Shown piece after piece: positions 1 through 64,000 of a stretch of DNA of 64,000 nt. Within the stretch, counting starts at the first letter, position 1, and each line of letters starts with the position of its first letter. The position numbers and the translations under genes are program-made. This DNA is from Anaerolineae bacterium (GTDB lineage Bacteria; Chloroflexota; Anaerolineae; Aggregatilineales; Aggregatilineaceae). Below the pieces are notes generated by a model. That model was not told where the DNA came from. It worked only from the letters and a program-made list of their open reading frames with translations, and searched no databases. The stretch covers positions 62,001 through 126,000 of the forward strand of contig JAHDLB010000030.1 in NCBI GenBank assembly GCA_018432315.1, given 5' to 3'.

Positions 1-363
1 GGGACGACGGGCCTGATACCGGCGGCGTTTGGCCTGGCGACGGCGATCGTCAGCGGAATCGCGGCTGCCGTGTCGTACCTGGACGCCAACCAGACGCCCC
101 AGCGGCGCTGGTTCCAGGCGCGGGCCCAGGCGGAAAGCCTGCGATCGCTGTATTTCCTGTTCATCGCCCGCCAGCCGCCGTTCGACACGCCCTCGGTCCG
201 GGAACGCGTCGAGATCATGCGCCAGAAGGTGGTCGACGTCCTCACCGAAAAGACCGCGCCCAACCGCCGCGCAACCGACAAGGACCAGCCCCAGCGCCCG
301 CCCACGCCCGCGCCACCCGCACCCGAGCCTGAAGAACCCGCAGACGAGGAAGAATCACGATGA
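1..363 (+). CDS. SLATT/DUF4231-like two-TM protein, C-terminal part
   Basis: C-terminal part of a membrane protein whose start lies before the window; the frame is open from base 1 to the TGA at 361-363. It begins with a hydrophobic Ala/Gly-rich segment of about 25 residues, then an Arg/aromatic stretch containing ESLRSLYFLFIARQPPF, and ends in a Pro/Glu-rich tail. Membrane helix plus this motif resembles DUF4231/SLATT_3 proteins, which are known as predicted two-TM pore effectors in nucleotide-activated conflict systems. The stop overlaps the next ATG (ATGA), so the two proteins are translationally coupled. The N-terminus is not visible, so a sensor or nuclease domain cannot be excluded. The family call is tentative. 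Confidence 0.6.
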   Translation, partial: GTTGLIPAAFGLATAIVSGIAAAVSYLDANQTPQRRWFQARAQAESLRSLYFLFIARQPPFDTPSVRERVEIMRQKVVDVLTEKTAPNRRATDKDQPQRPPTPAPPAPEPEEPADEEESR

Positions 364-878
364 GCGAGCAGGTCACACTCATGTCGGAAGAAGAGGCCCA
401 ACTGCGCAGCATGTTGTACCTGCGCCAGCGCGTCGATTTTCAGGAAGAGTATTACCGGAAGCGAATCGACGAGTTCACCTTCAACTCGGACAAGATGCTG
501 TGGGTATCCGCGGCCCTGATGGCAACCTCGACCGTCGTATCGTCCTATTCGATGGTGGCGAATGGCGTGGTGCTGTCGTTCATCACGGCGCTGCTGCCCG
601 CCTGCGCGACGGCGGTCGCGGCGTTTCGCTCACTCTACCAGTGGCAGCGCCAGGCGACGCTCTACGACGCCAGCCGCCTGTCGCTCTTGCAGGCAAAGCT
701 CGCCATGCCGGACACGGATTTTCTCGAGCCGGGCGACTACGCGCGCTATTTCCCGCAGTTGGTCCAACAGGCGGAGACGGTGCTGCGGAACGAGGCCGCC
801 CAGTGGGGCCAGCTCGAAGGCGTGCTGACCAGCGGTATCACGGCTGCCGACTTGCAGCCGCCCGCCCCGCCGGAATAG
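360..878 (+). CDS. SLATT-like two-TM protein
   Basis: Protein of 172 residues. Residues ~14-45 are charged and helical (YLRQRVDFQEEYYRKRIDEF). Two hydrophobic segments follow at ~49-65 and ~68-84, then a long amphipathic C-terminal helix (~85-160). Charged helix, two closely spaced TMs and a C-terminal coiled region is the SLATT_1 pattern (SMODS/SLOG-associating two-TM effector family). It starts inside the stop of the upstream SLATT-like gene, so the pair is probably made in fixed proportion, perhaps as a hetero-oligomeric pore (inference). It ends 8 bp from the convergent mltG. No CD-NTase, SLOG or TIR partner is visible downstream; one could lie upstream of the window. Confidence 0.65.
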   Translation: MSEQVTLMSEEEAQLRSMLYLRQRVDFQEEYYRKRIDEFTFNSDKMLWVSAALMATSTVVSSYSMVANGVVLSFITALLPACATAVAAFRSLYQWQRQATLYDASRLSLLQAKLAMPDTDFLEPGDYARYFPQLVQQAETVLRNEAAQWGQLEGVLTSGITAADLQPPAPPE

Positions 879-886
879 CGCGGGCG

Positions 887-2209
887 TCAGTCGCAGGTGA
901 TCGCCGCCAGGTGCTCCTGGTAGGTGACCGAGAACGCGACCCCGCCGCCATCACAACGCGCGGCCATGTAATAATAGTCCGTCTGCGCCGGGTATACCGC
1001 CGCCAGGATCGCGCTCTGGCCGGGGCTGTTGACCGGCGCGGGCGGCAGGCCGGGGCGCGTGTAGGTGTTGTACGGCGAATCGACCTCCATGTTGCTGCCC
1101 GTGATGCGCGGCCACCAGTTGCCCGGCTGGCCGAGTACGTACTGCACCGGCACGGTCGATGCCAGCCGGTTGCCGTCGCGCAGCCGGTTGTAGAAGATGC
1201 TCGCCACCAGTTTCTGGTATTCCGCGCCGCGCGTCTCGCGCTGGATCACGGACGCCATGATCAACGCCTCGTAGAAGCTGATCCCCTGGGCGGCAGCGTC
1301 GGCGCGGACCTGGGGCGAGACGTTGGCCGCGAACGCCTCCAGCAGCATGTCGCGGAACGCCTCGGCAGTGGTTTCGTTCTCCACGGTATACATGCCGGGG
1401 AACAGGAACCCTTCCAGCGACGTTCCGGCGGGGCGCTCCTGGACAAAATCGAATGGGGCGCTGGCTCTCGGCCCGGTCACCGCCAGGAAATCCGCGCCGG
1501 TGAACATGGTTTCCGAGAGAGTGATCGCGTCGGCGATCTGCTCGCGCCGCCACCCCTCCACCACGCGAATCGTGCACGGGCAGTTCGGCGTCCGCGGGCC
1601 GGTCGCCCCGGCTTGTTCGGCGGGCACGGCAGGCACCGAGGGCGGCGCGTTCTCTGCTGCGCCGGGCGGCAGGAAGACCTGCTGCCCCACCAGCAGGTAG
1701 CGGCTGGTCAGGCAGTTGGCCGACACCAGATCGTCCACGCTGACCGCATTCTCAGCGCCCAACGCGAACGCAAACAGCGTATCGTCCTGCTGCACGATGT
1801 ACGGCTCCCAGCCATCCGGCGGGACGCATTCGGCTACCACCTGGGGCTCTGGCGCTTCGTCGCCGTCCGCCGGGGCTTCGGCGGGCGCGGGCGAGTCTTC
1901 AGCCGGGACCGGCTCGGAGGCGGTGGCCGTGGGGAACGGCGTCGCGCTGGGCGGTGGCGTGGGTGTCTGCGTGGGCTGGGGCGACGCGCTCGGGGATGGG
2001 GTCGGGCTGTCCGTCACGGCGGCGAGCGTGTGCCGCTCCACGACGGGCACGCCGGTCGCCTCGCGGTCGGGACGGTCGCCGTCCTGCGCGCTGCTCAATA
2101 CCGCGATCAGCGCCACGAGCCACGCCGCCAACCCGATGATGAGCACCCCACCGGCCAGCCAGATGAGCCGACGCCGGGAGGATGAAGGTGTGTGATCGTA
2201 CTCGGCCAT
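887..2209 (-). CDS. mltG: MltG/YceG-type endolytic transglycosylase with LysM-like domain
   Basis: Cleaves nascent glycan strands and sets glycan length in the periplasm. Visible in order in the 440-residue protein: N-terminal membrane anchor (~15-39), a Pro/Ser/Thr linker (~65-100), a LysM-like segment (~134-182), then the YceG domain with EGFLFPGMY, ASVIQRET (probable catalytic Glu at ~325), SPYNTYTRPGLPPAPVNSPG and a Tyr-rich end. A LysM insert is unlike the short enterobacterial MltG. I chose the ATG at 2209: an in-frame ATG at 2248 lies upstream of a good promoter (-35 2243-2248, -10 2221-2226) whose predicted start site is near 2214. Convergent with the SLATT pair. Confidence 0.92.
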   Translation of the reverse strand: MAEYDHTPSSSRRRLIWLAGGVLIIGLAAWLVALIAVLSSAQDGDRPDREATGVPVVERHTLAAVTDSPTPSPSASPQPTQTPTPPPSATPFPTATASEPVPAEDSPAPAEAPADGDEAPEPQVVAECVPPDGWEPYIVQQDDTLFAFALGAENAVSVDDLVSANCLTSRYLLVGQQVFLPPGAAENAPPSVPAVPAEQAGATGPRTPNCPCTIRVVEGWRREQIADAITLSETMFTGADFLAVTGPRASAPFDFVQERPAGTSLEGFLFPGMYTVENETTAEAFRDMLLEAFAANVSPQVRADAAAQGISFYEALIMASVIQRETRGAEYQKLVASIFYNRLRDGNRLASTVPVQYVLGQPGNWWPRITGSNMEVDSPYNTYTRPGLPPAPVNSPGQSAILAAVYPAQTDYYYMAARCDGGGVAFSVTYQEHLAAITCD

Positions 2210-2220
2210 AATCGGCGCCG

Positions 2221-2248
2221 ATTGTATCGCACCCCCGGCATTCGACAA
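2221..2248 (-). promoter_or_regulatory. Promoter of mltG
   Basis: Reading the minus strand, TTGTCG (2243-2248) and TACAAT (2221-2226) are separated by 16 bases. The -10 box ends 11 bases before the ATG at 2209, leaving a leader of only about 4-5 bases. Confidence 0.6.
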
Positions 2249-2359
2249 CTCTTGGCTGTCGCCAATTCGCCTGGTGGATTATACTGGAGGCGTCGCCGGA
2301 ACAGCCCGGCACGACGATGCGCACGCAACCGGCAGTGATGGCAAATTGACAGTGGCAAG

Positions 2360-2396
2360 AAACCCAACACCTCATCCCACCCCGGCGATGAGGTGT
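2360..2396 (-). terminator. Terminator of the SufR-like gene
   Basis: A 10-bp perfect stem (2367-2376 with 2387-2396, loop of 10) is followed on the minus strand by TTGGGTTTCTT. It sits just past the end of the regulator gene. The T-tract is interrupted, so termination may be partial. Confidence 0.55.
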
Positions 2397-2430
2397 CACT
2401 CGGTCAGTTCAGCGGCATACTACAGCGGGT

Positions 2431-3063
2431 CTACTGATGATTCTTGATCAAAAACGCGCACGATTCCTGATCGTCCATCTGCCACTGGATGCGCTGCGCC
2501 GGCGAACCGATCAGGTTGCGAATCAGGTGCTCGTCCATCTTGCACAGCTCGGGATTCGAGCACGACACCTGCTCGTAGGGGCAGTTCGACACCGACAGAA
2601 TGTGCTCCCCGCTCTCGGTCTGGTGCCACGAAGCGGCGTACCCGTTGCCGTTCAGGTAGGTCACCACGTGGTCCAGCCGGACGTCGAGCGGCGCATCCGG
2701 GATCATGGCGTCTCCCGCCATCGAGGACGCCAGCCCGTCGAGGATCTTGTTGACCTGCGCCGGGGGCAGTTGGTCCTTGATCTGCGAGAGCAACCCCGAA
2801 GCCAGCCCCTGGTAGTTGTTCGGGAAATAGTCCGCGGCCTGTGGCGTCAGGGAATACACGTACTGCGGGCGTCCCGGCGCGCTGCGGCGCCGCACCGTAG
2901 GCGCAGCGACCAGCCCGTCACCCCTCAGAATCTCGAGGTGGTGGCGGACCGTCACCGCGGTGATCTTGCCTATGCGTTTGCTGAGCGCCTCGACGATTTC
3001 GTCGATGGTCGCTTCTTTGCGATCCTTCAGGATTTCGAGAATGTGTCGTCTCGTTTGTTGCAT
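2431..3063 (-). CDS. sufR: SufR-like winged-helix regulator with Fe-S cysteines
   Basis: Transcription factor of 210 residues. The N-terminus is a winged helix (~1-75; ITAVTVRHHLEILRGDGLV is the recognition region). The C-terminal half carries CPYEQVSCSNPELC, a C-x12-C spacing as in SufR, and a final Cys near QESCAFLI. SufR proteins bind a [4Fe-4S] cluster through these Cys and repress suf genes when the cluster is present (known). The window also contains sufCBD, sufSU and iscX, so the call fits, but they are 3-55 kb away. The ATG at 3063 gives a natural N-terminus; a GTG at 3078 is the alternative. Divergent from the exported protein at 3151. Confidence 0.7.
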   Translation of the reverse strand: MQQTRRHILEILKDRKEATIDEIVEALSKRIGKITAVTVRHHLEILRGDGLVAAPTVRRRSAPGRPQYVYSLTPQAADYFPNNYQGLASGLLSQIKDQLPPAQVNKILDGLASSMAGDAMIPDAPLDVRLDHVVTYLNGNGYAASWHQTESGEHILSVSNCPYEQVSCSNPELCKMDEHLIRNLIGSPAQRIQWQMDDQESCAFLIKNHQ

Positions 3064-3115
3064 GGTAGTGTGACTCACTTTGCCATATTTACGATATTGT
3101 TGATAAATTTTAAAA

Positions 3116-3145
3116 ATCTTATCACGCCCGTTTTATTGTTGTCAA
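3116..3145 (-). promoter_or_regulatory. Promoter of the SufR-like gene
   Basis: Minus-strand TTGACA (3140-3145) and TAAGAT (3116-3121) are 18 bases apart, in an AT-rich divergent region (about 3064-3150). A repressor of its own gene would be expected to bind here, but I cannot point to a convincing operator. Confidence 0.55.
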
Positions 3146-3150
3146 ATGAC

Positions 3151-4014
3151 ATGCTACAGGGCCTAGCTACGCAATTTTGCACTTCTCGCCGGCCCCTTCA
3201 TGCCCCCACCACGCGAGCCGCGCGGTGGATCGCCGCGGCCCTGGCGATCGCGCTGCTGGCGGCATCGCCCGCCACCCCGCAAGCCGGGGCGCAGGACGAT
3301 TCACCTGCCGAAGCGGTCCAGCGCTATCTCGATGCGGCCTTCCTGGGGAACGGCGACGCCGCTGCGCTCGTCTGCCAGGCGAACCGGGACGCCCGCGCCA
3401 CTGCCGGGCCGGGCGCGATCGTGTCTGCGGCGGACGTGCTGGGAATCGGCGCCGACACGTCGGGCCTGACGTACGACACCACCGAACAGGCCGAGACGTG
3501 GGCCCGCGTGGACGTGACAGGCCGCGTCGTCTTCACGATCGAGGGCCTGGACGCCCCGCTCGAAGTCCCCATCCGCGCGCTCGGCCTGGGCACGTTCTGG
3601 CCGGTATTCGAGCGCGGAGCATGGCGCGTCTGCTCGACCCCGCCCGCCGAGGCTCAGGGCGCCCTGGGGCCGGACCTGGTCGCCCGGCAGTTCATGACGG
3701 CAGCCTACGCCGGGGACTATGACGCGGCGCGCGCGCTGCTGTGCGCGGCCCAGCGCGACCGGCTCTCGCGGGCGCAGTATGACGCGGCCTTCGGGAACCT
3801 GCTCCAGCAAGGCGTCACGCTGAACCTGGACACGGCGTCGTTCGAGATCGTCGAGCAGGACGGCGCCGAAGCGATAGTTGCAATCGGAGGACAGATCGCG
3901 CTAAGCTGGACGGAACAGGGCCGGTCCATCGTCCTCGATGCTGCACAGCTGGACCTTGGCCCGGTGCGTTTGATCGACGAAAACGGCTGGAAAGTCTGCT
4001 CGCAGCCCGGTTGA
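3151..4014 (+). CDS. Exported protein with two tandem NTF2-like/DUF4878-like repeats
   Basis: Predicted secreted protein of 287 residues with a hydrophobic segment (WIAAALAIALLAAS, ~26-40) ending near an Ala-x-Ala-type site. The mature part is an internal duplication of about 120 residues: AVQRYLDAAFLGNGDAAALVCQ near 52 is echoed by ARQFMTAAYAGDYDAARALLC near 180, and both halves end in W-(R/K)-VCS. This compact alpha-plus-beta repeat is like the NTF2-like/DUF4878 'lumazine-binding-like' domains of lipoproteins (inference). The ATG at 3151 is the first in frame after the promoter region. An open frame further upstream runs antisense to the regulator gene and is not counted. Function unknown. 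Confidence 0.7.
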   Translation: MLQGLATQFCTSRRPLHAPTTRAARWIAAALAIALLAASPATPQAGAQDDSPAEAVQRYLDAAFLGNGDAAALVCQANRDARATAGPGAIVSAADVLGIGADTSGLTYDTTEQAETWARVDVTGRVVFTIEGLDAPLEVPIRALGLGTFWPVFERGAWRVCSTPPAEAQGALGPDLVARQFMTAAYAGDYDAARALLCAAQRDRLSRAQYDAAFGNLLQQGVTLNLDTASFEIVEQDGAEAIVAIGGQIALSWTEQGRSIVLDAAQLDLGPVRLIDENGWKVCSQPG

Positions 4015-4039
4015 AAGCTGGACCACTCTTGGCTACACT
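4011..4039 (+). promoter_or_regulatory. Promoter of the 464-residue exported protein
   Basis: TTGAAA (4011-4016) and TACACT (4034-4039) have 17-base spacing. The -35 box overlaps the stop codon of the preceding gene, so the two genes can be transcribed independently. An AAGGAG ribosome site precedes the ATG at 4083. Confidence 0.65.
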
Positions 4040-4082
4040 TTAGACACGCTGCGTATCACCCGCATCGCTAAGGAGCACACGC

Positions 4083-5477
4083 ATGACTATACGCCCGCAA
4101 ACACTTTCTGTTGCCGTATTATTGGTTGCGCTAGGGCTTATTTTTCTCCTGGTCGGAAACGCTGGTGTGTCCACCGGCGTCTTTTTGCCTGAACCGACGC
4201 TGACTCCTATCCCGCCCACGGCGACCCCCCTGCCCGATCCGGCGGTCGATAACTGGAGCGAGTCCGCGCCCGGCCAGGTGACTCACAACGGCGATCTTGA
4301 GAATCCCGCCCAGATCACCTACCAGACCGTGCCGCTGGACACGTTCATCGAACAGCGCCAGCTCGAAACGCCCGCCGAGGACGCGCCGCTGCCGCTGCTC
4401 GACCTGCTCCAGCAGCGCGGCGAGTTGTACGAAGTTCAGATCGAGGAGTTGCAGCTCCAGGCTGGGCCGGACGCGGTGCAGGGCCCGGCAGTCGAGAAGT
4501 TCGGCGGCGTCCCGGTCGCCATGCTGCGCATCACGGTCCCGCCGCAGACCCTGGCAGATGGGCGCGACTTCCCCGGCCTGGACCTGGTCGAAGGGCTGGT
4601 CGAGCACGGCGAGGATGAGGTCACCTTCTTCGAGTACGCGCTGAGCGCGGATGCGGATCCGGTCGTGTTCAACGATTTCCGCGCGTGGCTCGAGGCCAAC
4701 GCGCCGCGGCTGGCCGGTCAGGAAGACGAGGCCGCCGGTGACGAGCCCGCTGACGAACCGGCCCAGGAAGCGACGGTCGAGCCAGCCGAGGAAGCCACCG
4801 CCGAGCCGGACGACGAGCCTACGGTGGAGGCAACGGACGAGCCGGCTGAGGAGGCCACCGAGGAACCAGCCGAGGACGGCGCCGAACCTGCTCCTGAAGC
4901 GACAGATGAACCGGCCCAGGAAGCCACCGAAGAAGCCGCCGCGCCAACCAGTGGTTGGACCGAGGTCGGGCAGGGCCAGTACCTGCACGCCTCGACGTCG
5001 AATGCATTCCTGGTGCACGAGGCGTCAACCGTGGATGGGTTTTCCGGCCAGTTGGGCATCGAGCCGCCCGGCGCCGACGCGGAAGAACCGGCGTTGGACG
5101 TCCTGATCGCGGCGAAAAACGACCTGGAATTTCAGGTGACGGAGATTGGCGTGACCTTCGCCGAGGACAGCGTCGAGGGGCCGGAAATGCGCGAGTACAA
5201 CACGGTCCCGGTGGCGTACTACCACGCCGCGCTCGACCCGTCCACCACGGCGGAGGGCCAGTCCTTCCCCGGCCAGGAGCTGGCGCTGGTCATCATCGAC
5301 CAGGGCGACGGCAACATCCGGCTGATCCAGATGCAGTATCTATATGAGGCGGAGCGCGATCCAGCCATTTACGCCGATTTCCAGACGTGGCTGGAGGACA
5401 ACGCCGCGACGCTGCTGGACATGGTCGGGGCCGGAGAACCGGCGCCACCCGAAGTCACCGCGGAGCCCGAATCGTAA
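4083..5477 (+). CDS. Membrane-anchored duplicated-domain protein with acidic Glu/Ala/Pro/Thr linker
   Basis: Protein of 464 residues. One N-terminal membrane helix (~8-30) is followed by a Thr/Pro linker, then two related domains: ~55-215 (ending FRAWLEANAPRL) and ~290-450 (ending FQTWLEDNAATL). Both contain a GxxFPGxxL motif (GRDFPGLDL, GQSFPGQEL). They are separated by ~75 residues of imperfect EPAEEATEEP-type repeats, a flexible acidic spacer. Probably a surface or periplasmic protein; I recognise no enzyme motif. It has its own promoter, is preceded by AAGGAG, and is followed by a hairpin and then the iscX-nuo operon. The linker resembles the C-terminal tail of the substrate-binding protein at 16187-18238. 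Confidence 0.7.
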   Translation: MTIRPQTLSVAVLLVALGLIFLLVGNAGVSTGVFLPEPTLTPIPPTATPLPDPAVDNWSESAPGQVTHNGDLENPAQITYQTVPLDTFIEQRQLETPAEDAPLPLLDLLQQRGELYEVQIEELQLQAGPDAVQGPAVEKFGGVPVAMLRITVPPQTLADGRDFPGLDLVEGLVEHGEDEVTFFEYALSADADPVVFNDFRAWLEANAPRLAGQEDEAAGDEPADEPAQEATVEPAEEATAEPDDEPTVEATDEPAEEATEEPAEDGAEPAPEATDEPAQEATEEAAAPTSGWTEVGQGQYLHASTSNAFLVHEASTVDGFSGQLGIEPPGADAEEPALDVLIAAKNDLEFQVTEIGVTFAEDSVEGPEMREYNTVPVAYYHAALDPSTTAEGQSFPGQELALVIIDQGDGNIRLIQMQYLYEAERDPAIYADFQTWLEDNAATLLDMVGAGEPAPPEVTAEPES

Positions 5478-5489
5478 TGCTGGCGCGAC

Positions 5490-5525
5490 GCCGGGAGCAG
5501 GCTCGCAACCGGGCCCGCTCCCGGC
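5490..5525 (+). terminator. Hairpin after the exported protein
   Basis: A 9-bp perfect inverted repeat (5490-5498 with 5517-5525, loop of 18) lies just after the stop at 5477. No T-tract follows, so this is a weak or factor-assisted terminator at best. Confidence 0.4.
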
Positions 5526-5563
5526 ATTATGACACGCGCAAAGATGCCGGGTTGGCAACTTTC

Positions 5564-5572
5564 TGTTATCAT
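5564..5572 (+). promoter_or_regulatory. Extended -10 promoter of the iscX-nuo operon
   Basis: TGTTATCAT, an extended -10 box (TGnTATCAT), ends 7 bases before the ATG at 5580. The transcript should begin at or next to that ATG. This decides the iscX start over in-frame ATGs at 5529 and 5571. Confidence 0.5.
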
Positions 5573-5579
5573 GAACGGC

Positions 5580-5813
5580 ATGTTTGGCGCTGACGACGAA
5601 CCCAAACCCCTGTACTGGGAGGCATCATACGAGATCGTGCTCAGCTTGATGGAAACGCACCCGGATGCGGACCTGGATACGCTGGGCCTTCAACAGCTTT
5701 TCGAGTGGATTATCGCGCTGCCGGGCTTTGCCGACGACCCGATCCTGGCGCACGACGCGCTACTGACAGGCATCTTGCGGGAATGGTACGAGGAGAAAAC
5801 CGAAACGTCATGA
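5580..5813 (+). CDS. iscX: IscX-like Fe-S assembly protein
   Basis: Small acidic protein of 77 residues that matches Isc[23 protein letters not shown], then [15 protein letters not shown], then ILREWYEE. In enterobacteria IscX binds iron and the cysteine desulfurase IscS and tunes Fe-S assembly (known). There it sits at the end of the isc operon; here it is first in an operon with complex I subunits, its stop overlapping the nuoB start by four bases (ATGA). The ATG at 5580 is preferred because the -10 box ends at 5572. Coupling suggests cluster supply for the Fe-S-rich Nuo subunits (inference). Confidence 0.8.
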
Positions 5814-6511
5814 CGAATGATGACTTTTTACGCGAACTGCACGACCCGGATATCCCTGTGCCGGAAGGCATGACATCCGCCATCGCCGTCACCAGCTTCG
5901 GCAAGCTGCTTAACGCCATTTACAACTGGGGCCGGCGCAACTCGATCTGGCCGATGTCGTTTGGCCTCGCCTGCTGCGCCATCGAGATGATCGCCACCGC
6001 CTCCAGCCGGTTCGACCAGGCGCGCTTCGGCATGGAAGTGCTCCGCGCCAGCCCTCGCCAGGCGGACCTGATGATCGTGAGCGGCACCGTCACCAAGAAG
6101 ATGGTCGTGCCCATCGTGCGCCTCTACAACCAGATGGCCGAGCCGAAATACGTGCTCGCCATGGGCGCGTGCGCCATCGGTGGCGGGCCGTTCAAAGAGG
6201 GTTACAACGTGGTGAGCGGGATCGACAAATACGTGCCAGTCGACGTGTACGTTCCCGGCTGCCCGCCCACGCCCCAGGCCCTGTTGCACGGCTTCATGAT
6301 CCTGCAGAAGAAGATCGACGGGCAGTCGCTGGGCAACCCCAACAGCACGCCGTGGTATGGCCGCGGTCCCAGCGATCCGGTGCCCGTGCCCATCCTCGGC
6401 CCGGACATCATCGACCCGCGCCAGGCGCACATCCTGCGCCGGCAGGCCGAGGCGACTCAAGCAGCGCCCGACGTGGCCGAGGCCGGTGACGACGCCGAGG
6501 CCCAGGTCTGA
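5810..6511 (+). CDS. nuoB: NADH-quinone oxidoreductase subunit B
   Basis: Peripheral-arm subunit of complex I carrying the N2 [4Fe-4S] cluster next to the quinone site. The ligands are visible: Cys55-Cys56 in LACCAIEM, Cys121 in GACAIGGG and Cys151 in PGCPPTP. At 233 residues it is longer than the usual 160-180; the extra sequence is a C-terminal tail from ~190 rich in Ala/Glu/Asp. Start chosen at the ATG overlapping the iscX stop; an in-frame upstream extension is antisense-like and has no ribosome site. Second gene of the iscX-nuoB-nuoCD-nuoI operon. Confidence 0.95.
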
Positions 6512-6552
6512 GTCAAGTGACGCTTCTGGCTGCGACTGTTTAAGGAGATCTT

Positions 6553-8397
6553 ATGACCGAACAAGTCCCCACCGTTGAGACCGCGAGCGCCACCGACTCC
6601 GCTCTCAGCCTGTTGGAAGAGAAATTTAAGAACGCCGTCCGCCGCGACGACCGCGAGGGCTACGACGGCCTGATCGTCGATCCCGCCAAACTGGTGGAGG
6701 TCGCCGCCGCCGTCCGCGACGAGCTGGGCTACGATTATCTCGCCAGCGCCCAGGCGGTCGATTATCTCGGCGCGGGCGACCACCTGGAGATGGTCTACAA
6801 CCTCTATCGCACCACGGGCGGTCCCGGCCTGGCGCTGCGGGCGCAGACCCCACGCGATACGGCGACCCTGCCCAGCCTGGTGAGCGTGTGGCCGGGCGCG
6901 GACTTCCAGGAGCGCGAAGCCTGGGACCTGATGGGCATCCGCTTCGAGGGCCATCCCAACCTCCAGCGCATCCTGATGTGGGAAGGGTTTCACGGCCACC
7001 CGCTCCGCAAGGACTGGAAAGAGGCGTACTACGAGCAGGACCAGAAGCCGTTCGACAGCCGCTGGCCCGATGGCAACGTGTGGCGCTCCGAGGAGCACAA
7101 CGCGTACGGCAAGAACGTCGTCTATCCGGAGGGCTTCACCCTGGACGGCTACGAGCCAGTAGCCGAAGACGCGTTCTACGACGAGGCCAACCTGGGCGTC
7201 GACATCCGCCCGTCCGACCTGGACACCGACCGGATCGTGGTCAGCCTGGGCCCGCAGCATCCCAGCACGCACGGCGTCTTCCGCATGATCGTCACGCTCA
7301 ACGGCGAGACCATCGAGCGCCTGCAGCCGGTCATGGGCTACCTGCACCGCAACCACGACAAGATCGGCGAGCGCAATACCTTCCTGCAGAACATGCCGTT
7401 CACCGACCGGCTCGACTACTTCTGCAGCCTGTCGAACAACTTCGGGTACGCGGTCGCCGTCGAAAAGCTGATGGCCCTCGGCAAGCGCTGGGAGCCGCCG
7501 ACCTACCGCGCCGAGGTCATCCGCGTGTTGATGGCCGAGCTCACCCGTATCCTGAATCACCTCGTCGCGATCGGCTTCATGCTCAACGACATGGGCGCCT
7601 ACTTCACGCCGCTGATGTACGCCATCGTCGAGCGCGAGCTGATCCTGGACTTCTTCGAGGCCGTCACCGGCAGCCGCATGATGTGCAACTATTTCCGCTT
7701 CGGTGGCGTGGCGATGGACCTGCCCGCGCAGATGCACAGCACGGCCAACCTGCTCAACGAGCGCGTCCGCGAGTTCGACACCATGCAGTACCTGCGCGAG
7801 CTGATCAACGAGCGCTTGCCGCGCGCCATCGACCAGACGGACGACCTGCTCACCACCAACGAGATTTTGACCAACCGCTCGATCGGTGTCGGCGTCCTCA
7901 CCCGCGAGCAGGCCATCGCGCACAGCGCCGCGGGGCCGGTCCTGCGCGCCAGCGGCGTGCCCTACGACGTCCGCCGGGCCGATCCGTACAGCATCTACCC
8001 GGACCTGGAATTCGACGTGGCTGTGCGCGATCACGGCGACATCTACGACCGCTACCTCGTCCGCGTCGACGAGATGCGCGAGAGCGTCCGCATCCTCAAG
8101 CAGGTGCTGCGCCTGCTCGGCGAAACCGAGGGCCAGCCGTTCTTCTCCGGGCGCGGCGGCATCTACAGCCCGCGCGTGCCCGCCGGCGAAGCCTATGGCC
8201 GCGTCGAAAATCCGAAGGGCGAGTTGGGGTTCTTCGTCGTGTCGGACGGCGGCCAGAATCCGTGGCGCTATCACGTCCGCGCCCCCAGCTTCATCAACCT
8301 GACGGCGCTGGAAACCATGTGCAAGGGGCACAAAGTGGCCGACGTCGTGACCATCCTGGGCAGCATCGACATCGTGCTGGGCGAACTGGATCGCTAG
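6553..8397 (+). CDS. nuoCD: Fused NADH-quinone oxidoreductase subunits C and D
   Basis: Protein of 614 residues. The NuoC part (30 kDa subunit) covers ~15-190 ([34 protein letters not shown]). The NuoD part (49 kDa subunit) runs ~215-614 ([41 protein letters not shown]). NuoD forms the quinone pocket with NuoB, so the fusion locks the Q-module together. C-D fusions are known in several phyla, including enterobacteria. AAGGAG lies 6 bases before the ATG and the gap to nuoB is 41 bp. No nuoA or nuoH gene is inserted, unlike the common nuoA-N order. Confidence 0.95.
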
Positions 8398-8437
8398 CGT
8401 GCGGCTCACCGACAGAGCGTAAGGAGCGAGAGCGTTT

Positions 8438-9073
8438 ATGTACGGATCAGGTATCTTACGTGGCCTGGGGGTCACGCTGAAACACTTCGTCAACACGTAC
8501 CTGGATGACATTCGCTGGGGCTTTCGCCGGCACATCCCCGACGAAGCCTTTCCCATCCGCCAGGGGCTGGACACGCGCGGCGTCTTCACCGTCGAGTACC
8601 CGGACGAAAAGCTGGCGATGTGGGAGCGATTCCGGTTCATTCCCTTCCTGGTCATCGAGAACCACGACCATCCGGAGCGCCCCGGCCACGACTGGTGCAC
8701 GAGCTGCGGCATCTGCGCGAAGGTCTGCCCGCCCCAGTGCATCTGGATCGTGCGCGGCAACGACCCCGAAACCGGGCGCCCCGTGCCGGAACCGCAGGCG
8801 TTCTACATCGACATCGACATCTGCATGAACTGCGGCCTGTGCGCCGAGTTCTGCCCGTTCGATGCGATCAAGATGGATCACGATTACGAGCTTGCCAGCT
8901 ACGACCGCACGTCGGCCCACATCTTCGACAAGCAGCGCCTGTCGAAGGAGTTCCGCTACTGGCAGTCTATCGCGCCGACGCGGGCCGAAGAGGAAGCCGA
9001 AGCGCGCGGCGGCTGGGAGCACAAAGACGTGCTCAAACAGAAGGCCAAAGAGGCGAAAGCCAAAGAGAATTAG
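8438..9073 (+). CDS. nuoI: NADH-quinone oxidoreductase subunit I (2x[4Fe-4S] ferredoxin)
   Basis: Protein of 211 residues carrying clusters N6a/N6b that pass electrons to NuoB. Two ferredoxin motifs are intact: Cys87-x2-Cys90-x2-Cys93-x3-Cys97 (CTSCGICAKVCPP) and Cys129-x2-Cys132-x2-Cys135-x3-Cys139 (CMNCGLCAEFCPF). The N-terminal amphipathic stretch (GLGVTLKHFVNTYLDD) is typical for docking on the membrane arm. The C-terminus is Lys/Glu/Ala-rich. AAGGAG lies ahead of the ATG. Last gene of the operon, followed by a strong terminator, so membrane subunits H, J-N and input subunits E-G must be encoded elsewhere if complex I is complete. Confidence 0.95.
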   Translation: MYGSGILRGLGVTLKHFVNTYLDDIRWGFRRHIPDEAFPIRQGLDTRGVFTVEYPDEKLAMWERFRFIPFLVIENHDHPERPGHDWCTSCGICAKVCPPQCIWIVRGNDPETGRPVPEPQAFYIDIDICMNCGLCAEFCPFDAIKMDHDYELASYDRTSAHIFDKQRLSKEFRYWQSIAPTRAEEEAEARGGWEHKDVLKQKAKEAKAKEN

Positions 9074-9102
9074 CCGCCCCGGGTACTCTCCCCCGACGAA
9101 CA

Positions 9103-9137
9103 ACCGGCAGGGCTAACTGTCCCTGCCGGTGTTTTTG
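9103..9137 (+). terminator. Terminator of the iscX-nuo operon
   Basis: A 10-bp perfect stem (9103-9112 with 9121-9130, loop of 8) is followed by GTTTTTG. This is a classic intrinsic terminator and closes the four-gene operon. Confidence 0.85.
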
Positions 9138-9169
9138 TCTCCCGAACGCGATCCGCACCGCCATCCCGC

Positions 9170-9580
9170 CTACTGGATGGTCAGGTCGAGCGTCGCGCCG
9201 TTCACGTGGACGGTGTAGCGCCCCGGCTCGAAGGGGTCGCTCAGCGGGATCGTCGCCTCGTACAGGCGGAGAATCTTCGGGCAGGGCCGGTTGGCTGGCA
9301 CCCACGTTGCGATCTCCACGAAGACGTCATCCCCTTCGCGCCACTGCGACACCCGGACCTCGCCCTCGCATCCCGTTCCATGATGCCCCGTCACGTTCAG
9401 TTGCACCCGCGGGGGATAGCTTTCGAGAATGAGGGCCTCGACGTGCTCGACGACGACGGGAACCGGCTTCAGCGGCTCGTCACGGTCGCCCGTGGGGCCG
9501 CCCACGCCCGCCGGCAGGCTGATCCCCAGGCACGAGCCCAGCATCATCACCAACAGCAGCAGAAGTGCGCGTATATACAT
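9170..9580 (-). CDS. Small lipoprotein of unknown function
   Basis: Protein of 136 residues. The N-terminal signal ends in a lipobox (MLGSC), so it is probably lipid-anchored on the outside of the membrane. The mature part is a single beta-rich domain (VEALILESYPPRVQLNVTG, DVFVEIATWVPANRPC, FEPGRYTVHVNGATLDLTI) with two Cys that could form a disulfide. Similar short lipoproteins are frequent in Chloroflexota genomes (from memory); none has a function I can name. The ATG at 9580 is preceded by GGAGAAG; a TTG one codon earlier is a less likely start. It follows the HAD-DinB gene by about 75 bp on the same strand and converges on the nuo operon. Confidence 0.7.
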   Translation of the reverse strand: MYIRALLLLLVMMLGSCLGISLPAGVGGPTGDRDEPLKPVPVVVEHVEALILESYPPRVQLNVTGHHGTGCEGEVRVSQWREGDDVFVEIATWVPANRPCPKILRLYEATIPLSDPFEPGRYTVHVNGATLDLTIQ

Positions 9581-9656
9581 CAACTTCTCCAGTTCGTGAT
9601 CGGTGGATCTGTATCGATCAGACGTTCCAACCGGCCATTTGGTTCCCGGCGCGCGG

Positions 9657-10853
9657 TCAGGCGGGGGGCGTATCGCCCAGCGCCTCGCGCAGTTGCCGGA
9701 TGTGCGCCCGGTCGTGCTGGACGATGTGATCCGCCATGCCCAGCAGCGTCGTCGCGCCCAGCCGGTGATGCACCGCCGGGCGGCTCCACGCGCCGTCAGT
9801 CAGCCCGGCCAGGAAATCGAGCGTGATCTGGCGCTCGCGGGCGAAGGCCAGCGCGGCAGCCCAACCATCGCCGGAACAGTCGCCCGTGCCGGGGACGCTC
9901 GCCGCCAGGAACGGCTCGCCGCCCTGGGCGATCTCGGCCAGCCGGGGCCGGTGAACTGCCCGCTCGGTTTCCGCCAGGTGGCAGATGATCTCCGCCGGGG
10001 ACCACTCGCCGGGGGCCGGGCGGATCGTCCAGGCGTCCGGCGCGATCTGCCGGGCGATGCCGAGCAGCGCCGCCAGCCCACCGTTCAGGCGCGGGGCGAT
10101 CTGCGCGGGCTCCAGCGGGCGCGGAGCGAGGCCGTCCAGCCAGCCCGGGCGCGCCACACAGGCGGCGAAGTCCTCCAGCGTCCCCACGCCGACCGGCGCG
10201 GCTTCCAGCCCCGGCGCCGCGTCACGGGGCGCGATCCAATAGGTGTGCAGCCCGGCGCGGTGCGCGGGCACGATGTCGTTGTTCCAGTCGTCGCCCACCA
10301 TGATCGCCTCGCCCGGCGCCACCTCGATCCGCGCCAGGATTTCCTCGTAATAGTCCGAGTGCGGTTTGGAGAAATGCGCGTTTTCCAGCATGGTGACCAG
10401 CGCGAACAGCATCTCGCCCACCGGCAGACCGGCCCAGTCCAGCCGCTGCTCGACGGCGACGCGCGGGAAGAACGGGTTGGTCGCCACCACCACGCGGTAT
10501 TCCCGCGCCACCAGCCCTTCCACCAGGGGGCGCGCCGCTGCTCGCACGCGCGTCCCGCTGCGCAGCGCGGGATACACCGCCTCGTAGAAGGCCGCCGCCC
10601 CCTCGCGGAAGGCGTCCATGTGACCCGGCAGCAGCGGGGCCAGCGCCGTGTAAAACGTCTCTTCGTTCGTGCGCAGCGGGTCGCGGCTGAGCATCACGGC
10701 GCGGGTCGCCGCCAGCACGGGCTGGAGCGTATCCTCCACGCCGAGCCGCTCGCACAAATAGCGGTTCAGCGCGTCCATGTAGGCAGATACGAACGCCTCG
10801 GTGGGATTGCCCAGCAGCGTATCGTCCAGGTCGAGCAGAACCGCCCTAATCAT
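9657..10853 (-). CDS. HAD-family phosphatase fused to a DinB-like domain
   Basis: Protein of 398 residues with two parts. Residues 1-~235 are a HAD hydrolase: LLDLDDT (motif I nucleophile Asp), VVATNP (motif II), a Lys in HFSKPHSDYY (motif III) and MVGDDWNNDI (motif IV). Residues ~245-398 form a DinB-like four-helix domain (WSPAEIICHLAETER and HIVQHDRAHIRQL supply the usual His residues for a metal site). DinB-like proteins bind metals and some are thiol transferases (known); the phosphatase substrate is unknown. The start ATG at 10853 overlaps the upstream Cys-rich gene by 8 bases, so they are coupled. The fusion itself is uncommon as far as I know. Confidence 0.8.
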   Translation of the reverse strand: MIRAVLLDLDDTLLGNPTEAFVSAYMDALNRYLCERLGVEDTLQPVLAATRAVMLSRDPLRTNEETFYTALAPLLPGHMDAFREGAAAFYEAVYPALRSGTRVRAAARPLVEGLVAREYRVVVATNPFFPRVAVEQRLDWAGLPVGEMLFALVTMLENAHFSKPHSDYYEEILARIEVAPGEAIMVGDDWNNDIVPAHRAGLHTYWIAPRDAAPGLEAAPVGVGTLEDFAACVARPGWLDGLAPRPLEPAQIAPRLNGGLAALLGIARQIAPDAWTIRPAPGEWSPAEIICHLAETERAVHRPRLAEIAQGGEPFLAASVPGTGDCSGDGWAAALAFARERQITLDFLAGLTDGAWSRPAVHHRLGATTLLGMADHIVQHDRAHIRQLREALGDTPPA

Positions 10854-11202
10854 CGGACTCGTCCAGGGCATCGCGGAACAGTTTCAGCCCCTGGTTCTCT
10901 TCGGCATCCAGGGGACAGCCGACGTACGGGTTTTCGATCGGGATGTCGTGTTTTTCGCACCACGCCTCGACGCGCATCTGCCGGACGAAGCCCAGCAGCA
11001 CGGGCCGGATGGTGAGTTTCAGGCGGAGGTCGGGGCTGGCGTTCGCCCGCAGGATGTCCGGCACGGGGCAGCGCGCGCAGTCCTTGGGCCGCCACGGCAC
11101 CGAGTCGGGGTTCGCCATCGCCAGGCGGCATTCCTGGATCGCGCGCCCGCGGTTGAAATCTTCGTAATAGTGAGGGCACTCCTTGCCCGCCGGTGTTCGC
11201 AT
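10846..11202 (-). CDS. Cys-rich conserved small protein
   Basis: Protein of 118 residues with seven Cys in spaced groups: KECPHYYEDFNRG near the start, IQECRLAM, DCARCPVPDIL (CxxC), AWCEKH and VGCPLDAEENQGLKLF. The pattern suggests a structural zinc or Fe-S site, but no named family is recognised. The in-frame ORF extends upstream to 11367, but the ATG at 11202 has a ribosome site (AAGGGTG) and a downstream-positioned promoter (-10 TACAAT at 11239-11244, minus strand), so the shorter form is chosen. The end overlaps the HAD-DinB start by 8 bases. Confidence 0.6.
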   Translation of the reverse strand: MRTPAGKECPHYYEDFNRGRAIQECRLAMANPDSVPWRPKDCARCPVPDILRANASPDLRLKLTIRPVLLGFVRQMRVEAWCEKHDIPIENPYVGCPLDAEENQGLKLFRDALDESDD

Positions 11203-11291
11203 CACATCACCCTTCGTGAACCAAGAGCCGACACACTGATTGTACGGGACCCGCAGCCGATCGACCACCACGCGAGGCGGCACTGCCAACT

Positions 11292-11337
11292 GAAAAAACA
11301 AAAACCTCCGGGAGCGATTATCCAGCCCAGGAGGTTT
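11292..11337 (-). terminator. Terminator of efp
   Basis: Minus strand: AAACCTCC (11330-11337 complement) pairs with GGAGGTTT (11302-11309 complement) around a 20-base loop, followed by TTGTTTTTT. It lies just after the efp stop at 11364 and before the promoter of the Cys-rich gene. Confidence 0.8.
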
Positions 11338-11363
11338 CCGGTCGGTGCAGCCTGCCGATCCGC

Positions 11364-11921
11364 TCAAACCCGCGTCACATACGAGCCGTCGCGCGTGTCG
11401 ATGCGGATCACGTCGCCCACGTTGACGAACAGCGGGACGGTCACCTGCAGGCCGGTTTCCGTGTTCACCTTCTTGGTGGCGCCGGTGGCCGTATCGCCCG
11501 CGATCGCCATCTCGGCCTCGGTGACTTCGTGCTCCACGTTGGGCGGCAGCTCGTAGTCGATGATTTCGCTCTCGTACGACAACAGCTTGAGCTGCATGTT
11601 TTCCTTCAGATACAGGAAATCGTCGCCGAACAGGTCCTGGCGAAGCTGCGGCTGTTCGAAGGTGGTGACGTCCATGAACGTCAGGAATTCACCGTCCGAG
11701 TACAGGTATTCCACCACCGTCGTCTCGATGCGAATGTCCTCGACCCGGTCGCCGGAGTTGAACGTCATCTCGCGGATCGTGTTGGTCCGCAGGTTGCGCA
11801 CGGATACGCGAATCGTCGCGCCGCCGCGACCGGTTTTGTTGTGATGGTAATCGAGCACTTTATAGAGTTCGCCATCGAGGGTGAAATTCGTGCCTTTGCG
11901 TAGCTGGTTTACGTCGATCAT
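11364..11921 (-). CDS. efp: Elongation factor P
   Basis: Translation factor of 185 residues that rescues ribosomes stalled at polyproline; the many Pro-rich linkers encoded in this window are plausible clients. Three domains: KOW-like 1-64, OB ~65-128, C-terminal OB ~129-185 (PLFVNVGDVIRIDTRDGSYVTRV). The tip loop reads NKTGRGGA, placing Arg32 where most EF-Ps have Lys; the usual Pro two residues before is Thr30. The ATG at 11921 gives the family length; a GTG 24 bases upstream is in frame. AAGGA lies 13 bases upstream of the ATG, slightly far. Confidence 0.93.
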   Translation of the reverse strand: MIDVNQLRKGTNFTLDGELYKVLDYHHNKTGRGGATIRVSVRNLRTNTIREMTFNSGDRVEDIRIETTVVEYLYSDGEFLTFMDVTTFEQPQLRQDLFGDDFLYLKENMQLKLLSYESEIIDYELPPNVEHEVTEAEMAIAGDTATGATKKVNTETGLQVTVPLFVNVGDVIRIDTRDGSYVTRV

Positions 11922-11971
11922 CGGAGTTATTTCGTCCTTATTCACACTGGAGTGGTCATCAGAGCGCCATC

Positions 11972-11980
11972 ATTATACCA
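11972..11980 (-). promoter_or_regulatory. Extended -10 promoter of efp
   Basis: Minus strand TGGTATAAT, a perfect extended -10 box. No good -35 hexamer is visible. Predicted leader about 45 bases. Confidence 0.6.
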
Positions 11981-12007
11981 GGAAATTCGAGCGACACGTA
12001 TGCTGCT

Positions 12008-14818
12008 CTAGCCGCCAATCCACTCGGCGGCAGCGCGCGGCAGATCGGCCAGCGGCCCGCGCCGCACCGTGCACTGTGGCAGGCTGTCCAGAAACGCCTG
12101 CCCGTACCGCTTGGTGATGACGCGGTTGTCGAACAGCGCCACCACGCCCCGATCCTGCCGCGTGCGGATCAACCGCCCGAAGCCCTGGCGGAAGCGCAGG
12201 ATCGCGTCGGGCACGGCGTACTGCATGAAGCTGTTCTCGTACAGCTCGGAGCGCGCCGCGAAGATCGGGTCGGTCGGGACGGCGAACGGCAGCCGCACGA
12301 TGACCAGCACGCTCAGGTCGTCGCCGGGAATGTCCACGCCTTCCCAGAACGAGCGCGTGCCCAGCAGCACGGCACGCTCGGTCTTCTTGAAGCCGTCGAG
12401 CAGGCTCTGGCGGCTGGAGCCGTCGCTCTGGTCGAAGACGGTGATGTTGCCCAGGGCGAGGCGCGGCGCGATGGCCTGCGCCGTCTGGCGAAGCTGGGCG
12501 TAGCTGGTGAACAGGCTCAACAGCCGCCCGTTCGTCGCCGCCGCCAGCTCGATCAGGCCGCGCTCGACGAACCGCTGGTAATCGTCGCGCCGGTCCGGGC
12601 CGGGGATGTCGGTCGGAATGTACACCAGGGTCGCGCGCTCGTAATCGAACGGCGAGCCGACCACCACCTCGCGCGCGTCGAACGTGTGCAGGCGCTCGCG
12701 CATGTACTCGAACGTCCCGGCGGTGCGCAGCGTGGCGCTGGCGAGCACCACCGCGTTTTTCTGCTGCCAGAGGTGCTGTTCCAGCAAGGGGCCGACGTTC
12801 AGCGGCGCGGCGTGGATGCCCAGCCGGGTGCCGTCCTGCTCGAGCTGCGCCCAGTAGATCGTGTTGTCCTGCGGATTGCTGGAGAACGCGCCGAGCTGCT
12901 GGTGCACGGTTTCCAGGTGGCGCGCCGCGGCCTGCACGCTGGAGAGCAGGTCGTCGTATTCCAGCACGTCGAACTCGCCCAGGCCCGCCAACCCGCGCGC
13001 CAGCCGGCCCATAGCGCTGGAAATTGCCTGGGTGAACTGGCTGAGCACGTCCCACGCCTCTTCGACGTGCGCCCAGCCGGACTGCTGGCGCAGCGCGGGC
13101 GTGATCCGCACCTGGTTGATGTACTCCCCGGCGCGTACCGCCCCGCTGCCCTCCAGGAAGCGGTACAGCGTCTCGAAATAGCGCTCGACGTGAAAGCCCA
13201 TCGCGCGCACCGAATCGGTGACGATCTCCACGTAGGACTCGATCTGCTCGAAGTAGCGGCCCGGCACGCTGCCGCGCGTGCTCCGGATCACGTCGCCCAG
13301 CAGGCCCCGGCGGCTGTCGCCCAGGTCGGCCAACTGGCGCAGCAGCGTGATCTGGTTCAACTGGAACGACAGGCCGTTGGTCGTCGCGTCTTCCAGGTGG
13401 TGCGCTTCGTCGATGATCAGGTAGCGGTAATCGGGCAGCACGCGGTTGCCGATCTGGACGTCGGCCAGCAGCAGCGCGTGGTTCACGATCAGGATGTGCG
13501 CCGACTCGGCATCGCGCCGCGCCTTGTAGAACGGGCACGCGCCGTGCATCTGGTCGCCGCACCGGTCGAGCGTGCAGCCCTCGTCTTCGGCGCTCAGGCG
13601 CGACCACACGACGTTTTCCTCGAACCCGCGCAGCGAGATCTCGCCTTTGTCGCCGCTGTCGGATTCCAGCAGCCAGACCAGGATTTTCGCCAGCACGCGC
13701 AGCTCGCCCACCGACGTCGGGCGGCGGCGGCGCAGCGTCGCCAGCCGGCGCGGGCACAGGTAGTTGCCGCGCCCCTTGACCACCGCCGCGCGGCACTCCA
13801 CGCCCAGCGCCTCGGCCAGAATGGGCACGTCCTTGTCGATGAGCTGGTCTTGCAGGTTGATCGTGGCCGTGCTGATCACGACGCGCTCGTTGTTCTTCGT
13901 CGCCCAGTCGATGGCCGGGATCAGGTACGCCAGGCTCTTGCCAACCCCCGTCGGCGCCTCGACCATCAGGTGCTCGCCGGCGTTGAACGCGTTCGCCACC
14001 GCTCGCAGCATCTCGACCTGCTGCTCGCGGTGCTCGTAGCCGGGAAAGTAGCGGGCCAGTTCCCCGTCCGCCTCGATAGTCGCCGCCAGCCGGTCGGTGT
14101 CCAGCGCCTTGTGATCGGCGTTGGGGCGCATCGGCTTCCACGGCTGGCTGTCCGCGCGGAAGAAGTCATCCGGGCCGATCTGCCGGCGCCCGGTCGGGGG
14201 CGCCTCGGCCTCGGTCAGCGCGGTCTGGCTGCGCACCTGCAGCGCGTCGAGGAAGACCGGTTTGGCCGACCAGTCCAGGTCCCCCGCCGCGTCGACGATC
14301 TCTTGCAGTGTCGCCAGCGGCAGCTCCAGGATGCGCTGCCACAGGTCCCAATACAACCGCCCGGTCGCCACGGCGTCGTGCAGCGCGCGGTGAGCGTGCT
14401 CCAACTCCAGGTCGAGCTGGGCCGTCAGACTGGTCAGGTTATAGCGCGGCGTGGTGGGCAGCATCACCGCGGCCAGCTCGTAGGTGTCCAGGCCCAGGTT
14501 GCGCGTCGCGACGTCGTGCCGCGCCAGAAACCCGAGATCGAACTCGACGTTGTGGCCCACGACCGGGTGATTCCCCACGAAGCGCCGCAGGTCGGGCAGC
14601 ACCTCGTACAGGCCCGGCGCGCCGATCAGGTCTTCGGTGTGGATGCCCGTGATCGCCGTCACGCGCTCCGGGATGCTGCGACCGGGATTGATCAACGTTT
14701 CGAACGTTTCGAGAACCTGCCCATCCTCGAACCGGGCCGCGCCGATCTCGATGATCGAGTCCTCTTCAGGGTTGAGACCTGTCGTTTCCAGGTCAAGGGC
14801 GACGATGACGTCGCGCAT
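12008..14818 (-). CDS. dinG: DinG-type DNA helicase with N-terminal DnaQ-like exonuclease
   Basis: Protein of 936 residues. Residues 1-~175 form a DEDDh 3'-5' exonuclease (VALDLETTGLNPEED with Asp/Glu; GHNVEFDLGFLARHD; AHRALHDAVATGRL). After a linker comes an XPD/DinG superfamily 2 helicase: Walker A EAPTGVGKS (~285-293), Cys ligands for an Fe-S cluster (YLCPRRL, CTLDRCG, GACPFY), DEAHHLED (~469) and SFWEGVDIPGDD near the end. This resembles the Bacillus/Staphylococcus DinG architecture. Predicted role: removing structured DNA, R-loops or 3' flaps during repair; the Fe-S cluster links it to the Suf genes in the window. A -10 box TACAAT lies upstream and GGAG precedes the ATG. Confidence 0.9.
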   Translation of the reverse strand: MRDVIVALDLETTGLNPEEDSIIEIGAARFEDGQVLETFETLINPGRSIPERVTAITGIHTEDLIGAPGLYEVLPDLRRFVGNHPVVGHNVEFDLGFLARHDVATRNLGLDTYELAAVMLPTTPRYNLTSLTAQLDLELEHAHRALHDAVATGRLYWDLWQRILELPLATLQEIVDAAGDLDWSAKPVFLDALQVRSQTALTEAEAPPTGRRQIGPDDFFRADSQPWKPMRPNADHKALDTDRLAATIEADGELARYFPGYEHREQQVEMLRAVANAFNAGEHLMVEAPTGVGKSLAYLIPAIDWATKNNERVVISTATINLQDQLIDKDVPILAEALGVECRAAVVKGRGNYLCPRRLATLRRRRPTSVGELRVLAKILVWLLESDSGDKGEISLRGFEENVVWSRLSAEDEGCTLDRCGDQMHGACPFYKARRDAESAHILIVNHALLLADVQIGNRVLPDYRYLIIDEAHHLEDATTNGLSFQLNQITLLRQLADLGDSRRGLLGDVIRSTRGSVPGRYFEQIESYVEIVTDSVRAMGFHVERYFETLYRFLEGSGAVRAGEYINQVRITPALRQQSGWAHVEEAWDVLSQFTQAISSAMGRLARGLAGLGEFDVLEYDDLLSSVQAAARHLETVHQQLGAFSSNPQDNTIYWAQLEQDGTRLGIHAAPLNVGPLLEQHLWQQKNAVVLASATLRTAGTFEYMRERLHTFDAREVVVGSPFDYERATLVYIPTDIPGPDRRDDYQRFVERGLIELAAATNGRLLSLFTSYAQLRQTAQAIAPRLALGNITVFDQSDGSSRQSLLDGFKKTERAVLLGTRSFWEGVDIPGDDLSVLVIVRLPFAVPTDPIFAARSELYENSFMQYAVPDAILRFRQGFGRLIRTRQDRGVVALFDNRVITKRYGQAFLDSLPQCTVRRGPLADLPRAAAEWIGG

Positions 14819-15032
14819 GATGAGCTCCGTTTCTATTCAGCCAGGCGAACGGCGACTATTGTATCACAACGAGGGGTTGCCACGCGAACAAATGTGCGGT
14901 TTTGCCGGCAGGCGCATCCCGCCATGAACGCCCGCTTCCCGCCCCCCACTGGCCGCGACACGGCGGCGCTTGAATGTACCTCTAGCCGACTGCGAACGCA
15001 ACGCCAGGGCCGCGTGATTTTTCGCGCTCGAG

Positions 15033-15038
15033 TATAAT
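15033..15038 (+). promoter_or_regulatory. -10 box of the 66-residue gene
   Basis: TATAAT at 15033-15038, predicted start about 15045, leader about 33 bases to the ATG at 15078. This rules out the in-frame GTG at 15045. No clear -35. Confidence 0.5.
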
Positions 15039-15077
15039 GGGGCCGTGGTCAAAACCCGTCACCAGGGGCAAACAGCT

Positions 15078-15278
15078 ATGGAACTCAAAGATATCTGGCG
15101 TTCAGTCGTCCACATCCGCGACGAAAACGACGAAATCACGGCGGTCCAGGTGCCGATCGACATGTGGCGCTTCTTGATCGATACCGTCCAGGCGATGGAA
15201 GACCGCGAAGCCGCGCGCGCCCGGCTGGCCCGGCTGCGCGCCCGGCAGTCCGCTGACGCTGTTCAAGACGACGAGTGA
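15078..15278 (+). CDS. Small protein, possibly antitoxin-like
   Basis: Protein of 66 residues: MELKDIWRSVVHIRDE, a beta hairpin-like stretch (EITAVQVPIDMWRFL) and a basic Arg/Ala helix (REAARARLARLRARQ). The layout (beta strand with 'VPIDMWRFL' then helix) is reminiscent of Phd/RelB-type antitoxin N-termini, but no toxin gene lies beside it: the next gene encodes a lipoprotein with a 7-bp gap. It could also be a small DNA-binding or regulatory protein. Recognised only by length, start signals and spacing; function unknown. Confidence 0.55.
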   Translation: MELKDIWRSVVHIRDENDEITAVQVPIDMWRFLIDTVQAMEDREAARARLARLRARQSADAVQDDE

Positions 15279-15285
15279 GGGAGAG

Positions 15286-15984
15286 ATGATGAGCGCAATC
15301 CAGCAGATCGCAACGCGCCTGGCCCTGCTGGGGCTGGTGATGGTCCTCGCCGCGTGCAATTCCGGCGCCGACCCCACGCAGCCCCCCCCAACGACCCCCG
15401 CCCCCACCGTGCCGCTCGTCGTCACGCGCATCGTCACGCCGCGCCCCACCTACACCCCCTTGCCCACGCCCACGCTGGATTACGACACCGATCTTGTCGC
15501 CGGGGGCTGGGTGCTGCGTTACAGCGTCACCATCACCGATAGCACGCTGGCCGACGAACTGCGCTACACCGCCGCCGCCGATCTGACCGTCAACCTGGAC
15601 GGCTCGATCACCGGCAGCGGCCACTTCAGCCCCTCCATCACCGACTCGCCTTGCAATGCCCAGGTCACCGACCGGACCCCGCTCGCGTTCGTGGTCGAGG
15701 GCGCTACCCGCCCCGTGGACGGCGCGATCTGGGCCGACGTGCGCCTGCTGCCGGACAACCCCCACCAGGCCGAAGCGTACACCCTGATCTGCCCGGATTA
15801 CAACGACGTGCGCGAACACAGCGGGCCGGTCCTGTGGCCCGCGCTGATCGCGCTCGACCGGCTGGAGTGGAGCTTCGCGCTCCGGAGCGGGCAGAGCTTC
15901 ACCTTCGCCGCGGACCTGTCCCAGGATGCCGCCAGCGCGGTCGGCGGCCTGCTCGAAGCGGAAGTGCGCCTGAGCCGGAACTGA
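15286..15984 (+). CDS. Lipoprotein of unknown function
   Basis: Protein of 232 residues. Signal peptide with lipobox VLAAC (Cys24 as the lipid site), a Pro/Thr linker (~29-62) with TPRPTYTPLPTPT, and a beta-rich domain (~65-232) with two Cys (SPCNAQV, LICPDYND). Two adjacent ATGs at 15286 and 15289 both follow GAGGGAGAG; the second has the better spacing. Probably co-transcribed with the 66-residue gene, 7 bp upstream. The domain suggests substrate or surface binding; no family recognised. Confidence 0.7.
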   Translation: MMSAIQQIATRLALLGLVMVLAACNSGADPTQPPPTTPAPTVPLVVTRIVTPRPTYTPLPTPTLDYDTDLVAGGWVLRYSVTITDSTLADELRYTAAADLTVNLDGSITGSGHFSPSITDSPCNAQVTDRTPLAFVVEGATRPVDGAIWADVRLLPDNPHQAEAYTLICPDYNDVREHSGPVLWPALIALDRLEWSFALRSGQSFTFAADLSQDAASAVGGLLEAEVRLSRN

Positions 15985-15996
15985 CCCTGTGCGACG

Positions 15997-16026
15997 AAAA
16001 ACCCCCGGCGCACGTGCTGCCGGGGG
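15997..16026 (-). terminator. Terminator of the double substrate-binding protein gene
   Basis: An 8-bp G/C stem (16002-16009 with 16019-16026, loop of 9) is followed on the minus strand by TTTTT (15997-16001 complement). It serves the minus-strand gene ending at 16187; on the plus strand it may also slow transcripts of the lipoprotein gene. Confidence 0.65.
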
Positions 16027-16047
16027 CCGCATCTCAGAGATCGTTTG

Positions 16048-16125
16048 AGAACCTCCATCCCCGCGCACCCTTCGGGTCCGCTTCCCTTCCCCAACGAGGG
16101 GGAAGGGTGAAAAAGACGAGGTTCT
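16048..16125. repeat. Nested inverted-repeat element between convergent genes
   Basis: Outer arms AGAACCTC (16048-16055) and GAGGTTCT (16118-16125) enclose a second perfect hairpin, CCCTTCCCC (16084-16092) with GGGGAAGGG (16099-16107), loop of 6, followed by TGAAAAAG. Together they fold as a two-level stem of about 78 bases. It may be a mobile repeat (MITE- or REP-like) or a bidirectional terminator. Copy number is unknown. Confidence 0.5.
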
Positions 16126-16186
16126 GCTCTGCCGGCGAGAAAAAAGTGCTTCTCGCATGGCCTTGCGATGTTGGACCGGCGGCGGC

Positions 16187-18238
16187 TTACTCGCCGCCAG
16201 CCTCCTCGGTCGCCTCGGCGGTCGGCTCAGGCGCCGCTTCCTCGGTCACGTCGGGAGCAGGCTCCTCGGTGGCCTCGTCGGTCGCTTCGGGTTCCGCTTC
16301 TGCGGTCGGCTCAGCCTCGGGTTCTTCGGTGGCGACAGGTTCGGCCTCGCCACCCTCCTCAGCCGCCGCGTCCTCATAGGCGGCCAGCATGTCGAACACC
16401 TCGTCGCGCGTCGCATCGCCGAACGCGGCCAGATCGAACCCGGCAAACGCGTAGTCGGCCAGCACGTCCTGCGCTTCGGACATGAAGAAGTTCCACATGA
16501 AGGCGCGCACCAGCGGCAGGTCGAGCGACTGGTCGCTGAAGACGTAGTGAATCGGGTAGCTCAGCGGGTAGGTCCCATCCTCGAACGTCGCCACCTCCGG
16601 CGCGGTGCAGCCGTCCCCGCCATCGACCGGCACCAACCGCACGTCAGCCTCGCTGTTTTGCAGGTCGCTCCACAGCAGGTACGTGAGCCCGTTGTCGGTG
16701 TTGGCGACGCCCTGCGCGCGGTAGAGCGGGTCGGCGTACGGCGTCGCGTCATCGCGCATCAGGAAGCCCAGGTCCCCGATCAGGTTGAACGTCATGTAGT
16801 CGGTTTCGCCGGAACGCAGCGGCGGCACCACGAGCAGCACGTCGCTGTCCGGCCAATCGGGGTTGATGTCGCTCCACGCAGCCGGGGCGGGCGCGTCCTC
16901 GGTGCCCGCCGCGAAGATCTGCGCCGCCGTGTCCGCGTCGAGGCATTCCAGCCAGTCATTCGCCGCCGGCACGGCAAACACCAGCGCGTCATAGCCCAGC
17001 TCGAGCGTGTACGGGGCGATGCCGTTCTCGTCGCACAGCGCCAGCTCGTCACCGGTCGGCGGGCGCGTGGTCTGGAGCACGTCCGCCGTGCCGCTGCAGA
17101 ACGCTTCCCAGCCCGCGCTGTTGCCCAGCGTCTCGATCTCGACGTCGGCGTTGATGTAGCGAGTCATGAACGTGTCGAAAATGGAATCGCTCAGGTCGCC
17201 CAGCAGCGAGGTTCCCGCCACTGTCACGATGCCCGCCTCGGTGGTCGGGATCTCGACCGGGGTCAGCGGGCGGGTGAAGGTCCGGCCCACGTTCCCGGAC
17301 CGGATGTTGTTCCACCCGAACTCGTAAGTGGCCGGGGTCGGGACGCTGTAGCCCTGCTCGGCAGCCACTGCCGCCGCGCCGTTCTCATCGGTCAGCACGA
17401 ACTCCATGAACGCCTGCGTTTCGGACATCTGGGCGCTGCCGGCGTTGACGTACAGGTAGGCCGTGCGCGCGTAAGGATACGTCCGGTTTTCGAGCGTGCT
17501 CAGCAGGGGCGGGATGCACTCGAAGCTGGCGTCTTCGACCTCCAGCGGCACAACGGTCCCGTCAGGGTCCAGCGCTTCGAGGCCGGCCAGCGACAGGTAC
17601 GCCAGGGCGTCGGAGTCTTCTTCCTGGACCTTCTCCAGGATGTTCGCCAGCTCGGTGGTCGTGACGATCTCCTCGCGCAGGTCGCCCGCCGGCAGCAGCC
17701 GCCGGAACAGCAGGTAGGTGTTGCTGTTCGTGTCCGGCCCGTAGAACGTCACCGGCCCGTCCAGCGTCGTCGCCAGCAGGTCGCCGTCCCAGGTGACCTC
17801 CGCCGGGGCGCCAAGCTGCCAGATCTCGTCCAGCGTCTCCTGGCTCACGCACTGGACGTCCGCCGCCGTGCTCGCCAGGAACACAACCGCCTCGTAGGCG
17901 ATCACCGTCTCGATGAAGTCGGTCCCGGCGTTGGCGCACGCCTGGATTTGCAGGTCGGAGATCGGCTCGTTCGACATCACGATATCGACGTCGCCGGTAC
18001 ACAGCGCGTCGAAGCCCGCCCGCAGGCCGCCACCGGGATCGATCTGCACCTGGGCCGAGGCGTGATCTTCGAGATACGCATCACGGATCGCGCTCACCAG
18101 GGCTTCCAGTTCGAGCGTCCCCTGGATGACAACCCCGGTCGACTCGCCATCATCCTGCGCGTAGGCCGCCGGAACCGCCAGCGCCAGCGCGAGCACGACA
18201 AACAGGAATGGCCGGAACACACGCCAGACATTCGGCAT
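16187..18238 (-). CDS. Exported protein with two tandem PstS-like substrate-binding domains
   Basis: Protein of 683 residues. Signal peptide (~1-27, ending YAQ). Domain 1 ~30-320 and domain 2 ~335-610 each look like a type II periplasmic binding protein of the PstS/'PBP_like' group (IQGTLELEALVSAIRDAY, DIVMSNEPISDL in the first; VTVAGTSLLGDLSDSIFD, VLQTTRPPTGDELALC in the second). The end is an acidic Glu/Ala/Pro/Thr tail (~625-683). Normal PstS has one such unit; a duplicated form without adjacent permease or ATPase genes points to a sensor or scavenging role (inference). GGAGGAG precedes the ATG at 18238; the in-frame start at 18280 is rejected. Confidence 0.8.
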   Translation of the reverse strand: MPNVWRVFRPFLFVVLALALAVPAAYAQDDGESTGVVIQGTLELEALVSAIRDAYLEDHASAQVQIDPGGGLRAGFDALCTGDVDIVMSNEPISDLQIQACANAGTDFIETVIAYEAVVFLASTAADVQCVSQETLDEIWQLGAPAEVTWDGDLLATTLDGPVTFYGPDTNSNTYLLFRRLLPAGDLREEIVTTTELANILEKVQEEDSDALAYLSLAGLEALDPDGTVVPLEVEDASFECIPPLLSTLENRTYPYARTAYLYVNAGSAQMSETQAFMEFVLTDENGAAAVAAEQGYSVPTPATYEFGWNNIRSGNVGRTFTRPLTPVEIPTTEAGIVTVAGTSLLGDLSDSIFDTFMTRYINADVEIETLGNSAGWEAFCSGTADVLQTTRPPTGDELALCDENGIAPYTLELGYDALVFAVPAANDWLECLDADTAAQIFAAGTEDAPAPAAWSDINPDWPDSDVLLVVPPLRSGETDYMTFNLIGDLGFLMRDDATPYADPLYRAQGVANTDNGLTYLLWSDLQNSEADVRLVPVDGGDGCTAPEVATFEDGTYPLSYPIHYVFSDQSLDLPLVRAFMWNFFMSEAQDVLADYAFAGFDLAAFGDATRDEVFDMLAAYEDAAAEEGGEAEPVATEEPEAEPTAEAEPEATDEATEEPAPDVTEEAAPEPTAEATEEAGGE

Positions 18239-18404
18239 AGGGAATTCTCCTCCAAACAAGCGCCCCGGTTTTCCGGGCACGCATCAGCATAAATCCTGCA
18301 CACAAGTCCATTACGCGGCCCGAACCAGCGCCGGGCACTGCAGGAAGATTTTACACGCTCGCCGGAATATGTCCAGCGCCAAGCCGCCAGTTTTCGCCTC
18401 CGCA

Positions 18405-18413
18405 TGGTATAAT
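18405..18413 (+). promoter_or_regulatory. Extended -10 promoter of the methyltransferase gene
   Basis: TGGTATAAT, identical to the efp box, about 48 bases before the ATG at 18461. Leader contains AAAGG. Confidence 0.6.
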
Positions 18414-18460
18414 GCCCGCCATCCTGCCGCCCGATCTGTCGAAAGGTCGCCAGCGCTGCC

Positions 18461-19144
18461 ATGAGCACGATCCACCCTTCCCCACTGCGGCGCGCGTGGA
18501 CGCGCCTGCTCCGGCTGGGATTCCGCCTGCTGTACAACGAGATGGCGTTCACCTACGACACCGTCAGCCGCGTGGTCAGCCTGGGCCAGTGGCGCGACTG
18601 GCAGCGCGTCGCGCTCGAACATCTGGACGCCCCGCCCGGCGCCGCGATCCTGGAGCTGGCGCACGGCACCGGCAACCTGCAGATCGACCTGCTCGCCGCG
18701 GGCTTCGGGCCGGTCGGCATGGACCTCAGCCGGGCGATGGGACGCATCGCGCGCCGCAAGCTGCGCGGTCGCGACCTGCCTGCGCGGCTGGTCCGGGCGC
18801 GCGCCCAGGCGCTGCCGTTCGCGGCGAACAGCTTTCCCGCCGCCGTGAGCACCTTCCCCACCGAGTTCATCGTCGACCCGGCGACGCTGGCCGAGCTGGC
18901 GCGGGTGTTGGCTCCCGGCGGCAAACTGGTCGTCGTGGTCAACGGCCTGCTCACGCGGCGCGGCGTGGCCGAAGAAGCGCTGGAGTTCGCCTACCGCGCC
19001 ACCGGGCAGCGCGGCCCGTGGCCGGGCGACATCGAGGGGCGTTTTGCGGACGCCGGGTTTATGTTCGCCCGTGTCGATCACCCGCTGGACGGCAGCATGG
19101 TGTCCCTCATCGTGGCGACGAAACAGGACGCCACACACCCCTGA
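18461..19144 (+). CDS. Class I SAM-dependent methyltransferase
   Basis: Protein of 227 residues. The SAM-binding motif I reads AILELAHGTGNLQIDLL (~62-78); the acidic end of beta2 is MDLSRAMG; post-motif FPTEFIVDPATLAELARVLAPGGKLVVVVNG is typical of UbiE/Methyltransf_11-type enzymes. The N-terminus has an amphipathic Arg-rich helix, so the protein may touch the membrane. The substrate is unknown: quinone, lipid or small-molecule methylation are all possible. It has its own extended -10 promoter and faces away from the substrate-binding gene. Confidence 0.85.
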   Translation: MSTIHPSPLRRAWTRLLRLGFRLLYNEMAFTYDTVSRVVSLGQWRDWQRVALEHLDAPPGAAILELAHGTGNLQIDLLAAGFGPVGMDLSRAMGRIARRKLRGRDLPARLVRARAQALPFAANSFPAAVSTFPTEFIVDPATLAELARVLAPGGKLVVVVNGLLTRRGVAEEALEFAYRATGQRGPWPGDIEGRFADAGFMFARVDHPLDGSMVSLIVATKQDATHP

Positions 19145-19215
19145 TCTTGGCTGGCGCGTGGCGTATCTGCTAAGTTTTCGTATACCATCGTTCGCCGTTG
19201 CCAGAGAGGTCTACC

Positions 19216-20091
19216 ATGCGCCGCAGCCCTACCTTCCACCGCTTGATGGTTCTGGTCGCCCTGCTGATTCTGACCGGGATCGTCCTGTCCGCCCGGCACA
19301 TCACCGCCCAGGATGACGAATTCCAGCCGCCGGAGGACGTCACGTTCCAGCCCATCGACGCGATCATCGAGACGGACCTGGACGTCACCAACTTCGCGAA
19401 CGACGGCACCGCGACCCTGCCCATCGAAACCAGCGTCCCGGTGGCGTGCTCCATCGTCTACGGCCCCACGCCGGAGTTCGGATCGCTGAGCCTCGACATG
19501 GACATGGCCGGCGGTCCGCACACCGATCACAGCCCGCTGCTGACCGGCCTGGAGCCGGAGACGACCTACTATTTCCGCGTGCAAGGGGTGGATGCCGCCG
19601 GGATCATTTACCTGTCCGACGTGATGACCTTCACCACGCCGCCGCGCTCGGACGAGCCGGTCACCAACCTGGCTTCGCCGGAACTCGGCGCGGAGATCAC
19701 CGGCGCGAGCAGCGCTTTCGGCGGCGCGGATCTGGACGATCCGTGGGGCGCGGGCAGCGCGTTCGACGGCAACCCGAACACGGCGTGGTCGAGCGCCGGG
19801 GACGGGGACGAGGCGTGGATCGAGGTCCGGCTGGCGCAGCGCGCGCGGATCACGGCGGTCGAATTCTGGACGCGGTTCATGAGTGATGGCTCCGCACAGA
19901 TCACGTCGTTCACCGTCACCACCGATTCTGGCGAGACGTTCGGCCCCTTCGACCTGCCGGACGCCGAGCAGGCGTACACCTTCGAGGTCGATATCGAGGC
20001 CGAGACGTTACGCTTCGACGTCACCAGCAGCACCGGCGGCAACACCGGCGCGGTGGATATCGCGGTGTATGGCGAGCCAGTCGCCGGTTGA
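19216..20091 (+). CDS. Secreted FN3 plus discoidin (F5/8 type C)-like protein
   Basis: Protein of 291 residues with a signal peptide or anchor (LMVLVALLILTGIVLSA). Residues ~45-135 resemble a fibronectin III / purple-acid-phosphatase-like N-terminal module (TSVPVACSIVYGPTPEFG, LTGLEPETTYYFRVQGVDAAG). Residues ~145-290 resemble a discoidin domain (AFDGNPNTAWSSAG, EAWIEVRLAQRARITAVEFW, TLRFDVTSSTGGNTGAVDIAVYG). Such domains bind carbohydrate or cell-surface ligands. AGAGAGGT precedes the ATG at 19216. The last 84 bases overlap, tail to tail, the end of the WD40 gene on the other strand. Confidence 0.75.
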   Translation: MRRSPTFHRLMVLVALLILTGIVLSARHITAQDDEFQPPEDVTFQPIDAIIETDLDVTNFANDGTATLPIETSVPVACSIVYGPTPEFGSLSLDMDMAGGPHTDHSPLLTGLEPETTYYFRVQGVDAAGIIYLSDVMTFTTPPRSDEPVTNLASPELGAEITGASSAFGGADLDDPWGAGSAFDGNPNTAWSSAGDGDEAWIEVRLAQRARITAVEFWTRFMSDGSAQITSFTVTTDSGETFGPFDLPDAEQAYTFEVDIEAETLRFDVTSSTGGNTGAVDIAVYGEPVAG

Positions 20092-21165
20092 CCCGGGGCG
20101 CACCCTTGTGGCCGTCGGGGTGGCGGTAGGTGTCTCGGTTGGTGTGGGGGTTGGGGTAGCTACCGGTTCGATCAAGGTCGAGGGTTCAACAAGCTGAGGC
20201 TCTGTGAATCCAACCCCTCCATACAGGATGTAAGCGCTATCCGGACTCCATGCCAGCGTATCCAAATACGCTTCCGTTTCCAGCGTGCCGATCTGCGCAC
20301 CGGTGGCAGCATCCCAGATCTTGAGCGAGTGTGGGCTCACGCCAGCCAACATGCTCCCATCGGGGCTCCACACGATTTCGTACAGGGACTCATCGTCATG
20401 GCTGGTCAAAGTCATCACAAGCTGCCCGGTGATGGTGTCCCAGATCAAGGCCGTACCCTGGATGCTGGTGGTTGCCAGTTTCGTGCCATCCGGGCTCCAG
20501 GCGCCCCACAAGGTCGGGTGTGTCGGGAACTCACCGAGCGTCATCAGGCGGGTCCAGGTGGCTGTGTCCCAAATCGCAGAGGCAGCATCGGCGCTGCAGG
20601 TTGCCAGCCGCGTACCATCCGGACTCCAGGCCACCGACAAGATGACGTCGGAAAAGTCTTCCAGCTCGGCGATCAACTGCTGAGAGGCAACGTCCCAGAC
20701 CTTGATCCGGTATCCCTCCCAGACTTCAACGCCCACGGCTAACAGCGTGCCGTCTGGATTCAAGGCGGCAGCGTAGATCAGGGATGCACCTTCGAACATA
20801 GTAGTCTGCCCTGTCGTCAGGTCGAGCGTCCACACATAGGCGCTGGGTTGAGTCGACGCCGAGGCAGCAATGGCAAGCAGAACGCCATCGGAACTCCAGC
20901 TGATCGACGTGATCAATGGCGGGCCAGATAAATTGAAGTCCGGCGCAGGGAAGGCCTCCACGAGCTGACCGGTAGCAGCGTCCCAGATTTGCACATAACC
21001 GTCATAATCACCTGTTGCATATCGCGTGCTGTCTGGACTCCAGGCTGTGGTACTGATAGGCGACTCTGCCTCTTGAGCAGCGCTGGGGGCGACTTCGAAT
21101 AACGGTTGAACCACACCGATCGTGATTGCCAACAGAAACGGAAGCAGCTTGCGAACTCGGATCAT
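20008..21165 (-). CDS. Exported WD40-repeat protein, probably truncated
   Basis: Protein of 385 residues. Signal peptide ~1-27 (LLPFLLAITIGVVQ), then six clear WD repeats (each SPDGTxLAT...xxIWDxATG) and the first half of a seventh (LDTLAWSPDSAYILYGG), after which the sequence turns into a Thr/Pro linker (TPTPTPTETPTATPTATR) and about 25 residues encoded antisense to the discoidin gene. A seven-bladed propeller would normally need the missing half blade. Base composition by eye is less GC-rich than its neighbours. GAGGAG precedes the ATG at 21165; the upstream in-frame start at 21249 is rejected. Confidence 0.75.
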   Translation of the reverse strand: MIRVRKLLPFLLAITIGVVQPLFEVAPSAAQEAESPISTTAWSPDSTRYATGDYDGYVQIWDAATGQLVEAFPAPDFNLSGPPLITSISWSSDGVLLAIAASASTQPSAYVWTLDLTTGQTTMFEGASLIYAAALNPDGTLLAVGVEVWEGYRIKVWDVASQQLIAELEDFSDVILSVAWSPDGTRLATCSADAASAIWDTATWTRLMTLGEFPTHPTLWGAWSPDGTKLATTSIQGTALIWDTITGQLVMTLTSHDDESLYEIVWSPDGSMLAGVSPHSLKIWDAATGAQIGTLETEAYLDTLAWSPDSAYILYGGVGFTEPQLVEPSTLIEPVATPTPTPTETPTATPTATRVRPGSTGDWLAIHRDIHRAGVAAGAAGDVEA

Positions 21166-21352
21166 TTGCTCGCTCCTCTCTGCGATTACCTGCGCCCATG
21201 GTACGGGCAGATGCCTGTTCATCAAACCGGGACGTTCGCATGAAGGCACTCATATACTTGTGTAGTAGTTTAGGTGAAACAGCCAGGGGGGCAAGCTGGG
21301 CAGGCATTACCATGCTGCCGGAGTGCATTCAGGAACCGCATTAGAAGCAGCG

Positions 21353-21372
21353 AGGGGCCGCGCCGGGCCCCT
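21353..21372 (-). terminator. Possible terminator after the DUF1385 gene
   Basis: A 7-bp stem (21353-21359 with 21366-21372, loop of 6), all G/C-rich, lies just past the stop at 21397 on the minus strand. No T-tract follows, so the call is weak. Confidence 0.35.
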
Positions 21373-21396
21373 CTGTTCGTTGGATCCGTGGGTTCT

Positions 21397-22359
21397 TCAG
21401 TCGCCCGTCGGCTCGACGGCGACGTCCCCCGCCACCCGTTCCGCTTGTGGCGCCGCGGCGGCCCGCTCCGCCGCCAGCACGCGCTCCAGCGCCGCGATGC
21501 CGACCTCGAGCATCGACTCGTCCGGCTCGCGCGTGGTCAGGTGTTGCAGCGCCAGGTTGGGCTTGATGATCCAGCGAATGATCGGGTTGTCGAGGTGCTT
21601 GGCGGTGAACCGGATCACCTCGTACGCCACGCCCGCGATCGGCAGGATGAGCGCAACGCGCGACAGCAGCAGGCCGATCACGCTGTCCGGGCGCCCGGTG
21701 ATGATGTGAACCAACACGGAGAGCACGACCAGCGTCAGCAGAAAAGCCGTGCCGCAGCGCGGGTGCTCGATCGGGAACGCAGCGGTGTTTTCTGGGGTGA
21801 GCTCCGCGCCCGCTTCGTAGGCGTTGATCGTCTTGTGCTCGGCGCCGTGATAGCCGAACAGCCGCTTGACGTCGTTCATGTGGCCGATGACCCAGATATA
21901 CCCGGTCAGCATCCCCAGCTTGATCACGCCTTCGACCAGGTCCGCCGCCAGCTTGCTGTCCAGGCTGGTCACATTTTTGACCAGCGCCGATCCCGCCGCG
22001 GGCAGCACGAAGAACAGACCGATGCCCATCGCCAGCGACACCACCACCAGCCCCATCCCGGCGGCTCCCTCCAGCGAAAAATCGACGTCTTCCTCTTCTT
22101 CGAGCGCCACGTCCGCCGACCACATCAGCGCCCGCGTGCCCAGGCCCAGCGCATCCCACAGCATCACCAGCCCGCGCACGAACGGCCACCGGGCGATCCG
22201 CCCGCGGTACAGAGCTGCGTTCAGCGGCACTTCCTTGATCACGATCTCGCCTTTGGGGTTCCGCACGGCAATCGCGGCCACGTACTGCCCGCGCATCATC
22301 ACGCCTTCGATCACGGCCTGCCCGCCATACGAAAACTGCATCGGTTTCTGTTCTGCCAT
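21397..22359 (-). CDS. DUF1385 (YqhQ-like) membrane protein
   Basis: Protein of 320 residues. The DUF1385 signature is clear: FSYGGQAVIEGVMMRG near the N-terminus and GYHGAEHKTINAYEAG and EHPRCGTAFLL in the middle. Four to five membrane segments (~100-125, 140-160, 200-225, 230-250). The family is widespread in Firmicutes and Chloroflexota; its function is unknown, and the conserved His/Glu/Cys could bind metal. Start: the GTG at 22383 overlaps the MFS stop (GTGA), but GGAG spaced 9 bases before the ATG at 22359 makes that the better start. Last gene of the GNAT-MFS-DUF1385 operon. Confidence 0.85.
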   Translation of the reverse strand: MAEQKPMQFSYGGQAVIEGVMMRGQYVAAIAVRNPKGEIVIKEVPLNAALYRGRIARWPFVRGLVMLWDALGLGTRALMWSADVALEEEEDVDFSLEGAAGMGLVVVSLAMGIGLFFVLPAAGSALVKNVTSLDSKLAADLVEGVIKLGMLTGYIWVIGHMNDVKRLFGYHGAEHKTINAYEAGAELTPENTAAFPIEHPRCGTAFLLTLVVLSVLVHIITGRPDSVIGLLLSRVALILPIAGVAYEVIRFTAKHLDNPIIRWIIKPNLALQHLTTREPDESMLEVGIAALERVLAAERAAAAPQAERVAGDVAVEPTGD

Positions 22360-22379
22360 CACACTCATCTCCACGTCTG

Positions 22380-23579
22380 TCACCTGCCGGCGCTGCTCGT
22401 CGACGGTATACCATTGTGCCGCGCCACACGCCGGTTAGCAAGCGCAGTTACCGCCGCGGCCATCACCAGCAGCGCCAACACGATGCTGTACGCGCTCCGC
22501 AGGTCCACCTGGTCGGCCACCCAGCCGAGCGTTTGCGGCGCGACCAGGATCGCCAGCCCGGCGCCCAGCGTCACGCGCGCGCTGGCCGCGTCGCTGTGAG
22601 CCGCGCCTACGCCCACCGCGATCGCCATCAGAAACGGGAACAGGTTCGACACGCCCAACCCGGCCACGAACAGCCCGGCGATAGTCAGCCCGGCCACCGG
22701 CGCCAGCCAGAACAACATGAATCCCGCCAGCGCCACGCCGATCGCCGCGAGCAGCAGCCGCGCCGAGTCCACCGCGCGCGACAACCGGCTGCCGAACGCG
22801 CGGCCAATCACCATCGCGCCGAAGAAGAACGCCATCACCATCGATGCGTCGGACTTGCCCAGCCCGCCCGGATTCACCAGGAAATCCGCGCCCCACGACA
22901 CGATCGACCATTCGGCAGCCACGCACAGCACCAGCGCCACCCAGTAGACCCAGAAAGTCAGCGGCAGCGCCGGGCGGCGCTCGCCGGGCACCGGCGCGGG
23001 CTGTTCCTGCGCGGGGAACGGTTGGCCGCGAAACGCGATCGCGCTGGCGACCCAGACACCCGCCGCCAGGATCAGCGCGGCCTGCCAGCCGATTCCCGCC
23101 CGCTGAAAGCCGCCGACCAGCAGCGGGCACAGCGCCGTGACGAAGCTAGCCCCCACGTTCGCCTCGGTGAGCGCCACGGCGCGGCGCGGGCCGTGCCGGT
23201 CGGCCAGCGACGACTGGACCAGCGCCAGCACGAACGTGCCCAGGTAGCCCATGATCCACGAGCCGCCGACGGTCAGCGCGGGATGCGGCCCCAGCGCGAC
23301 GGCCAGCGCGCCAACCGCCATTCCGGCCCCGCCTGCCCAGAAGACCGCCCGCCGCCCCCAGCGGCGCACGGCCCGGTCCGCGCTGAGCCCGGCCAGGACC
23401 ATCCCCAGCGCCAGCGCGCTGAAATGCAGCCCGCCGACCGTGTAACTCAGCCCCAGTTCGTCGCGCAGAAACGGCATCACCGGCCCCAACGACGCCTGCA
23501 AATAGGCGAAATAGGCCAGCATGACGTAGGCCAGCCAGGTGAACCGGTCGCGCACGAACACCGTCGATCCCACCGCCAT
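22380..23579 (-). CDS. MFS transporter
   Basis: Protein of 399 residues with about twelve membrane segments. It has the loop motif GLSADRAVRRWGRRAVF after TM2, typical of major facilitator permeases, and a second half repeat (FGSRLSRAVDSARLL). The central loop (~190-210) is short and Pro/Arg-rich. Substrate cannot be read from the sequence: sugar/fucose-permease-like and drug-efflux-like members share this form. It starts 3 bp after the GNAT gene and ends inside the DUF1385 start region, so all three genes are one operon. Confidence 0.85.
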   Translation of the reverse strand: MAVGSTVFVRDRFTWLAYVMLAYFAYLQASLGPVMPFLRDELGLSYTVGGLHFSALALGMVLAGLSADRAVRRWGRRAVFWAGGAGMAVGALAVALGPHPALTVGGSWIMGYLGTFVLALVQSSLADRHGPRRAVALTEANVGASFVTALCPLLVGGFQRAGIGWQAALILAAGVWVASAIAFRGQPFPAQEQPAPVPGERRPALPLTFWVYWVALVLCVAAEWSIVSWGADFLVNPGGLGKSDASMVMAFFFGAMVIGRAFGSRLSRAVDSARLLLAAIGVALAGFMLFWLAPVAGLTIAGLFVAGLGVSNLFPFLMAIAVGVGAAHSDAASARVTLGAGLAILVAPQTLGWVADQVDLRSAYSIVLALLVMAAAVTALANRRVARHNGIPSTSSAGR

Positions 23580-23582
23580 CGC

Positions 23583-24581
23583 TCAGCCCATCCCCACGTG
23601 AATCCCCATCGTGTGCTCGTCCAGCCGCCGCGTGAAGCCCACCGCCAGCGCCGCGCCGATCAGATCCTCCTGCCAGTGCGGCACGGTCAGGTCGATGCGC
23701 CGTCCAGGGCTGATCTGCCGGACCACGCCCGCCACGGCGGCGACCAGCGCCGGGCCAAGCTCGTCCGCCCCCGGGTCGAGCATCAGGCTCAACTCGTTGA
23801 CGCCGCCCGCCCGGCGGCGCGCCGCGATCACGCCGGTCGCGATCACCGCGCCGCCGCCATCGCGGGCGGTGATCGCGCGATTTTCCATCCCCGTCGCCAG
23901 CCGGATCACCGGGCTGAGCATCCGCAGAGCGGCAGGCCGCCGGAAGACCGCCTCCTCGACCGGCGCGTACCGCCGCACGTGCGGCGGCGTGATGCGCTCC
24001 GCCAGGTCATAGCGCGGTCGCCAGTCGAAGATCGAGCCCACTTCCAGCCGGGCCGGTTCCGGCAGCGCGTGCGGCGGCAGGTCGTGCTCCGCGGCGAGCG
24101 TCAGGTAGGCCAGCCCGCTGAACTGCTCGAAGCCCAGCCGCTCGTACAGGCTGACCGCCGGGACGTTGCCCGCCACCACGTCGAGCATAATGGTTTTCGC
24201 GCCCCGTTCGCGCGCCAGGTCCATGCACGCCTCGACCAGCCGTCGCGCGATGCCGCGCCGCCGGTAGTCTGGCAGTACCGCGACGTTGCCGATGTACCAG
24301 CGATCCGTCGCCCCCCGGCGCAGCACGTTAGCCGACCCAACCATTTGGCCGTCCTCCTCCCACACGAAACCGCGAAACGCGTCGCGCATGGACGGCGACA
24401 GCGCCGCGGCGGCCACCAGCAGCGGCCAGAGGCGGCGGATGCCGTTGATCGAATCGACGAACGACTCGACCTCCTCCGGCTGCATGCTCCAGGCGTCGTT
24501 GTCGGGATACTGGAAGGCGGGCGGGATGATCTCGGCCAGCGTCTTGAGGTCCGACGGCAGGCGAAGAGGTCGCAAAGTCAT
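23583..24581 (-). CDS. GNAT N-acetyltransferase with C-terminal extension
   Basis: Protein of 332 residues. Residues ~1-165 form a GNAT fold with acetyl-CoA motif NVAVLPDYRRRGIARRLVE and AVSLYERLGFEQFS. Residues ~170-332 look like a second, degenerate GNAT-like half (GVIAARRRAGGVNELSLML, VPHWQEDLIGAALAVGFTRR), as in tandem GNAT proteins. Substrate unknown. GGAGG precedes the ATG at 24581; the in-frame TTG upstream overlaps the ribosome site and is rejected. First gene of the operon with the MFS transporter, suggesting acetylation coupled to transport or resistance (inference). Confidence 0.8.
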   Translation of the reverse strand: MTLRPLRLPSDLKTLAEIIPPAFQYPDNDAWSMQPEEVESFVDSINGIRRLWPLLVAAAALSPSMRDAFRGFVWEEDGQMVGSANVLRRGATDRWYIGNVAVLPDYRRRGIARRLVEACMDLARERGAKTIMLDVVAGNVPAVSLYERLGFEQFSGLAYLTLAAEHDLPPHALPEPARLEVGSIFDWRPRYDLAERITPPHVRRYAPVEEAVFRRPAALRMLSPVIRLATGMENRAITARDGGGAVIATGVIAARRRAGGVNELSLMLDPGADELGPALVAAVAGVVRQISPGRRIDLTVPHWQEDLIGAALAVGFTRRLDEHTMGIHVGMG

Positions 24582-24624
24582 AATAATATCCTCCAAAAGT
24601 CGTACAGACCGATCGACGAGGCGC

Positions 24625-24645
24625 TGCTAGAATAGGTATGCCTAT
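24625..24645 (+). promoter_or_regulatory. Extended -10 promoter and small palindrome of the LysM lipoprotein gene
   Basis: TGCTAGAAT (24625-24633) overlaps an inverted repeat ATAGG-TATG-CCTAT (24632-24645) that would cover the transcription start. This is a plausible operator position, though the arms are only 5 bp. Confidence 0.45.
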
Positions 24646-24669
24646 CCATAACACAAAACGGGAGCCGCT

Positions 24670-25599
24670 ATGAAACGCCTCTGGATCGTCATGATCGCCC
24701 TGATCGCTGCCGGGCTGGCCTGCAACCTGGGGGGTTCGGATAACGACAATACTACCCTACCCACGCTGGCTCCGCCTACAGACGCGGTCATCCCCACGTC
24801 GACGCCTGCCCAGTCGCCCGCGCCAACGCTCACCCCGACGCCGTTCCTGAGCGCCACGCCCCAGCCGACGTCCGCCCCGGCCTGCACGCCGCGCACCGCG
24901 TGGCCGACCCTCACTGTGAGCCCCGGCGACACGCTGTTCGGCATCGCGCTGCGCGTTGGCTCGACGGTGGATGAACTGGTCGCGGCCAACTGCCTGGGCA
25001 ACGCCAACACCATCACGGTCGGGCAGCGGCTGTACGTGCCGAATGTGCCGCCCCCGCCGCCGGTTGCGACGGCGACCCCACAGCCGAGCTGTGCCTTCTC
25101 GTGGTTCTTCGCGCTCGAGCCCGGCACGCGCGACCCGCTGGGCACCTGCCCGGAGCCGGTCGTTTCGGTGAGCGCCGCCGGGCAGGATTTCGAAGGCGGG
25201 CGCGCGCTGTGGTACGCCGCGCCTCCCGGCTCCACCGATCCGCGCGGCACGATCTACATCATCTACAACAACGGGTACTGGGAAACGTACCCCGACGTGT
25301 GGGAATCCGGCATGCCCGAATCCGACCCGAGCATCGTCCCGCCGACCGGTCGCTACCAGCCGATTCGCGGCATCGGCCAGGTCTGGCGCGATCATGCCAG
25401 CGTGCGCAACCAGCTTGGCTGGGCCTACGAGCTGGAGCAGGCGTTCACGGGCCGCTCTCAGGAACCTTCCGGCGATGACGCCACCTGGGCTGGGCGCACC
25501 CGGTACTGGTATCTCGATCACGGCAAATGGGGCATCGCCCTGCGGCTGTATTCGGTGGACATGGGGCCGAATACGTGGGAGGTCGCCGGGCGCTACTGA
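24670..25599 (+). CDS. LysM lipoprotein
   Basis: Protein of 309 residues. Lipobox AGLAC (Cys18), a Pro/Thr linker (~30-75), a LysM domain (~78-128: LTVSPGDTLFGIALRVGSTV, NANTITVGQRLYVP) that binds peptidoglycan or chitin-like glycans, and a C-terminal domain (~140-309) rich in aromatic residues (IYIIYNNGYWETYPDVWESG, GRTRYWYLDHGKWGIALRLY). The last domain recurs in Chloroflexota lipoproteins (from memory) and may bind sugars. GGAG precedes the ATG. The end overlaps the convergent glycosyltransferase gene by 7 bases. Confidence 0.8.
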   Translation: MKRLWIVMIALIAAGLACNLGGSDNDNTTLPTLAPPTDAVIPTSTPAQSPAPTLTPTPFLSATPQPTSAPACTPRTAWPTLTVSPGDTLFGIALRVGSTVDELVAANCLGNANTITVGQRLYVPNVPPPPPVATATPQPSCAFSWFFALEPGTRDPLGTCPEPVVSVSAAGQDFEGGRALWYAAPPGSTDPRGTIYIIYNNGYWETYPDVWESGMPESDPSIVPPTGRYQPIRGIGQVWRDHASVRNQLGWAYELEQAFTGRSQEPSGDDATWAGRTRYWYLDHGKWGIALRLYSVDMGPNTWEVAGRY

Positions 25600-26999
25600 G
25601 CCGGACCCGCGCGAGCGTCCCGCCCGATCGCCCAGGCGCCCCATCCCAACCCGACGAGCAGGATCAACGGGACTCCGACCGTCCACGTGCGGGGGAGTCC
25701 CGTTCCATTCAAATGGAACGCGGCCAGCGGCTCGGTCTGCCCGCGCAGGACGCGCTCGAAGGCGGCGACCAGCGGCGACTCGCCCGGCGTGTAATGGAGC
25801 GCGTGATAGCCGCCCTCCCCGGCCCCAATCACCGCCGCGTAATGCGGGACGGTATCGGCCAGCACGCCGGCGATCTGCACGCCGGCTCCCGCGATCACCA
25901 GCGCGGCGGCCAGCCCGCGCCACGCGCGGCGATCCGGCAGCGCGCCCAGCGGCAGGCAGCTCAACGGTACGAGCGGGACGAGCAGGCGCGGGCCCCAGCT
26001 CCAACCGCCATGCCACGCCCACCACGCCCCGTAGAACACCAGCGCGGCGACCCAAGCCAGCACCAGAAAATCCGCCAGCGCGGGCTGTGACCGGCGAAAC
26101 CGCGGCCACAGCAGGATGCTCGCCACCAGCGGGGGCGCGTACAGGAAGACGCTCTTGCCGGGGCTGAACAGCAGGCCCGCCGCGCCCACCCAGGGCGCCG
26201 TGCTGAAACCCTCCCCGGCGTACCCGAACGACAACGGATCGCCAAAGCGCAGGGCGTTGTGCCACAGCACGAGCGCGACTCCCGGCGCGGCCCCGGCGCC
26301 AATCGCGGCCAGCCGGGCGGCAGTGGCGCGCGGGCCATCCCTGTACGACAGGCGAGCGCCCAACACAACGAGCGGGAGCGCGTAAATCGCCAGCGCGGCC
26401 CGCGTCGCGATCCCCCAGCCGAGCGCCGCCCCCGCGACGATCCACCAGCCGCGCCCGCCGCCCCGGCCCGCCCGCCAGATCGCGAACACCGCCAGCGTCA
26501 GCGCGCAGGCCAGCGTCGCCTCGGCGAACAGGACGCGCGCGTACGGCCAGAGGAGCGTGCTTGTTCCGGCAGCCAGCGTCACGCCCAGCGCGCGCCGCCC
26601 TGGGAACAGGTCACCGGCCAGCGCCGCCAATGCCGCCAGCGCCCCGGCAGCCGAGACGACGGGCACCAGCAGCACGGCCAGCGCCGCCAGCCGGTAGCGG
26701 TGGGCGTGGTTCACTGCGCCGAGCCAGTCGCCCGCCACAAAAAACGGGACGCCCACCAGCGGGAGTCCCGGATCGTATTTACTGTAGGATGCGCCGTCAC
26801 TCCCGGCGACGATCTGCGGCAGGGCCGGGTCCGGCGCGATCTCGAACGTGCCGCGCTCGGCCAGGGCGGCGGTCGTCAGGAACATCACCTCCCCGTCGCT
26901 GCTGTAGAATCCGCGCCCCAGCGACAGCGCGTACAGGCAGGCGAACCCCACCCACACCGCCCAGGGGGCGCGCCTACTTGAGCCGGTAGCGCTCGCCAT
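25593..26999 (-). CDS. GT-C-type membrane glycosyltransferase
   Basis: Protein of 468 residues with about ten to eleven membrane segments. The first loop holds YSSDGEVMFLTTAALAERGTF, where Asp is in the position of the catalytic acidic residue of GT-C/ArnT- or PMT-like enzymes; more charged motifs are WHNALRFGDPLSFGY and the large loop after TM8. These use polyprenyl-phosphate sugars to glycosylate lipids or surface proteins outside the membrane (known for the fold). Start at the ATG 26999, overlapping the glycosidase-like gene end by 26 bases. Last gene of a GH-GH-GT operon. Confidence 0.75.
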   Translation of the reverse strand: MASATGSSRRAPWAVWVGFACLYALSLGRGFYSSDGEVMFLTTAALAERGTFEIAPDPALPQIVAGSDGASYSKYDPGLPLVGVPFFVAGDWLGAVNHAHRYRLAALAVLLVPVVSAAGALAALAALAGDLFPGRRALGVTLAAGTSTLLWPYARVLFAEATLACALTLAVFAIWRAGRGGGRGWWIVAGAALGWGIATRAALAIYALPLVVLGARLSYRDGPRATAARLAAIGAGAAPGVALVLWHNALRFGDPLSFGYAGEGFSTAPWVGAAGLLFSPGKSVFLYAPPLVASILLWPRFRRSQPALADFLVLAWVAALVFYGAWWAWHGGWSWGPRLLVPLVPLSCLPLGALPDRRAWRGLAAALVIAGAGVQIAGVLADTVPHYAAVIGAGEGGYHALHYTPGESPLVAAFERVLRGQTEPLAAFHLNGTGLPRTWTVGVPLILLVGLGWGAWAIGRDARAGPAQ

Positions 27000-28380
27000 T
27001 GACCACGACGTACACAACGCGGAAGAAACCATCGTCCGCGTCGAAAACCGCCATGCGCGGCGACCCCGCTACGGTCAGAAAACCGTTCGCGTCCCGGCCC
27101 GCGGAGGGCGCGCTCACCGTGAACGCGGCGGGCCATTCGAGCGCCTCGGAGGTCAGCGCCCTTTCCTCGCCCGTTGACGTATACAGCGCGGCCCGCTCGC
27201 CCACCGCGCCCGACGTGATGATGAACTCGACGGGGTTGGAGCCGCGCGCCCACATGGCGTAGACCGACCGCCCGGCCTGCTCCAGCACGACCAGCTCCGC
27301 GAACAGGTTTTCGTACCGCGCCGCGGTCTGCGTGGGGCCGAAGAGGTCGATGACGGTCCGGTACGCGTCGAACGCGGGGCGGCGCGAGTTATCGGCGCGC
27401 ACCAGGCCCCACGGCTCGCCGCTCTCGCTCTGATCGACCCAGCGCACCACGGCCACCCGCTCGACGCCCGCCGCCAGCCCCAGCGCCGCCGCCTGCACCA
27501 CGAAATCGGCCTGCCGGGCGGGCGTGATGCCGAACGTCGGCGGCGCGGCGAACTCGCCCTCGTCGAGCGTCGGGCTGGCGTTCATCTCCAGCCAGATCGG
27601 CATGTCTTCCAGTCCGTGCGCCTCCAACACCTCGCGCACCGCGGCCAGCATGTTCCACACGGCGGCGGTGCCGTTCGTCGCCCGCACGGTGACCCCGTCG
27701 AAAGGCGGCGCGCCGTCGGCGTCCCTGCCGCGGGCCAGGGCCGGCACCAGCCGCGCCAGGTACGGCTCGCGCCCGGCGGCCACGTCCACCCACCAGTTCA
27801 TCGCCGCGAGGTGCACCCGCGCGCGGGGGTGGGCCTCCCGCGCCGCCCGGTGCGCCACCTCGACCAGCCGGGCGTAATCGTCCACCTCGCCCGCGAACTG
27901 GAGATCGCCCTCGCCCAGGCGCACGTCCGGCTCGTCGTAGATCACCCAATGCCCCACGCCGCGCGGCGCGAACTCCGCGACCAGTTGGCCCACGAACGCC
28001 GCCCACACGTTGCCGGGATCGTCGACCGGCAGGTCGAGGCCGGCGGGGACCGCCGCCGGGTCGCCGGACTCCGACGCCCAGGCCGGTGTCGCGGTGATCA
28101 GCCCCACGATCTCGCGCCCATCAGCCAGCGCGGCGCGCAGCCAGCCGGGATCGACCGCCTCGGCGACGAAGTCATCCGGCCCGCCGGGCTGAAAGGCCGC
28201 CCACTCGAACGCGATCTGCTGCCAACCGGCGCCCAGGTCGGTCGCCTCGTCGCGGTGATCCGCGCCGCCGATCACCCCGAATTGCCACCCAGGGGGCCGG
28301 TCGAGCTGCGCGCGAGCGCCCGGCAGCAGGCACGCCGCCGCCCACAGCGCCGCGGCTGCCATCCCGACTGTGCGTGTCAT
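26974..28380 (-). CDS. Glycoside hydrolase clan A-like protein, variant active site
   Basis: Secreted protein of 468 residues and paralogue of the next gene. It has a signal peptide (~5-25), then a TIM-barrel-like region with AFEWAAFQPGGPDDF, IYDEPDVRLGEGDLQF (acid/base Glu retained, but Asn of NEP is Asp) and IWLEMNASPTLDEGEF (candidate nucleophile Glu). The C-terminal ~110 residues form a beta domain ending VVVNGERYRLK. In clan GH-A enzymes the Asn before the acid/base Glu contacts the 2-OH of the sugar (known), so the swap suggests altered substrate or lost activity. ATG overlaps the upstream stop (ATGA). Confidence 0.75.
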   Translation of the reverse strand: MTRTVGMAAAALWAAACLLPGARAQLDRPPGWQFGVIGGADHRDEATDLGAGWQQIAFEWAAFQPGGPDDFVAEAVDPGWLRAALADGREIVGLITATPAWASESGDPAAVPAGLDLPVDDPGNVWAAFVGQLVAEFAPRGVGHWVIYDEPDVRLGEGDLQFAGEVDDYARLVEVAHRAAREAHPRARVHLAAMNWWVDVAAGREPYLARLVPALARGRDADGAPPFDGVTVRATNGTAAVWNMLAAVREVLEAHGLEDMPIWLEMNASPTLDEGEFAAPPTFGITPARQADFVVQAAALGLAAGVERVAVVRWVDQSESGEPWGLVRADNSRRPAFDAYRTVIDLFGPTQTAARYENLFAELVVLEQAGRSVYAMWARGSNPVEFIITSGAVGERAALYTSTGEERALTSEALEWPAAFTVSAPSAGRDANGFLTVAGSPRMAVFDADDGFFRVVYVVVNGERYRLK

Positions 28381-29828
28381 CCAAAGCGCCACTGCCGTCC
28401 GTTGACCTCAATCCATACCGGGCGCGGCGGCCCCTCGGCCACCACGATCACCGGCGAGCCTTCGACGATCACGCGCCCGCTGGGGTCTGCCACCGCCCCC
28501 GGCGCCTCGAACACATACCACCAGTTTTCGACGGTGGGCACGCGCTCCGGCGCGACGGTGCGGGTCGCCCCGGTCACGCTGACCCCGGTCGCCGTCTCGT
28601 CCGCCGCCCGCGCCATGACGTGAAACCGCACTGGCGGGACCCGGCGCGCCCACATGACGTAAATCGTCGCGGCATCCTTGTGCAGCACGACCAGCGACGA
28701 GTGATCGCTGTATTTGTACTGGACCAGCTTCGCCCCGGCGAACAGCGCGATCGCGTTCTGGTACGCCGCGAATGCCGGGCGCCGCGATCCGTCGCTGCGC
28801 ACCAATCCCCACGGCTCGGTGAAGCCGGGCGTATAGTTGTCGTCGTACAGCCGGTACACCCCGAACCGCTCGACGCCCGCCGCCAGCGACAGCGCCGCCG
28901 CCTGCACGATGTAATCCGCCTGCTGGCTCAGCGAAATCTCGAACATCCCCGGCGGGACGTCGGCCAGATCGTCGCGCGAGGGCCGGGCGTTTGTCTCGTC
29001 GACCCACAGCGGCTTGTCGTACAAGCCGTGACAGTGCAAAATGCGCCGGATATCCCGGATCATCTGCCACACGTTCAGCGTGTCGAAGTACGTGTGAACC
29101 ATGACCACGTCGAAGAAATACCCGTTGGCCGCCGCTTCGGGATCGTTCGCCGCAACCCGCAAAAGCCGCTCCAGGTACAGATCGCGCCCGGCCTGGAGAT
29201 CGACGTACCACGCCATGCCCGCCAGGTGAATCTTCGCGCGCGGGTTGGCCGACTTCGCCGCCCGGTACGCCACCTTGACCATGTTGTAATAATCTTCGAC
29301 GTCGCCGTCAAATTCGTACCAGCCCAGGTCGCCGGGCCGGATGTCCGGCTCGTTGTAGATGATCCAGTGATTGATGCCCCACTCGCGGCCATATTCCTCG
29401 ACCGTCCGGCGCACGAACGCCGCCCAATAGTTGCCCGGATCGTCGATGGGCAGGTGCAGCCCGTTCGGCGGCGCGCCCAGCTTGCCGATGTCCGACGCCC
29501 ACAGCGGCGTGTTCTTGAGCAGGCCGATCACCTCGCGCCCCGCCCGCTGCGCATCGGCCAGCCATTCGACCGGCACCGCCTCGGTCCGGTATTCGTCCGG
29601 GCCGTTGGGCTGGAACGCCGCCCACTCGAAGATGATTCGCTCCCAGCCCACACCCAGGTCGAGCGCGTCGCCGGGCCGGTAGTACGCCTCGACCACGCCG
29701 AATCGATAATGCGGATGCCGGTCGGCGTGCTGCCCCGGCCAGCCCGCCCGTGCCGCCGATCCGGCCCCCACCAGCAGGGCGCCGATCAGCACGGCCAGGA
29801 GCCCATGTCGAATGATGTGCCTGTGCAT
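28377..29828 (-). CDS. Glycoside hydrolase clan A-like protein (GH39/GH5-like)
   Basis: Secreted protein of 483 residues. Signal peptide ~1-28. The TIM-barrel-like core (~40-370) has FEWAAFQPNGPDEY, IIYNEPDIRPGDLGWYEF (NEP with acid/base Glu) and LWVDETNARPSRDDL (nucleophile Glu), so both catalytic carboxylates are in place. A C-terminal beta domain (~380-483) ends PVWIEVNGRQWRFG. Similar to GH39- or cellulase-like proteins; substrate not predictable. Coupled to its paralogue by a four-base overlap and to a membrane glycosyltransferase, suggesting surface polysaccharide assembly or turnover. It begins 36 bp after recJ on the same strand. Confidence 0.78.
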   Translation of the reverse strand: MHRHIIRHGLLAVLIGALLVGAGSAARAGWPGQHADRHPHYRFGVVEAYYRPGDALDLGVGWERIIFEWAAFQPNGPDEYRTEAVPVEWLADAQRAGREVIGLLKNTPLWASDIGKLGAPPNGLHLPIDDPGNYWAAFVRRTVEEYGREWGINHWIIYNEPDIRPGDLGWYEFDGDVEDYYNMVKVAYRAAKSANPRAKIHLAGMAWYVDLQAGRDLYLERLLRVAANDPEAAANGYFFDVVMVHTYFDTLNVWQMIRDIRRILHCHGLYDKPLWVDETNARPSRDDLADVPPGMFEISLSQQADYIVQAAALSLAAGVERFGVYRLYDDNYTPGFTEPWGLVRSDGSRRPAFAAYQNAIALFAGAKLVQYKYSDHSSLVVLHKDAATIYVMWARRVPPVRFHVMARAADETATGVSVTGATRTVAPERVPTVENWWYVFEAPGAVADPSGRVIVEGSPVIVVAEGPPRPVWIEVNGRQWRFG

Positions 29829-29864
29829 GTGAACTTTTCATGTGCGGAAAGAAGAAATAAATTG

Positions 29865-31622
29865 CTAACTGCCCCCACCCGCCAGACGCAGGTCCTGAAC
29901 GTTCAGTTGCAGCTTGACGTGGCCGTTCCACTCGTTGATCTCCAGGTGATAGGCCACGTCCACATACGAACCGGGCGCGATCCGGTCGTGCCACTCCCCC
30001 TGCCGGAACGCGATCGCGTCGATGGTGGTCGTCTCTTTGGTCAGGCGCAGACGCAGGTGCTTGTCGTCCTGGCCGACGCGGCGGCATTCGGTGACCCGCA
30101 CGTCCCGCGTGGCAAACAGCGGGGCCTCGTTGCGGGCGCCGGTTGGCTCCAGTTGGCCGAGCGTATGCGCCAGGTCCATCGTCAGGGAATCGAACGGCAC
30201 CTCGGCATCGATCGTGACTGTCGGGCGCAGGTCGCGGTCGCCCAGCGCGCCGGTCACCAGGGCCATCAGCCGCTCGCGGAGCGGGTCCAGATTCTCGTTG
30301 GCGACGGTGAAACCGGCTGCCTGAGAGTGCCCCCCGTGACGCACCAACAGCTCGGCGCACTCGTCCAGCGCCTGCGTGATGTCGAACTCCTGGATGCTGC
30401 GGCACGACCCGCGCGACTCGCTCTCGCCCTGTTCGATCACGATCGCCGGGCGGTAGAACATCTCGCACAGCCGCCCCGCCACCAGGCCGACGATCCCCGG
30501 CTTGAACTCCGGGCTGACCGCGAAGATCAGCGGCGCGTCGACGTCCCCGGCTATGGTTTTCGCCAGCTCGACCGCCTCCGCCGTGAGGCTCTGCCGCTCG
30601 ACGTTGAGCAATTGGAGCGCCTGGGCAAGCTGCCCGGCGCGCGGCATGTCCGCCGTCAGCAGGTCGTAGGCGATCATCGCGTCGCTCAGCCGCCCGGCGG
30701 CGTTGATGCGCGGGCCTAGCATGTAACCGATAGTCGTCGTGTTGATCCGGCCCGGATCGACGCGCGCCACCTGGAGCAGCTCGTAGATGCCCGGTCGCTG
30801 CGCCCGGTTGAGCACCTCCAGCCCACGCCGCACCAGCTCGCGGTTTTCCAGCCGGTCGAGCGGGGCCAGGTCAGCCACCGTGCCCAGCGCCACCAGGTCG
30901 AGCAGGTCTTCGAGAAGCTTTGCGTTGAACTCGCCCCGCGACTGCTGGCTTTCGGCCCGGACCAGCGCCTCGGCCAGCTTGTACGCCACTCCCACGCCGG
31001 CCAGCATGTCCTCCGGATAGCCGTTGGCGCGGCCCTCCAACAGGCGGGCGCGCGCGTCGATCTTCGGATCGACCACGGTCAGCGCGGGCGGCAGCTCGTC
31101 GCCAACCGAGTGGTGATCGGTGACGATGATGTCGAGCCCCAGCGCGTTGCCAAAGGCCACTTCTTCTACCGAGCGGATGCCGCAGTCCACGGTGACGACG
31201 ACCGACACGCCCTGATCTTTCAGCGTCTGGAGCGCGTCCGCGTTCAGGCCGTATCCCTCGTCCACCCGGTTCGGGATGTACGGGGTCACCTTGCCGCCCA
31301 GCGCGCTCAGCGCCTGAGTCAGCAGCGCGGTGCTGGTCACGCCGTCCGCGTCGAAATCGCCATAGACGGCGATCCACTCCCCGCGGGCAATTGCGCGGCG
31401 CAGGCGAGCTACCGCCTCGCTCATTCCGTGCATGAGGAAGGGGCTGTTCAGCGCGTCGGCGCTGCCTTCGAGAAATGTCCGGGCCTTTTCGGCGGTGTCC
31501 TGCCCACGGTTGTACAGCACCTGGGCTACCACAGGGTGGTACGCGGCGAGCTGTGCGCGTACGTCTGGCGGGACCTGGGGAAGAATTCGCCAATGTTTGA
31601 CGGTCGCGGGTGGCTGGGACAC
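29865..31622 (-). CDS. recJ: Single-stranded-DNA exonuclease RecJ
   Basis: 5'-3' ssDNA exonuclease of recombination and mismatch repair, 585 residues. DHH domain: GDFDADGVTSTAL (~88-100), VTVDCGIRS, VTDHHSVGDELPP (Asp169-His170-His171). DHHA1 domain: VRHGGHSQAAGFTV (~447-460). C-terminal OB-like part ~470-585 (LQLNVQDLRLAGG). All metal-binding motifs are intact. Starts with GTG at 31622 after a GAGAGAG ribosome site. Divergent from the M28 peptidase gene; mutS lies 1.5 kb away, consistent with a repair neighbourhood. Confidence 0.93.
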   Translation of the reverse strand: MSQPPATVKHWRILPQVPPDVRAQLAAYHPVVAQVLYNRGQDTAEKARTFLEGSADALNSPFLMHGMSEAVARLRRAIARGEWIAVYGDFDADGVTSTALLTQALSALGGKVTPYIPNRVDEGYGLNADALQTLKDQGVSVVVTVDCGIRSVEEVAFGNALGLDIIVTDHHSVGDELPPALTVVDPKIDARARLLEGRANGYPEDMLAGVGVAYKLAEALVRAESQQSRGEFNAKLLEDLLDLVALGTVADLAPLDRLENRELVRRGLEVLNRAQRPGIYELLQVARVDPGRINTTTIGYMLGPRINAAGRLSDAMIAYDLLTADMPRAGQLAQALQLLNVERQSLTAEAVELAKTIAGDVDAPLIFAVSPEFKPGIVGLVAGRLCEMFYRPAIVIEQGESESRGSCRSIQEFDITQALDECAELLVRHGGHSQAAGFTVANENLDPLRERLMALVTGALGDRDLRPTVTIDAEVPFDSLTMDLAHTLGQLEPTGARNEAPLFATRDVRVTECRRVGQDDKHLRLRLTKETTTIDAIAFRQGEWHDRIAPGSYVDVAYHLEINEWNGHVKLQLNVQDLRLAGGGS

Positions 31623-31642
31623 AATCTCTCTCGTTCAGTGGA

Positions 31643-31663
31643 TGGCCCAAGTTCAATGGGCCA
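31643..31663. promoter_or_regulatory. Inverted repeat in the recJ-M28 divergent region
   Basis: TGGCCCA (31643-31649) and TGGGCCA (31657-31663) form a perfect 7-bp repeat with a 7-base spacer, 21 bases upstream of the recJ start. It could be an operator or a 5' leader hairpin of recJ. The rest of the 243-bp gap (31623-31866) shows no gene that I can support. Confidence 0.4.
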
Positions 31664-31866
31664 GATGGTACCATGCGCGCCATGCCGGGCGCAAATCGAC
31701 CTGTCGTGCCAGACGAAGGTCTTCTGCCCGGCATGCGCCGCTCAAATCCCGGCTTTCCCGTCGATCAGCACACGCTGTCCCTGAGTCAATACGCCCCGTC
31801 CAATCCGTTCGTCCGTCGAAGCCGCGCGCGCAACACCTTGCCACACCAATAGGAGACGCTCTTCCC

Positions 31867-33093
31867 ATGCCCACCCCAACCTCGACCGACATGCTGCATC
31901 ACGTGCACGTCCTGACCGAGCAGATCGGCCCGCGCATGGCCGGGACGCCGGCTAACCACGTCGCCGCCGAATATATCGCGGGCATCTTCCGACGCGCCGG
32001 GCTGGACGTCGAAACCCTGCCGTTCGACTGCCCCGGCTGGCGCTGCGACGAAACGACGCTGGAACTGGACGGCGAGCCACTCGCCGCCGCCGCCAACGTC
32101 CCTTCGCCCGCGTGCGACGTGCTCGCGCCGACCGTCGCCGTTGGGACCATCGCGGACCTCGACGCCGCCGACATCACCGGCAAGATCGCGGTGCTTTACG
32201 GCGATCTCACGCGCGAGCCGCTGATTCCGCTCAACTGCCCGATCTACAACACCGATCGCGACCAGCACATCAACCGGGCGCTGCTCGACAAGCAGCCCGC
32301 CGCCGTCATTACAATCAACCCGCACCTGCGCGACGTCGAGCGGCGCATCGAAGACGTCGACTTCACGCTGCCCTCCGCCACCGTGCCCGCCGACGTGGGC
32401 GCGCGCCTGGTCCACCGGGCGGGCCATCCGGCGCACCTGCGCATCGCCGCCGTGACGAAGCCATCCTCCGGCGCGCACGTGCTCGGCTTGCGCCCCGGCC
32501 CGCACGCGGCGCGCATCGCGCTGATGGCGCACTTCGATACGAAAGTGGACACGCCCGGCGCGTGGGACAATGCGGGGGGTGTGTCGGCGCTGCTAGGGCT
32601 GGCAGAACGGCTGGCGGGCCGCGACCTCGCCTGTGGGCTGGAGTTCATCGCCTTCGCCGACGAAGAAACCTACAGCAACGACCACGTCGTCTACATCCGC
32701 GAGCGCGGCGACCGTTTCGGTTCGATCCTGGCGGCGATCAACATGGACGGCATCGCGCACATCCTGGGGCATAACACGATCACGATCATGGCCCACAGCG
32801 CCGCGCTGAAAGCGGCGATTGAGCGGGCTGTGGCGGCTTTCCCGCGCGTGGAATGGGTCGAGCCGTGGCCGCAGAGCAACCACTCGACTTTCGCCTGGCA
32901 CGGCGTCCCCGCCATCGCGCTGAGCAGTTCTGTCGAGTGGTCGATGATGCGCCACCAGCCCGACGACACCGCACTCTGGATCAGCCCGGACCAACTGGCC
33001 GAGGTCGTCGACGTAGTCGAAGCCATCGTGCTCGCCATCCACGATCGCGCGCCGGCGTGGAGCCGCCCCGCGCCAGGAGCCGCGCAGACCTGA
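31867..33093 (+). CDS. M28-family zinc metallopeptidase
   Basis: Protein of 408 residues without a signal peptide. PA-like insert ~85-200, then the M28 catalytic part: LMAHFDTKVDTPGAWDNAGG (His222, Asp234 as zinc ligands), FADEETYSNDH (catalytic Glu266 and ligand Glu267), NMDGIAH and NHSTFAWHGVPAI (last His ligand). Aminopeptidase- or carboxypeptidase-like; substrate unknown. The long in-frame upstream extension to 31432 overlaps recJ antisense and is rejected; GGAG precedes the ATG at 31867. Ends 15 bp from the convergent mutS. Confidence 0.85.
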   Translation: MPTPTSTDMLHHVHVLTEQIGPRMAGTPANHVAAEYIAGIFRRAGLDVETLPFDCPGWRCDETTLELDGEPLAAAANVPSPACDVLAPTVAVGTIADLDAADITGKIAVLYGDLTREPLIPLNCPIYNTDRDQHINRALLDKQPAAVITINPHLRDVERRIEDVDFTLPSATVPADVGARLVHRAGHPAHLRIAAVTKPSSGAHVLGLRPGPHAARIALMAHFDTKVDTPGAWDNAGGVSALLGLAERLAGRDLACGLEFIAFADEETYSNDHVVYIRERGDRFGSILAAINMDGIAHILGHNTITIMAHSAALKAAIERAVAAFPRVEWVEPWPQSNHSTFAWHGVPAIALSSSVEWSMMRHQPDDTALWISPDQLAEVVDVVEAIVLAIHDRAPAWSRPAPGAAQT

Positions 33094-33108
33094 ACGGCCC
33101 GGCACGCC

Positions 33109-35709
33109 TTACTCGCCCACCAGCCGTTTCAGCTCGTACAACTTGGTGATCGCGTCCAGCGGCGACAGCTCATCGACCTTGAGATCGCGCAGCAGCTTGA
33201 TCACCGGGTCGGGGTCCGTCTCGAAGAACGAAAGCTGCACGGTCTGCGAGGACTCTTCACGCGGCTTGATCGTGAAGTCGCCGCCGGCCTCCTCCAGTTC
33301 TTCGAGGATCTCGGCGGCACGGTTGATCACCGCCTTGGGGATGCCTGCAAGCTGGGCAACGTGAATGCCGTAGGACCGGTTTGCCCCGCCGGGCATCAGC
33401 CGGTGCAGGAACACGACGTCGTCGCCTTCTTCCGCGACGGCGACGTTATAGTTGCGCACGCCGGGCAGGATGTTCGCCAGCTCGGTCAGCTCGTGATAGT
33501 GGGTCGCGAACAGTGTCCGCGCGCGCAGGCGCGGATTGTTGTGGATGTGCTCGACCACCGCGCGGGCGATTGCCATGCCGTCATACGTGCTCGTGCCGCG
33601 CCCGATCTCGTCCAGGATGATCAGGCTGCGCGACGTGGCGTGCGTGAGGATCAACGCCAGCTCGACCATCTCCACCATGAACGTCGACTGCCCGGCGTGG
33701 ATTTCGTCCTGGGCGCCGATGCGCGTGAAGATGCGGTCCGCCAGCCCGATCGTCGCCTCGCGCGCCGGGACGAAACTGCCGATCTGCGCCATCAGCACCA
33801 CCAGCGCCACCTGCCGGATGATCGTGCTCTTGCCGGCCATGTTCGGCCCGGTGATGATGTGCAGCCGTTCCTTCTCGTCGAAGTGCGTGTCGTTGGGCAC
33901 GAACCGCTCGCCGTGCAGCGTCCGCTCGACGACCGGGTGTCGCCCGTCGCGAATGTCGAGCACGTCGTCATCGGTCAGTTGGGGCCGCGTGTAGTTCTCG
34001 CGCGCGGCCACCTCCGCCAGCGACGCGAACGCGTCCAGGTGCGCCAGCGCGCGCGCCGTCCGCAGCAGCGCCTCCGACCGGGCCAGCACCTGGTCGCACA
34101 ATTCGCGGAACAGCCGCTGCTCGATCTCCAGCAGGCGCTCGTCGGCGTTGAGGATCAGCGACTCGTACTCCTTTAGCTCCGGCGTGATGTACCGCTCGGC
34201 ATTGACCAGCGTCTGCTTGCGGATGTAGTCGTCGGGCACCTTCTCGCTGTTGGCCCGGCTCACCTCCAGGTAATAGCCGAACACCTTGTTATAGCCGACC
34301 TTCAGGCTCTTGATGCCGGTCCGCTCGCGCTCGGTTTCTTCCAGGCTGGCGACCCAGTCTTTCGCGCCCCGGCTGGAGGCCATCACCTGGTCGAGCTCCG
34401 GCGAATAGCCGGGCCGGAACGCGCCCGGCGCGGTGAGCGTCGCCGGCGGGTCATCGACCAGCGCCCGTTCGATCAGGTCGGCGGTGTCCGCGCACGGATC
34501 GAGCGCGTCGGACACGCTGCGCAGCGCCTCGGCGGGCGCGATCACTTCCTTGAGATCGGGCACGGCGCGCAGGCTGGCCGCCAGCGCCAGCAAGTCGCGC
34601 GGGCCCGCCCGGCCCACCAGCAGGCGGTTGACCAGCCGCTCCAGGTCGCTGACGTTGCGCAGCTTCTCGCGCGTGGACGTCCGCGCCGTCCCGGACCCGG
34701 CCAGCGCCTCGACCGCGTCGAGCCGGGCTTCCAACCGCGCGCGATCGAGCAGCGGCTGCCCGATCCACGTGCGCAGCAGCCGCCCGCCCATCGGCGTGAC
34801 CGTGCGATCCAGCACGTCGAGCAGCGAGCCGCGCTTGCCCCCCTCGCGGATCGTCTCGATCAGTTCCAGGTTGCGGCGCGTGGCCGAATCGAGCGTCATG
34901 AAATGGGACGTGGTATACGTCCGGATGGTGGCGAGCTGCGTCAGGGCACTGCGCTGCGTGTCCTGCAGGTACGCCAGGATGGCGCCCGCCGCGCGGACGG
35001 CCAGCGGCGCCTCGTGCAGCCCGAACCCGTCCAGCGTGGACACCTCGAAGTGGTCGAGCAGCGTCTGCCGCGCGAACCCCTGCTCGAAGCGGTAATCGGG
35101 CACCGGCGTCAGGTGCGCCCCGGCAGGCAGCGTCACGCCGCGCTCGCTCCAGCCGGCGGGCAGCAGCACCTCGCGCGGCTCAAGCCGGGCCAGCTCCTCG
35201 ACCACGGTCAGCGTCGCCCCCTCGCCGTCGAGCTGCGTGGCGGCGAACTCGCCCGTGCTGATATCGACGTAGGCCAGCCCCACCCCGGCCCAGCCGCTCC
35301 CCTGGCGGTCCGGCTCCGGCGCCAGCGCCAGCAGGTAATTGTGCCGCGTGTCGGCCAGCATGCCCGGCTCCATGACTGTGCCCGGCGTGATCACGCGCGA
35401 CACTTCGCGGGGCGTCAGGCCGCCGACCGGCTCGCTGCCGACCTGCTCGATCACGGCCACGTGATAGCCCTTCTCCACCAGCCGCGCGATGTAGCCCTCC
35501 ACGGCGTGATGGGGGACGCCGCACATCGGGACGCGCTCGCCCTTGGCGACCGGGCGCCCGGTGAGCACCAGGTCCAGCTCGCGGGCGGCCAACTCGGCAT
35601 CGGCGTCGAACATCTCGTAGAAATCGCCCAGGCGGAACATCACGATCGCGTCGGGGAACTGGCTCTTGAAGTCGAGATATTGTTGGCGGGACGGCGTTAC
35701 TTTTGGCAT
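33109..35709 (-). CDS. mutS: DNA mismatch repair protein MutS
   Basis: Protein of 866 residues, normal length. Mismatch-binding domain I starts early (QYLDFKSQFPDAIVMFRLGD with the Phe-x-Glu wedge FYE in GDFYEMFDADAE). ATPase: ITGPNMAGKST (~620-630), the signature VEMVELALILTHAT, Walker B and D-loop ILDEIGRGTSTYDGMA (~695-710), THYHEL. The intact wedge motif and ATPase show a true MutS1, not MutS2. The ATG at 35709 gives the usual N-terminus; the open frame running to 36162 is antisense to the ROK gene. No mutL is in the window. Confidence 0.96.
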   Translation of the reverse strand: MPKVTPSRQQYLDFKSQFPDAIVMFRLGDFYEMFDADAELAARELDLVLTGRPVAKGERVPMCGVPHHAVEGYIARLVEKGYHVAVIEQVGSEPVGGLTPREVSRVITPGTVMEPGMLADTRHNYLLALAPEPDRQGSGWAGVGLAYVDISTGEFAATQLDGEGATLTVVEELARLEPREVLLPAGWSERGVTLPAGAHLTPVPDYRFEQGFARQTLLDHFEVSTLDGFGLHEAPLAVRAAGAILAYLQDTQRSALTQLATIRTYTTSHFMTLDSATRRNLELIETIREGGKRGSLLDVLDRTVTPMGGRLLRTWIGQPLLDRARLEARLDAVEALAGSGTARTSTREKLRNVSDLERLVNRLLVGRAGPRDLLALAASLRAVPDLKEVIAPAEALRSVSDALDPCADTADLIERALVDDPPATLTAPGAFRPGYSPELDQVMASSRGAKDWVASLEETERERTGIKSLKVGYNKVFGYYLEVSRANSEKVPDDYIRKQTLVNAERYITPELKEYESLILNADERLLEIEQRLFRELCDQVLARSEALLRTARALAHLDAFASLAEVAARENYTRPQLTDDDVLDIRDGRHPVVERTLHGERFVPNDTHFDEKERLHIITGPNMAGKSTIIRQVALVVLMAQIGSFVPAREATIGLADRIFTRIGAQDEIHAGQSTFMVEMVELALILTHATSRSLIILDEIGRGTSTYDGMAIARAVVEHIHNNPRLRARTLFATHYHELTELANILPGVRNYNVAVAEEGDDVVFLHRLMPGGANRSYGIHVAQLAGIPKAVINRAAEILEELEEAGGDFTIKPREESSQTVQLSFFETDPDPVIKLLRDLKVDELSPLDAITKLYELKRLVGE

Positions 35710-35813
35710 AGAGGTTTTATCAATTCTTTTTTTAGGGTATGATTTGCCGCACACAGCGCCGTGTATTCTAACAAGTGCGCACCCGCGCGCCAATAGCGGG
35801 TCGGGCACATCCA

Positions 35814-35822
35814 TGATAAAAT
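35814..35822 (+). promoter_or_regulatory. Extended -10 promoter of the ROK gene
   Basis: TGATAAAAT, TGnTAAAAT-type box, followed by AAGGGAG (35829-35835) and the ATG at 35846. Confidence 0.5.
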
Positions 35823-35845
35823 GACAGTAAGGGAGCAGACGGTCA

Positions 35846-36799
35846 ATGGATGAAGTCATCGTTGGAGTCGACCTGGGCGGCACCCAGATGCGGGTTGGGC
35901 TTTTTACCCGCGACCTGCATCTCCTGGAACGCCTGGCCGAGCCAACTCTGGCCCACGAGGGGCAGGACAGCGTCATCAGCCGCCTGCTCGACCTGATCGA
36001 GCGCGCCATCCCAACCGGCGGGGAAACATCCATTCTGGGAATCGGCGTATCGGCCCCCGGCCCGATCAATCCGCGGACCGGAACCATTCTGTCGCCGCCC
36101 AACCTGCCCGGCTGGCGCCGGGTCGCCCTGCGCCAGATCGTCGAGGATCGACTCGGATTCACAACCTATCTGGGCAACGATGCCAACGTCGCCGCCCTGG
36201 CCGAAGCGACGCGGGGCGCGGCTCACGGCTACAAGTACGTGGTCTACCTGACCGTGAGCACCGGCATCGGCAGCGGCATCATCGACGACGGGCATTTGCT
36301 CATCGGCTCCAGCGGGCTGGGCGCCGAAGCCGGGCACACGATTCTGGTGGTCGATGGACGCGTGTCTACCCTGGAAAAGGAGGCCGCCGGCCCGGCCATC
36401 GCCGCGAAAGCTGTCGCGCACATCGAGGCCGGCGAGCCGACCGCCATCCGCGATCTGGTGAACGGCGACTTGAGCCAGGTCACGGCCAAGACAGTCGGCC
36501 AGGCCGCCGCCGAGGGCGATTCACTGGCGCGGGACCTGATCCGGCGGGCCGGCTCGATGGTCGGGCTGGGCATCGTCAGCCTGATGCACCTGTTCAATCC
36601 GCAGATCATCGTCGTCGGGGGCGGAGTCACCAAGACGGGCGATCTGCTGTTCGAGCCGATGCGTGAGGCCGTCCGGCAGTACACGATCGACCCCGCCTAC
36701 TGCGACAACGTGCCGATTGTCCCTGCGGCGCTGGGGGATAACGTGGCGTTGATCGGGGCCGCGGCGCTGGTTGCGACGCAAGGCGGCACGCGGCTGTAA
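35846..36799 (+). CDS. ROK-family sugar kinase lacking the zinc motif
   Basis: Protein of 317 residues. ATP phosphate loop VDLGGTQMRVG (Asp9), sugar-site LGNDANVAALAE (~109-120) and GLGAEAGHTIL (Glu161, His164). ROK proteins then carry C-x-C-G-x2-G-C-x-E binding zinc; here that place reads VVDGRVSTLEKEAAG with no Cys, though the ExGH Glu/His are kept. Some thermophile and archaeal ROK glucokinases also lack it (known in part), so activity is likely. No DNA-binding domain is present, so it is an enzyme rather than a NagC/XylR-type repressor. Probably phosphorylates glucose, GlcNAc or a similar hexose. Confidence 0.85.
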   Translation: MDEVIVGVDLGGTQMRVGLFTRDLHLLERLAEPTLAHEGQDSVISRLLDLIERAIPTGGETSILGIGVSAPGPINPRTGTILSPPNLPGWRRVALRQIVEDRLGFTTYLGNDANVAALAEATRGAAHGYKYVVYLTVSTGIGSGIIDDGHLLIGSSGLGAEAGHTILVVDGRVSTLEKEAAGPAIAAKAVAHIEAGEPTAIRDLVNGDLSQVTAKTVGQAAAEGDSLARDLIRRAGSMVGLGIVSLMHLFNPQIIVVGGGVTKTGDLLFEPMREAVRQYTIDPAYCDNVPIVPAALGDNVALIGAAALVATQGGTRL

Positions 36800-36865
36800 T
36801 CCTATCATGGCAAGTGAGCAACCTACGCGCAATCAAGCGCCTGCACGATAGAAAGCGTACAACAC

Positions 36866-37567
36866 ATGGCAAAACCGGCAACCGTCCTGGTCATCGACGA
36901 TGATCGTACCCTCGTCCACCTGGTTACGAATGCGCTCCAACAGGAGGAGTATGCCGTTTTGAACGCGTACGATGGTCAGGAAGGCCTGCGCAAGATGTAC
37001 GAAACCCGGCCCGACCTGATCATCCTCGACATCAACATGCCGACGATGGACGGCTGGACGGTCTGCCAGCGCATCCGCGAGGTCAGCAACGTCCCGATCG
37101 TCATGCTCACCGCCCGCGACGAGCCAGAGGAGATCGTCAAGGGGCTGGACATGGGCGCGGATGACTACATCCTCAAGCCGTTCCAGATCACGGTGCTGCT
37201 GGCGCGCGTGCGGGCCAACCTGCGTCGCGCGGCGACCGAGCCAACCGTCGTCCGGAAAGACGTCGTCTACAGCGACGACTACCTCACCATCAACCTGGAC
37301 GAGCACCGCGTCACCATCGAGGGCGAGCCGGTGCGCCTGACGCCCACCGAGTTCAACCTGCTGGCCCACCTGGTCGATGCCTCGCCGCGCATCGTGTCGT
37401 ACCGCGACCTGCTCGAGCAGGTGTGGGGCTTCGAATACATCGACGACATCGACTACCTGCGCGTGTACATCTGGCACCTGCGCCGCAAGCTGGAGCGCAA
37501 CCCCAAGGAGCCGGTCTACATCATCAACGAGCTGGGCGTCGGCTACCGCTTCGAGAAACAGAAATAG
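36866..37567 (+). CDS. OmpR/PhoB-type response regulator
   Basis: Protein of 233 residues. Receiver 1-~120 with acidic pocket Asp11/Asp12/Asp13, phospho-acceptor Asp55 in LIILDINMPTMDGW, Thr in MLTARD and Lys in YILKPF. Winged-helix DNA-binding domain ~135-230 (LTPTEFNLLAHLV, YLRVYIWHLRRKLE, ELGVGYRFEKQ). It likely works with the histidine kinase at 39283-40857, with which it shares no operon because an aminotransferase gene lies between. Target genes unknown. Starts 66 bp after the ROK gene. Confidence 0.93.
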   Translation: MAKPATVLVIDDDRTLVHLVTNALQQEEYAVLNAYDGQEGLRKMYETRPDLIILDINMPTMDGWTVCQRIREVSNVPIVMLTARDEPEEIVKGLDMGADDYILKPFQITVLLARVRANLRRAATEPTVVRKDVVYSDDYLTINLDEHRVTIEGEPVRLTPTEFNLLAHLVDASPRIVSYRDLLEQVWGFEYIDDIDYLRVYIWHLRRKLERNPKEPVYIINELGVGYRFEKQK

Positions 37568-37779
37568 GCGTTTTCTCCCCACAACCGGCTTCGCGCGCCG
37601 CCACCGGCGCCGCTTTCTCCTGCTTCACAGCCAAATGACGGGGCCGGGCTGGTGCCATTCGTCCCTTGCCCGAAAGCCTGCCAGACGAGATAATGTGAGC
37701 AGGGATGGCTGGCCCATCCGGGCGCGTTGTGCTGCGCCACCCGTGAAATGATGATTTTTGCTGACATCAGGAGGACTGT

Positions 37780-39114
37780 ATGGTTTCCACCGACCGGGTC
37801 ATGCCCGGGCCAAATGCAAAAGCGTTGATCGAACGCGATTCGGCGGTGATCTCGCCGTCTTACACCCGCGGCTATCCCCTCGTCATGGAGCGTGGCGAAG
37901 GGTCGAATGTGTGGGACGTGGACGGTAACCGCTTCATCGACTTCACCACCGGGATCGCCGTCACCGCAACCGGGCACGCACATCCCCACGTGGTCAAAGC
38001 CATTCAGGAACAGGCCGCCAAGTTCTTGCACATGTCCGGCACGGATTTCTACTATCCCAGCCAGGTCGAGCTGGCCGAGCGGCTGGTATCGGTCGCGCCC
38101 TTCGCGGAAGACGCGATGGTCTTCTTCGGCAACAGCGGCGCCGAAGCCATCGAGGCCGCCGTCAAGCTCGCCCGCTATTACACCGGTCGCCCGCGCTTCA
38201 TCGCGTTTCTGCGCGCCTTCCACGGTCGGACGATGGGCGCGCTCAGCTTCACGGCCAGCAAGTACGTCCAGCGGCAGGGCTTCTTCCCGCTCATTCCCGG
38301 CATCACCCACGTCCCTTATCCCGACCCGTACCGCCCGATCCTCAACCTGGACGGATACAACGATTACGGGGAAGCCGTGCTGGACTACATCGAGAACGTC
38401 ATCTTCAAGACGCTGGTGCCCGCCAACGAAGTCGCCGGCATTCTCGTCGAGCCGATCCAGGGCGAGGGCGGCTACGTCGTCCCGCCGGACGGCTTCCTGC
38501 CCGGCCTGCGCGAGCTGTGCGATCGCTACGACATCCTGCTCATCGCCGACGAAGTGCAGACCGGCATGGGCCGCACCGGGAAATGGTGGGGCGTCGATCA
38601 CTGGGACGTCGAGCCGGATATCGTCTGCTCGGCCAAGGGGATCGCCAGCGGGATGCCGCTCGGCGCCATCATCGCCCGCAAGGACATCATGAGCGACTGG
38701 GCACCCGGCGCCCACGCGAGCACCTTCGGCGGCAACCCGGTGAGCTGCGCGGCGGCGATTGCCACCTTCGACCTGCTGAAGGACGGGCTGATCGACAACG
38801 CGGCCCGCATGGGCGAGTACATGATGGGCAAGCTGGACGACATGGCCGGGCGTCACCCAAGCATCGGCCAGGTGCGCGGCAAGGGGCTGATGGTCGGCGT
38901 CGAGTTCGTCATGGACCGCGACACGCGCGAGCCAGCGGTCGACCTCCGCAACAAGATCGTGGATTACGCGTTCGAGGAGCAGTTGCTGCTGCTCGGCTGC
39001 GGCACGAACACCATGCGCCTGATCCCGCCGCTCAACGTGGACCGGGCCACGATCGACCAGGCGCTGCTGATCTTCGAGCACGCCCTCTCGCGCGCCGAGG
39101 AAGATTACCTCTAG
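37780..39114 (+). CDS. Class III PLP aminotransferase (GabT/ArgD-like)
   Basis: Protein of 444 residues. PLP-binding motifs: NSGAEAIEAAVKLAR, HGRTMGALSFT, VEPIQGEGGY, IADEVQTGMGRTG and Lys286 in CSAKGIASGMPLG forming the Schiff base. The fold-type I family contains 4-aminobutyrate, acetylornithine and beta-alanine aminotransferases; the FGNSGAEA form and the 440-residue length lean toward GABA or ornithine-like omega-aminotransferase, but the substrate cannot be fixed. CAGGAGG precedes the ATG. It lies between the response regulator and its probable kinase. Confidence 0.9.
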   Translation: MVSTDRVMPGPNAKALIERDSAVISPSYTRGYPLVMERGEGSNVWDVDGNRFIDFTTGIAVTATGHAHPHVVKAIQEQAAKFLHMSGTDFYYPSQVELAERLVSVAPFAEDAMVFFGNSGAEAIEAAVKLARYYTGRPRFIAFLRAFHGRTMGALSFTASKYVQRQGFFPLIPGITHVPYPDPYRPILNLDGYNDYGEAVLDYIENVIFKTLVPANEVAGILVEPIQGEGGYVVPPDGFLPGLRELCDRYDILLIADEVQTGMGRTGKWWGVDHWDVEPDIVCSAKGIASGMPLGAIIARKDIMSDWAPGAHASTFGGNPVSCAAAIATFDLLKDGLIDNAARMGEYMMGKLDDMAGRHPSIGQVRGKGLMVGVEFVMDRDTREPAVDLRNKIVDYAFEEQLLLLGCGTNTMRLIPPLNVDRATIDQALLIFEHALSRAEEDYL

Positions 39115-39130
39115 GTCCGCACGATCTTCA

Positions 39131-39182
39131 CACGATGCGCCGCGTAGGTGCCGTCAAACGGGTCGCCCTGCGGCGCATCGTG
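39131..39182 (+). other. 13-bp perfect inverted repeat after the aminotransferase gene
   Basis: CACGATGCGCCGC (39131-39143) pairs exactly with GCGGCGCATCGTG (39170-39182); the 26-base loop contains a smaller CCGT-CAA-ACGG hairpin (39151-39161). No T-tract follows. A second G/C hairpin lies at 39234-39252. Could be a terminator structure, an RNA stability element or a protein-binding site. Confidence 0.5.
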
Positions 39183-39264
39183 CCGCTTCGTTAGAAATCC
39201 GCAAGATCTGCGCATAGTTTGCACAAGAAGCGAGCCCCGGACCTTCCGGGGCCCGCTGCCCCCG

Positions 39265-39273
39265 TGCTAAAAT
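39265..39273 (+). promoter_or_regulatory. Extended -10 promoter of the histidine kinase gene
   Basis: TGCTAAAAT ends 9 bases before the ATG at 39283, giving an almost leaderless transcript. This decides the start, for there is no ribosome site. Confidence 0.55.
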
Positions 39274-39282
39274 AGCAATACT

Positions 39283-40857
39283 ATGTTCCTGCTACCCGAT
39301 TATCGCGTGCGACAGCGCGATTACCTGCTCAACATCAGCCGCGCCATCACGGCCCAGCTCGACCTGGGCGAAGTGCTGCGGATGATCCTCCAGGCGGCCA
39401 CGTCCATGCTGGCCGGCGAGGTAGGCATGATCGCGCTGCGTGACGGCGACGACTACCACGTGCGCGCCGTGATCGGCGTCGACGCCGAGGATGCGCACCT
39501 GTTCGATCCCCTGCTCGAAGACCTGAGCCCCCGCACGGCGGGCGAGTTCGACATGTCGCTGCTGCATCTCAAGATGCGGCGCGTGGCGCGCGTCGTCGAT
39601 CTGAACCTGAGCCAGGTCATCGCCCTGCCGATGGTCGTCGCCAACAACCTGCTCGGCATCCTGTTCATCTTCCGGGCCTACGCGGGCACGCCCACCGAGA
39701 ACGACAACCGGCTGCTGCAAAGTTTCGCCGATCAGGCGGCCATCGCCGTGCACAACGCGCGCATGTACGAGTTCGCCAACCAGGAGCGCAACCGGCTGGC
39801 GGCCATTCTCGATCACAGCGCCGACGGCGTGATGATCCTCGATGGCGGCCTGCACGTCGAGCGCTGGAACCGCGCCCTCAGCCGGATCACCGGCCTGCAA
39901 GCTGAGCAGGCCCAGGGGCGCCATCACGACGTCGTCATCCGCTGGAAACACCGCGAGATGGGCCCGGACCTGCAAGAGGCGGTCGATAATGGGTGGCCCC
40001 AGCGGCTGTCCGGCGACGCCGCGCCCGACACGCTCTACGTCGAGGGCGACCTCGAACGCCTGGACGGCTCGACGATCAGCGTGGGGATCACGTATGCGCC
40101 GCTGGGAAAGAGCAACGGCGAGTTGCAAAACATTATCGCCAACGTGCGCGACATCACGCACTTCCGCGAGGCGGAGCAGCTCAAATCGACGTTCATCTCG
40201 GTGATCTCGCACGAGCTCAAGACGCCGGTCGCGCTGATCAAAGGCTATGCCGACACGCTGAGCCGCGACGACGCCGACTGGGATCTGGGCACCATTCGCG
40301 GCGGCCTCAAGGTGATCGAAGAAGAGGCCGACCGCCTGGGTGAGCTGATCGAGAACCTGCTCGCGGCGTCCAAGCTCCAGGCCGAGGGGATGCGGCTCAA
40401 CCTGGACGACGCCAACCTGCCCTTGATCGCCCAGCAGTCTATCGAGCGCTTCCAGACCCAGACCGACCGGCACGAGCTGCGTATCGAATTCCCCGAGGAC
40501 TTTCCGATTATCTGTGGCGACGCGACGCGGCTGCGCCAGGTGCTCGACAACCTGGTGAGCAACGCGATCAAGTATTCGCCCAAAGGCGGCGAGATCGTGA
40601 TCCGGGGGCGCTATGACGACAAGTGGGTGCGCGTCGCCGTCAGCGACCAGGGCCCCGGCCTGCCCGAAGACCAGCTCGAGCGCGTCTTCGAGCGCTTCCA
40701 CCGCGTCAACAACGCGCTGACCAACAACACCCAGGGGACGGGCCTGGGGCTGTACCTTGCCCACGCCGTCATCACGGCCCACGGCGGGCGCATCTGGGCC
40801 AGCAACAATCCGGGCGGCGGCGCCACGTTTTCGTTCACGCTGCCCCGGCGCGAATAG
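39283..40857 (+). CDS. GAF-PAS histidine kinase
   Basis: Soluble sensor kinase of 524 residues with no membrane segment. GAF domain ~15-160 (GEVGMIALRDG, LLGILFIF), PAS ~172-290 (ILDHSADGVMILDGGLHVERWN), HisKA with His310 in SVISHELKTPVALIKGY, and HATPase (QVLDNLVSNAIKYSPKGG N-box, VSDQGPGLPEDQ, GTGLGLYLAHAV). Being cytoplasmic, it senses an internal ligand, nucleotide or redox state through GAF/PAS. Most likely partner is the response regulator at 36866-37567. Promoter and start are nearly fused, so translation starts without a ribosome site. Confidence 0.92.
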   Translation: MFLLPDYRVRQRDYLLNISRAITAQLDLGEVLRMILQAATSMLAGEVGMIALRDGDDYHVRAVIGVDAEDAHLFDPLLEDLSPRTAGEFDMSLLHLKMRRVARVVDLNLSQVIALPMVVANNLLGILFIFRAYAGTPTENDNRLLQSFADQAAIAVHNARMYEFANQERNRLAAILDHSADGVMILDGGLHVERWNRALSRITGLQAEQAQGRHHDVVIRWKHREMGPDLQEAVDNGWPQRLSGDAAPDTLYVEGDLERLDGSTISVGITYAPLGKSNGELQNIIANVRDITHFREAEQLKSTFISVISHELKTPVALIKGYADTLSRDDADWDLGTIRGGLKVIEEEADRLGELIENLLAASKLQAEGMRLNLDDANLPLIAQQSIERFQTQTDRHELRIEFPEDFPIICGDATRLRQVLDNLVSNAIKYSPKGGEIVIRGRYDDKWVRVAVSDQGPGLPEDQLERVFERFHRVNNALTNNTQGTGLGLYLAHAVITAHGGRIWASNNPGGGATFSFTLPRRE

Positions 40858-40963
40858 GCCGGGCGAGACGCCGTCTTCATGCGATAATCCACAACATCAG
40901 TTACACTGTCCTGGTTCACGATTCAGCCCTATATGGCTGTCAGCGTTTTGAGGAGCTTCCTTC

Positions 40964-42340
40964 ATGTCCCAAGTAGTCAGAACTTCGCTCAACTGCCCCC
41001 GCTGTGGACAGACGTTCCCGGCGATTATCGAGCAAATCATCGACGTTGGCCGCGATCCCCAGGCCAAGGCCCGCTTCCTGTCGGGGCGAGTCAACGCGAT
41101 CTCCTGCCCCAACTGCGGCCACGCCATGGCGATCGGTACGCCGCTGCTCTACCACGACCCGGCCAAAGAGCTGCTGCTGGTGTACGTGCCCATGGAGCTG
41201 AACATCAACCAGCAGGAACGGGAAGGCGTCATCGGCGATCTCACCCGCCGCGTGACGGAGAGCATCCCGCCCGAACAGCGGAAAGCCTACCTGCTCCAGC
41301 CGCGCCAGGCGCTCACCATCCCCGGCATGATCGACACGATCCTCGAGGCGGATGGCATCACCGAAGAAATGCGCGAGGCCCAGCGCGATAAGATGCACAC
41401 GATGGAGATGTTCCTCTCGGTGAGCCAGGATGAATGGCCCCGGCTGATCGAGGAGCACGACGGGCAGATCGATCACGAGTTCTTCCAGATGCTGCTCGTC
41501 ACCATCGAGAACGCCGCCGAAACGGGCCACCGGCCCATGGCCGAGAACCTGCTGGAGCTGTACAACTACCTGATCGAGAACACGGCGACCGGGCGCGAGG
41601 TCGTCCAGGCGGCCCAGGCACAGGAACAGGTCGTGCAGGACGTCGCCGCGGACTTGCAGGCCCTGGGCGACAACGCCACCCGCGAGGATTTCATGAACCT
41701 GGTGCTCAGCTACGCGGGCGACGAAGAACGCATTCAAGCGGTCGTCGGCCTGATCCGCCCGGCGCTCGATTACACCTTCTTCCAGGACCTGTCACGGCGC
41801 GTCGAGGCCGCCAGCGGTGACGAACGCGAGCGGCTGGCCGGCCTGCGCGAGCGGCTCCACGAGCTGACCACTATGCTCGACAAGCAGACCCAGGCCGTGA
41901 TCCAGCGCGCGACGGACACGCTGCGGAGCATCATCAACAGCGAGGATATCGAGGCCGCCATCCGACCGCGCCTCGACCAGATCGACGACACGTTCCTGGC
42001 CGTGCTGCAGGCCAACATCCAGACCGCCGAGCAGCATCAGGACACGCGCACCGCCGACCGGCTGCGGATGGTGCTGCAAAAGACGCTCGAAATCCTGCGC
42101 GAGAACGCCCCGCCCCAGATCCGGTTCATCAACGAATTGATGTCCGCCGAGTCCGACGACGACGCGCAGGCGTTGATCGAAAGCGAGGCCCCGCGCTTCG
42201 GGCCGGAGCTGCTCGAGCTGATGGAGGCCATCGCCCAGGACCTCGACGAGGGCGACCAGCCCGCCGAGGCCGGGCGTCTGCGCGCCATGCGCGACCGGGC
42301 GAGTGCGTTCGTCGCCGCATCACCGAGCGGGATGCAGTAA
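40964..42340 (+). CDS. CpXC-domain protein with long helical C-terminus
   Basis: Protein of 458 residues. The N-terminal CpXC zinc-ribbon domain has CPRCG (Cys11, Cys14) and CPNCG (Cys48, Cys51) around a beta structure (~1-110). The rest (~115-458) is almost wholly helical, with many Glu/Arg/Gln heptad-like stretches (RERLHELTTMLDKQTQAVIQ; RPRLDQIDDTFLAVLQANIQ). CpXC proteins are common in Chloroflexota and Firmicutes and their function is unknown; zinc ribbon plus coiled coil suggests a scaffold or nucleic-acid/protein-binding role. GAGGAG precedes the ATG. Confidence 0.8.
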   Translation: MSQVVRTSLNCPRCGQTFPAIIEQIIDVGRDPQAKARFLSGRVNAISCPNCGHAMAIGTPLLYHDPAKELLLVYVPMELNINQQEREGVIGDLTRRVTESIPPEQRKAYLLQPRQALTIPGMIDTILEADGITEEMREAQRDKMHTMEMFLSVSQDEWPRLIEEHDGQIDHEFFQMLLVTIENAAETGHRPMAENLLELYNYLIENTATGREVVQAAQAQEQVVQDVAADLQALGDNATREDFMNLVLSYAGDEERIQAVVGLIRPALDYTFFQDLSRRVEAASGDERERLAGLRERLHELTTMLDKQTQAVIQRATDTLRSIINSEDIEAAIRPRLDQIDDTFLAVLQANIQTAEQHQDTRTADRLRMVLQKTLEILRENAPPQIRFINELMSAESDDDAQALIESEAPRFGPELLELMEAIAQDLDEGDQPAEAGRLRAMRDRASAFVAASPSGMQ

Positions 42341-42369
42341 TCCCCGCACCATCACTGCACCAAATCAAC

Positions 42370-42404
42370 AGGGCCGCGATGTGGCTGCATCGTGGCCCTA
42401 TTCG
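42370..42404 (+). terminator. Terminator of the CpXC gene
   Basis: A 12-bp stem with one G-T wobble (42370-42381 with 42388-42399, loop of 6), then ATTCGTT. Convergent genes here make a bidirectional role possible. Confidence 0.6.
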
Positions 42405-42435
42405 TTCGATCACCCGTTCCCCTGTGCCAGCGAGT

Positions 42436-43296
42436 CTACTCGTCGGCAGCGTACCCACACAACGCCATCGCGCCCGGCCCGGTGTGCACGCCCATCACCG
42501 GCGACGTCATGCCCACGATCAGCTCGACCGGGTCGTAATCGCGGCGAATCCGCTCGGCGAGCTGCTGCGCCTGCCCCGGGACGTTGCCGTGCAGGATGCC
42601 CACCCGGATCGCCTTGCGCACGTCCATGCTGTCGAAGAAATCCTCGATCATCTTCTCCAGCGCCTGCGCCCGGTTGCGCGCGCGCTCGCGCGGCTCGATG
42701 CGCCCCGTCTCGTGATCGACCATGAGCAGCGGTTTGAGGTTGAGAATGGTGCCCAACCACTTGGCCGCGCGGCCAATCCGCCCGCCCCGGTGCAGGTATT
42801 CGAGCGTGTCCACGTACAGCCGGGTCACCAGGTGGCGCCGCACGGTCTCGGCGGCCTCGACCAGGTCCGGCAGCGTGCCGCCCCTGGCACGCGTTCGCGC
42901 CGCCGCCAACACTTCCCAGCCCTGGCTCAGCGAATTGGCCCGCGAATCCAGCACGATCACCGGCAGCGCCGCCTGATCGCGGGCCTGCTGGGCGACCGCG
43001 TTGGTGCTGCTCATGCCGCTGCTCAGCGTGATGATCAGCGCTTCCTCGGCGCCGCCCGCCTCCGCGGCGCGCAGCGCGGCGAGAAAATCCTGCACGGTCG
43101 GCTGCGACGTCTGCGGGTATACCGGGTCGCTCACCAGCCGCCGGTAGAATGCGTCCGGCGCAATGTCCACCCGATCGCGAAGTTGCTCCTCGCCCCAGAT
43201 CACGTACAGCGGCACCATGGCAACGTCCCACTGTTGGAGCAGCTCATCCGGCAGATCGCAGCCGCTGTCGGTTATCAGTGCAATCTTGTGTGTCAT
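42436..43296 (-). CDS. DegV-family fatty-acid-binding protein
   Basis: Protein of 286 residues. DegV signature: ALITDSGCDLPDELL at the start, TSQPTVQDF, ITLSSGMSSTNAVAQQA (fatty-acid carboxylate site Ser), DTLEYLHRGGRIGRAAKWLG and HTGPGAMAL at the end. DegV/FakB proteins hand fatty acids to the FakA kinase or store them (known in Gram-positives); no fakA is in the window. ATG at 43296 lies 7 bases after the preceding gene's stop; the longer in-frame form is antisense-like and rejected. Last gene of the mtnP-rodA-PBP homologue-degV operon. Confidence 0.9.
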   Translation of the reverse strand: MTHKIALITDSGCDLPDELLQQWDVAMVPLYVIWGEEQLRDRVDIAPDAFYRRLVSDPVYPQTSQPTVQDFLAALRAAEAGGAEEALIITLSSGMSSTNAVAQQARDQAALPVIVLDSRANSLSQGWEVLAAARTRARGGTLPDLVEAAETVRRHLVTRLYVDTLEYLHRGGRIGRAAKWLGTILNLKPLLMVDHETGRIEPRERARNRAQALEKMIEDFFDSMDVRKAIRVGILHGNVPGQAQQLAERIRRDYDPVELIVGMTSPVMGVHTGPGAMALCGYAADE

Positions 43297-43303
43297 TCTG
43301 TTT

Positions 43304-44758
43304 CTATTCCACCCCCACCGCGGCAGCCAACGCCGCCCCGGCCACCTGCGCGGCAAGCGCAGGATCGTCTTCCGACTCGATCACGACGACCACCGCCACC
43401 GCTTCCGGCTGGTCGCTTTCGGTCACATCCGCGAACCCCGCGAACCACACGTAAGGCGTGGCATCCGGCCCGCCATAGGCCAGCGCGCTGTGGCCGTACA
43501 ACACAAGATCGCCCAGCCGCGCCTGGCTCACATACGGGCTTTGAGCCGACGCTTGAAGCATCGTCAGGCGCACCGCCGAGGCCACGTCCGCCCGCAGCAA
43601 TGCCGGGCGGCGCGCCGGCAGTTCGAGCGACTCCCATTCGGACGAGCCAGGCGCCCGCACCGCGTCGACGAGATGCAGCGGCACGGCGTTTCCCTGGTTG
43701 GCGATGGCCGCGATCACCTGCAGCATTTGCAGCGGCGTGACGGTCAGGTCGCCCTGGCCGGTCAGCGCCGCCACGAGTTCCTCGCTCGGCGTCTCGTCGT
43801 GCAGCAGCGGCGGCGGGCTGCCCGCTGCGGTAGTGAACCCGCTGAGCACCGGTGACGTGAGCAGGCCCAGCGCGTCGAGCCGTTCCCACAGGTGCCCCGG
43901 CGTCAGGCCGGATTCCATCGCGCGCGCGAACGGCGCCGGACAGCCGAACAGGTACGCTTCGGCCAGCGTCAGCGGGCGCGATGGCGTGCCCGGCAGGCAG
44001 GTCAGCTCCAACCCGTTGACCCGGACCGGCGTGTCCACGTCCGGCACCTCGCTGTTGAGCACGTAGCCGCCCTGCTGGCTCAGGTCCGACTGGGCCGCCA
44101 GCATCGCCGCCAGCACCACCGTCTGCAGCGCGCCGCCCGGCTGGTACTGCCCCGCCGTCGCGCGGTTGAGCAGCGGCGACGTCTCTACGTCGCGGGCCAG
44201 GGTTTCCCACGCTGCGTCCAACTGATTAGGATCATAGTTCGGCTGGCTGACCATTGCCAACACGCGCCCCGAAGGGACGTGCGCCACGACGACCGCCCCG
44301 CTGTGCGATCCGAACGCCTCCGACGCGGCGAGCTGCACGTCCAGGTCCACCGTGGACCGCACGTCGCTGCCCTGTGGCGCGCGGTGCAGCAGGTCGTCGA
44401 CCAGGTCCCGCCAGGCGCTCGCCTGGTCGTCGCCCCGCAGCTCGGCATCGAACGCCGCCTCGATGCCCGCCGTCCCATAGGTGACGCTGTAATAGCCCAC
44501 CGGCGCGGCGGCCTGTGGATAGGGGTACACGCGGCGAGCGAGCCCGGTTTCGGTCACCTCGGAATACGCCAACTGCTCGCCGTCGCGATCGAGGATCGCC
44601 CCCCGGCGAATGCGCTGCTCCGCGATCACGTTGCGGGCGTTATCGGAGCGTTCGCGCAGGCTGTCGGCGCGCACGACCGCCCAGTACGCCGCGCCGATCG
44701 TCACCACCCCGAAGCAGAGCAGCGCGGCCAGCGCCACCCATTTCAGCTCGCGCGTCAT
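43304..44758 (-). CDS. PbpA/PBP2-like protein lacking catalytic motifs
   Basis: Single-pass membrane protein of 484 residues with a PBP transpeptidase-like fold: TM ~7-29, juxtamembrane RIRRGAILDRDG (52-60 region), SGAVVVAHVPSGRVLAMVSQ, and GQGDLTVTPLQMLQVIAAIA, all normal PBP landmarks. But the active-site motifs are gone: SxxK (usually PGSTFK) reads PGGALQ (Gly209, Gln212); SxN reads GCP (272-274); KTG reads HSA (423-425). It should not bind beta-lactams or cross-link. ATGA overlap couples it to the SEDS gene, so it may act as an allosteric activator of that polymerase (inference). A strain-specific mutation is unlikely, as all three sites are changed. Confidence 0.85.
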   Translation of the reverse strand: MTRELKWVALAALLCFGVVTIGAAYWAVVRADSLRERSDNARNVIAEQRIRRGAILDRDGEQLAYSEVTETGLARRVYPYPQAAAPVGYYSVTYGTAGIEAAFDAELRGDDQASAWRDLVDDLLHRAPQGSDVRSTVDLDVQLAASEAFGSHSGAVVVAHVPSGRVLAMVSQPNYDPNQLDAAWETLARDVETSPLLNRATAGQYQPGGALQTVVLAAMLAAQSDLSQQGGYVLNSEVPDVDTPVRVNGLELTCLPGTPSRPLTLAEAYLFGCPAPFARAMESGLTPGHLWERLDALGLLTSPVLSGFTTAAGSPPPLLHDETPSEELVAALTGQGDLTVTPLQMLQVIAAIANQGNAVPLHLVDAVRAPGSSEWESLELPARRPALLRADVASAVRLTMLQASAQSPYVSQARLGDLVLYGHSALAYGGPDATPYVWFAGFADVTESDQPEAVAVVVVIESEDDPALAAQVAGAALAAAVGVE

Positions 44759-46074
44759 ACCGGCATCCTCTCGTCGGTGCTCAGCACCAGCAGCAGGCCG
44801 GCGATCACGAAGCTGGTCAGCAGCGAGCTGCCGCCATAGCTCACGAACGGCAGCGTGACGCCCGTCAGCGGGACGATCCGGAGCACGCCGCCCATGATCA
44901 ACAGGCTCTGCACGGCCAGCATCATGCTCAGCCCGGACGCCAGCAGCGACCGGAACACGAACCGGGTCCGCGCCGCGATCGACAGCCCGCGCACGACGAT
45001 CACGGCCAGGGTCGCCACGATGGTGATCGTGCCCACCAGGCCCCATTCCTCGGCTACCGCTGCGAAGGCGAAATCGCTGTGAACGACCGGGATGATCGTG
45101 GGCTGTCCCTGGGCGATGCCCTGGCCGAACACGCCACCCGCCGCCACCGCCATCAGGCTCTGGACGATCTGGTACGCGTCCGAATCCGCCGTCGACCACG
45201 GGTCGGCCCATACATCCACCCGCAGGGTCACGACGTCGAACTGGGTATAGGCCGCCGCCGCCGCGGCCAGCAGCAGGACGGCGCCACCCACCAACAGCAG
45301 CGCCTGCCCGCTGGTCAGGTACAGCATGAACATGAACACCACGAAAAACAGGGTGGCGGTTCCCAGGTCGCGCTGCCAGACGAGCACGACCATGCACACG
45401 CCCCACATCAGCAGCACGGGCGCCAGGAAGGCGGGCGACGGCACCCGCCAGCGCCAGACCCGGATCGTATCGGTTCGCATGTAGCGTTGGTGATCGGCGA
45501 AGAAACTCGCCAGGAAGACGACCAGCACGATTTTGAGCAGTTCCGACGGCTGGTAATACACCCGCCCAAACCCCAACCACAGCCACAGGCGCGGCCCGGT
45601 GCTGGATGGATTCTCTCCGATGAGGATCGTGATGCCCAGCAGCGCCAGCCCGCCGATCAACCACGTGTAGCGGTAGCGGCTCAGCCAGCGCAGATCGCGC
45701 GGGAGGAACGACACCGCCAGCAGCGCCGCCACGCCCACGACCAGCCACAGTGTCTGCCGGTCGGCGTAGGACGGCACCAGCCGGTCGACGAGGTTCAGCC
45801 CCCAGCCGGTCAGGAACATCGCCAGCGGGAACAGCAGCGGATCGCGCCGGGGCAGCCGCCGGTTGAGGACGGCGTGCCCCACGACGGCACATCCCGCCCA
45901 CACGCCCACCGGCCAGAGCGACGTCCAGGGCCGGTCGCGCGCGACCACCAGCGCGACGTGATTGACCAGGATGATCAACCCGGCCAACGCCAGCAGCGCC
46001 GCCTCGCGCCACGGCGACGCCGGCATGTCTTCCAGGTCGAATTCCCCCGTGCGCAGCACAGCGCGATCGGTCAT
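44755..46074 (-). CDS. rodA: SEDS glycan polymerase (RodA/FtsW family)
   Basis: Membrane protein of 439 residues, about ten to eleven TMs. Catalytic Asp of SEDS proteins is visible at 236 in LVWQRDLGTA, with SSTGPRLWLWLGFGRVYYQPSE and HSDFAFAAVAEEWGLVGT (332-347) and VTLPFVSYGGSSLL. Polymerises lipid II into glycan (known for RodA/FtsW); RodA versus FtsW cannot be settled from motifs. Coupled by ATGA to the PBP homologue, as with RodA-PbpA in Actinobacteria, and starts 21 bp after mtnP. Confidence 0.92.
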   Translation of the reverse strand: MTDRAVLRTGEFDLEDMPASPWREAALLALAGLIILVNHVALVVARDRPWTSLWPVGVWAGCAVVGHAVLNRRLPRRDPLLFPLAMFLTGWGLNLVDRLVPSYADRQTLWLVVGVAALLAVSFLPRDLRWLSRYRYTWLIGGLALLGITILIGENPSSTGPRLWLWLGFGRVYYQPSELLKIVLVVFLASFFADHQRYMRTDTIRVWRWRVPSPAFLAPVLLMWGVCMVVLVWQRDLGTATLFFVVFMFMLYLTSGQALLLVGGAVLLLAAAAAAYTQFDVVTLRVDVWADPWSTADSDAYQIVQSLMAVAAGGVFGQGIAQGQPTIIPVVHSDFAFAAVAEEWGLVGTITIVATLAVIVVRGLSIAARTRFVFRSLLASGLSMMLAVQSLLIMGGVLRIVPLTGVTLPFVSYGGSSLLTSFVIAGLLLVLSTDERMPV

Positions 46075-46095
46075 GGTCAGAGTCGGCGCCTCAAC

Positions 46096-46977
<882 letters not shown>

Positions 46978-47072
46978 GTGCCTTATGTCTCCTCACGGTT
47001 GATGAAAGAATGAAGCCAGAATGCGCCAAGTTTAACGCCAAACAGCACGCATCCCAAACGACGCCTGGCCTG

Positions 47073-47762
47073 TTATTTCCCTGTGTCGCTGGCGTCTGGG
47101 CGGGCCATGGCGGACGCGCTGGCCGCCTCGGTGGTGGGAGTTGGCGCGGGGGTATGGGTGGCCGTGGGCGTGGGGGACGGGCGAGGGTTGGGGACGGAGA
47201 TGCTGGTCGCGATGGTGTTCGGGGAGACCTGCCGGACCGACGCCGACCCGTTCAGCGGCATCAGGACCAGCCCGACGCACAGCGCGATGGCGATCACCCA
47301 CACGCCGGATACCAGCATGCCGATCAGCCCGTATTTGCGCGTGCGGCGCGGATCGTGCGCTTCTTTGGCATTGATCACCGCCACCAGCGACAGGACGAAC
47401 CCGCCCACCGGCAGACAGTACCCGGCCCCGCAGCACATCCCCAGCGAGATCACGCCAATCAGCAGGCCGATCAGCGCGGTCAGATCGGTGGAATTGCCCC
47501 GGTAGAGATTGTCGTCGTCGCTGCGCTTGCGCTTGCTCGCCATGCCGGCCTGGGCGCCGATCAACTGCTCGGCATATGCCGCCGGTTCCTCGATCTCGAC
47601 GCCCATCCGGCGCGCCTGCTCGGCGTGCTCGGCACACAGGCGCTGCCCGTCGGCGGTGTAAAACAGGCAGTACGCGCACAGCGGCTTGCCGCACACCTCG
47701 CAGCGTTCCAGCGCGATCCGGTCCGGGTGATTGTCGCAGTGCAGAACGTCCCAGTCGCCCAT
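47073..47762 (-). CDS. B-box-like zinc finger membrane protein with DUF4190-like TMs
   Basis: Protein of 229 residues. N-terminal zinc finger: LHCDNHPDRIALERCEVCG and CAYCLFYTADG, CAEH, a B-box-type Cys/His array (Cys-x2-His and CxxC pairs, ~8-46). Two to three membrane segments (~92-115, ~120-140, ~150-170) in a DUF4190-like arrangement, then a Pro/Thr tail (SPTPTATHTPAPTPTT). The zinc finger faces the cytoplasm, the tail faces out, by topology inference. Such B-box/TM proteins occur in Chloroflexota and Actinobacteria; function unknown. Confidence 0.7.
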   Translation of the reverse strand: MGDWDVLHCDNHPDRIALERCEVCGKPLCAYCLFYTADGQRLCAEHAEQARRMGVEIEEPAAYAEQLIGAQAGMASKRKRSDDDNLYRGNSTDLTALIGLLIGVISLGMCCGAGYCLPVGGFVLSLVAVINAKEAHDPRRTRKYGLIGMLVSGVWVIAIALCVGLVLMPLNGSASVRQVSPNTIATSISVPNPRPSPTPTATHTPAPTPTTEAASASAMARPDASDTGK

Positions 47763-47883
47763 CCGTCAGGCTCCACGCAGCGCGCCGGCAGCATCGCGAT
47801 CGCCGCCCGCGCAACAGAATCCATCGACAGACCGCACCAGCGCGGCCACGCACCTCACCGGCAAACGCTCCGCCGGGCCGGCA

Positions 47884-50800
47884 TCACGCGCGCGCCCAAT
47901 AGGTGACCACGGTTTCGAGCGCCGTGGCCGGCCCGTCCAGGGCCAGCGCCCGCAGCCGCGCCAGCGAGAAACTCGCCTGATCGAGCGCGTTGACGCGAAA
48001 CAGCCGGTCGGCCTGCCCGGCGTGGCGCGCCCGAAGCTGGTGGACGCGCACGAGCACGCCCGCCGCCTGCTGCACCAGCGCGGAGTCGCCCGCCGCTTCC
48101 GCCGCGTCGATCGCCTCGTGCAGCGCCGCCTGGGCCGCCACCGAATCGCCCTGCGCCAGCCGGAGCTGCCCCAGCGACAGCAGCGCCTGCCCCTCGCCCG
48201 CCACGTCACCGGCGCGGGCCAGCAGGTCCCGGCTGCGCGCCAGGCTGTCGGCGGCATCGTCCAGTTGGAGCAGCGCCGCCTGCGTCCGGCCCAGGTCCTG
48301 GACCAGGTAGCCCAGCGCGGCCCAGTCCGCCCGCGGGAGTTGATCGGCCAGCGCGTCGCTCAATTGGAGCAGCGCGCTGCGGCTCTCGCGCCGGGCGCGC
48401 TCGTTATCGCCCGCCTGCCGGGCGCGCGCCGCCTGCGTCAGGTGCACCCGCGCCAGCAGCTCGCGGGCGCGCCCCGCCAGGTCGCGCCGGTCCAGCCGAT
48501 CGGCGGTCGCCACCGCCCGGCGCAGCAGGTCTTCCGCACCTTCGAGATCGCCCTGCCCGATCAGCAGCTCGCCGTAATCGCACTGGGCGCCCGCCGCGCG
48601 GTCGGCTCGGCGCGCCTCGGCATATCCGGTCAGCGCCGCCTTGAACCGGGCCGCCGCCGCCTCGACCTGCCCACCGGCCACCAGCGCGTTAGCCCACTCG
48701 TGCGCCAGCCGCGCCGCCTGGATCACGTCGACCGGGCGCTGCGCCAGGATCGCCCGCAGCCCCGACGACAGCGCGTCGGCTGCCGCGTCCGCCTGCCCCA
48801 CCGCCACCAGGTGGCGCGCCATCTTGCAGCGGGCCTGGGCCAGCGTGGCCTGATCCAGCCCGGCCATTTCGCCCGTCACCTGGAACAACCAGGCGGCTTC
48901 GTCCTGCCTGCCGGGCAAGTCGGCCAGCGCCTCACCGAGCGCGATCTGCAGCCGCGCCAGCTCGCGCCCTTCGGGAAGCTGCTCATGGATCGCGGCGGCC
49001 ATGGCGGCGAATTCCCCGGCCAGCCCTGCCGCGCGGTAGGACGGGGCCGCCAGCACCAGCGCCTGCGCGATCAAAGCCGGGTGCAGGCCGCCATCCGCCC
49101 CGGACCGCCGCAGGATGGCCCGCAGGTGATGCAGCGCGGCGAGATCGCCCGGCCACTGCCGGACCAGGTGCAGCAGCGCCGCCTGGTCGGCCTGCAACTG
49201 CTGGTTCAGGTCGAGCGGCGCGAGCAGGTGAATCGCGCCACGCGCCGCCGGGGCCAGATCGTACCGGCCCTCCGCCACCCGCAGCAGCCCCCGGCGCGCC
49301 AGCACGGCGACCTGCTGCGCGGCGCGCGCATCGCCCAGCGCCCGCGCCATCGCCTCGTCGAACGAAGCGGGCACGCTTTGCAGGCGCGACAACAGCCGCA
49401 CGGTCGAGGGATCGTCGACGCTCAACTGCCTGATCGACCGCGCCAGAAACTCCGCCACCGGGTCGGCCATGTCCGTCCGCAGCCCGGCCAGCTCGTCCAG
49501 CGCGTGCGCGATGCCGCCGGATCGCACCCATTCCACGCCTTTGACGATCAGCCACGGGACGTTCAGCGTCCGCTCCAGGAAATCGTCGATGGTGTCCACG
49601 TCCAGCGCGTCGACGCCCCCCTCGACCGCCAGCCGCAGCGCGAGCGTGCGCGCCGCCTTGCCCGGCAGCGGCTCCAACGCGTACGAGCGCCCTTCCCCGG
49701 CGAGCATCTGGCTCGCCTGCCGCGCCGTCAGCAGGCACACGCTGCCCGACTCCCGCGGAACGGCGCGCAGCCAGCCGCCCAGGCGTTCCAGGTCGGCGCG
49801 GGATACGATCGCGTCAACCTGGTCGAGCACGATCAGCACGCGCTGCCGTCCCAGCGCGGCGGCAGCATCCTCGCCGCTCGTCCCGGCGGGCAGATCCAGC
49901 ACGCGCGCCACCTGCCCGATGACGTCGTCCAGCGTCATCTGGCTGTGCGCCTCGATCCAGGCCACGCCATCCGGGAAGCGCCAGCCAAACCGCCCCGCAA
50001 ATTCCGCCGCCAGCCGGCTTTTGCCGATGCCCGCCGGCCCGGTGATCTCGACCAGCGCCCCGCCGGCCACCTCGCGCGCCAGCCGCGTGAGCACGTCCCG
50101 GCGATCGACGAATCCTTCGTTGCGTGGCAGCCCGGCGCTTCGCGGCTGGCCGGGGGCCAGCAGCGGACGGCGCGCCCGCATCCCCGGCGGCGGCAGCGTG
50201 ACCGGGGCCGCGTCGCTCGCCGCCACGATCTCGTAACGGTCCGCGGGGCCGTCGGGCAGCGCGGCGACCGCCGCCAGCGCCGCGCGATAGGCCGCCGGGA
50301 CGCTCTCACCGTTGGTGAGTCCGGCGTACAGCGTTTCGGCAAATAGACCGGCAGCGCGGCCCGCGGGCCGGCGCCGGGTGCCAACCACCGCGCCCACCCC
50401 GGCCCGCTCGCCGAGAAGCTCGGCCATCCGGCGGCTGAAACAACCATCGAGGACGATCAGATCGACCTGCCCCGGCACCAGCAGGCGCGCCAGATGCTCG
50501 GCCACGACATACGCCTCGTGACCGTCCTCGTCTTCCAGAAACAGCATATCCCGCTCGCCATAGCACACGATGTGCACGACCCGGAACGCGTCCGGCCCGG
50601 CCACCCGGAGCGCCTCGCGCAGCCGGGCCGACGTCGGCGGGACGAGACGCACCAGCGCCAGCGGCGCGCCCGCCGGGGTGCGGCGTTCCGTGGCGGCGGC
50701 CATGGCGCCCACCAGCGCCCGCCACTCGGCGACCGGGTCCAGCGGGTTGAGCGGATCGTGATTCCCGTTCAGCCCGGCATACGGCGCCGCGATGACGCCG

Positions 50801-50928
50801 AGCACGGGCAGATAGCGCCGCAACTGGGCGAGGCCGGGGTCACGCGCGAGGTCGCCGCGGTCGATCACCGTGAAGCGGTCCATCAAAATTTCATGGTTTT
50901 CGCGAGCGGCTGTCAATTTTTCGTCCAT
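47884..50928 (-). CDS. CHAT-STAND-TPR protein
   Basis: Protein of 1014 residues, three parts. N-terminal CHAT (caspase-like) domain ~35-245: His119 in FRVVHIVCYGERD and Cys163 in LIVLDGCFS; the expected His of the HG motif is Tyr123. STAND/NB-ARC-like ATPase ~270-520: EITGPAGIGKSRLAAEF (297-304 Walker A), RVLIVLDQVDAI (Asp369, Walker B), VCLLTARQ. TPR-like helices ~580-1000 with ~20 Ala/Leu-rich repeats. STAND-TPR proteins oligomerise on ligand and can switch effector domains in antiphage or programmed-death responses (known of the class). Transcript is leaderless. Single gene with no obvious partner. Confidence 0.85.
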   Translation of the reverse strand: MDEKLTAARENHEILMDRFTVIDRGDLARDPGLAQLRRYLPVLGVIAAPYAGLNGNHDPLNPLDPVAEWRALVGAMAAATERRTPAGAPLALVRLVPPTSARLREALRVAGPDAFRVVHIVCYGERDMLFLEDEDGHEAYVVAEHLARLLVPGQVDLIVLDGCFSRRMAELLGERAGVGAVVGTRRRPAGRAAGLFAETLYAGLTNGESVPAAYRAALAAVAALPDGPADRYEIVAASDAAPVTLPPPGMRARRPLLAPGQPRSAGLPRNEGFVDRRDVLTRLAREVAGGALVEITGPAGIGKSRLAAEFAGRFGWRFPDGVAWIEAHSQMTLDDVIGQVARVLDLPAGTSGEDAAAALGRQRVLIVLDQVDAIVSRADLERLGGWLRAVPRESGSVCLLTARQASQMLAGEGRSYALEPLPGKAARTLALRLAVEGGVDALDVDTIDDFLERTLNVPWLIVKGVEWVRSGGIAHALDELAGLRTDMADPVAEFLARSIRQLSVDDPSTVRLLSRLQSVPASFDEAMARALGDARAAQQVAVLARRGLLRVAEGRYDLAPAARGAIHLLAPLDLNQQLQADQAALLHLVRQWPGDLAALHHLRAILRRSGADGGLHPALIAQALVLAAPSYRAAGLAGEFAAMAAAIHEQLPEGRELARLQIALGEALADLPGRQDEAAWLFQVTGEMAGLDQATLAQARCKMARHLVAVGQADAAADALSSGLRAILAQRPVDVIQAARLAHEWANALVAGGQVEAAAARFKAALTGYAEARRADRAAGAQCDYGELLIGQGDLEGAEDLLRRAVATADRLDRRDLAGRARELLARVHLTQAARARQAGDNERARRESRSALLQLSDALADQLPRADWAALGYLVQDLGRTQAALLQLDDAADSLARSRDLLARAGDVAGEGQALLSLGQLRLAQGDSVAAQAALHEAIDAAEAAGDSALVQQAAGVLVRVHQLRARHAGQADRLFRVNALDQASFSLARLRALALDGPATALETVVTYWARA

Positions 50929-50935
50929 GAAACGC

Positions 50936-50941
50936 AGTATA
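50936..50941 (-). promoter_or_regulatory. -10 box of the CHAT-STAND-TPR gene
   Basis: Minus strand TATACT ends 7 bases before the ATG at 50928, so the mRNA is leaderless or has one or two extra bases. This supports the first ATG over an in-frame ATG at 50883. Confidence 0.5.
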
Positions 50942-50954
50942 GTTCAAACTCGCC

Positions 50955-51000
50955 AAAAGCGAAACGGGCAGCGCGGCGTCATCTGGCCTGTGCTGCCCGT
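50955..51000 (-). terminator. Terminator of the fhaA-fhaB-GNAT-SDR operon
   Basis: A 9-bp perfect stem (50964-50972 with 50992-51000, loop of 19) then TTTCGCTTTTGG on the minus strand. It lies between the SDR stop and the promoter of the CHAT gene. Confidence 0.6.
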
Positions 51001-51030
51001 CGCGTGGGCATGTTAGGGGGGCGTGCGCGG

Positions 51031-51822
51031 CTAGAGCGTCGCGCGGATGGACCCGCCATCGACCGGGATCATCGTCCCATGCACGTAACTCGCCGCCGGC
51101 GAGCACAGAAACACGGCGACGTTGGCGAACTCCTCCGGCTCGCCCATGCGCCCCAGCGGAGTCCCCGCGGCCTGGCGGCTGATCGCCTCCTCGACAGTGA
51201 TGTCATTCGCCTCGGCGCGACCCGTCATCAGCTCGGTCACGCGCTCGGTACGGGTCCAGCCCGGCAGGATGCTGTTCACGCGGATGCCCTGCGGGCCAAG
51301 CTCACCGGCCAGCGACTTGGTCAGCCCGATGACGCTCATGCGCACGCTGTTGGACAGGATCAGGTTCTCGATCGGCTGCTTGACCGACACCGACGTGATC
51401 GTCAGGATGGCGGCGCGATCGCTGGCCTGGAGGAACGGCAGCGCGGCGTGAATCATCCGCACGGCGCTCATCAGCGTCAGGTGGAACGCCTGCTCCCAGG
51501 CGGCCAGCGGCGTCGACTCGAACGTCCCGCCCGGCGGCCCGCCCGCGTTGGTCACCAGCACGTCCAGCCCGCCCAGCAGTTCCGCCGCGCGCGCCACGAC
51601 GTCGCCCGCCTGTTGGGCATCGGCCACGTCGCCCGGCACCGCGATCACCGGCTGGCCGGTCTCGCGCTGGAGTTCCTCCGCGACACGGCTCAGCCCTGCC
51701 GGATCGCGCCCGTTGATGGCGACGTGCGCGCCTTCCAGGCTAAACCGGCGCGCCGCCGCGCCGCCCAGGCCGCGGCTGCTGGCGGCCACCAACACGCGCG
51801 CGCCCTTCAATCCCAGATCCAT
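51031..51822 (-). CDS. SDR-fold protein without the classical YxxxK site
   Basis: Protein of 263 residues. Rossmann fold: VLVAASSRGLGGAAARRF replaces the usual TGxxxGIG, VTNAGGPP is the NAG motif, ITSVSV holds the catalytic Ser, but the Tyr-x3-Lys site reads LSNSVRMSVIGLTK, with neither Tyr nor Lys. This matches the BKR_like_SDR_like subgroup (known divergent SDRs), so it is a family trait. The C-terminus GRMGEPEEFANVAVFLCSP and HGTMIPVDGG is FabG-like. Function unknown. The ATG overlaps the GNAT stop by one base (TAATG). Confidence 0.85.
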   Translation of the reverse strand: MDLGLKGARVLVAASSRGLGGAAARRFSLEGAHVAINGRDPAGLSRVAEELQRETGQPVIAVPGDVADAQQAGDVVARAAELLGGLDVLVTNAGGPPGGTFESTPLAAWEQAFHLTLMSAVRMIHAALPFLQASDRAAILTITSVSVKQPIENLILSNSVRMSVIGLTKSLAGELGPQGIRVNSILPGWTRTERVTELMTGRAEANDITVEEAISRQAAGTPLGRMGEPEEFANVAVFLCSPAASYVHGTMIPVDGGSIRATL

Positions 51823-52280
51823 TATGCCTGCTCCTTTTCGTGACGCTCCATAATCACCCGGTCCACACCGTCGCCGTAATAGTCCTCTTCGATGCCGACG
51901 GTGTGAAACCCGAGCTTCTCGTACAACCTGATCGCGGGGAAGTTCTCGGACTCGGAAGTCACCTTGAAATGGCGCACGCCCGCCCGCAGCAGCGCGTCGA
52001 TGCTGTTGATCATCAGCCGCTCGCCGATTCCCTGGCGGCGATAATGTGGCAGCACCGCGGTGTTCAGAATCCAGCCGGTACCGTCCTGGGCCACCGCCGC
52101 GCAGACGTGCCCCACCAGCTTCCCGTCATCCTCGGCCACCCAGATGAGGGTGGGAAACAAATCGTGCAACTGGCGGAAGAAGTATTTCGAATACGCGCCG
52201 CTGCCGTATACATTCTGTTCCACCCCTGTAATCTGTGCCAGATCAGACGGGCGGAACAGCCGTTCACGCACGTTTCTCAC
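51822..52280 (-). CDS. GNAT acetyltransferase (RimI-like)
   Basis: Protein of 152 residues, compact GNAT fold: TAVLPHYRRQGIGERLM (acetyl-CoA pyrophosphate loop), VTSESENFPAIRLYEKLGF and the end VIMERHE. The layout is that of RimI/YpeA-like N-terminal acetyltransferases; substrate not fixed. GTG start at 52280, 11 bp after the fhaB-like gene, and one-base overlap with the SDR gene: part of the fhaA-fhaB-GNAT-SDR operon, so it may modify an FHA partner (inference). Confidence 0.85.
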   Translation of the reverse strand: MRNVRERLFRPSDLAQITGVEQNVYGSGAYSKYFFRQLHDLFPTLIWVAEDDGKLVGHVCAAVAQDGTGWILNTAVLPHYRRQGIGERLMINSIDALLRAGVRHFKVTSESENFPAIRLYEKLGFHTVGIEEDYYGDGVDRVIMERHEKEQA

Positions 52281-52291
52281 GGTCGTCTGTC

Positions 52292-52732
52292 CTATTCTTC
52301 TAATTCCACTTTGAGCAGGATCTGCCCGATGCCGATCACGTCGCCGGTCGAAACCACCACCGGTTCGCGCACCGGCTCGTCATTGAGCAGGGTCCCGTTG
52401 CTGCTGTTGCGGTCTTCGAGCCACCACTGGCCGCCGCGCCGGGTGACCAGCGCGTGCTCCTGGCTGCAAAATGTATCGTCCAGGACGATCGTATTCGTCG
52501 GGCTGCGGCCCAGGCTGGTCAACGGCAGCAGGGGAAAGCTTTTGGTCGCCCCGGTCGCGCCGTCCGGGCCGCGCATGACCACCAGCCGCCCGCGCCGGCG
52601 CTGGCCCTCGGCCAGGGTGCTCGCTGAGGCCCGGAAGTCGCGCCACAGCACCCAGAAGATCGCCCCCAGGAAGCCCAGCAGCAGCGCCGCCGTGATCGCG
52701 CGCAGCGCCAGCAGAACGACATCCGTGCTCAA
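52292..52732 (-). CDS. fhaB: FhaB-like membrane FHA protein
   Basis: Protein of 146 residues: a TM helix (~5-28, LLALRAITAALLLGFLGAIFWVLW), a basic linker, and an FHA domain (~50-140: FPLLPLTSLGRSPTNTIVLD, QEHALVTRRGGQWWLEDRNSSNGTLLN) with the phosphothreonine-binding Arg/Ser and Asn. Start is TTG, overlapping the fhaA-like stop as TTGA, so it is translated by coupling. TM plus FHA is the FhaB/FipA form of Actinobacteria, which acts with FhaA on cell-wall synthesis and division. Confidence 0.82.
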   Translation of the reverse strand: MSTDVVLLALRAITAALLLGFLGAIFWVLWRDFRASASTLAEGQRRRGRLVVMRGPDGATGATKSFPLLPLTSLGRSPTNTIVLDDTFCSQEHALVTRRGGQWWLEDRNSSNGTLLNDEPVREPVVVSTGDVIGIGQILLKVELEE

Positions 52733-53526
52733 GGTGTCTCGTCTCCATCGTCGGGACGGTTCATCAGCACCTGGGTATCGCCGCCGTGGGACAACCTTTC
52801 GGTAGTCGATTCTTCGACGACGTACACCAGCTTGCTCTCGCCCAGCGCGATCACGTCGCCGGGCTTGAGCACGCACTCCGACACGCGATCATCGTTGACG
52901 AACGTGCCGCCCTTGCTGCCCAGGTCGTACAGCACGAACTGTCCGAACCGGAACCGGATCTGGCAGTGCTGGCGGCTCACGCGCGGATCGTCCAGCACGA
53001 TCGCGTTGTCGCGCCTGCGCCCGAGGTTGATCACGGACCGATCGAGGGGCACGTACTGGCTGCCGTTGATGACCAGAAAGGCCACCGGCATCGGCCCGCC
53101 GCGCCCGCGCGGACCGCTTTCGAGCGCGGTCATCGCCTGCGTGGACTCCTGGGGCCGCGCGACGTGCGCCGCCGTCACGACCACGCCGTGCAGGCTGATC
53201 TCCTCATCCGGCACGAAGGTCACGTGGGGCGCAGTTTCGAGGCGCAGATTGCTCTCGCGCGCCAGGCTGACGATGTGCTCGGCCAGCATGTCGGCCACGT
53301 CGGGCTGGTGGGCGAGCAGCGCGCCGCAGTCGTCCGGATTCAGGTGGACCTCGTAGGCGTTGGGCGCTGTCGGATTGTCCCCATGGCTGGCGCCATCCTC
53401 CATAGCATGCGCCAGCCGCAGCGCGACCTCGCGCGGGTGGAGCCGTCCCGCAAACAGGCGCGTGAAGCCCCCCTCGACCAGGGCCTGAATGCGCTCTTCG
53501 AACTGTGAAAACCGTCGTTTGTCCAT
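52729..53526 (-). CDS. fhaA: FhaA-like protein (DUF3662 plus FHA)
   Basis: Protein of 265 residues. DUF3662 domain ~1-115 (FEERIQALVEGGFTRLFAGR, LHPREVALRLAHAMEDG, then a beta part). FHA domain ~175-250 (INLGRRRDNAIVLDDPRVSRQHC and YDLGSKGGTFVND), with intact phosphothreonine-binding Arg and Ser. In Mycobacterium FhaA binds phosphorylated MviN and regulates peptidoglycan synthesis (known). Here it is coupled to fhaB-like gene, and a RodA-PBP homologue pair lies 6.6 kb away. No Ser/Thr kinase or PstP phosphatase is visible. ATG at 53526 is leaderless; upstream in-frame extension rejected. Confidence 0.88.
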   Translation of the reverse strand: MDKRRFSQFEERIQALVEGGFTRLFAGRLHPREVALRLAHAMEDGASHGDNPTAPNAYEVHLNPDDCGALLAHQPDVADMLAEHIVSLARESNLRLETAPHVTFVPDEEISLHGVVVTAAHVARPQESTQAMTALESGPRGRGGPMPVAFLVINGSQYVPLDRSVINLGRRRDNAIVLDDPRVSRQHCQIRFRFGQFVLYDLGSKGGTFVNDDRVSECVLKPGDVIALGESKLVYVVEESTTERLSHGGDTQVLMNRPDDGDETP

Positions 53527-53533
53527 ACGGCGA

Positions 53534-53542
53534 ATTATAACA
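53534..53542 (-). promoter_or_regulatory. Extended -10 promoter of fhaA
   Basis: Minus strand TGTTATAAT ends 7 bases before the ATG at 53526, so the mRNA should start at the start codon. No ribosome site. Confidence 0.6.
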
Positions 53543-53680
53543 GGCTCCCCCGCCAGGGGTACAGTCCATCGATCAATCGTAGGGCAGCCGGGGACGCGGG
53601 TCCGGGCCGTTCGTCCGACACGAAGCGAGGGCGCATCCATCGCCAGCGCCCTCGCCGTTCTCTGCCGGATGACACAGCCC

Positions 53681-55516
53681 CTACCGGTCGCTGGGCCGGT
53701 TCTTGCGAATGAAGTCCAGCGGGTCGATGTAGTTCGCCAGCAGGTTGTCGCGGTTCAGCTTCGGCCAGTGCCAGGGCTGAGTCGCCAGAATCGATGTCGG
53801 GCTGAGATCGAAGTGCAGGTGATACGCGAAGATGCCCTCGCCATTGCCCACCTTGCTGATCTGCTGGCCGCGCACCACGCGGTCACCCACTTTCACGACC
53901 ATATCCTCGACGTGCGCGTACCGCCCGTAGAGCGTTTTGCCGTTGGAGATCAGCGGGTCGTGGCGGATGACGATCACGTTGCCCCAGCCGGCGATCCGCC
54001 CGGCGAAGGTCACCACGCCGGAGGCCGCCGCGTAGATCGGCGAGTGAGCGTCGGCGTCCCAGTACGGCTCGTTGAGGTTGAGGTCGACGCCGGTATGGTA
54101 CGCCTCGCCGGACGTGCCGACCCGGTAGCGGCGCGCGAAGCCCGTCGCGTCGAACCACTTGCCCGGCCACATTGCATCCGACGAACGTTCCGAGGCAGTG
54201 CCCACCGGGCTGTCGTAGCCGTCCGCCAGGTACTTGGTCGTCGGCACGATCCCGACAATCTGGCGCCAGCGCAGCGCGTCGAACGCGATTTCCTTGTTTT
54301 CCTCGCCGGTCAGGTCGTTCAGGAAGACGACGCCCGCCTGCGCGTTGTTGGCGTCGAACTGGTACACGCCCAGCGGGACCCACACGTTATAATAGCTCGC
54401 CTGCCGGATCGGGATCTCAAGCTCGCCGGAGCTGCCCTGCGCGCCGTGCAGCTTGTAGCGGGCGCGCGTCGTGGTCGCGTGGCGCGAGGGCACGAACGCC
54501 GACACCTCGTACCATCCGCTCGCCACCAGGTCCGGGTCCCACCGCGCCCAGATGAGGCTGCTGGTCTTGGCGGTGGACTTATATTTGGTGTTCCAGCCCC
54601 ACAGGTTCTTGAACTTCTTCAGCAGCTTGTTGACGTCCTGCCCGCCGAACGCGCCGTCACGGTAGCGCGGGCTGTCGGGCGTGACAACGACCTCGATGCC
54701 ATAGCGCCCCTGGCTGGGCGGCGGCGGCTCGTCGTCGCCGTTGCCCACGTCCCCGATCGGGTGGTTGATTGCCGGGAACTCCACCGGGCCGATCACCCCG
54801 AACCGCCACCAGCTAATGCCGGTCGCTTTGTATTTGCTGACGACCAGCTTGCGGCCCGTGTTCATCTCGGCGCGCGGCGCCGATCCCGGCAGCACCGGGA
54901 ACACCGGCAGCCCGTAGTTGCCCCAGGTGTCGAAGCCTTCTTGGAGCACTTCTTCCACGTCGCGCTGGAACGTCTCCCAGTACAGTTGGAGATGGACGCT
55001 GTTGACGAAGGGCCGCCATTCCTGGGGAAAGATGCGCGGCTTGTGCTGCGGACGAGGATCGACGGCCATGCCCAGGTGGAACCGCCCGCCGATTCCGCGC
55101 CGGATCCGCGTCATGAACGGGCGGATGGGGTCGCGCCCGACGGTCCAGAAGCCGGCATATGGCTCGACGTCCAGCACCATCGACTTCACGCCGGGCCGGT
55201 TGCACACCTCGATGATGCGGTCCGCCTCGGCGGTGATGTTCCGCCCTTTGACGACTGCCCAGGCGTGGAACTCCATCCCGTGTGCCTGGAGAACGCGCAC
55301 CCATTTGTCGACGCTGGCCACGCTGTCGATCGCCAGGTCGCGATCGGTGTCGAATTCGCCCTGCCAGTTTTCGCCGTCGCTGGTCTTCACCCAAACCTGG
55401 GTCACTGCCGGCGCCCAGGTCTTGATGGTTTTCACGAGGTCTTCGATCGTTTCCTCGGCGATAGAGTCGCCTTTCCAGTGCCAGATCGCCACTTTGCCAT
55501 CGTAAGGCGTCGCCAT
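53681..55516 (-). CDS. Glycosidase-like, golvesin-like and M23 peptidase multidomain protein
   Basis: Protein of 611 residues, no signal peptide. N-terminal ~1-270: TIM-barrel-like glycosidase-like region (WVKTSDGENWQGEF, MVLDVEPYAGFW with the DxE, FHLGMAVDPRP). Middle ~285-440: golvesin-like domain (VVVTPDSPRYRDGAFG, ASYYNVWVPLGVYQFD, EIAFDALRWRQI). C-terminal ~460-600: M23 peptidoglycan endopeptidase with zinc ligands in HTGVDLN (474, 478) and HLHFD (566-568). All parts suggest wall hydrolysis, but export is unexplained: phage endolysin, contractile injection cargo or non-classical secretion are possible. AAAAGGAG precedes the ATG at 55516. Confidence 0.82.
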   Translation of the reverse strand: MATPYDGKVAIWHWKGDSIAEETIEDLVKTIKTWAPAVTQVWVKTSDGENWQGEFDTDRDLAIDSVASVDKWVRVLQAHGMEFHAWAVVKGRNITAEADRIIEVCNRPGVKSMVLDVEPYAGFWTVGRDPIRPFMTRIRRGIGGRFHLGMAVDPRPQHKPRIFPQEWRPFVNSVHLQLYWETFQRDVEEVLQEGFDTWGNYGLPVFPVLPGSAPRAEMNTGRKLVVSKYKATGISWWRFGVIGPVEFPAINHPIGDVGNGDDEPPPPSQGRYGIEVVVTPDSPRYRDGAFGGQDVNKLLKKFKNLWGWNTKYKSTAKTSSLIWARWDPDLVASGWYEVSAFVPSRHATTTRARYKLHGAQGSSGELEIPIRQASYYNVWVPLGVYQFDANNAQAGVVFLNDLTGEENKEIAFDALRWRQIVGIVPTTKYLADGYDSPVGTASERSSDAMWPGKWFDATGFARRYRVGTSGEAYHTGVDLNLNEPYWDADAHSPIYAAASGVVTFAGRIAGWGNVIVIRHDPLISNGKTLYGRYAHVEDMVVKVGDRVVRGQQISKVGNGEGIFAYHLHFDLSPTSILATQPWHWPKLNRDNLLANYIDPLDFIRKNRPSDR

Positions 55517-55554
55517 CAAAGTCGCTCCTTTTCCATCGCCCGTCACCTGACTGG

Positions 55555-55583
55555 ATAGTATTATGGAAAGCGGAAATTGACAA
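55555..55583 (-). promoter_or_regulatory. Promoter of the M23 multidomain gene
   Basis: Minus strand TTGTCA (55578-55583) and TACTAT (55555-55560), 17-base spacing, between a terminator and the gene; leader ~35 bases. Confidence 0.6.
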
Positions 55584-55601
55584 CAGCGCCGCCGCTTCCC
55601 C

Positions 55602-55633
55602 AAAAAAGCTGTGGCGCCCCCATGGACGCCACA
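55602..55633 (-). terminator. Terminator of the 146-residue gene
   Basis: Minus strand 7-bp stem TGTGGCG/CGCCACA (55610-55616 with 55627-55633, loop of 10), then GC and TTTTTT. This separates the gene from the M23 gene downstream. Confidence 0.8.
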
Positions 55634-55657
55634 CGAACAACCGCGATTGGAAATCGT

Positions 55658-56098
55658 TCAGTTGAGCTTCTTCTGGCCGGACCGGCGGCCTTCCCACCCC
55701 ACCGGGAACAACGCCACATCGAGCGCGGTCCACAGGCGGCGCGCGTCCATTTCGGACAGCAGCACCTTCCACGTGTTGCGCTGGATCCAGCCGACCAGCG
55801 TGTACTGCGAACCGGCGCCCTTGACGACCTCGACGTGCGTGGTAACTTCCGGATTCGAGGGCGCGCGCAGCGGCGCGGTCACCGCCAGGCCGGTCACCAT
55901 GTCGGACTTGTCGGGGTAGAGCAGCACGGTCAGCTTGAACCACAACACCTGGGCCGCGCGCCGGGTCAGCACCTGCGACCAGCGGTCTTCACTCTGATCG
56001 ACGCCCCCCAGCATCACGGTCAGGTCGCCCTCTTCGCGACTCACCGTCAGGTCCGTGGAGAGGCCGATCTGACGCCGTTGGGTTTCGCTGGTCGCCAT
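55658..56098 (-). CDS. Unrecognised 146-residue protein
   Basis: No signal peptide or TM. N-terminus MATSETQRRQIGLSTDL, then a beta-rich region (VSREEGDLTVMLGG, VLWFKLTVLLYPDKSDMVTG, EVTTHVEVVKGAGSQYTLVG) and an amphipathic C-terminal helix with SEMDARRLWTALDVALFPV. No motif recognised; possibly a beta-sandwich structural protein. AGGGGA precedes the ATG; the gene has its own promoter region and terminator, so it is monocistronic. It sits upstream of the signal-less M23 gene, which begins with the same MAT; I would not infer a functional link. Confidence 0.6.
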   Translation of the reverse strand: MATSETQRRQIGLSTDLTVSREEGDLTVMLGGVDQSEDRWSQVLTRRAAQVLWFKLTVLLYPDKSDMVTGLAVTAPLRAPSNPEVTTHVEVVKGAGSQYTLVGWIQRNTWKVLLSEMDARRLWTALDVALFPVGWEGRRSGQKKLN

Positions 56099-56257
56099 GC
56101 GATTTCCCCTTGTTTTGTTCCGCCGCTCGACGAGATGAGCCCGCCAGCGGAACGAGATAAATGGTATAAAATCTCAAACCCTTTTAATTACTCTTAAATT
56201 TAGTATAAATGGGCTGGGCGGGTTAGGCAATAAACCGTAGCGGCCCATATCGATTTA

Positions 56258-56331
56258 TTGACAAAACCAAACAACCGCTACAATCGGGTATCACGCGCCA
56301 CATGTCCCGGCAATCCCGCCGGGAGTATAAT
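56258..56331 (+). promoter_or_regulatory. Promoter region of the PPC protein
   Basis: The 268-bp gap 56099-56367 is AT-rich and holds two candidates: TTGACA (56258-56263) with TACAAT (56279-56284), spacing only 15; and TATAAT at 56326-56331 with no good -35. AAAGGA precedes the ATG at 56368. The left part also carries the minus-strand promoter of the 146-residue gene. Confidence 0.45.
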
Positions 56332-56367
56332 CGGCTGAACTGCCCAGGCAGCCGCAAAGGATGACCG

Positions 56368-57414
56368 ATGATCACACCATTACGCCATGCCCTTTACCTC
56401 GCGCTCTGTGTGACGCTCGTGGTGCTGTGCGCCCCGGCCAACGCGGCTCCCGCCCGGCAGGAGGCGCGATCCCTGCGCTATGGCGAAATCGTTCGGGGGC
56501 GGCTGAGCGACACGCAGACCGAGCACACGTGGCAGTTCACCGCCCGCGCCGGTGACGCGGTCCTGATCGACATGAAGGGCGCGCCCGGCAGCGGCCTGGA
56601 TCCCTACCTGAGCCTGCTCGGCCCGGACGGCGCGCCTCTGGTCAGCAACGACGACAGCGGCGAAGGGCTGGACGCGCGCATCGGCCCGCTCGACATCCCC
56701 GCCAGCGGGACGTACCACATCACCGCCTCGCGCTATGGCGGGACCGGTGACTACACGCTCCAGGTCGTCGATCTGCACACGCTGCCCGCCATCCATCAGG
56801 GCAAGCCGCTCGCCGGGGAGATCGCTGCCAGCCACCCGGCGGACTATTTCACACTGCGCGTCCCTGCCGCCGGGACCAGCGCCTTCTGGCAGGTGACGCT
56901 CGACACCGGCGACGACTTCACCCCGCTGTTTCTGACCTTGCTGGGGGCAGGCTCGCTGCCGCTGAGCACCGAGGACAGCGGCGGCAGCACGTTAGGGCCG
57001 CTCGTGTTGTCGCCCGGCGCGCGCTATGTCGTGGTGGTGGCTGCCGCTCCGGACCGGTCGGGCGGCGCGTACGAGATTCGGCTGGACGAGGCGGCGGTAG
57101 CGCTCTTGCAGGATCGCGAGCCGCAGACGGGCGAGCTGCCGCCAGAGGGCGAACCGCTGCGCTTTTTCTTCCGGGGAACGGACGGTGAGCGTGTGTCGAT
57201 CGCCGCCACGTCGGGGGAACAGGTGCCGATCACGGTCGCTGTCGCGCTGACCGGCGCGGAGGAGGCGCTCTTCCAGAACGGCGGGGCCGGGGCGTATGCG
57301 GTCGCCGCGAGCCTGACCCTGCCCCAGGATGGCCTGTACGAGGTCACGATCTGGCCCACGAGGCTCGACGACGGCGGCCCGTGCACCGTCACGCTGGCGC
57401 GGGAGGAACGCTAA
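56368..57414 (+). CDS. Secreted protein with PPC-like beta-sandwich repeats
   Basis: Protein of 348 residues. Signal peptide ~1-27 (ANAAPA). Two to three pre-peptidase C-terminal-like (PPC) repeats: ~38-135 (EIVRGRLSDTQTEHTWQF, GSGLDPYLSLLGPDG, YHITASRYGGTGDYTLQV), ~145-230 (GEIAASHPADYFTLRV, GARYVVVVAAAP) and a degenerate ~245-345. PPC modules are found on secreted peptidases and aid transport or binding; here there is no catalytic domain, so it may be a surface or binding protein. AAAGGA precedes the ATG. Ends 57 bp from the DUF59 gene, convergent. Confidence 0.75.
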   Translation: MITPLRHALYLALCVTLVVLCAPANAAPARQEARSLRYGEIVRGRLSDTQTEHTWQFTARAGDAVLIDMKGAPGSGLDPYLSLLGPDGAPLVSNDDSGEGLDARIGPLDIPASGTYHITASRYGGTGDYTLQVVDLHTLPAIHQGKPLAGEIAASHPADYFTLRVPAAGTSAFWQVTLDTGDDFTPLFLTLLGAGSLPLSTEDSGGSTLGPLVLSPGARYVVVVAAAPDRSGGAYEIRLDEAAVALLQDREPQTGELPPEGEPLRFFFRGTDGERVSIAATSGEQVPITVAVALTGAEEALFQNGGAGAYAVAASLTLPQDGLYEVTIWPTRLDDGGPCTVTLAREER

Positions 57415-57441
57415 CCGGGGCCCGCACGGGGCGGATCGAAA

Positions 57442-57465
57442 GCCGGGCGCTCGATGTCGCCCGGC
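57442..57465. terminator. Hairpin between convergent PPC and DUF59 genes
   Basis: An 8-bp perfect stem (57442-57449 with 57458-57465, loop of 8), only short A/T runs beside it. Probably a bidirectional terminator. Confidence 0.45.
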
Positions 57466-57471
57466 CTCGCT

Positions 57472-57804
57472 CTAGAATAAGCCCCAGTCGCTCAGGACGC
57501 CTTCTTCGGCCATCGATGGGTCCCAGATTTCCATCCCGACCTCGATCGTCGTCGGCACGCCCAGCACCTCCTGGGCGCGCGTGCGCGACGCCTCCAACAG
57601 GTGGGGGGCATACGGGCAGAAGGGGGTCGTCATGATCATCTTGATGTGCGCGTGATCGTCGTGAACGTCGATCTCGCGCACCAGGCCAAGCTCGACGACG
57701 TTCAACCCGATCTCCGGATCGATCACGTCGCGCAGCGCGTTGCGGACCAGTTCTTCCCGTTCTTCAATAGACAGACCGCCGGTGTTCTGCTGTTCTTCCG
57801 CCAT
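57472..57804 (-). CDS. DUF59 (SufT/PaaD-like) Fe-S assembly protein
   Basis: Protein of 110 residues, the DUF59/MIP18 family: LRDVIDPEIGLNVVELGLV and IKMIMTTPFCPYAPHLLEA with the conserved Cys, ending GVLSDWGLF. Members act as SufT-type factors in Fe-S maturation or as PaaD-type partners (known); SufT fits here because the gene diverges from sufC with 317 bp between. The ATG at 57804 has AGGAG upstream; the ORF extending to 57939 is rejected. Has its own promoter. It is not part of the sufCBD transcript but may be co-regulated. Confidence 0.85.
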   Translation of the reverse strand: MAEEQQNTGGLSIEEREELVRNALRDVIDPEIGLNVVELGLVREIDVHDDHAHIKMIMTTPFCPYAPHLLEASRTRAQEVLGVPTTIEVGMEIWDPSMAEEGVLSDWGLF

Positions 57805-57877
57805 GTCGTTGCTCCTCGCTCCTCGCGGTCGACCGCCAGACGATCGACGGCGCGGTTGCTTTAACATTACGCTACAG

Positions 57878-57906
57878 AGTATAAAACACGCCCCACGACT
57901 TGCCCA
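57878..57906 (-). promoter_or_regulatory. Promoter of the DUF59 gene
   Basis: Minus strand TGGGCA (57901-57906) and TATACT (57878-57883), spacing 17; leader about 65 bases. Confidence 0.45.
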
Positions 57907-57963
57907 CCCCGCACCGGCGCGCCCGTGAGGTCGGTGCAATTTATAAGAAATTCATCTTTTTAA

Positions 57964-57992
57964 TTGCAGGCGCCCCGGCGAAGTGTTATAAT
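57964..57992 (+). promoter_or_regulatory. Promoter of sufCBD
   Basis: TTGCAG (57964-57969) and TATAAT (57987-57992), spacing 17, with extended TG (TGTTATAAT). A 10-bp palindrome CTCAATTGAG (58018-58027) lies in the leader, about 20-28 bases after the predicted start, and may be an operator. The leader is ~120 bases long and ends with GAGGAGGA at 58103-58110. Confidence 0.65.
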
Positions 57993-58121
57993 TACCTCAG
58001 ATATATTGCAAAACATTCTCAATTGAGGGATATTCAAGCGGCTGGTTTACACCAGTTGCTTGTCTGTAAATCGCAAGTGAATCGGAACTACGCTCCGCCA
58101 GTGAGGAGGAACTCGGAACCA

Positions 58122-58901
58122 ATGGGTGCTGCTTTGGAAATTCGCAATCTGCACGTCAGTGTAGAAGACCAGCCCATTCTCAGGGGGGTTGACCTGATTG
58201 TCAAACAGGGTGAAGTTCACGCGCTGATGGGCCCCAATGGGTCCGGCAAGAGCACGCTGGCGAACACCCTGATGGGCCACCCGGCCTATGAAATCACCGC
58301 CGGGCAGATCATCTTCGACGGCGTCGACGTGATCGAGCTCGAGCCGGACGAGCGCAGCCGGATGGGCTTGTTCATGGCCTTTCAATACCCGGTCGCGATC
58401 CCCGGCGTCACGGTGGCGAACTTTCTCCGCAACGCAATTAACGCGCGCCGCAAGGAAGAGAATCCGGAAGACAAGGGCATCCCGATCCCGGCCTTTCGCA
58501 AGCTGATGATCGAGAAAATGGACATGCTCCAGATGGATCACAGCTTTGGCGGGCGCTACCTGAACGACGGTTTTTCCGGCGGCGAGAAGAAACGCGCCGA
58601 GATTCTGCAGATGGCCGTGCTCGAGCCGAAGATCGCGATCATGGACGAAACCGACTCCGGCCTGGACATTGACGCGCTGCGCATCGTCTCCGAAGGCGTC
58701 AACCGCCTCAGCGGGCCGGAGCTTGGCGTGCTGGTCATCACCCACTACCAGCGCATTCTGAACTACATCAAACCACAGTTTGTCCATATCATGCTCGATG
58801 GGCGGATCGTGGAGAGCGGCGGCCCGGACCTGGCGCTGCACCTCGAAGAACAGGGATACGACTGGCTGCGCGAGAAGCAGAACGGCAACGGCGAGCGCTA
58901 G
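58122..58901 (+). CDS. sufC: SufC ATPase
   Basis: ABC-type ATPase of 259 residues, partner of SufB and SufD in the scaffold complex. Walker A MGPNGSGKST (~36-45), Q-loop AFQYPVAIPG, signature FSGGEKKRAEI (~146-156), Walker B IAIMDETDSGLDID, H-loop VITHYQRIL. Soluble, no TM. Strong ribosome site GAGGAGGA. The ORF running further upstream to 57900 has no start signal. First gene of sufC-sufB-sufD. Confidence 0.96.
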   Translation: MGAALEIRNLHVSVEDQPILRGVDLIVKQGEVHALMGPNGSGKSTLANTLMGHPAYEITAGQIIFDGVDVIELEPDERSRMGLFMAFQYPVAIPGVTVANFLRNAINARRKEENPEDKGIPIPAFRKLMIEKMDMLQMDHSFGGRYLNDGFSGGEKKRAEILQMAVLEPKIAIMDETDSGLDIDALRIVSEGVNRLSGPELGVLVITHYQRILNYIKPQFVHIMLDGRIVESGGPDLALHLEEQGYDWLREKQNGNGER

Positions 58902-58973
58902 ACCGCCGCACGGCGCGCCGTCGTATTCACCCAACCCGTGATTGCCGACGACAAGGCCCAAAGGAGCAACCAC

Positions 58974-60386
58974 ATGAGTGATGCAGAACAACTGCAAGGT
59001 ATCCGCGAACATTACGCCGAGCAGTACGGCTTTCAAGACCCGGACAGCTACGTCTTCAGGGCGCGCAAGGGGCTCGACGCCGAGATCGTCGGCCAGATCA
59101 GCGAGATGAAGGGCGAGCCCGAATGGATGCGCGATTACCGGTTGAAGGCGCTCGAGATCTACCAGAGCAAGCCCGTCCCCACCTGGGGGCCGGACCTGTC
59201 CGGCTTTCGTGAAGAGGACATCTACTTCTTCGTGAAGCCCGCCGACAAGGAAGCGCGCTCGTGGGATGACGTGCCCGAGAACATCAAAAAGACGTTCGAC
59301 CGCCTGGGCATCCCCGAGGCCGAGCAGAAATTCCTGGCCGGCGCCGGCGCCCAGTACGACTCCGAGATGGTTTACCACCAGGTCAAGAAGGAACTCGAGA
59401 GCCAGGGCGTTATCTTCAAGAGCATCGAGGCCGGGCTCAAGGAACACGAAGACCTGTTCAAGGAATATTTCGGCACGGTGATTCCCGCGACCGATAACAA
59501 GTACGCCGCGCTCAACGCCGCGGTGTGGTCGGGCGGCTCGTTCATCTACGTCCCGCCGGGAGTCAAGATCGAGATGCCGCTGCAGGCGTACTTCCGCCTG
59601 AACACGGCCAGTATCGGCCAGTTCGAGCGAACCATGATCATCGTCGACGAGGGCGCTTTCCTGCACTACGTCGAAGGCTGCACCGCGCCGACCTACTCCA
59701 CCGACAGTCTGCACAGCGGTGTAATCGAGATCGTCGTCAAGCGCGGCGCGCGCTCGCGCTATACGACCATTCAGAACTGGTCCGACAACGTGTACAATCT
59801 GGTGACGCAGCGCGCCCTGGTCTACGGCGATGCCAGTCACGAGTGGGTGGACGCCAACCTGGGCAGCAAGGTCACCATGAAGTACCCGTCGGTCTACCTG
59901 ATGGAGCCGGGCGCGCATGGCGAGGTGCTGTCGATCGCCTTCGCGGGCCGCAACCAGGTCCAGGACGCGGGCGGCAAAGCGATCCACATCGCGCCCAACA
60001 CCACCAGCCAGATCATCAGCAAGTCGATCTGCAAGAACGGCGGGCGCAGCAGCTACCGCGGCCTGCTGCGCGTGTATCCGGACGCCGAGAACGCCAAGAG
60101 CACGGTCGTCTGCGACGCGCTGCTGCTGGACGATCACAGCGAGTCGGACACGTACCCGTACATCGAGATCGAGAACCAGAACGTCACCATTGGCCACGAG
60201 GCCACCGTCAGCAAGGTGGGCGACGACCAGCTCTTCTACCTGATGAGCCGCGGCCTGGGCGAAGACGAGGCCAACGCGATGGTCGTCAATGGCTTCCTGG
60301 AACCGCTCACGAAAGAGCTGCCGATGGAATACAGCATTGAGATGAACCGCCTGATCCAGCTCCAGATGGAAGGCTCGATCGGCTGA
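58974..60386 (+). CDS. sufB: SufB scaffold protein
   Basis: Fe-S scaffold of 470 residues. N-terminus helical ([32 protein letters not shown]); beta-helix core with [22 protein letters not shown] and [21 protein letters not shown]-terminus [20 protein letters not shown]. The GC-rich SufB landmarks GCTAP and the C-terminal Cys ([12 protein letters not shown]) are present. Works with SufC/SufD to build clusters from SufS/SufU sulfur. AAAGGAG precedes the ATG at 58974; gap to sufC 72 bp. Confidence 0.96.
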
Positions 60387-60400
60387 GGAACCAACACTAC

Positions 60401-60430
60401 GGCCCGGGACGCCGCGCGTGCGTCCCGGCC
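60401..60430 (+). other. Intercistronic hairpin between sufB and sufD
   Basis: GGCCCGGGACG (60401-60411) pairs with CGTCCCGGCC (60421-60430), one bulge, loop of 9. There is no T-tract. May slow decay or reduce read-through so sufD is made at a lower level than sufCB. Confidence 0.45.
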
Positions 60431-60472
60431 TGTGCTACAGACTGAAGTAACGACAAAGAGAGGGAATTACCA

Positions 60473-61816
60473 GTGGCAACTCGTCGTCGTGTTGCACGCG
60501 AATTTACGGCGCCCCCGCTCACCCGCGCCGACGTCGAATCCCTGAGCGAGCGCTACAACGAACCGGATTGGCTGCGCGAGATGCGGCTGAGTGCCTGGGA
60601 TCTGTATGAATCGCTGCCGATGCCCACCACCCAGGACGAGCCGTGGCGCCGCACCGATTACCGCCACATCGATTGGGACAGCGCCGGCTCGCTGCTGGCG
60701 CCCAACGGCGGCAAGTTCGAGGATGTCCCGGCGGAGAACCGGCAGCCGCTGCTCGGCCAGGAACAGGGCGGCCTGCTGGCGTTCGTCGATGACCAGCCGG
60801 TCCACCACGAGGTACACGCCTCGCTGGCCCAGCAGGGCGTCATTTTCACTGACCTGCGAACCGCCGCACGTGAGCATCCCGAGCTGGTGCAAAAACACCT
60901 GATGACTCACGCCGTCAAAGCCGAGGACGGCAAGTTTGCCGCGCTCAACGCGGCCCTGTGGACGCACGGCGTGTTCCTGTACGTGCCGCGCGGCAAGGCC
61001 GTCGAGCTGCCGGTGCACAGCATCTTCTACACCACCCGTCCCGGCGCCACCCTCGGCCACCTGCTCGTCGTGGTGGACGAAGGCGCGCAGATCGACTACC
61101 TGCACGAGAACCTGTCGCTCAGCTTCGACGATCACGCCAGCTTCGTGGGCGTCACCGAGCTGATCGTCGGGCGCGACGCCAACCTGCGCTTCGTGAACCT
61201 GCAGGACTGGGGCCGCAGCATGTTCGAGTTCAGCCACCAGCGCGCCCGCGTGGACGCCAACGGCCAGCTCGACTGGGTCACCGGCCAGATGGGCGGCAAG
61301 CTGATCAAAGCGTTCATGGAAATCGACCTGGACGGTGCGGGCAGTTGGGGCCGGATGAGCGGCCTGTACTTCCCCGACCGCCAGCAGTTCATGGACCTGG
61401 ATACCCAGCAGAATCACAACGCGCCGCACACCACCTCGGACCTGCTGTTCAAGGGCGTGCTCAAGGACCAGGCCCGCAGCGTGTGGCAGGGCATGATCAA
61501 GGCGCTGCCCGGCGCGCAGAAGACGGACGGCTTCCAGGCCAACCGCAACATGCTGCTCGGCAGGAAAGCGCGCGCGGACAGCATCCCCGGCCTCGAAATT
61601 CAAGCGGACGATGTGCGCTGCACGCACGCCGCCGCGGTCGGGCAGATCGAGGAAGAGATGCTCTATTACCTGATGAGCCGCGGCATTCCGCGCCACGAGG
61701 CTGAAAAACTGGTCGTGGATGGCTTCTTCGTGCCCGTCCTGGATCGCATCCCGTTCGAGAATGTGCGCGACCGGATGATGGCCTATGTCGAGCGCAAGCT
61801 GCTTGGCGAGTTGTAG
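60473..61816 (+). CDS. sufD: SufD
   Basis: Protein of 447 residues and partner of SufB in the SufBC2D complex. Landmarks: PEWLREMRL-like DWLREMRLSAWDLYESLPMP, VPRGKAVELPVHSIFYTTRP, LGHLLVVVDEGAQIDYLHE, LMSRGIPRHEAEKLVVDGFF. GTG start after GAGGGA. No Cys like that of SufB's [10 protein letters not shown], as usual for SufD. Last gene of the sufCBD unit; a strong terminator follows. Confidence 0.95.
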   Translation: MATRRRVAREFTAPPLTRADVESLSERYNEPDWLREMRLSAWDLYESLPMPTTQDEPWRRTDYRHIDWDSAGSLLAPNGGKFEDVPAENRQPLLGQEQGGLLAFVDDQPVHHEVHASLAQQGVIFTDLRTAAREHPELVQKHLMTHAVKAEDGKFAALNAALWTHGVFLYVPRGKAVELPVHSIFYTTRPGATLGHLLVVVDEGAQIDYLHENLSLSFDDHASFVGVTELIVGRDANLRFVNLQDWGRSMFEFSHQRARVDANGQLDWVTGQMGGKLIKAFMEIDLDGAGSWGRMSGLYFPDRQQFMDLDTQQNHNAPHTTSDLLFKGVLKDQARSVWQGMIKALPGAQKTDGFQANRNMLLGRKARADSIPGLEIQADDVRCTHAAAVGQIEEEMLYYLMSRGIPRHEAEKLVVDGFFVPVLDRIPFENVRDRMMAYVERKLLGEL

Positions 61817-61841
61817 GGCGCGCGCGTTGCGTATGACGCTG

Positions 61842-61870
61842 AAACCGGGTCGCTAGCGGCCCGGTTTTTT
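61842..61870 (+). terminator. Terminator of sufCBD
   Basis: An 8-bp stem AAACCGGG/CCCGGTTT (61842-61849 with 61860-61867, loop of 10), then TTT. Separates sufCBD from sufS. Confidence 0.8.
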
Positions 61871-61939
61871 AGTTTATTATCTGCTTTATGTAATCTATTT
61901 CGCTGCCGGACCTTACTGCCCCGCCCGCGAGGCAGCCGG

Positions 61940-61945
61940 TATAAT
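61940..61945 (+). promoter_or_regulatory. -10 box of sufS-sufU
   Basis: TATAAT at 61940-61945 with no good -35; leader ~38 bases to the ATG at 61990. Separate transcription from sufCBD is likely. Confidence 0.5.
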
Positions 61946-61989
61946 CGGGTAACCTGCTGCACACAGCTATCAAAGGCGATTTAGGACCC

Positions 61990-63240
61990 ATGACCGACCA
62001 TAACACCTATCCTTTCGATATCGCCCGCATCCGGGCCGACTTCCCCATCCTCGACCAGGAAGCGCACCCCGGCAAGCGGTTGGTCTTTCTCGATTCCGCG
62101 GCCAGCAGCCAGAAGCCGCGCCAGGTCATCGACGCCATGGCCGCCTACTACACCCGCGACCATGCCAACGTGCATCGCGGCATTCACGTCCTCAGCGAGC
62201 GGGCCACGGATGCTTACGAAGGCGCGCGCGAGAAGATCCGCGCGTTCGTCAACGCCCGGTCCCACCGCGAGATCGTCTTCACGCGCAACACGACCGAGAG
62301 TGTTAACCTCGTCGCCGGGTCGTGGGGCCGCGCCAACCTGGGGCCGGGGGACGTCGTCGTGTTGAGCGCGATGGAGCACCACAGCAACATCGTCCCCTGG
62401 CAGATTCTGGCGGCGGAGCGCGGATTCACCATCCGCTACATCCCCGTCACCGGCACGGGCGAGCTCGATCTCGACGCCTACGCGGGCTTCCTGCGCGACG
62501 ACCCCGTGAAGCTGGTGAGCGTGCTGCACGTGAGCAACGTGCTCGGCACGGTGAACCCGGTCACGGAGATGATCCGCGACGCCCACGCCGCCGGCGCGCT
62601 GTTCATGATCGACGGCGCCCAGAGCGTGCCGCACCTGGCGGTCGACGTCCAGGCGCTGGACGTCGATTTCCTGGCGTTCTCGTCGCACAAGATGGCCGGC
62701 CCGACCGGCCTGGGCGTTCTCTACGGCAAGCGCGCCATCCTCGAAGCGATGCCGCCGTACATGGGCGGCGGCGAGATGATCCGCCGCGTGACGCTGGAAG
62801 GCAGCCAGTGGAACGACCTGCCGCACAAGTTCGAGGCGGGCACGCCCGCGATTGCCGAAGCGGTCGGCCTGGGCGCCGCCGTGGATTACCTGGGCGCGCT
62901 GGGCATGGATAACGTCCTGGCCCACGAACGGATCATCGTCGAATACGCGATGGACCGGCTGGCGGAGGTGCCCGGCCTGACGATCTACGGGCCGGACACG
63001 GACCGGCGCAACGGCGTCACGACCTTCACCCTCAAGGACATCCACGCCCACGACGTCGCCCAGCTTCTCGACGCCGAGGGGGTGGCGATCCGGGCCGGGC
63101 ATCACTGCGCGATGCCGCTGCACCAACACCTGGGCGTCCCAGCCACCGCGCGCGCCAGTTTCTACGTCTACAACACGAAAGCAGATGTGGACGCGCTGGT
63201 CGAAGCGATTTACAATGCTCGCAAGCTGTTCCGTTTCTAA
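61990..63240 (+). CDS. sufS: Cysteine desulfurase SufS
   Basis: PLP enzyme of 416 residues giving sulfur for clusters. Lys234 in SSHKMAGPTG forms the Schiff base, His in MEHHSNIVPW stacks on PLP, catalytic Cys373 in IRAGHHCAMPLHQHLG. The Cys loop is short, group II (SufS-like), as opposed to IscS. The partner SufU gene follows by 9 bp. Separate promoter and terminator separate it from sufCBD. Confidence 0.96.
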   Translation: MTDHNTYPFDIARIRADFPILDQEAHPGKRLVFLDSAASSQKPRQVIDAMAAYYTRDHANVHRGIHVLSERATDAYEGAREKIRAFVNARSHREIVFTRNTTESVNLVAGSWGRANLGPGDVVVLSAMEHHSNIVPWQILAAERGFTIRYIPVTGTGELDLDAYAGFLRDDPVKLVSVLHVSNVLGTVNPVTEMIRDAHAAGALFMIDGAQSVPHLAVDVQALDVDFLAFSSHKMAGPTGLGVLYGKRAILEAMPPYMGGGEMIRRVTLEGSQWNDLPHKFEAGTPAIAEAVGLGAAVDYLGALGMDNVLAHERIIVEYAMDRLAEVPGLTIYGPDTDRRNGVTTFTLKDIHAHDVAQLLDAEGVAIRAGHHCAMPLHQHLGVPATARASFYVYNTKADVDALVEAIYNARKLFRF

Positions 63241-63249
63241 GGGAAAACC

Positions 63250-63648
63250 ATGGATCTGTATCTCGACAATATCATCGACCACGGGCAGAACCCGCGCAAT
63301 TTCGGCCCGCCGCTCGATCCGGCAGATATCGACTATGCCGACGATAACCCGTTCTGCGGCGATCATCTGCACCTCACCGTCCAGCTCGACGACGAGGAGC
63401 GCGTGAAAGCTGTGTCCTGGGAGGGCCAGGGCTGCACGATCAGCCAGGCGTCTGCTTCCATGCTCGGCGAGGAGATGATCGGCAAGACGCTCGACGAATT
63501 GAAGCACTTCGACAAGGAAGACCTGCTCGACCTGCTCGGAATCCAGCTCAGTCCCACCCGGCTCAAATGCGCGCTGCTGTCGCTAAAGGTGCTCAAGGCG
63601 GGCGCCTACGGTCTGCACACCTGGACCGGCGACGAAAGCGAGGAGTAG
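63250..63648 (+). CDS. sufU: SufU-like sulfur acceptor, IscU-length
   Basis: Protein of 132 residues. Zinc ligands as in SufU: Cys36 with Asp38 (NPFCGD), Cys62 (GQGCTISQASASM), Cys107 (TRLKCALLSLK). SufU normally has ~20 extra residues between the second and third Cys (62 apart in B. subtilis); here the interval is 45, nearly the IscU value, though Lys106 stands where IscU has His. So it is SufU by neighbourhood and by Lys, but lacks the SufU insertion. Transfers sulfur from SufS to SufBCD. Nine bp after sufS. Confidence 0.88.
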   Translation: MDLYLDNIIDHGQNPRNFGPPLDPADIDYADDNPFCGDHLHLTVQLDDEERVKAVSWEGQGCTISQASASMLGEEMIGKTLDELKHFDKEDLLDLLGIQLSPTRLKCALLSLKVLKAGAYGLHTWTGDESEE

Positions 63649-63657
63649 CCGGAGTCC

Positions 63658-64000
63658 GTGACCAGACAATTACCCACCCACACGGCGGACGACCTGCGCG
63701 TCGTCATCGAACATGCCAGAGACGAAGCGGCCCACCGGCACGGCAATTACGTCGACGTCGAGCACCTGCTGTTGGGCCTGCTCCGCCACGACGCCGGCCC
63801 GGTTCATGACCTGCTGGCGCGCCACGAGGTCGATCCCACCGCGCTGTACGACGACGCCGCCGCCTCGGTGGGGATGCGCCGTGCCGAGCCCGCCGAGGTG
63901 CGCGACTTCAGCCGCCAGGGCCGCGAGGCGATGGATCGCGCCGCCCGCGAAGCGTCCGCGCTCGGCCACTCGACGTTGGGCAGCGGGCACCTGCTGCTGG
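63658..64000 (+). CDS. Clp_N-domain protein, partial at 3' end
   Basis: Open from a GTG at 63658, 9 bp after sufU, and still open at the end of the window, so the product is truncated here at 114 residues. It reads as a Clp N-terminal domain: two Clp_N-like repeats, DDLRVVIEHARDEAAHRHGN with VDVEHLLLGLLRHDAG and FSRQGREAMDRAAREASALG with HSTLGSGHLLL. ClpC/ClpA carry such a domain before two AAA modules; a stand-alone Clp_N protein is also possible. Whether it is a full ClpC cannot be told from this window. GGAG precedes the GTG. Confidence 0.7.
   Translation, partial: MTRQLPTHTADDLRVVIEHARDEAAHRHGNYVDVEHLLLGLLRHDAGPVHDLLARHEVDPTALYDDAAASVGMRRAEPAEVRDFSRQGREAMDRAAREASALGHSTLGSGHLLL

Follow-up and report, generated by a model that had tools for sequence, protein, structure and literature searches.

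Two adjoining genes on the minus strand of the window (the whole stretch of DNA analysed, 64,000 nucleotides) code for a SEDS glycosyltransferase and a class B penicillin-binding protein (PBP), the latter predicted to be catalytically dead. Their features, with the basis of each assignment in brackets, are as follows.

44755-46074, minus strand: SEDS glycosyltransferase, 439 amino acids (Pfam FTSW_RODA_SPOVE, 4.6e-70)
45367-45369, minus strand: SEDS catalytic Asp236 in WQRDLGTA (sequence; SEDS alignment)
43304-44758, minus strand: PbpA-type class B PBP, predicted catalytically dead, 484 amino acids (Pfam, PDB sequence match, AlphaFold2, Foldseek)
44672-44755, minus strand: PBP transmembrane helix, residues 2-29 (helix in the model; the part surviving in the 59-amino-acid remnant L212)
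44579-44644, minus strand: juxtamembrane DNARN (39-43) to RRGAILDRDG (51-60) (residues conserved across orthologues)
44360-44605, minus strand: pedestal or PBP_dimer_2 domain, residues 52-133 (Pfam; retained in the forms with a central deletion)
44123-44140, minus strand: former SxxK motif, PGGALQ (207-212) (PbpA and orthologue alignments)
43997-43999, minus strand: Cys254, probable disulfide partner of Cys273 (95/95 full-length dead rows versus 16/31 active)
43937-43948, minus strand: former SxN motif, FGCP (271-274) (PbpA and orthologue alignments)
43940-43942, minus strand: Cys273, within the former SxN motif (95/95 full-length dead rows versus 12/31 active)
43724-43759, minus strand: landmark GQGDLTVTPLQM (334-345), intact (orthologue alignment)
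43475-43495, minus strand: former KTG motif, GHSALAY (422-428) (PbpA and orthologue alignments)

The SEDS (46074-44755) and PBP genes share four bases, ATGA, the start of the PBP gene lying inside the end of the SEDS gene. Both this overlap and the retention of the catalytic Asp in the SEDS partner had been recognised in an earlier reading of the locus made from the sequence only, and both are borne out. With an adjacent SEDS gene and an intact catalytic Asp, the locus has the make-up of a SEDS-class B PBP pair. Directly upstream of the pair lies a gene of the purine-nucleoside-phosphorylase family (PNP_UDP_1, 46096-46977), and a gene similar to this neighbour is likewise found upstream in three other loci (L050, L059 and L212).

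Sequence and predicted structure of the PBP

The 484-amino-acid protein matches the Pfam families Transpeptidase (PF00905, 7.9e-19) and PBP_dimer_2 (PF21922, the PbpA dimerisation domain, 6.5e-15), and PbpA from M. tuberculosis is its closest solved structure by sequence in the PDB (E 2.3e-32). An AlphaFold2 model of the protein (mean pLDDT 90.6, pTM 0.88) resembles PbpA, with PbpA-type PBPs of Atopobium parvulum and M. tuberculosis as the top fold matches in Foldseek. For an active orthologue (L162) the sequence match to PbpA has an E value of 4.2e-70.

In the alignment to M. tuberculosis PbpA, PGGALQ lies on PGSTFK, FGCP on KSCN and GHSALAY on SKTGTAE. The SxxK motif, with both its Ser and its Lys, is thus replaced by GALQ, SxN by GCP and KTG by HSA, all of them non-catalytic, which confirms the loss of all three motifs claimed in the sequence-only reading, and the PBP landmarks described there as intact, RRGAILDRDG at 51-60 and GQGDLTVTPLQM at 334-345, are indeed present. 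That reading would have fallen if a true Ser/Lys/KTG triad lay elsewhere in the protein. A scan of the whole protein for S-x-x-K and KTG found neither, and the sole lysine is K6, N-terminal to the membrane helix; a second SxxK or KTG triad is therefore impossible, and a catalytic triad at another site was rejected. Judged by homology, the protein belongs to the PbpA family and lacks the catalytic features that define a D,D-transpeptidase, and by every sequence criterion it is predicted to be catalytically dead.

Distribution of dead PBPs in Chloroflexota

Relatives were sought in 61 genomes of the source family and order, with a cut-off of E < 1e-60 for orthologues, and the PBP had an orthologue in 49 of them. 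Those relatives that carry names are Anaerolineae assemblies, Chloroflexota. The motifs are lost in about 50 orthologues of the order, all readable ones being dead. Among 42 aligned orthologues the Lys of SxxK is replaced by Gln, Glu or Tyr and the Asn of SxN by Pro (42/42), and the Lys of KTG is found in none, His being its most frequent replacement in the order. Four residues of the juxtamembrane region (N40, R42, R52 and G53) are invariant in the 42 orthologues, and none of the 18 forms whose transpeptidase domain is deleted departs from them.

A class sample of 297 genomes, in which the locus counts take in some genomes twice, revealed motif loss in most of the Anaerolineae families read. 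Four kinds of locus were distinguished in the class: an active, separate PBP; a dead, separate PBP; a dead PBP fused with the SEDS protein in one open frame; and a dead PBP, often fused, from which about 100 residues in the middle of the transpeptidase domain are gone. Active, separate PBPs occur within Anaerolineae in five families (f13, f37, f41, f47 and f51). In the other classes of Chloroflexota the motifs are intact in 22 of the 23 loci read, the exception (L237) being fused and dead.

The survey of Chloroflexota PBPs that had been proposed with the sequence-only reading therefore returned the same losses: every readable orthologue of the order shows them, as do most of the Anaerolineae families read. 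The losses of the window gene recur in dozens of independent assemblies, and a sequencing error, the other way in which that reading could have failed, is excluded by the same substitutions across their orthologues. The dead PBP is not peculiar to the source genome and is spread over much of the class.

In the SEDS alignment 129 of the 130 rows that could be read have the catalytic Asp, and the one exception (L236, Asn) adjoins an active PBP. Beside each dead PBP the Asp is kept wherever it can be read.

Loss, fusion and erosion on the SEDS tree

An earlier SEDS tree, which contained long branches and an FtsW/RodA outgroup, had an unreliable root and was rebuilt. The tree used has 87 rows, with the long branches removed, and is rooted on the active pairs, support being given as SH-aLRT only. 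On it the active or dead state of the PBP takes three changes, namely an ancestral loss over 64 rows, forming a dead clade with an SH-aLRT of 82, and changes at L237 and L183. Catalysis appears from this to have been lost once, deep in the ancestor of most of the Anaerolineae that have the pair, with two further isolated losses. At L183 (1628-2767, G065) a low-complexity EELEELG-like stretch replaces the protein from SxxK to past SxN and KTG is intact; its sister L162, from the same genus, is fully active. The replaced segment may be an assembly artefact and is read with caution.

The fused or separate state changed eight times on the tree and the central deletion five times. Natural single-chain SEDS::PBP fusions include L050 and L083; a model of the L083 fusion without the SEDS N-terminus (pLDDT 68.6, pTM 0.56) was too poor for the interface to be read. 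Fusion is not confined to dead PBPs, as L199 shows. The locus L199 (281-3793, G289) is an open frame of 1171 amino acids with a distant SEDS part and a PBP with all motifs intact, and the same genome also carries a dead, deleted fusion (L200).

The central deletions take out the SxN region, and the pedestal and juxtamembrane residues stay. At L212 (3428-3607, G058) the SEDS gene is followed by a PBP remnant of 59 amino acids, which consists of the membrane helix and the juxtamembrane DNPRH only, and at L213 (911-1330, G045) by a remnant of about 139 amino acids in which membrane helix and DNPRH are also kept. The SEDS protein of L212 is fast-evolving, for which reason this pair may be decaying. 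At L059 (2126-3495, G036) a frameshift splits the dead PBP, whose motifs show additional drift.

Co-occurrence of the two genes

Both genes were found in 51 of the 61 relatives, a number that includes a few fragments at contig ends and one frameshifted gene, and neither gene in 7; two genomes have the SEDS gene with a PBP remnant only, and one has the PBP alone, in a genome that is 88% complete. The co-occurrence of PBP and SEDS has a Fisher p of 6e-7, uncorrected for kinship. In genus g23 (G029, G034, G048 and G052) both genes are retained on separate contigs; the dead PBP gene stands alone behind a WD40-like gene, as at L042 (1673-4040, G029), and the SEDS gene has moved to another contig.

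Selection on the dead PBP

Comparison of close relatives gave dN/dS values of 0.04-0.30 for the dead PBP; those for the SEDS protein were 0.03-0.18. For the dead transpeptidase domain the range is 0.05-0.31, a constraint about equal to that on the pedestal; the dead PBP is under purifying selection, with both domains constrained. The dead rows, in which some genomes are counted twice, share a signature at the former active site: Pro for the Asn of SxN in 92/95, Gln or Glu for the Lys of SxxK in 85/95, His or Gln for the Lys of KTG in 82/95, and both Cys254 and Cys273 in 95/95. These two Cys probably form a disulfide. Many orthologues have Gln, Phe or Tyr in place of His423. An ectodomain free of lysine is found in 33/94 dead orthologues versus 0/31 active ones.

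Other cell-wall genes of the source genome

The source genome has a separate cluster mreB-mreC-mreD-PBP2-minC-minD-RodA, in which PBP2 is active (names from reading the translations), and an active FtsI adjoins mraY on another contig (L001). The window pair has neither the mreBCD linkage and MrdA-type PBP of a Rod pair, the mreBCD cluster lying elsewhere, nor the FtsI and dcw cluster of a division pair. Since the genome has its MreBCD-PBP2-RodA set complete and its FtsI active, the window pair is an extra, third SEDS pair; there are three SEDS genes in total, with a further one on contig C2. The strict RodA-PbpA pair with a dead PBP put forward in the sequence-only reading thus stands as far as a dead PBP beside an intact SEDS protein is concerned, but the elongation pair of the cell is the separate MreBCD-PBP2-RodA set.

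The genome further codes for an active MecA_N-type PBP with intact motifs (L002), four more PF00905 proteins, judged to be class A PBPs from their length and from the N-terminal part of those in which it was read, and seven YkuD proteins. Cross-linking capacity therefore exists elsewhere in the cell. MecA_N proteins are present in 59 of the 61 relatives; the MecA_N PBP as a cross-linker dedicated to the pair was set aside as uninformative because it is present in nearly all relatives, and since these include relatives without the pair it is not specifically tied to the pair.

Discussion

The findings suggest that the dead PBP survives as the partner and activator of the polymerase and no longer as an enzyme. 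The membrane helix and pedestal of the PBP would contact the SEDS protein and keep it in an active conformation, and the dead PBP may also recruit it. The SEDS protein would polymerise glycan from lipid II, and cross-linking would be supplied in trans, most plausibly by the active MecA_N-type PBP, class A PBPs or YkuD-type L,D-transpeptidases. After a single ancestral loss, the transpeptidase domain would have drifted, been partly deleted, or fused with the SEDS protein in several lineages. We infer the contact, the activation, the product and the identity of the cross-linker, and hold it likely that the protein is a transpeptidase-dead SEDS activator, with cross-linking by other enzymes and with this history of one loss followed by drift, deletion and fusion. 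A purely activating role is the best-supported reading, in view of the fusions, the deletion of the transpeptidase domain, the joint loss of the two genes and the unchanged SEDS Asp. A physical complex of the two proteins has indirect support from the natural fusions and the co-occurrence.

Several points speak against an activator. SEDS synthesis uncoupled from cross-linking is toxic in E. coli, the MecA_N PBP lacks a specific tie to the pair, and fusion also occurs with active PBPs. In the full-length forms the conserved signature (Gln/Glu, Cys-Pro and His) and the constraint on the transpeptidase domain go beyond what activation by means of helix and pedestal would require and are left unexplained by it; either maintenance of the fold or a repurposed pocket may be the reason. 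A pseudoenzyme that binds a stem peptide, muropeptide or partner protein in its pocket and so gates the SEDS protein, a sensor rather than a relic, would account for the conservation of these non-catalytic residues and for the low dN/dS of the domain. We consider it improbable, as the pair persists in several lineages that have lost the SxN region or the greater part of the pocket, the pocket therefore not being essential everywhere, and the signature may in part reflect maintenance of the fold, its two Cys resembling the Cys pair of PbpA. The conserved positions of Cys273 and His423 might instead point to a new catalytic chemistry, but Cys273 is probably bonded to the invariant Cys254, His423 is variable and several lineages have deleted the site, which makes this the most far-fetched of the explanations.

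A polymer made without DD-cross-linking, whether glycan or another lipid-linked polymer, for which catalysis was lost as unneeded, would suit a pair that is extra beside complete Rod and division sets, and a loss that has been stable over much of the class, so without a lethal futile cycle. The SEDS residues conserved with active PBPs are, however, conserved here as well, and no sequence sign of another substrate was seen, so that we regard such a polymer as rather unlikely. Single loci do look like error or decay (the frameshifted L059, and L212 and L213 with remnants only), but as a general explanation this is very improbable, and for the window gene it is refuted by the orthologues and by purifying selection. 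That the SEDS machine has over much of the class been uncoupled from cross-linking of its own, be it with a repurposed-pocket regulator or through a glycan that is not DD-cross-linked, is a tentative proposition which, if true, would break the rule of a SEDS polymerase and an active transpeptidase in one complex.

If the dead PBP is an activator, the Anaerolineae present a natural experiment on the role of the class B PBP in a SEDS-PBP synthase. Evolution took catalysis and then parts of the catalytic domain, and the membrane helix, the pedestal and the active site of the polymerase stayed; activation would therefore be separable from cross-linking. For structural work the Anaerolineae forms would provide minimal activators and single-chain complexes of natural origin, and no beta-lactam is predicted to be able to bind such a SEDS complex. 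A natural dead SEDS partner over a class appears to be new: searches of the open-licence literature turned up no account of a SEDS pair whose PBP is dead by nature, in agreement with the sequence-only reading, which had known of none.

Comparison with known systems

Actinobacterial PbpA presumably has an adjacent SEDS gene, as at the window pair, and we take the Cys pair of the M. tuberculosis protein to be a disulfide. Like the window PBP, M. tuberculosis PbpA (PDB 3un7) is a short class B PBP with a PBP_dimer_2 pedestal and a Cys pair near SxN, and the two are alike in fold (Foldseek, E 8e-31, TM 0.77/0.84). Unlike the window PBP, which lost all three motifs, it has all of them and binds beta-lactams, as seen in acyl-enzyme structures. 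The active pairs of other Chloroflexota and a few Anaerolineae (L162, L176, L177, L181, L215-L222 and others) belong to the same profile family, have a neighbouring SEDS gene and are joined to the dead pairs on the SEDS tree, but differ by intact SxxK, SxN and KTG motifs.

The membrane helix of PBP2 is by itself enough to stimulate RodA of E. coli (PMC10449877), and changes in the pedestal activate RodA (PMC6207328). When cross-linking is lacking in E. coli, SEDS synthesis turns into a toxic futile cycle (PMC6207328). Single ORFs coding for SEDS and PBP occur naturally (PMC10449877). These natural ORFs and the E. coli RodA-PBP2 construct resemble the Anaerolineae fusions in having SEDS followed by PBP in one polypeptide; the transpeptidase is intact in the construct, whereas nearly all fusions read here are dead or partly deleted.

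A class B PBP working without catalysis is likewise already known, from engineered mutants. The dead PBP2B S309A of B. subtilis supports division if the MecA_N-type PBP3 supplies catalysis (PMC5656894), and SpoVD S311A of C. difficile retains part of its function in asymmetric division (PMC12713402). As in our reading of the dead PBP, the protein is needed in both, its catalysis is dispensable and another PBP supplies it or compensates, but these are laboratory point mutants, whereas the loss in Anaerolineae is natural, ancient, affects several motifs and concerns an extra pair. The Anaerolineae pattern fits this published division of labour, fixed by evolution.

Follow-up and report, generated by a model that had tools for sequence, protein, structure and literature searches.

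In Streptococcus pneumoniae, LytA is a wall hydrolase encoded by the cell's own genome and made without a signal peptide (PMC12029793). Signal-less endolysins of lactococcal prophages contribute to autolysis (PMC5247546). The GHL10 lytic transglycosylase Cwp19 of Clostridioides difficile is a glycan cutter tied to autolysis (PMC6016235). The protein described here resembles LytA in being encoded by the cell's own genome and in having no signal peptide, and its domains suggest that it, too, acts on the wall. We found no account of it in the literature searched, which covered autolysins, golvesin, Chloroflexota walls and injection systems in part; the same partial coverage yielded nothing on golvesin together with M23 and peptidoglycan.

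The gene lies in a window of 64,000 nucleotides (the whole stretch of DNA that was analysed) from an Anaerolineae bacterium. The original prediction had placed a glycosidase-like region, a golvesin-like domain and an M23 endopeptidase in a single protein starting MATPYDGKV. This architecture was borne out by Pfam for two of the domains and by the fold of a structural model for the barrel, and the predicted reading frame and start were exact. The features are as follows.

53681-55516, minus strand: three-domain hydrolase, 611 aa plus stop, ATG at 55516, no Sec or Tat signal found
54752-55516, minus strand: glycosidase-type (beta/alpha)8 barrel, residues 1-255, from the AlphaFold2 model, structural neighbours and conservation
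54269-54595, minus strand: Golvesin_C, residues 308-416 (Pfam PF25275, E 1.2e-11)
53804-54097, minus strand: M23 metallo-endopeptidase, residues 474-571 (Pfam PF01551 Peptidase_M23, E 3.1e-18)
55525-55532, minus strand: AAAAGGAG, ribosome-binding site of the hydrolase, at a distance of 8 bases from its ATG

Residues 1-260 had no Pfam match at E 0.1, and the barrel had nothing convincing in NCBIfam. A weak, sub-cutoff NCBIfam row over residues 50-125 (E 0.067) was taken as chance, as was PDB chain 5wee_A, which touched the barrel in a profile search at E 1.7; up to E 10, the same PDB search returned no GH18 chain. An AlphaFold2 model was calculated with the window protein and sequences from 46 of the 80 named loci introduced below as input. 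Its mean pLDDT is 90.7, and its pTM of 0.52 means that the relative placement of the domains is not trustworthy; residues 257-268 form a low-confidence linker. In this model, residues 1-255 are a glycosidase-type barrel. Structure searches took the whole model, and parts outside residues 2-259, including the golvesin fold, were barely covered. The nearest solved structure in VIA-align is a Pyrococcus chitinase domain (Z 18.8, 234 residues), followed by Cwp19 (Z 18.7, 237 residues, 14% identity), GH164 (18.1), GH113 (17.2), SleL (17.0), GH26 (16.6), hevamine (16.4) and many GH18 chitinases. Since these values span only about 2.5, the fold class is clear, whereas the family is not.

Seven candidate active-site residues of the barrel (D116, E118, D153, R155, H175, Y179 and W180) are invariant in all 47 aligned sequences. 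D116xE118 and Y179 would fit the GH18 triad; the correspondence to D125/E127/Y183 of hevamine (taken from a PDB title) was drawn by eye rather than by superposition, and the folds of GH164, GH113, GH26 and Cwp19 reach equally high scores. The C-terminal domain has the HxxxD and HxH zinc ligands and the LytM-type fold of M23 peptidases: H474, D478, H535, H566 and H568 are likewise invariant in 47 of 47 sequences, and the domain matches ShyA with a Z of 17.4 and StM23 with a Z of 17.0 (VIA-align).

The presence of a signal was judged by hydropathy and by a twin-arginine rule applied to the sequence. Within the first 36 residues of the hydrolase, the best 11-residue hydropathy value is 0.30, and over its full length no 19-residue window exceeds 1.3. 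By these measures the protein has neither a Sec or Tat signal nor a transmembrane segment, and the predicted lack of a detectable export signal was confirmed. Five other M23 proteins of the same genome, those found by the search in a genome that may hold more, all carry a signal, a lipobox-like motif or a membrane segment, with hydropathy values of 2.65-3.47; in L003, the segment is internal and not N-terminal.

The main evidence against a signal-less protein is an in-frame TTG upstream of the ATG, which would add MGKRRRCCQFPLSIILSSQVTG, a basic and then mildly hydrophobic stretch whose best 11-residue hydropathy is 1.61 and which is flagged by the twin-arginine rule. The TTG has no ribosome site, whereas the ATG has one, and other members of the family have sites similar to AAAAGGAG. 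The reading frame closes no more than 11 codons before the aligned start in 10 of the 13 loci compared within this family (L001 and L007-L018), so these ten have no room for a signal. The frame stays open for 38-47 codons in the remaining three (the window locus, L009 and L016), and these upstream readings look unrelated by eye. The alternative upstream start that the original prediction had named as a way to overturn it is thus not conserved.

We extended the comparison to 80 named loci, the best 80 of 121 found, some of which share genomes with unnamed ones. At the start chosen by script, hydropathy was at most 1.58 (median 0.75) and no locus had a signal; in 74 of the 80, this start is an ATG preceded by a ribosome site at least 4 bases long. 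Other in-frame starts scoring 1.95-2.25 occurred in two loci: in L098 they are two GTG codons within an SH3-like region, and in L128 the start is a TTG that lies upstream of the chosen ATG and has no ribosome site. When applied to any in-frame start, the twin-arginine rule flagged four of the 80 loci, none with a ribosome site and all inside the SH3-like region or on its border. The same rule flagged all five barrel controls with twin-arginine signals, whose hydropathy (1.58-2.2, n=5) touches the orthologue range of up to 1.58. The N-terminus of the hydrolase is strongly conserved across orthologues. In 57 of the 80 loci (counted by eye), an SH3-like stretch precedes the barrel, again without a signal; Pfam SH3_3 was over its cutoff on this stretch in one of four sequences tested and below it, at E 2e-5 to 9e-4, in the other three. 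The conserved motif TPYDGK is unlikely to be an N-terminal export signal, because in the SH3-fused branch it lies about 95 residues inside the protein.

A hydrolase match below E 1e-100 was present in 53 of the 61 genomes of one Chloroflexota order, so the signal-less protein is not a chance product. The gene was not found in G003, G006, G012, G015, G016, G036, G053 and G059, several of which are incomplete, and in four of the 53 carriers (G011, G018, G028, G049) the copy is split or cut. Between genera of a family, the proteins are 73-80% identical. In a sample of 400 genomes from the phylum (profile search, E 1e-20), full-length copies were recovered from the source genome and from G018 of the same order, and the barrel with golvesin from G377 of the same class; in other classes, three genomes had barrels and two had golvesin domains. 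Absences in this sample are weak, because three candidates were scored per genome. The taxon labels attached to the 80 named loci are, with few exceptions, Anaerolineae, Anaerolineales, Chloroflexi, Aggregatilineales or close to these, and the odd labels of L095 (Bacteroidetes) and L106 (Pleurocapsa) were taken as mislabelling.

Neighbouring genes were counted in those 54 named loci whose flanks exceed 4.5 kb on each side. A FeS_assembly_P gene was nearby in 46, SufB in 44, FhaA in 6 and FtsW in 6; at least one of these was present in 50 loci and none in four (L103, L107, L116, L122). Pfam also supports the suf genes within the window. The hydrolase gene has chromosomal-type neighbours, usually suf genes, and is probably inherited vertically. 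In the window, it is flanked by two genes.

52729-53526, minus strand: FHA protein of the FhaA type (FhaA_N plus FHA in Pfam; start at 53526 set by eye), directly downstream of the hydrolase
55658-56098, minus strand: 146-aa orphan protein; in 20 of the 80 named loci, a relative is the next gene upstream of the hydrolase

The orphan had no matches in Pfam, PHROG or NCBIfam. Its model is soluble (mean pLDDT 79) and weakly resembles a PUR-alpha repeat, with a best Foldseek E of 2e-3 and a TM of about 0.4; on this basis we rejected a role as holin or inhibitor. A link to the hydrolase is putative and consists in adjacency. As a separate observation, Pfam places two FHA proteins in a row, of the FhaA/FhaB type, at 52292-53526 (minus strand) and an FtsW/RodA-type gene at 44755-46074; this combination is reminiscent of the wall-growth clusters of actinobacteria. 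Beside the FHA genes, at 47884-50928 (minus strand), lies a gene for a 1014-aa NB-ARC/STAND-type ATPase, with AAA_22 and NB-ARC over cutoff, weak TPR matches, a weak match to the TPR protein of the FxSxx-COOH system and a first third that is CHAT-like by eye.

The genomes of the order also hold paralogues. We considered 39 loci, the stronger partial matches; weaker ones and some others were left out, and because several of the 39 are closely related to one another they are not 39 independent cases. The N-terminus is readable in 36 (it is cut in L173, L181 and L191; for L159, L160, L167, L183 and L184 it was read by eye), and none of these 36 has a convincing signal. L171 has a stretch scoring 2.03 upstream of its ribosome-site ATG, and a twin-arginine scan of 34 of the 39 (all but L187-L191) gave a single flag, in L161, at a TTG without a ribosome site. 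M23 proteins of weaker similarity, the five controls, do carry signals. A Pfam scan of 10 of the 39 found M23 in L165 and L170 (below cutoff in L155), a C39-like peptidase in L157, L161 and L162, a GDSL lipase with golvesin in L163 and, in L160, Glyco_hydro_cc with an SH3 below cutoff; L165 additionally had golvesin and L170 SH3, and L154 and L158 had no match. In L187-L190, which belong to one family, the orthologue adjoins a second signal-less barrel-golvesin-M23 protein, and the two barrels are of different types. By eye, the neighbours of the paralogues look like ordinary genes. Another order of the class has a signal-less relative of 909 aa (L172, 7200-9926, minus strand) with the same barrel, golvesin and a further part; its neighbours look by eye like transaldolase and transketolase.

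The original prediction had also asked for the N-termini of homologues. No signal was seen in the full-length orthologues of the 80 loci; in other Chloroflexota classes, three genomes have barrel-only relatives that do carry twin-arginine signals, which goes halfway to the refutation by homologues that the prediction had named. Five such loci (L147, L148, L149, L152 and L153) match the barrel profile at E 3.7e-27 to 1.2e-34, and all five carry a twin-arginine signal, such as SRRKFL or PRRYFLK, followed by an alanine-rich stretch. By eye, they keep the DxE and QxYW motifs; no M23 was seen in them. L152 has LysM-like repeats by eye, and a 145-aa piece of it had no Pfam match. Given these signals, the barrel fold serves outside the cytoplasm in the other classes.

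We also searched for known ways out of the cell. A contractile sheath is absent from the source genome, which is 99% complete. Sheath matches were found in 17 of the 61 genomes of the order, 16 of them over the family cutoff; 16 of the 53 hydrolase carriers have a sheath and 37 do not. LrgA was found in none of the 61 genomes (6 of 14 control genomes were positive). WXG100 is absent from the source genome and present in 24 of the 61, with 20 of the 53 carriers having it and 33 lacking it. None of the three tracks the hydrolase gene among the genomes of the order. No exporter-like gene was recognised beside the hydrolase or its paralogues, whose neighbours were judged by eye. In two pattern-based scans, viral contigs contained no relative of the hydrolase, and the barrel alone had no match among 50,697 phage records. 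The M23 domain is about 30-35% identical in the 20 phage matches listed of 397 records; the listed matches lie within residues 440-608, and no record spans 80% of the protein. The M23 part also matches PHROG endolysin families, and two predicted structures from viruses (255-294 aa) resemble a portion of the model. No phage family was found among the Pfam-annotated neighbours in the window. The original prediction had offered lysis, a holin, an injection device or action after cell death as ways to the wall; the injection device finds no support here, nor does the holin as far as LrgA is concerned, and lysis and post-mortem action are retained beside an undescribed route.

With no known exit tag, the hydrolase is probably either retained in the cell up to the moment of membrane failure or carried out by an undescribed route. 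The simplest reading, for which LytA is the precedent and which we tentatively favour as the most probable single one, is a lysin kept in the cytoplasm that acts upon membrane failure. A vertically inherited peptidoglycan hydrolase would be made and stored in the cytoplasm; once the inner membrane was breached or leaky, through the cell's own lysis, attack by phage or competitor, or death, it would reach the wall. There, the barrel would act on the glycan strand and the M23 domain would open the peptide cross-links, while golvesin, joined in the sister branch by the N-terminal SH3-like domain, would hold the enzyme in place. This reading is favoured because all 80 loci lack a signal at the chosen start and share a strongly conserved N-terminus, because the M23 and barrel residues are intact in every aligned sequence, and because the SH3-like fusion of one branch is signal-less as well. 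It is also favoured by the signals, lipobox or membrane segments that the genome's five other recovered M23 proteins all carry, by the absence of sheath, LrgA and WXG100 from the source genome and by the twin-arginine signals of barrel relatives elsewhere. However, a purely post-mortem enzyme is not obviously kept at 73-80% identity between genera, and the signal-less C39-like and GDSL-lipase paralogues fit a general secretome better than they fit lysins. Living cells of the order might instead export the hydrolase and its signal-less modular paralogues by an undescribed route independent of Sec and Tat, which we consider rather unlikely. The breadth of the signal-less set, which recombines shared domains, and the strong conservation of the hydrolase keep such a route under consideration, and the same barrel bears twin-arginine signals in other classes; against it, no exporter-like gene was recognised among the neighbours, and several of the paralogue loci are close relatives. 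Given the internal position of the conserved motif in the SH3-fused branch, the route would have to recognise folded domains. That one such route exports the whole modular set, namely several barrel types with M23, C39-like, GDSL lipase, SH3-like and golvesin domains, all moved off Sec and Tat in a single Chloroflexota order, is less likely than export by such a route as such.

Quite improbable is a purely intracellular role, in which the hydrolase would process recycled wall fragments or some other glycopeptide of the cytoplasm and need no export. Signal-less orthologues and a conserved gene among housekeeping neighbours would suit it, but attachment-type SH3-like and golvesin domains fit it poorly, as do the structural closeness of the M23 domain to endopeptidases of the wall and the twin-arginine signals of the barrel relatives. 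A domesticated phage endolysin released by a holin would account for the phage-like M23 part and the two viral structures, and is nevertheless very unlikely: the barrel had no match among the phage records, viral contigs yielded no relative in pattern-based scans, suf/FeS or FhaA/FtsW genes lie near 50 of 54 well-covered loci, and LrgA was found in none of the 61 genomes. A prophage origin is not supported, nor, as far as LrgA tells, is a lysis cassette with a holin. A signal peptide supplied by the upstream TTG ranks below even the endolysin, despite the character of the added residues, given the ribosome site at the ATG and the closed frames of related loci. Least probable of all is an effector of a contractile injection system; sheath genes do occur in the order, but they do not track the hydrolase gene, and most of its carriers, the source genome included, lack them.

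This gene set bears on how signal-less wall hydrolases reach the wall. The same barrel, with a twin-arginine signal in sister classes and without one in this order, provides a natural comparison. Export of the hydrolase by living cells would indicate an undescribed route; retention in the cytoplasm would indicate programmed or opportunistic lysis as a shared trait of these Chloroflexota.

Signal-less wall hydrolases are already known; this one comes from a little-studied Chloroflexota order and, by its architecture, would be a two-way cutter. LytA, from another phylum, is an amidase with choline-binding repeats and has no M23, barrel or golvesin domain, whereas the hydrolase has all three. The M23 endolysins of phages, such as those of Thermus phages and the lysin A of mycobacteriophages, are alike in the M23 region alone. 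Cwp19, with its similar barrel, has a signal peptide and CWB2 motifs (PMC6016235), whereas no signal was found in the hydrolase. The five barrel proteins of the other Chloroflexota classes share the barrel itself, but carry twin-arginine signals in place of a bare N-terminus.
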